DNA from: Chloroflexota bacterium
Lineage (GTDB): Bacteria; Chloroflexota; UBA6077; CF-72
Assembly (NCBI GenBank): GCA_019247135.1
Contig: JAFAPL010000316.1
Location: forward strand, 1-13,041
DNA: 13,041 nt
Reading direction: 5' to 3'
In this document: in pieces, positions 1 through 13,041 of the stretch
How positions within the stretch are numbered: the first letter of the stretch is position 1
Layout: each line of letters starts with the position of its first letter
Notes under the pieces: model-generated
Seen by the model: the letters and a program-made list of their open reading frames with translations, nothing else
Databases searched by the model: none
Told to the model about the DNA's origin: nothing
Made by a program: the position numbers and the translations under genes

Positions 1-2
1 CG

Positions 3-422
3 CTCGGGCAGCAGCTCACGACGCTTTCCGGCGGCGAGCGGCAACGGCTCAAGCTGGCGATCCAGATGGCGACCGACGGCGGCATCTACGTCCTGGACGA
101 GCCGACGAGCGGTCTTCACCTCGCTGCCGTTGCGCAGTTGCTGGAGCTTCTCGACCGGCTGGTGGACGCGGGAAAGTCGGTGATCGTCATCGAGCACCAC
201 CTCGCCGTGATGGCGCACGCGGACTGGATCATTGACCTCGGCCCGGGTGGCGGCCATGACGGCGGCCAGGTCATCTTCGAAGGCCTGCCAGCGAACCTGG
301 TGGCGGCCCGCAGCACGCTCACCGGCCAGCACCTGGCGGACTACGTCAACGCAGGCGCGCGCGCGGTGAGCAGGACTCGGCGCAACGCATCGTCGCGGGC
401 TGGCGGGCGATCTGCCAGGTGA
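3..422 (+). CDS. UvrA-family ABC ATPase, C-terminal end (5' end outside window)
   Basis: The 139 visible residues are the last part of the second ABC ATPase domain of a UvrA-type protein. The ABC signature TLSGGERQRLKLA comes first (about residues 7-19 of the visible part). The Walker B motif YVLDEPTSGLH follows about ten residues later, then the switch region VIVIEHH and the UvrA-specific ADWIIDLGPGGGHDGG. Wording around Walker B (GLHLAAVAQLLELLDRLVDAGKSVIVIEHH) resembles the short, DrrC/UvrA2-like class linked to drug resistance more than housekeeping UvrA, but the class cannot be fixed because the zinc-finger and insertion domains lie outside the window. Known role of the family: ATP-dependent recognition of damaged or drug-modified DNA in the cytoplasm. 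The last ~25 residues are basic and look like a family-unrelated tail. The gene converges on the efflux-type gene to its right with only 19 nt between stops. Confidence 0.9.
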   Translation, partial: LGQQLTTLSGGERQRLKLAIQMATDGGIYVLDEPTSGLHLAAVAQLLELLDRLVDAGKSVIVIEHHLAVMAHADWIIDLGPGGGHDGGQVIFEGLPANLVAARSTLTGQHLADYVNAGARAVSRTRRNASSRAGGRSAR

Positions 423-441
423 TCACCTTGAAAGTTGAAAC

Positions 442-2016
442 CTAGTGCGCGCTGAGAAGCTCACCGTCGAGGAAATCGGGTCGCGGGTTGAGTACCAGAT
501 CCACACCCTCTGCCAGCCCCTGCAGGACCTCGACGTTCTTGCCGTCCGACGCGCCAACCGTGACGACCTGGCGGTGCACTCGATTGTCCGAGACCGTGAA
601 CACCACCGACTGCACGGCCTGGGTCGGGTCAACGGAGTTCAGCTTGAGTACCGCGTCCTTGGGCACCATCAACGCCCCCGAGCGCTGGCCGGTCTGAATC
701 TGCAGCTGTGAAAACATGCCCGGCCGGAGCTTGCCCTGCGGGTCCGGCACCTCGATTTTGACGGCCACTGTGTGCGTGCGTGGGTTGAGCTGAGGTGCAA
801 TCGCCTTCACCGTGCCTGTAAACGCGTCGTTCGGGTAACCCTCCACGCTCAGGTTGGCCGCCTGCCCGGCCTGCAGCTGGTTCACCTGTGACGTGTCCGC
901 CTGCACGATGACCTGCATGTCCGGCGGGATCAACGTCAGGATCGCAGCGGACGGACTGACCGTACTTCCGACGACCGCCTTGATGTCGGTGACGATGCCA
1001 GTGATCGGGGCGGCGATCGTCGCGTCCGCCTGGCGTGCTCGCGCCAACTCCGCCTGGGCGAACGCCTGCTCGCTGGCCGTCTCGGCCGCTTTGATCTCTT
1101 CAGGCGACGCTGGTGCGTTCGCCAGGTCGACCTGCGCGTTCGCGACGTCAAGCAACGCCCGCGCCTCGTCCAGATCGAACGCCGTCGTGGACAGCCGCGC
1201 CATCAACTGTGCTTGCTGCGCGTCCTGAAGATTGCGTCTGGCCTGGTCGACCGCTGCCTGCGTGCCTGTGGGCTGGCGGGCGGCTTGCGCCGCGGCATCC
1301 GCCTTCTGCGCGTCGGAGCGCGCCTGATCGAGCGCAGTCTTGTTGTTGGCCTGTGACGGGTCACTCTGCAATTGATTGAGTTTGGTGTGGGCGGCCTGTG
1401 CGGCCTCGTCGGCCTGAGCGACTTTGTCCTTGTCAGGCTGCATCGCGGTCTGCGCCTGGTCCAGCGCGGCCTGCGCATCCTGGACGCGTTTGTCGAGCGC
1501 GCTCGTATCGGCGTTCGATCGAGCGGACGAGAGTGCGTTGACGCGTGCCTGGGCCGCCTTCTGGTTGGCCTCCGCCTGGGCGAGCACCTCGGCTTTCGGG
1601 CCGGCCTTGAGGTCCGCAAGTTTAGCTTCCGCGCTTGCCTGAGCGGCCTGAGCGGCAAGCACTTGCTGGTCGAGATCTGAATGATCCAGTTCGGCCACGT
1701 TGTCGCCCGCGCGCACATGCGAGCCGAGCTCCACGTCGAGCTTGTTGAGCGGGGCGGTGACCTTGGGCATCACCGCCACCTCGCCCTTGGACTGAATCTC
1801 GGCCGTGAACGTCAGAATTCCAGTGAGGTCGCCACGTACGGATTTGCCGATGTGGATGGCGCCCGCGCTGGCATTCGGGGTTGCCTGGGTGTCGGTCGCG
1901 ACACTGGTGCCGGGCACAGTGATAGCCGGCAAACACGCGCCCGAGGCGACGAGAATGCACGTGAGGGCGGCGATCGCGAGCGCGCCGCGAAAGCGAACGG
2001 AACCAGGCGAGAACAT
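442..2016 (-). CDS. HlyD/RND-type membrane fusion (periplasmic adaptor) lipoprotein
   Basis: A 524-aa efflux adaptor. Residues 1-28 form a signal peptide ending in Cys28 (VASGAC). This is lipobox-like, though Ser at -3 is not ideal, so an uncleaved anchor is the alternative. Residues about 78-115 are the first half of the barrel-sandwich (lipoyl-like) domain. Residues 116-330 are a very long Ala/Gln/Asp-rich coiled-coil hairpin. The second lipoyl half (TIAAPITGIVTDI, 333-345) follows, then the beta-barrel (about 366-445, with RPGMFSQLQI) and the membrane-proximal domain from VPKDAVL. Family knowledge: such adaptors connect an inner-membrane transporter (MacB-type ABC or RND) to the outside. 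In a monoderm-like cell the YknX type is the nearest model. No transporter gene is adjacent: the neighbours are a UvrA-family gene (convergent) and a NYN gene (divergent). ATG at 2016 is preceded in frame by a TAG, so no longer start is possible. No good Shine-Dalgarno is seen at normal distance. Confidence 0.9.
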   Translation of the reverse strand: MFSPGSVRFRGALAIAALTCILVASGACLPAITVPGTSVATDTQATPNASAGAIHIGKSVRGDLTGILTFTAEIQSKGEVAVMPKVTAPLNKLDVELGSHVRAGDNVAELDHSDLDQQVLAAQAAQASAEAKLADLKAGPKAEVLAQAEANQKAAQARVNALSSARSNADTSALDKRVQDAQAALDQAQTAMQPDKDKVAQADEAAQAAHTKLNQLQSDPSQANNKTALDQARSDAQKADAAAQAARQPTGTQAAVDQARRNLQDAQQAQLMARLSTTAFDLDEARALLDVANAQVDLANAPASPEEIKAAETASEQAFAQAELARARQADATIAAPITGIVTDIKAVVGSTVSPSAAILTLIPPDMQVIVQADTSQVNQLQAGQAANLSVEGYPNDAFTGTVKAIAPQLNPRTHTVAVKIEVPDPQGKLRPGMFSQLQIQTGQRSGALMVPKDAVLKLNSVDPTQAVQSVVFTVSDNRVHRQVVTVGASDGKNVEVLQGLAEGVDLVLNPRPDFLDGELLSAH

Positions 2017-2026
2017 CTAGAGCGCC

Positions 2027-2057
2027 AGGCTCCCGAGCACACTCCAGGTGGGAGCCT
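2027..2057 (-). promoter_or_regulatory. Perfect inverted repeat in the leader of the efflux-adaptor gene
   Basis: AGGCTCCC (2027-2034) and GGGAGCCT (2050-2057) are perfect 8-bp arms around a 15-nt loop. The element sits 10 nt upstream of the ATG of the membrane-fusion gene. On the minus strand the only purine-rich Shine-Dalgarno-like stretch before the ATG (GGGAG) is inside the proximal arm, 13 nt from the start. A TACGAT hexamer at 2063-2068 (minus) could be the -10, which would place the repeat in the 5' UTR. Either an operator or an RNA hairpin that hides the ribosome site is possible. Confidence 0.45.
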
Positions 2058-2160
2058 CGTGCATCGTAGCCGGATTGGCATGCGACCGCCATATGCGCCC
2101 AGGTCACGATCGCGCCCCGCGCCGCCGTAAAACCGGGCCTACGTGCGGAGCGTGTCGGTT

Positions 2161-2694
2161 ATGCTGAGGTCCATAAGCGTCTCCGATTCTCCGCGGCAGA
2201 CCCGTGTCGGGCTGCTCGTGGACTACCCGGTCCTGTTGCGCGCCCTTCGGGGCACCGATCCCGACGCCGTTCCGCGACTTCCCGACATCGTGGGGCGTGC
2301 ACGCACGCTGGGCTCCATCTTTGTCGCCCGAGCGTACGGCGCCTGGTACGACGTCGACGAAGCCACAACCGCATTCAGCGCTGGCCTCGACCCGGTGTTC
2401 GTGCCACCTGCCGCAGCGGGAAGCGTCCCCACCACGAATGCGCTGATCAGCGACGGCATGGGCTTGCTCGAAAAACACCTGGTGGACGTGCTGGCCGTCA
2501 GCGGCGACGAGCGTCTACTGCCGCTCATGCAGTCGGCGCGTGAGACGGAGGTCGCGGTCGCGCTGATCGCGCATGCGTGCCAGCCCGGCGGGCCGTGCCT
2601 CGGTCTGGCCGAAGTGGCAGAGCCGGCGGCGGCGTTTGCGCGCACGCAGACGCGCGCCGAGCGGTACCGTCGCCCGTCGCCGTCAGTAGCCTGA
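2161..2694 (+). CDS. NYN-domain (LabA/PIN-like) putative ribonuclease
   Basis: A 177-aa single-domain protein with the layout of NYN/LabA-like proteins (PIN-fold). Strand 1 carries an acidic residue (VGLLVDY, Asp21). A middle part has RAYGAWYD (58-64). Asp98 lies in NALISDGMGLL where the family usually has its second acidic residue. The hallmark VDVLAVSGDERLLPLM follows (109-123, SGD at 114-116), then a strand VAVALIA. Family knowledge: these acidic residues hold a divalent metal for RNA cleavage, and many members act on RNA or are uncharacterised. Which RNA is targeted here is unknown. ATG 2161 is preferred because GCGGAG ends 10 nt upstream. GTG 2143 in the same frame gives six more residues and has no Shine-Dalgarno. 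A TATGCT hexamer overlaps the ATG, so the true start is not fully settled. It is divergent from the efflux gene and convergent with the DUF5667 gene. Confidence 0.75.
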   Translation: MLRSISVSDSPRQTRVGLLVDYPVLLRALRGTDPDAVPRLPDIVGRARTLGSIFVARAYGAWYDVDEATTAFSAGLDPVFVPPAAAGSVPTTNALISDGMGLLEKHLVDVLAVSGDERLLPLMQSARETEVAVALIAHACQPGGPCLGLAEVAEPAAAFARTQTRAERYRRPSPSVA

Positions 2695-2695
2695 G

Positions 2696-2730
2696 CGCAA
2701 CGTCCTCCGCGCTTCGCGGCTCCTGTTGCG
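2696..2730. terminator. Stem-loop between convergent genes, possible bidirectional terminator
   Basis: Nested symmetrical arms start just after the NYN stop codon. CGCAAC (2696-2701) pairs with GTTGCG (2725-2730). CCGCG (2707-2711) pairs with CGCGG (2715-2719) around a CTT loop, with 5-nt internal loops on both sides. It lies between two convergent genes, where a terminator is expected, but neither strand has a T-run after it, so classical intrinsic termination is not proven. Confidence 0.35.
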
Positions 2731-2773
2731 TCGTGTCCGCGGCGGTACGGCCCGGCCCGGCGGGCCAGTCGGC

Positions 2774-5149
2774 TCAGTGACCGGGCTTGTTGTTGTTGCT
2801 GCTGCCGCTCGGGGTGGGCGTGGGCGTGGCGGCGCTGGGCTTGTTGTTCCCGGACTGGCCGTTGTTGGACTTGGACTGCCCGTGCGAGCTGTCGTCGGAG
2901 CTGGTTGCGGCGCCGCCGCCATGACGGTCCGAGTTGGCGTCGGGGACGCTGGCCTGGCTGGCGTTGTTGTTCTGACCGGCCTGGGCCGTGGTCTTGGTGG
3001 GTGCCGGGGTCGGGGCAGGCTTTGACGATCCACTGCCAGCGTTCGACCCGCCAGGAGCGGCTGGCGCGGCAGCATGACTGGAGTTGTTTGAGGAATCGGC
3101 CGACGAATGGTCGCCCTGATCGTGTGGGGTAGCAGGCTGTGGCTGTGCGGCTACCTGGGCTGGCGATGCCGGCGGCTGGCCGCCGGCGTCATGAGCGCCA
3201 GCGTTCGCGTTGGCGTTGGCGTTCGCACCGCCAGGGTTGTTGGGGGCGCCAGCGTTGCTCCGCCCGCCAGCGTTGCTCGGCCCGCCAGCGTTGTTCGGGC
3301 CGCCGTCGTTGTTCGCGCCGCCTGCGTTGCTCGGAGCGCCAGCGTTGCTCGGAGCGCCAGCGTCTTTTCCACCACCGGCTTTGTCGTCGCCGCCGCTCGC
3401 CGCGGTGTCAGCAGCGTGGCCGCTCCCGCCGTGGGCGGCGTTTGCGCCTCGGTCGTCGTTTCCGTTCGCGGAGGCATCGACCGCGTGCCCTGACGGATCG
3501 CCGCCGCCGGCGCTGACCGGCGCTTGGCCCGCGTCGCCTTGCGATTCAGCAACGACGGCTGCAGGCTGCGGCGGAGACGCGGGCGCTGGATTGGCCCCAG
3601 CATCGTCTCGAGGGCCACCACGTCCGTGGTCATCGCCTACCGCGGCCGCTGGCGCACCAGCGTCCTGGTCGCCGCCACTGCTGACTGCCGGATTTTGCTC
3701 GGCGACTTGCGGCGGGCCGCGGCGCGCGTTCGAGCTGGCGTTGTTTCTGGGCGGGCTCCCATTCGGAGCAGAATCCCTGTTGGCTACGGATTCGGCTGGC
3801 CTGTTGGCGGCAGGACCGCCCTCGTTCGGTCGGCCGTCGGCGACCGACGGCTGCTCGGGCACATCCTTGGCGACCTCTGCCGACGGCTGACGGGACGACT
3901 GATCGTCCGCCACGCTTGGCGGCTGCTGGGATGCTGGATCGCCCGCCACGGTCGGTGGCTGCTCGGATGCGATCACCGCGTGCTCAACGGGCGTCGCGGT
4001 CGGCTGGGGCTGCACAGTTGGCTCAGCGGTCGGCGCTGACGATACTCGCGGCTCGGCGGTTGGCCTGGTCTGCGCCGCGTCAGCTTCGACGGACGTGGGT
4101 CGTGCGGCCACGGCGGCCGACGGACGCAGCGCTGGAGCGCCGAGCGCCTGTTCGATGGGTCGCGGGTCCGCGACAAGTTCCCGGCCCCGCTCGGTGGTTA
4201 CGAGCGCTTCACGCAGATCGGGTCGGAGCCCCTCGGGAGCCTGCTGCATGAGGGCCTCGAGGTGCTGCTGCTCCTCGTCCAATTTCGTCTGCATGGGTGC
4301 GGTGGTTTCGGCAGGCGAGCGCGACTCGCTGCCCTGGAGCGTAATGACGAACGTCGTCGTCGCCCGCTCAATGGTCTGAGCGTATTGCTGGGTCGTCGTG
4401 CTTGCGTCTCTGGTGCGACCCTGCTCGAGCAAACGCGAGGTCTCGTCCAGACGCGTGTCCGCGTGTTGGAGCATGCTCAGGACGCGGGCCTCGTCGTCAA
4501 CCGCCAGGCGCAGATCGAGATCCTCCTGCGCCTTCTTGACTCCGTAGAGCTGGTCGCCTGGCAACGCGCTCGCCGACGCGCCGAGCGTGGCAGTGATGGC
4601 CAGCGTGGCGGCGGCAAGGCCCAGACCGCCGCGCACGAGCCAGCGCCGACGCGTGCCGCTATCGGCGGTCCGCGCGGCTGTGATGGTCGTGAGCTGGGGT
4701 GCCGGGCTCAGCATCGATTCGGCGTAGATCGCCTCGAGAAGGCGGGCCCGCGCGGCGGATCGAAATTCGGCTGACGGAGCGGCCGCGTACGCGGCGGCAT
4801 TCAGTCGGTGCGCCAGGTTGAGCATGTCGCGCAGTTCTGCGCGAGCCGGCGGTGGTGTGTGGGCGATGACGTCCTGGGACGACCCGGGCCGGCGACGCTC
4901 GGCACGCAGACACGCTTCCAACGCATGTGCCAGCATCAGCTCGCTCGTCGGTTGACGCGCGTGCTCCGACGCTTCACTCGGCCGCGTTTGGTCCGCGATT
5001 TCCTCGCCCTCCTCGGTATCGTCGGCCTGCTCGCCGCCAGCCCCCTGATTGGGCCCAGATCGCTGCCGCTGGTTAGAGCCGCGCCGCCCCTCGCGCGAAT
5101 CGGACGATTGCGCTTGTTTGGGGTCGGGCTGCTCGCTGCCTGTGGTCAC
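2774..5149 (-). CDS. DUF5667-type transmembrane protein with giant disordered tail, putative sigma-factor regulator
   Basis: A 791-aa protein in four parts. Residues 1-66 are polar and low-complexity. Residues 70-142 are an Ala/Leu/Arg-rich helical cytoplasmic domain (ALEACLRAERR, AELRDMLNLAHRL, FRSAARARLLEA) typical of proteins paired with ECF sigma factors. There is one membrane helix at about 170-194, preceded by RRRW. The extracytoplasmic DUF5667 region follows (about 195-325), starting ALPGDQLYGVKKAQEDLDLRL and continuing with DTRLDETSRLLEQG. Residues about 330-791 form an Ala/Gly/Asn/Pro/Ser/Gln-rich tail with no visible fold, including repeated NAGGPS-like hexapeptides. The GTG start overlaps the TGA of the upstream sigma gene (GTGA, 5146-5149), so translation is probably coupled. 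Inference: it acts as membrane-tethered (anti-)sigma regulator sensing an envelope condition. No zinc-binding HxxxCxxC anti-sigma motif is visible. The tail is much longer than the domain-bearing part, and its role is unknown. Confidence 0.8.
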   Translation of the reverse strand: MTTGSEQPDPKQAQSSDSREGRRGSNQRQRSGPNQGAGGEQADDTEEGEEIADQTRPSEASEHARQPTSELMLAHALEACLRAERRRPGSSQDVIAHTPPPARAELRDMLNLAHRLNAAAYAAAPSAEFRSAARARLLEAIYAESMLSPAPQLTTITAARTADSGTRRRWLVRGGLGLAAATLAITATLGASASALPGDQLYGVKKAQEDLDLRLAVDDEARVLSMLQHADTRLDETSRLLEQGRTRDASTTTQQYAQTIERATTTFVITLQGSESRSPAETTAPMQTKLDEEQQHLEALMQQAPEGLRPDLREALVTTERGRELVADPRPIEQALGAPALRPSAAVAARPTSVEADAAQTRPTAEPRVSSAPTAEPTVQPQPTATPVEHAVIASEQPPTVAGDPASQQPPSVADDQSSRQPSAEVAKDVPEQPSVADGRPNEGGPAANRPAESVANRDSAPNGSPPRNNASSNARRGPPQVAEQNPAVSSGGDQDAGAPAAAVGDDHGRGGPRDDAGANPAPASPPQPAAVVAESQGDAGQAPVSAGGGDPSGHAVDASANGNDDRGANAAHGGSGHAADTAASGGDDKAGGGKDAGAPSNAGAPSNAGGANNDGGPNNAGGPSNAGGRSNAGAPNNPGGANANANANAGAHDAGGQPPASPAQVAAQPQPATPHDQGDHSSADSSNNSSHAAAPAAPGGSNAGSGSSKPAPTPAPTKTTAQAGQNNNASQASVPDANSDRHGGGAATSSDDSSHGQSKSNNGQSGNNKPSAATPTPTPSGSSNNNKPGH
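3215..3358. repeat. 18-bp coding tandem repeat (about 8 units)
   Basis: Eight successive 18-bp units, each ending in GCC on the + strand, run from 3215 to 3358. The units at 3323-3340 and 3341-3358 differ only in their first base, and those at 3251-3268 and 3269-3286 differ by one base. They encode minus-strand hexapeptides of the NAGAPS/NAGGPN/NAGGRS kind in the tail of the DUF5667-type protein. A GCGTTC/GCGTTG hexanucleotide run (about 3200-3226, encoding alternating Asn-Ala) adjoins them. The length is a multiple of three, so copy-number change would keep the frame. Confidence 0.8.
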
Positions 5150-5751
5150 GCCGGCCCATGCTCTCCTAGCTTCTCCAGCACTCGCCGCAAGCTCATCAGC
5201 GCACGCATCTGAAGCGCACGAATCGCACCCTCGCGACGATCCATGGCCTGCGCGATCTGCTCGTTGTCGAGACCTTCGATGAATTTCATCACGATGACCT
5301 GCTGCTGTTCGACCGTCAGTTGGCTCAACGCCGTGGCGATCACATCCGCATCCAGCGTGCGAGCCATCTCGGTCATCGATGTCGTGCTTGGTACCTCCAG
5401 TGTTCGATGTTCAGTCGACAGGGACGTGGTCGGGCGGGTGCTGCGGACGTGATCGATATGGACGTTGTGCGCGAGCCGATACAGCCAGGCCAGAAACGGA
5501 CGTCCCTGCCAGCGATAACGGCCGATTGCCTCCCACGCCTTCAAGAACACCTGCTCCGTGAGGTCTTCCGCTTCGGCGTGGCGACCGGTCCGGAAGTACA
5601 GATACCTGTACACCCGGTCGACGAAACGGTCGTACAACTCGCCGAACGCCGCCGCGTCGTGAGACGCGACCGCGCGATCCACGAGCGAGACGACGCTCGG
5701 TTCGTCGCACCGCTTGTATGTTGGGGATGGCTCGGGTCCTGGTACAGACAA
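5146..5751 (-). CDS. ECF-type RNA polymerase sigma factor
   Basis: A 201-aa sigma-70 family protein with only regions 2 and 4. Region 2 is at about 34-105: AFGELYDRFVDRVYRYLYFRTG, the DLTEQVFLKAWEA core-binding and -10 recognition helices, then PFLAWLYRLAHNVHIDHVR. Region 4 is at about 139-192: LSQLTVEQQQVIVMKFIEGLDNEQIAQAMDRREGAIRALQMRAL, a helix-turn-helix for the -35 element. Known role: it directs RNA polymerase to a specific stress or envelope regulon. The start is TTG at 5751 with only a weak GGAC upstream. No in-frame ATG precedes region 2 closely, so this start is accepted with some doubt. Its stop overlaps the start of the DUF5667-type gene, which is therefore its likely regulator. 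The cytochrome c gene lies 116 nt upstream on the same strand and may be a separate unit. Autoregulation is usual in the family, but no duplicated promoter motif could be identified. Confidence 0.92.
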   Translation of the reverse strand: MSVPGPEPSPTYKRCDEPSVVSLVDRAVASHDAAAFGELYDRFVDRVYRYLYFRTGRHAEAEDLTEQVFLKAWEAIGRYRWQGRPFLAWLYRLAHNVHIDHVRSTRPTTSLSTEHRTLEVPSTTSMTEMARTLDADVIATALSQLTVEQQQVIVMKFIEGLDNEQIAQAMDRREGAIRALQMRALMSLRRVLEKLGEHGPA

Positions 5752-5867
5752 CGTCCGTCAGTCCCAATCTGTTATGCGCGCCGCCGTGAAGGGGTCGCTG
5801 AGCAGGCCATACGCTTCCTGGAGGGTAGTGGCGCCGGGTGGCGCGGATGTTAAGGCGAAGAAAAGAA

Positions 5868-6461
5868 CTACTTGAGCGTCTCGAGGTAAGCCACGATCTT
5901 CGTGGCTTCATCGTCGCTGAGGCCGAGGTTTGGCATCGCCGTGCCTGGCTTCAGGCCTGGGGGATTCATGATCCATGCCTTGAGATCATCGGGCCCGTTA
6001 TTCGGGACCGCCCCGCCGGCGATTGTGGGTCGGCTGGCCACTCCGGCCAGGTTGGGTCCCACCGTGCCATTGGCACCCGGAACACCTGGGATCGTGTGAC
6101 ATCCGACGCACGGCTTGCTCGCGATGATCGCCTGGCCCTCGGCGGCCGGACTGCCCGGCGCAACCTGAGGACCTGCCGCGGCCGCGGCCGGCTGGCCAAG
6201 CTGATCGGGCACGCCCCCCGCTTTGCCGGTTGAAAAGGATGGGTTGGCGAAGATCAGGGCGCTTGTGCTCACGAGCACGACCAGTAAGCCGATGACGCCA
6301 GCCCATCGACCCGCCGACGCTCCGAACGGGTCACGCGCGGAATGATCGAAGAGGCCGACGCCGCCGGTCAGCGGCGCTGGTTCGGCCACTGCGGTGCTGG
6401 CGGAGCCGGGTTCGGGCCGCGGGGCGAGGGAGCCTCCGCGTGGCTCGGCTTCGTTGTGCAC
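5868..6461 (-). CDS. Membrane-anchored mono-haem class I cytochrome c
   Basis: A 197-aa protein from GTG 6461. A polar Pro/Ala-rich N-terminus precedes one membrane helix (about 53-72, WAGVIGLLVVLVSTSALIFA). A Gly/Pro/Ala linker follows, then one cytochrome c domain with the haem site CVGCH at 118-122. The sixth ligand is probably Met176 in GTAMPNLGLSDDEA. The ending KIVAYLETLK is the usual C-terminal helix. Role: electron transfer on the outer face of the membrane, to or from a respiratory complex not encoded here. ATG at 6527 would add 22 basic residues, but that stretch has many codons ending in T, unlike the rest of the gene, and contains a good extended -10 placed 7 nt before GTG 6461, so the shorter leaderless start is preferred. 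No oxidase, bc1 or cytochrome maturation genes are adjacent. It is divergent from the MarR-type gene. Confidence 0.88.
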   Translation of the reverse strand: MHNEAEPRGGSLAPRPEPGSASTAVAEPAPLTGGVGLFDHSARDPFGASAGRWAGVIGLLVVLVSTSALIFANPSFSTGKAGGVPDQLGQPAAAAAGPQVAPGSPAAEGQAIIASKPCVGCHTIPGVPGANGTVGPNLAGVASRPTIAGGAVPNNGPDDLKAWIMNPPGLKPGTAMPNLGLSDDEATKIVAYLETLK

Positions 6462-6468
6462 GCGAAAA

Positions 6469-6477
6469 ATCTTAGCA
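6469..6477 (-). promoter_or_regulatory. Extended -10 promoter element for the cytochrome c gene
   Basis: On the minus strand TGCTAAGAT is an extended -10 (TGn plus TAAGAT). Seven bases separate it from GTG 6461, so transcription would begin at or next to the start codon, giving a leaderless mRNA. No convincing -35 is visible. Confidence 0.5.
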
Positions 6478-6555
6478 AGGTCACGTCGAACGATGACCCG
6501 AATCACCCCGCGAGCAAACCGTCGCATGCGGACGGCGCGGACGAGTCGGTTCGGC

Positions 6556-6561
6556 TACACT
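6556..6561 (+). promoter_or_regulatory. -10-like element upstream of the MarR-type regulator
   Basis: TACACT on the + strand fits the TAnnnT consensus and would place transcription start near 6568, leaving a leader of about 64 nt before ATG 6632. A 16-codon open frame (ATG 6589 to TGA 6639) overlaps the regulator's start but lacks a Shine-Dalgarno. No -35 is recognisable. Confidence 0.35.
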
Positions 6562-6631
6562 GAGTTCGTTCGAGTTTGTGTGAAAAGCATGAAAAGTCGC
6601 ACCCGGTCGCCGCGGCTGGCTCACTCCATGG

Positions 6632-7219
6632 ATGTCTGACGTGCGCAGCCCGGCCGGAGGTGTCAATGCGCCCAACCCGCGGCGCGACATCGAGGATCGC
6701 TTCATCAACGAGTGGGGTCTGCTCGCGAATGCCTGGGGCGTTTCACCGTTACTGGGTCGAATCCACGGCCTGTTGCTGCTCGCCGGCCGACCCATGACCG
6801 CCGAAGAGGTGTGCGAGCGCCTGGACATCAGCCGCGCCTCGGCGTCTGTTCAGCTGAACGCGATCCTGGGCTGGGGCCTGGCGCGACGCATGTATCTGCC
6901 GGGCGATCGGCGGCAGCATTATCTGGCCGAGCCCGAGCCGTGGACCTGGTTCCGTCGCGCGGTACGCGTGCGCAAGGAGCGCGAGTTCGACCCGGTCATC
7001 GCCGGGCTGAACCAGGCCGCCGCTGAGGCGCACCAGGTGGCGCACTCCTCCGGCGACGACGAGCTACGTGGGGAGGCGGAGCGACTTGCCTACCTGTTGA
7101 AGTTCGTGCGCCTGTTCTTCGGCGGCATAGAGACGTTTCTGCAGATCGAGCCGTCGGCCCTTCAGGCGTTCTTGCGACTTGCCGAAGAGGACGGGCAGGC
7201 ACCGCGGGCCTCCGCGTGA
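6632..7219 (+). CDS. GbsR/MarR-family winged-helix transcriptional regulator
   Basis: A 195-aa regulator. The winged helix-turn-helix spans about 28-108: GLLANAWGVSPLLGRIHGLLLL, then MTAEEVCERLDISRASASVQL (recognition helix about 67-78), then a wing WGLARRMYLPGDRRQHY and the EPWTWFRR stretch typical of the GbsR-like branch of the MarR superfamily. The C-terminal half (about 110-185) is helical and probably dimerises or binds a ligand (KFVRLFFGGIETFLQIEP). Family members repress osmoprotectant, envelope or transporter genes, and the target here is not known. Divergent placement relative to the cytochrome c gene makes that gene a candidate target. ATG 6632 is used; GTG 6641 in the same frame is an alternative. 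No good Shine-Dalgarno precedes either start. Confidence 0.85.
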   Translation: MSDVRSPAGGVNAPNPRRDIEDRFINEWGLLANAWGVSPLLGRIHGLLLLAGRPMTAEEVCERLDISRASASVQLNAILGWGLARRMYLPGDRRQHYLAEPEPWTWFRRAVRVRKEREFDPVIAGLNQAAAEAHQVAHSSGDDELRGEAERLAYLLKFVRLFFGGIETFLQIEPSALQAFLRLAEEDGQAPRASA

Positions 7220-7238
7220 TCGCGGAAGCGATTCGGAG

Positions 7239-7448
7239 TTATTCGAAGTGGGCGCGAGCTTGCGCGGCCGAGCGAGTGATGAACTCGCCATCGAGCCCGT
7301 GCGCCTGACCAACGATCAGTAGACGTCGAAAGAGACGGCGCGCCTCGGGTTGTAGTGTGGGCGCGTGGCGCATGATCTCGTGGCGCTCGGCCGCCGACAG
7401 CGGACCCAGCGTGATCGTGCGCTCGAGAGTCGGGGTATTTGTAGACAC
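7239..7448 (-). CDS. Small protein of unknown function (69 aa)
   Basis: No family is recognised. The 69 residues from GTG 7448 are soluble and probably helical in the second half. They contain LSAAERHEIMRHAPTL, then the basic EARRLFRRLLIVGQAHGL, and end in AQARAHFE. A real gene is favoured because an extended -10 (TGCTACAGT) ends 8 nt before the GTG and the reading frame has coding-like codon use. The same frame is open further upstream to 7766, but that part overlaps the neighbouring membrane gene antisense to its frame and is rejected. It is convergent with the MarR-type gene (19 nt between stops) and lies downstream of the small membrane-protein gene on the same strand. Confidence 0.6.
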   Translation of the reverse strand: MSTNTPTLERTITLGPLSAAERHEIMRHAPTLQPEARRLFRRLLIVGQAHGLDGEFITRSAAQARAHFE

Positions 7449-7456
7449 GGGGGCGG

Positions 7457-7465
7457 ACTGTAGCA
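7457..7465 (-). promoter_or_regulatory. Extended -10 promoter element for the 69-aa gene
   Basis: The minus strand reads TGCTACAGT, an extended -10, 8 nt before GTG 7448. It starts with the same CTTGCTA context as the element before the cytochrome c gene, again implying leaderless transcription. No -35 was recognised. Confidence 0.45.
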
Positions 7466-7524
7466 AGTTCGGCGCATCGCGCCTGAGGATTTCTCGTTGA
7501 GGCTGCTTTCTTCGTCTGATACGT

Positions 7525-7552
7525 CTGATACGGCCGCTCAGCGGCGTATCAG
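7525..7552. terminator. Strong stem-loop spanning the stop of the small membrane-protein gene
   Basis: CTGATACG (7525-7532) pairs with CGTATCAG (7545-7552), and CCGC (7534-7537) with GCGG (7541-7544), with a single bulged G at 7533 and a TCA loop. The loop is exactly the stop codon (TGA on the minus strand) of the 84-aa membrane protein. A further direct copy of CTGATACG is at 7516-7523. There is no T-run on either strand, so it could terminate, stabilise the 3' end, or bind a protein. Confidence 0.45.
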
Positions 7553-7792
7553 GCGGGCAGCCAGCCAGCACACGGCCGCCAACGCGAGCAGGGCCACCAG
7601 CCCGAGGGTGCCCGCGGCCCCGAGCGCATACGCGGCGGCCTCCGCGTTCGGTCCGCGCGGCTGGCCGAAGAGGACGTCGCTGAGTGCGGCGAAGCCGGGC
7701 GGAGTCGAGATCAGAACCGCACTGAAAACCAACGTCCCCGCGAGGAGCGGCAGGATCCAGGTCCATACTGGCGCGCGGGTTCGTTCAGCCAC
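7538..7792 (-). CDS. Small membrane protein with two predicted helices (84 aa)
   Basis: No family is recognised. Two hydrophobic stretches are visible: about 10-29 (TWILPLLAGTLVFSAVLIS) and about 54-80 (YALGAAGTLGLVALLALAAVCWLAA). A short Pro/Gly-containing loop lies between them, and a basic end (RLIRR) suggests both termini are cytoplasmic. The start is GTG 7792, without a clear Shine-Dalgarno. It is 30 nt downstream of the iron-ADH-family gene on the same strand and could be co-transcribed with it. The stop codon lies in the loop of a strong hairpin. Confidence 0.6.
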   Translation of the reverse strand: MAERTRAPVWTWILPLLAGTLVFSAVLISTPPGFAALSDVLFGQPRGPNAEAAAYALGAAGTLGLVALLALAAVCWLAARLIRR

Positions 7793-7822
7793 GTCGCGCC
7801 GTATGTGCGCGATGATCGATCG

Positions 7823-8980
7823 TCACAGCGCAGCCTCGTAGATTCCGATCAGATCCCCAATGGGATACTCCGCGCTGGCGACGGGCCGCGCGGCCGCCTC
7901 GAGGTCCGAATCGCTCAGGCCGTACGCGGACAGATGCCGCGGCAAGTCCAGCCGCGCGATCAGGTCAGCGACAGCATCCGCCGCAAGCAGCGCTGCACGC
8001 TGCTGTGGCATTTCCCGAACGTCGAGACCCAGCGCCGAGGCAATCCGCGTGAGCTCAGACGGCGCGCGAGGCGCGACGTACCGCATGACATGCGGCAGGA
8101 GCAAACACGAGCTCACGCCATGCGGAATGCCATGCCGCGACCCGATGCGTTTGCCGAGTGTGTGGCTCAGTCCAGCCGCGGCCGGTCCGGGCAGGGTGAA
8201 CGAGAACCACGCGCCCAATTGACTCTCGGTCCGGGCGGCGAGGTCCGATGGGTCGGCGTGCGTCGCCAGCAAGCTCGACTGGAGTCGACGTAAGGCGTCG
8301 AGCGCGAGCGTGTCCGAGAACGGATGCGACCCGCCGGCCAGCACCGTTTCGACGGCATGATCGACGGCTCGAATGCCCGTCGACAGCCACAGGTCCAGCG
8401 GAGTCTCGAGTGAGAGTTGGGCGTCGAACAGCACGCAGGACGGGATCATCCCCGCGCCACGCAGGCCAACCTTTTCACGCTCGTTTTCGGTGGTGAAGCC
8501 CGCCAGACCCGACAGCTCAGCGGCCGACAGCGTCGTCGGGATCGCAACATGCGGCAGCAGCTCACCTGGAGCGGGACTGAACGAGCGAGCACGGGCGGCC
8601 GCGTCGGGCTGGTCCAGGTCGAGACCAGTCGCGAGCGCGAATGCGACGGCTTTGGTCGCGTCGATCGGGCTGCCACCGCCGAACGAGATCAGCACGTCAG
8701 GACTTGCCGCACGTGCTTTCCGCACCGCATCGGCGACTGCCCGAGCAGGCGCGTGCTGCGAGATCTGAGAAAACGTCCCGACGCAGCGCGGTCCGAGCTG
8801 GCCCTCCAGACTTCCGAGCAGCGCCGTATTGCTCGCCACGGAACGCGTCGTTGTCACGAACGCGCGAGATGCGCCCAGGCGCTGCAGCTCGCCGTCCAGC
8901 CGCTCGGCCACACAACCGGGCCCCCAGACTATGGTCGGTGGGTTGGCATAGGTGAACGTGCCGGTGTCGCTGGCGCGCAT
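7823..8980 (-). CDS. Iron-containing-alcohol-dehydrogenase superfamily, maleylacetate-reductase-like
   Basis: A 385-aa NAD(P)-dependent reductase of the group III ADH fold. The N-terminal dinucleotide domain carries GGGSPIDATKA (101-111) and the AIPTTLSAAELSG region (146-158). The C-terminal helical domain carries STGIRAVDHAVE (200-211), GLSHTLGKRIG (270-280) and HGIPHGVSS (283-291). Compared with FucO-type enzymes, the first metal ligand Asp is replaced by Arg204. The His positions (208, 273, 287) are kept. Loss of that Asp fits the maleylacetate-reductase branch, which reduces maleylacetate to 3-oxoadipate with NAD(P)H without a metal. The substrate here is inferred by family only. ATG 8980 is preferred over ATG 8986 because TACTCT (8989-8994) lies 8 nt before 8980 but only 2 nt before 8986. 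It is divergent from the maleylpyruvate-isomerase-family gene, with which it may share control. Confidence 0.85.
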   Translation of the reverse strand: MRASDTGTFTYANPPTIVWGPGCVAERLDGELQRLGASRAFVTTTRSVASNTALLGSLEGQLGPRCVGTFSQISQHAPARAVADAVRKARAASPDVLISFGGGSPIDATKAVAFALATGLDLDQPDAAARARSFSPAPGELLPHVAIPTTLSAAELSGLAGFTTENEREKVGLRGAGMIPSCVLFDAQLSLETPLDLWLSTGIRAVDHAVETVLAGGSHPFSDTLALDALRRLQSSLLATHADPSDLAARTESQLGAWFSFTLPGPAAAGLSHTLGKRIGSRHGIPHGVSSCLLLPHVMRYVAPRAPSELTRIASALGLDVREMPQQRAALLAADAVADLIARLDLPRHLSAYGLSDSDLEAAARPVASAEYPIGDLIGIYEAAL

Positions 8981-8988
8981 GAGCATTT

Positions 8989-9020
8989 AGAGTACGACCG
9001 AACTGGCTCGGGTGTACTCT
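8989..9020. promoter_or_regulatory. Inverted repeat with divergent -10 elements between the ADH-like and isomerase-like genes
   Basis: AGAGTAC (8989-8995) and GTACTCT (9014-9020) are perfect 7-bp arms separated by 18 bp. Read outward, each arm contains TACTCT, a -10-like hexamer: one points to the minus-strand reductase, the other (with TG in front, TGTACTCT) to the plus-strand gene at 9054. The symmetry could be a shared operator, two back-to-back promoters, or both. No -35 consensus is visible. Confidence 0.5.
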
Positions 9021-9039
9021 CTCCCCCACTCTGGGGAGA
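9020..9039 (+). promoter_or_regulatory. Leader hairpin before the maleylpyruvate-isomerase-family gene
   Basis: TCTCCCC (9020-9026) and GGGGAGA (9033-9039) pair perfectly around CACTCT. The element follows directly on the TACTCT arm at 9015-9020. It ends 4 nt before the Shine-Dalgarno GGAG (9043-9046) of ATG 9054. It may be a protein-binding palindrome or an RNA structure near the ribosome site. Confidence 0.4.
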
Positions 9040-9053
9040 TACGGAGACACGGC

Positions 9054-9884
9054 ATGGCGACCGAAACACCCTCGCGCGTCAATATCATGGAGTACTCGGG
9101 CAAAGAGTTCCTGCTCGACCTGGATCGAGCCGAGCGCGCCGAGTTTTATCGGCTACTCGAAGAGGCGCCCTGGGAAGGCAAGACCGAGAGCGGTCACTGG
9201 CAAGTCCGCGATCTGTGTGGCCACATGATCGACGTGACCGAAGGCTACCTGGATCGATTCGACGCCGCGCGGACGAATCGGCAGGTGCCTGAACCGCTCG
9301 GTCTGAAGATCATGGCCCAGAAATTGGACGAAGGCGCGCTGCGCTCTCGGTCGCTTTCGAAAGAGGAAGCCATCGCCAGGCTGAAGACCGCGTCGGACAA
9401 GCTGTACGAGATCTTCGACGCGCTGGACGAGAAAAGCTGGGCGGGCGAGATCGTGTCGCACGCCTATATGGGGCCGCTGCCCGCCTGTTTCTTCGCCGCG
9501 TTCCAGCTGATCGACTACTCCATCCATTCCTGGGACATCAAGGCCGGGCTCGGTCGTGAGGAGCCGCTCTCAGACGCGGCCGCGATCACGTTGATCCCGT
9601 TCATGCTGATCGTCATCCAGTACACGGTGGATGCCGAGCGCGCGCACGAGCTCAAGACGCGCTTCGGCATCGAGATCTCGGGACCTGGTGGTGGCAGGTG
9701 GTGCGTGAACGTGGACGGCACCAGCGTGAGTTACGAGGAGGGCGCGACGGCGGGTTGCGACGCCGTATTCAGCTTCAACCCGAGTGAGTTTGTGCTCAGC
9801 ACGTACCAGCGACGGCGCGGCGGCACGATCTCGGGCGACCCGGCGCTCGCGGAGCGTATTCGCGACCTGCTGTTCAAGATCTGA
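9054..9884 (+). CDS. Mycothiol-dependent maleylpyruvate-isomerase-family protein (DinB fold plus SCP2-like domain)
   Basis: A 276-aa two-domain protein. Residues about 15-170 form a DinB-like four-helix bundle with WQVRDLCGHMIDVTEGYL (His57) and QLIDYSIHSWDIKAGLG (Asp154, His158). In the Corynebacterium mycothiol-dependent isomerase the zinc ligands are His, Glu and His with the same four-residue spacing between the last two, so His57/Asp154/His158 is the likely site here, with Asp instead of Glu. Residues about 200-276 form an SCP2-like sterol-carrier domain (GRWCVNVDGTS, DAVFSFNPSEFVLSTYQ, GTISGDPALAERI). Family role: thiol-dependent isomerisation of maleylpyruvate to fumarylpyruvate in the gentisate pathway, but many members have unknown substrates, and mycothiol itself is not demonstrated here. 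ATG 9054 has GGAG 7 nt upstream. It is the first gene of a four-gene run on this strand. Confidence 0.85.
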   Translation: MATETPSRVNIMEYSGKEFLLDLDRAERAEFYRLLEEAPWEGKTESGHWQVRDLCGHMIDVTEGYLDRFDAARTNRQVPEPLGLKIMAQKLDEGALRSRSLSKEEAIARLKTASDKLYEIFDALDEKSWAGEIVSHAYMGPLPACFFAAFQLIDYSIHSWDIKAGLGREEPLSDAAAITLIPFMLIVIQYTVDAERAHELKTRFGIEISGPGGGRWCVNVDGTSVSYEEGATAGCDAVFSFNPSEFVLSTYQRRRGGTISGDPALAERIRDLLFKI

Positions 9885-9928
9885 TTCGGCGCAGGGCGCT
9901 TGCGCGGCGGACGGGCGAGTCCGTGGTG

Positions 9929-9954
9929 CCTGCCCAGTTACACTGCTGGGCAGG
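9929..9954 (+). promoter_or_regulatory. Palindrome with a -10 element in its centre, before the VOC gene
   Basis: CCTGCCCAG (9929-9937) and CTGGGCAGG (9946-9954) are perfect 9-bp arms around TTACACTG. The loop contains TACACT (9939-9944), a -10-like hexamer, and the right arm touches the GGTGA Shine-Dalgarno (9954-9958) of ATG 9963. A repressor bound here would cover the promoter. Alternatively, in read-through RNA it would be a stem-loop between the two genes. No T-run follows. Confidence 0.5.
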
Positions 9955-9962
9955 GTGAACAT

Positions 9963-10481
9963 ATGACGACCGTCGAGGAAGCCCGCTCCGCCGAATTCGC
10001 CGTCAAGCGCGAGCGTTGGGCGAAACAATACCTGCGGCCCAGGGCTGAGCGTCCGCCGAGCTCGGCGCGCGGCGTCCATCACATGGCGCTGATCTGCAGC
10101 GACGTCGAAAAGACAATTCAGTTTTATCAGGGTGTGTGCGGCTTTCCGTTGATCGAGCTGATGGAAAACCGCGACTACAAAGGCTCCACGCACCTCTTTT
10201 TCGACATCGGCAACGGCAACCTGCTGGCCTTTTTCGACTTTCCTGGTCTCGGTCTGCAGCCCGGCGTCGAAGCGTTTGGCGGCGTCCAGCACATCGCTAT
10301 TTCGTGTGCGCCCGATCAGTTCGCGGAGATCAAGGCGCGCCTGGAGGCGAATGGAGTGCCGTACCTGGGTCCGGATCGTGGCGTGAGTACGTCGGTGTAC
10401 TTCAAGGATCCCGACGGGATTCAGATCGAGATGATCTCCGAACCGCTCTGGACGATGGACGGGCGGGGTCTGGGCGAGTGA
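9963..10481 (+). CDS. VOC (glyoxalase/extradiol dioxygenase fold) family protein
   Basis: A 172-aa protein with two paired beta-alpha-beta-beta-beta modules. Module 1 (about 37-95) starts GVHHMALICSDVEKTIQFYQGVCGF. Module 2 (about 105-160) has GVQHIAIS and ends VYFKDPDGIQIEMI. Metal ligands can be placed at His40, His110 and Glu156, the His/His/Glu pattern of active VOC metalloenzymes. Thus it is probably catalytic rather than only a binding protein. Family reactions range from lactoylglutathione lyase to ring cleavage and epimerisation, and none can be chosen from sequence alone. The N-terminal 35 residues are an extra charged helix (VEEARSAEFAVKRERWAKQY) outside the fold. Start: ATG 9963 with GGTGA 4 nt upstream. 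It is 78 nt after the isomerase-like gene, and its stop overlaps the GTG of the acetyltransferase (GTGA, 10478-10481). Confidence 0.88.
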   Translation: MTTVEEARSAEFAVKRERWAKQYLRPRAERPPSSARGVHHMALICSDVEKTIQFYQGVCGFPLIELMENRDYKGSTHLFFDIGNGNLLAFFDFPGLGLQPGVEAFGGVQHIAISCAPDQFAEIKARLEANGVPYLGPDRGVSTSVYFKDPDGIQIEMISEPLWTMDGRGLGE

Positions 10482-11413
10482 TTCGGGCCCCGGGTACCGG
10501 GAAGCCCGGGGCGGCTGTCCTCCGTCAACCAGAGCCAGGCGAGGCCGACGCCGTCCAGTCCGTCTGGGAGGCGTCGCTCAGCTTCGACGACCCGGGCAGC
10601 TGGCCACGCGGCGGCTGGTCCGCCTCCGCTTGGGCCACCGATACCCGCGTGCTCGTCCTGAATCAGCGCATCCTCGGTGTGGCCGCGGTCCGGGCTGAGC
10701 TCGACGCGGACGCCACCATACCCATCCGTATGGCGCTGGCCGTCGAGGCGCGACAACCGCGACTCGCGCGCATGCTGGTCGAGGGCGCACTCGAGCTGGC
10801 CGCGCGGGTGCCCGGCGCGGCGCGAACGCGGCTGTGGGTGCCATCACGCGCGGAGTGGGCCGTGGCCGCCGCGCGCGAGGCTGGTCTCGAGTCGGTGCGC
10901 AGCGTGGCGCACATGCTGCTGCCCGCCGAGATCCCCACGCCTGAGGCCGCACCCGTCACGGGCCTGCGCATTCGGTCGATGCGAGCGGGCGAAGAGGTGT
11001 TGGTGCTGGACGCGCTCAATCGAGCCTGGACGGGAACGTGGGGGTTCGTGCGCATTCCCTCCGACATGCTGGAGCAGGATCTCGAAGGGCAGCGCGACGG
11101 GATGCTGCTCGGTTTTCTCGACGATGATGCGCGCATCGTGGGCACCTGCCACGCGGTCTACGAGCCGAGCGAGCAGAACCCGGACGGTCAGCCACGCGCG
11201 TGGATCTCGAATCTGACCGTCGATCCCGACCATCGCCGCAAAGGGATTGCGCGAGCGATGCTGGTGGCCGGTATCACCCGGCTGAGAAGGTTGGGCGCGA
11301 CCTCGATCACGCTCGGCGTCGACGCCGGTGACGTCGCGCCGCTCCGCCTGTACGAGTCGGTCGGGTTCGGCGTGGTCAGCAGCGTGGAGGCGTGGGACAA
11401 GGAGCTCGGCTAG
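10478..11413 (+). CDS. Two-domain GNAT-family N-acetyltransferase
   Basis: A 311-aa protein. The C-terminal half (about 162-311) is a full GNAT domain: LRIRSMRAGEEVLVLDALNRAW, the core strand WISNLTVDPDHRRKGIARAML with the acetyl-CoA pyrophosphate loop RRKGIA (253-258), and LYESVGFGVV near the end. The N-terminal half (about 13-150) looks like a second, degenerate GNAT unit (RILGVAAVRAEL, LVEGALELAARVPGA, EAGLESVRSVAHMLLPAE) lacking a clear CoA loop. Tandem GNAT architecture is also that of mycothiol synthase MshD and of other two-domain acetyltransferases. Since a mycothiol-dependent-type isomerase is in the same run this is suggestive, but MshD function is not claimed. The start GTG 10478 is chosen because it overlaps the VOC stop codon in the GTGA arrangement, implying coupled translation. 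The frame is open further upstream inside the VOC gene, but that part is antisense-free shadow reading. Confidence 0.82.
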   Translation: MIRAPGTGKPGAAVLRQPEPGEADAVQSVWEASLSFDDPGSWPRGGWSASAWATDTRVLVLNQRILGVAAVRAELDADATIPIRMALAVEARQPRLARMLVEGALELAARVPGAARTRLWVPSRAEWAVAAAREAGLESVRSVAHMLLPAEIPTPEAAPVTGLRIRSMRAGEEVLVLDALNRAWTGTWGFVRIPSDMLEQDLEGQRDGMLLGFLDDDARIVGTCHAVYEPSEQNPDGQPRAWISNLTVDPDHRRKGIARAMLVAGITRLRRLGATSITLGVDAGDVAPLRLYESVGFGVVSSVEAWDKELG

Positions 11414-11446
11414 CCTGCCCCGACGGCTCTCCGTGAGAGGACGCGC

Positions 11447-12505
11447 GTGCGGCTGACCAGCATGCTGACCGCGATCGACGCGCACGCGGGTGGTGAGCCG
11501 GGCCGTGTGATCGTCGGCGGCGTGCTCGACGTGCCTGGGGCGACCATGTTTCAGAAGATGCAGTACTTGCAGCAGCATGCGGATGGTTTGCGCAAACGCA
11601 TGCTGCGCGAGCCGCGCGGCTACCCGGGCTTGTGCTGCAACCTGGTTCTGCCGCCCACGCGACCCGAAGCCGACGCGGGCTTCGTGATCATGGAGCAGAC
11701 CGATTATCCGCCCATGTCCGGCAGCAACACGATCTGTGTGGCTACGGTGCTGCTCGAGACGGGCATGCTGCCCATGCGCGAGCCGGTCACCGAGCTCACG
11801 TTGGAAGCACCGGCCGGACTCGTGCGCGTGCGCGCCGAGTGTGCCAACGGCAAGGTGCGCAGCGTCACTTTCCGCAACGTGCCCGCCTTCGCCGTCCTGC
11901 TCGATGCCCCGCTCGAGGTGCCGCGACTCGGCACACTCAGCGTCGACCTGGCGTATGGCGGCATGTTCTACGTCATCGCCGACGCGACCGCGCTCGGGCT
12001 GCGGCTGCTGCCAGAAGAAGGGCGCGAGCTGGTCAGGCTGGGCGAGATGATCAAAGCCGCCGCCCGCGAGCAGCTGAGTTTTCAGCATCCCGAAAACCCG
12101 GCCATCTCCTCACTCAGCACCGCCCTGCTGTCAGGCCCGCCTCACGGTCCGCACGCCGACATGCGAAACGCCGTCGTCATTTCGACCGGCGACTTCGACT
12201 GGGAGCGGCCCGACACGTGGACTGGCGCGCTCGATCGCTCCGCGTGCGGCACCGGCACGTGCGCCAGGATGGCCAGCCTGTACGCGCGCGGCCAGCTGCC
12301 CTTGAGAAAGCCGTTCCGCCACGAGAGCGTCCTGGGCACCGTCTTCACCGGCTGCCTGGAAGAAGAGACACGCGTCGGACCGTACACGGCGGTCGTCCCG
12401 ACGATCAGCGGCCAGGCCTGGATCACGGGCATCAGCCAGTACGTGCTGGACGCCGAGGATCCTTTTCCGGAAGGCTTCACCGTGGGCGACCTCTGGCCGG
12501 CCTGA
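11447..12505 (+). CDS. Proline racemase superfamily enzyme, Ser/Cys active-site type
   Basis: A 352-aa, full-length member with two symmetrical halves. The first catalytic motif, normally MCGHGTIA, reads MSGSNTICVAT with Ser91 in place of the base Cys. The second, DRSACGTGTCARMA, keeps Cys267. GDFDWERPDTW (248-258) and GTVFTG (297-302) are also typical. Family knowledge: Cys/Cys pairs are proline racemases or 4-hydroxyproline epimerases, and changed pairs occur in hydroxyproline epimerase/dehydratase variants. The substrate here is probably a proline or hydroxyproline derivative but is not established. GTG 11447 is preceded by GAGAGG with 6-nt spacing. It lies 33 nt after the GNAT gene and so probably belongs to the same transcript. 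Oddity: the last 11 codons and the stop are duplicated directly downstream (36-bp tandem repeat), so read-through of the first TGA would add 12 residues repeating the same C-terminus. Confidence 0.9.
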   Translation: MRLTSMLTAIDAHAGGEPGRVIVGGVLDVPGATMFQKMQYLQQHADGLRKRMLREPRGYPGLCCNLVLPPTRPEADAGFVIMEQTDYPPMSGSNTICVATVLLETGMLPMREPVTELTLEAPAGLVRVRAECANGKVRSVTFRNVPAFAVLLDAPLEVPRLGTLSVDLAYGGMFYVIADATALGLRLLPEEGRELVRLGEMIKAAAREQLSFQHPENPAISSLSTALLSGPPHGPHADMRNAVVISTGDFDWERPDTWTGALDRSACGTGTCARMASLYARGQLPLRKPFRHESVLGTVFTGCLEEETRVGPYTAVVPTISGQAWITGISQYVLDAEDPFPEGFTVGDLWPA

Positions 12506-12541
12506 GAAGGCTTCACCGTGGGCGACCTCTGGCCCGCCTGA
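12470..12541 (+). repeat. 36-bp tandem duplication of the racemase gene's 3' end
   Basis: Unit 1 is 12470-12505 and unit 2 is 12506-12541. They differ at a single base (GGCCGG versus GGCCCG). Each unit encodes EGFTVGDLWPA followed by TGA, and the 36-bp period keeps both copies in the same frame. Near-identity suggests a recent slippage duplication or selection on the copy. Confidence 0.95.
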
Positions 12542-12547
12542 AAAAGC

Positions 12548-12576
12548 TTGACTCCTCCGAACATACGTTCTATCAT
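12548..12576 (+). promoter_or_regulatory. Promoter with embedded LexA (SOS) box
   Basis: The -35 TTGACT (12548-12553) and -10 TATCAT (12571-12576) are separated by exactly 17 bp. The end of the spacer is CGAACATACGTTCT (12558-12571), which contains GAAC-N4-GTTC, the Gram-positive-type LexA operator also reported in Dehalococcoides. Bound LexA would block polymerase, so DNA damage would induce this promoter. A good Shine-Dalgarno (AAAGGAGG, 12583-12590) follows, but only ten codons of open frame (GTG 12590 to TAG 12622) come after it. The next gene is ispH, about 105 nt downstream. Confidence 0.75.
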
Positions 12577-12589
12577 CCACTCAAAGGAG

Positions 12590-12622
12590 GTGCCTGTCAA
12601 GAGTTTTTCTGAGCTGCTGTAG
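12590..12622 (+). other. Ten-codon open frame after the SOS-type promoter
   Basis: GTG 12590 opens a frame for VPVKSFSELL and stops at TAG 12620-12622. The GTG overlaps the end of the AGGAGG Shine-Dalgarno, so spacing is wrong for normal initiation. It may be a leader peptide, the remnant of a lost SOS gene's beginning, or chance. The 182-nt gap 12506-12687 holds otherwise only the second repeat copy, the SOS promoter and a possible ispH -10. Confidence 0.2.
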
Positions 12623-12665
12623 AGACGAAAACTGAATAGTCGGCCGGCCCGGGGCGAGCGCGGAC

Positions 12666-12671
12666 GATAAT
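12666..12671 (+). promoter_or_regulatory. Possible -10 element of ispH
   Basis: GATAAT differs from TATAAT at one base and lies 16 nt before ATG 12688. It would give a short leader containing the purine stretch GAAGAGAG (12679-12685 approximately). No -35 is present at 17 bp, where the sequence is GC-only. Confidence 0.35.
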
Positions 12672-12687
12672 AGATTCGAAGAGAGCT

Positions 12688-13041
12688 ATGGGGTTCGTTG
12701 TCTTGTTGGCCCAGCCGCGCGGGTTCTGCGCTGGGGTGGAGCGCGCGATCCGCACGGTCGAGCTGGCGCTGGATGCCAGGGCGGCGGGTGACGAGCGACC
12801 GGTCTACGTGCGTCACGAGATCGTGCACAACAAGGTGGTTGTGGACGACCTGCGAGCGCGCGGGGCGGTGTTCGTGGACGACACGTTGGAGATCCCGTCA
12901 GGGGCGACGGCGGTGTTTTCGGCGCACGGCGTCTCGCCCCTGGTGCGCGCCGAGGCGGCCGCGAGAGACCTGGTCACGCTGGACGCGACGTGTCCGCTCG
13001 TCTCGCGTGTGCACGCGGCGGTGCTGCGTTACGCCGCGCGC
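12688..13041 (+). CDS. ispH: 4-hydroxy-3-methylbut-2-enyl diphosphate reductase (3' end outside window)
   Basis: The first 118 residues of IspH (LytB), the last enzyme of the MEP isoprenoid pathway, which reduces HMBPP to IPP and DMAPP with a [4Fe-4S] cluster in the cytoplasm. Hallmarks seen: [11 protein letters not shown] with cluster ligand Cys14; YVRHEIVHN with substrate-binding His43; VFSAHGVSP with His80; [11 protein letters not shown] with the second cluster Cys102. The third Cys and the C-terminal domain are beyond the window. ATG 12688 is chosen because it sits at the normal IspH N-terminus and has a weak purine-rich ribosome site (GAAGAGAG). It is separated from the racemase gene by 182 nt holding an SOS-type promoter, which may or may not drive it. 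Confidence 0.96.

Follow-up and report, generated by a model that had tools for sequence, protein, structure and literature searches.

LexA binds boxes of the type GAAC-N4-GTTC in Dehalococcoides. The same palindrome serves as LexA motif in Bacillus subtilis; confirmation in Mycobacterium tuberculosis and extension to Gram-positive bacteria came afterwards (PMC3323433). A first-pass annotation of the present locus had likewise named LexA binding in Gram-positives and in Dehalococcoides. In Streptomyces, the targets of the LexA regulon include an error-prone polymerase and radical-SAM enzymes for the repair of UV cross-links (PMC9380542). Our literature search returned, among the papers listed, none on a LexA SOS box in Dehalococcoides, and none, with subscription papers mostly outside its scope, that joins LexA or the SOS response with ispH, lytB or isoprenoid biosynthesis.

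The window analysed here, a stretch of 13,041 nt from a soil-type bacterium, carries a putative LexA-controlled promoter in the 182-nt gap between a proline racemase family gene and ispH (Table 1). On re-reading, the two hexamers, the 17-nt spacer and the box within it proved to lie exactly where the first-pass annotation had put them. The box is exact and palindromic and overlaps or adjoins the core promoter, the arrangement expected of a LexA-repressed SOS promoter, and it is the single exact GAAC-N4-GTTC in the window. Copies with one mismatch number 7 against 4.66 expected, which puts looser boxes at chance level. The window holds two sigma-70-like hexamer pairs, the second overlapping the first on the minus strand; as the shuffle mean is 0.8, the hexamers alone are weak proof of a promoter.

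Table 1. Features of the racemase-ispH region, in window coordinates.
Feature	Position	Strand	Evidence
Proline racemase family gene	11447-12505	+	PF05544, E 3.6e-119
Tandem duplication of 36 bp, two copies, 97% identical, covering the racemase 3' end with its stop codon	12470-12541	+	
-35 hexamer TTGACT	12548-12553	+	Sequence read; TTGAC at the same place in 14 kin promoters
Spacer, 17 nt	12554-12570	+	
Putative LexA box GAACATACGTTC, palindromic, inside the spacer and abutting the -10	12559-12570	+	Exact GAAC-N4-GTTC
-10 hexamer TATCAT	12571-12576	+	Box/-10 geometry as in kin recA and other kin sites
-10 to ispH start, 111 nt	12577-12687	+	
Shine-Dalgarno-like AAAGGAGG	12583-12590	+	Sequence read
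Ten-codon frame (GTG counted), GTG at 12590-12592 to TAG at 12620-12622	12590-12622	+	
ispH, 5' part of 118 codons up to the end of the window	12688-13041	+	NCBIfam NF002189, E 7e-49 (fragment scores below the full-length cut-off)

The window was placed near a Chloroflexota order that includes UBA6077 and for which 16 genomes were used, among them that of Chloroflexi bacterium UBA6077 (G001, locus L001). A search with ispH in 400 genomes drawn from the phylum gave three close kin, G155, G243 and G171, with 89, 88 and 86% identity. Upstream of lexA, an exact GAAC-N4-GTTC was present within 400 nt in 15 of the 15 loci examined (14 genomes; 18 family matches, with the weak partial L140, L141 and L142 excluded). 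Upstream of recA (23 RecA-family matches, nine weak or partial ones excluded), none of the 14 loci examined had the exact box, and 12 had a one-mismatch form, GAAC-N4-GT[G/A]C, followed by a -10-like hexamer starting with TA, which in several loci is a clear TATAAT. The other two are L148, with two mismatches, and L150, cut by the contig end. Taken together, the exact lexA boxes and the variant recA boxes indicate that the order employs the GAAC-N4-GTTC box. Read from the sequence, the layout of the window matches that of kin recA, box first and -10 after it. The variation at recA is itself regular: across L143-L156 the second half of the box reads GTGC or GTAC, not GTTC, at the 12 loci, a consistent asymmetric variant.

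The pattern GAACNNNNGTTCTA was found 114 times in seven genomes, against 31 matches for the reversed-pattern control, full palindromes being counted on both strands. Inspection of these matches (all of those in G155, G243 and G171 and a subset in the other four genomes) showed dnaE-like, dinB, ssb, ku, gyrB, Lhr-like helicase and lexA genes behind some of the sites, while many precede nothing recognised. In each of the three close kin, a LexA-type box runs directly into a TATACT -10 before a gyrB-like gene (L231, L249 and L257, the assignment resting on Pfam for L231 and made by eye for the other two).

The full layout, TTGAC-N4-7-GAACN4GTTCTANNNT, is far more selective, with 14 occurrences in the 16 genomes (~77 Mb from rounded sizes) against none for the reversed-pattern control, in agreement with the earlier claim that so exact a fit is unlikely to arise by chance. 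Six of the 14 sites precede radical-SAM proteins nearest the Rv2578c family (PF04055 above its cut-off; NCBIfam E 1.7e-93 to 1.8e-86, below the equivalog cut-off), and two precede Y-family polymerases (PF00817). The remaining six stand before one DUF5131 protein, two HlyD/RND-adaptor-like proteins, two 93-aa proteins and one frame without a family.

Some of these genes deserve mention in their own right. The 93-aa proteins (L292 in G243, L305 in G171) lie behind strong LexA-type promoters and have no Pfam match; a 113-aa frame in G155 (L225), preceded by a box whose -10 is weaker, resembles them by eye, and the three are a candidate for an unnamed SOS protein family. The HlyD/RND-adaptor-like genes L293 (G155) and L294 (G171) follow LexA-type promoters with leaders of 67 and 183 nt, respectively, and raise the question of SOS-linked efflux in this order; both have a Biotin_lipoyl_2 match, the family matches of L293 being weak and below cut-offs.

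Scored on a matrix built from the 14 kin sites, the window site reaches 29.8 bits, within the 24.9-32.7 bits of the training sites, whose scores are optimistic since they define the matrix; the window was absent from the training, but the collecting pattern had been modelled on it. The second-best position in the window scores 7.8 bits, and no position in 2.39 Mb of 80 other loci, both strands, reached 29.8 bits in a scan of those positions where the box would open with GA. With the exact box before kin lexA, its one-base variant before recA and the layout counts, the site described in the first-pass annotation as a LexA-controlled promoter is well supported, and on comparative sequence grounds we hold it very probable that the LexA-repressed promoter at 12548-12576 is real.

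What the promoter serves is less straightforward. The observation that no SOS gene stands behind it holds within the window, where only the ten-codon frame and ispH lie downstream. Both the Shine-Dalgarno-like stretch and the ten codons noted earlier are present; however, the GTG overlaps AAAGGAGG and no ATG, GTG or TTG follows at ordinary spacing, so that the frame lacks a properly spaced start and is probably not a gene. Between the -10 and ispH, a scan for loops of 3-8 nt found no terminator-like site on the plus strand. The arms AAAAAGCTTGAC and GTCAAGAG-TTTTT were considered as a terminator and rejected, as they fold no better than shuffles (two stretches on the plus strand gave z of -0.44 and -1.03, the minus strand 0.06). 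A structured leader was likewise discarded: 197 of 200 shuffles of 12577-12690 fold at least as well (z 1.88), and Rfam has no match in the window. Just 5' of ispH, a GATAAT at 12666-12671 may be another promoter of the gene.

A leader of this length is not the rule in the order. Among 36 high-scoring kin sites, the distance from the -10 to the following ORF is below 20 nt in 14, below 60 nt in 24 and at least 60 nt in 9, with no long ORF behind the other 3, which makes the 111-nt gap a minority case; these lengths are rough, because the longest ORF was taken and is sometimes not the gene (at L304 it is a frame other than the polymerase). Besides the two adaptor-like genes, yqeY (81 nt) and ssb (57 nt) have long leaders, and the long-leader cases comprise real families (HlyD/RND-adaptor-like, YqeY) as well as ORFs that are possibly not genes.

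Conservation at ispH gives a different picture. In none of the 44 other loci, taken as the best-matching loci of the ispH searches, do the 300 nt before ispH contain an exact box (one of them has only 143 nt of upstream DNA). Boxes with one mismatch occur there in six loci, against about five expected by chance, and a copy at -61 of the G155 ispH was set aside on this account. In the three close kin, 9.7, 15.7 and 13.2 kb around ispH contain no exact box. The racemase-ispH order is kept in G155 and G171, and their intergenic regions hold neither an exact box nor an ORF of at least 90 aa. The first-pass annotation had proposed the corresponding region of relatives as a test of a conserved promoter; the site is missing in the three close kin, which is one half of what it had named as evidence against a conserved role. 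As a candidate SOS regulon gene, ispH has no upstream box conserved in its orthologues and no plus-strand terminator-like site separating it from the box found here. The lack of the site in kin means that it is either a lineage-specific gain or the relic of something gained and then lost, and it appears specific to this lineage.

The possibility that an SOS gene 3' of ispH is the true target was also considered and dropped, the next large frame in G171 having no Pfam or NCBIfam match (in G155 and G243 the check covered frames only). On the other side, the nearest racemase, P0003 on a 9,424-nt JGI contig, is 92% identical; the closest organism-named racemases among the matches listed belong to Chloroflexi/Chloroflexota MAGs, and among the racemase relatives listed (80 of 329 confirmed) none had ispH alongside at E 1e-8 or better. 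At 3-422, where the window begins, lies the C-terminal part of a UvrA-like gene.

Our preferred explanation, to which we give a probability of roughly 0.55, is a functional LexA promoter that adds a lineage-specific, SOS-inducible input to ispH. By computation, the anatomy of promoter and box is as described, it fits the LexA sites of the clade, and no terminator-like site or credible gene intervenes; with 111 nt free of both, the likeliest outcome is an additional, damage-inducible transcription of ispH. Binding of LexA, the place where transcription starts, its continuation into ispH and any gain for the cell are inferred. Mechanistically, in undamaged cells LexA would sit on GAACATACGTTC, cover the spacer and block RNA polymerase. 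Upon DNA damage, removal of LexA would let transcription start near 12583 and run through a putative leader of ~105 nt into ispH, giving the gene an SOS-inducible input by way of a box that kin ispH genes lack. Inducible ispH, one of three options listed in the first-pass annotation, is thus the most economical of them, with kin leaders of 57-183 nt as precedents; against it speak the absence of the box at the other ispH loci, those of the three close kin included, a gap longer than at most kin sites, the possible second ispH promoter at 12666-12671 and a LexA assignment made through kin.

IspH, a [4Fe-4S] enzyme, completes the non-mevalonate isoprenoid pathway. It is tempting to go further and propose that ispH joined the SOS response when this lineage gained a LexA promoter that raises isoprenoid supply during DNA damage, but we consider this stronger version doubtful. 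If true, cells under DNA damage would have more isoprenoid for quinones and for the lipid carrier of the cell wall. If, instead, the site yields mere lineage-specific read-through, it would be a promoter gain or a relic and otherwise ordinary.

The main competing explanation is that the promoter formerly served an SOS gene, or an insert under SOS control, which has since been lost, leaving read-through into ispH as incidental. We judge this possible, though clearly less probable than inducible ispH. It would account for a good Shine-Dalgarno that lacks a start codon at the usual spacing and for the absence of the site around kin ispH, and the 36-bp tandem duplication directly 5' of the promoter points to rearrangement of the gap, which fits gain as well as loss. 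Searches for what was lost argue the other way: in a comparison with the genomes of the order at E up to 10, where most matches are due to chance, the region matched, among the matches listed, only in the racemase tail, the box and chance-level pieces, and its three frames, cut at stops, gave a best E of 0.096 against the ORFs behind kin GAAC-N4-GTTCTA sites. Since G155 and G171 have no ORF of at least 90 aa between racemase and ispH, the missing gene would have to have been both gained and lost within this lineage. The relic proposed earlier therefore stands as a rival, but the coding remnant of an SOS gene that it calls for was not found behind the promoter. A phage or mobile element as the origin was also looked into and rejected, as there was no phage match and the one plasmid match (26 nt, E 0.1) lies elsewhere in the query. 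One viral contig has the 18-mer core in different flanks, and the Shine-Dalgarno stretch has no exact viral match.

The remaining earlier option, a short RNA made upon SOS induction or else a peptide of ten codons, would make direct use of the Shine-Dalgarno and the frame behind it. It has lost most of its appeal and seems improbable to us, given the overlap of the GTG with the Shine-Dalgarno, a leader that folds worse than its shuffles and lacks an Rfam match, and the absence of a terminator-like site after the ten codons.

Less probable still is control of a divergent minus-strand transcript by the box. The second sigma-70-like pair of the window (TTGACA at 12600-12595, 17 nt, GATGAT at 12577-12572) would place the box just 3' of the -10, as kin lexA promoters were read; however, that -10 matches at four of six positions, the adjoining frames in this direction are solely antisense to the racemase, and a scan of both strands with the kin matrix selects the plus orientation alone. 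Finally, a chance resemblance with no LexA-controlled promoter at all, for which one could cite the lack of the site at kin ispH, the near-chance hexamer pairs and a LexA assignment drawn from kin and not from the organism's own lexA, is very hard to reconcile with the layout counts in ~77 Mb and a score unequalled in 2.39 Mb.

The analysis describes the SOS box of an uncultured Chloroflexota order and how its promoters are laid out, and ties a core metabolic gene to a clear LexA-type promoter. Compared with the Gram-positive SOS box, the site has all eight fixed bases and likewise overlaps the promoter; it differs in belonging to a Chloroflexota lineage, in having the -10 fused to the box, and in that LexA binding is putative here. 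The genes behind the sites of this order, radical-SAM proteins and polymerases, resemble the LexA targets described for Streptomyces (PMC9380542). Within the order, the window has the same box/-10 geometry as the SOS promoters of the Rv2578c-type radical-SAM, Y-family polymerase, dnaE-like and recA genes, and with the 14 full-layout promoters it shares TTGAC and a score within their range. These promoters, however, serve repair-type genes whose start often follows the -10 at less than 20 nt (14 of 36), whereas in the window 111 nt lead to ispH. Close counterparts are also the promoters of L293 and L294, two loci only, which likewise have a non-repair gene behind a long leader, in their case adaptor-like and not ispH.
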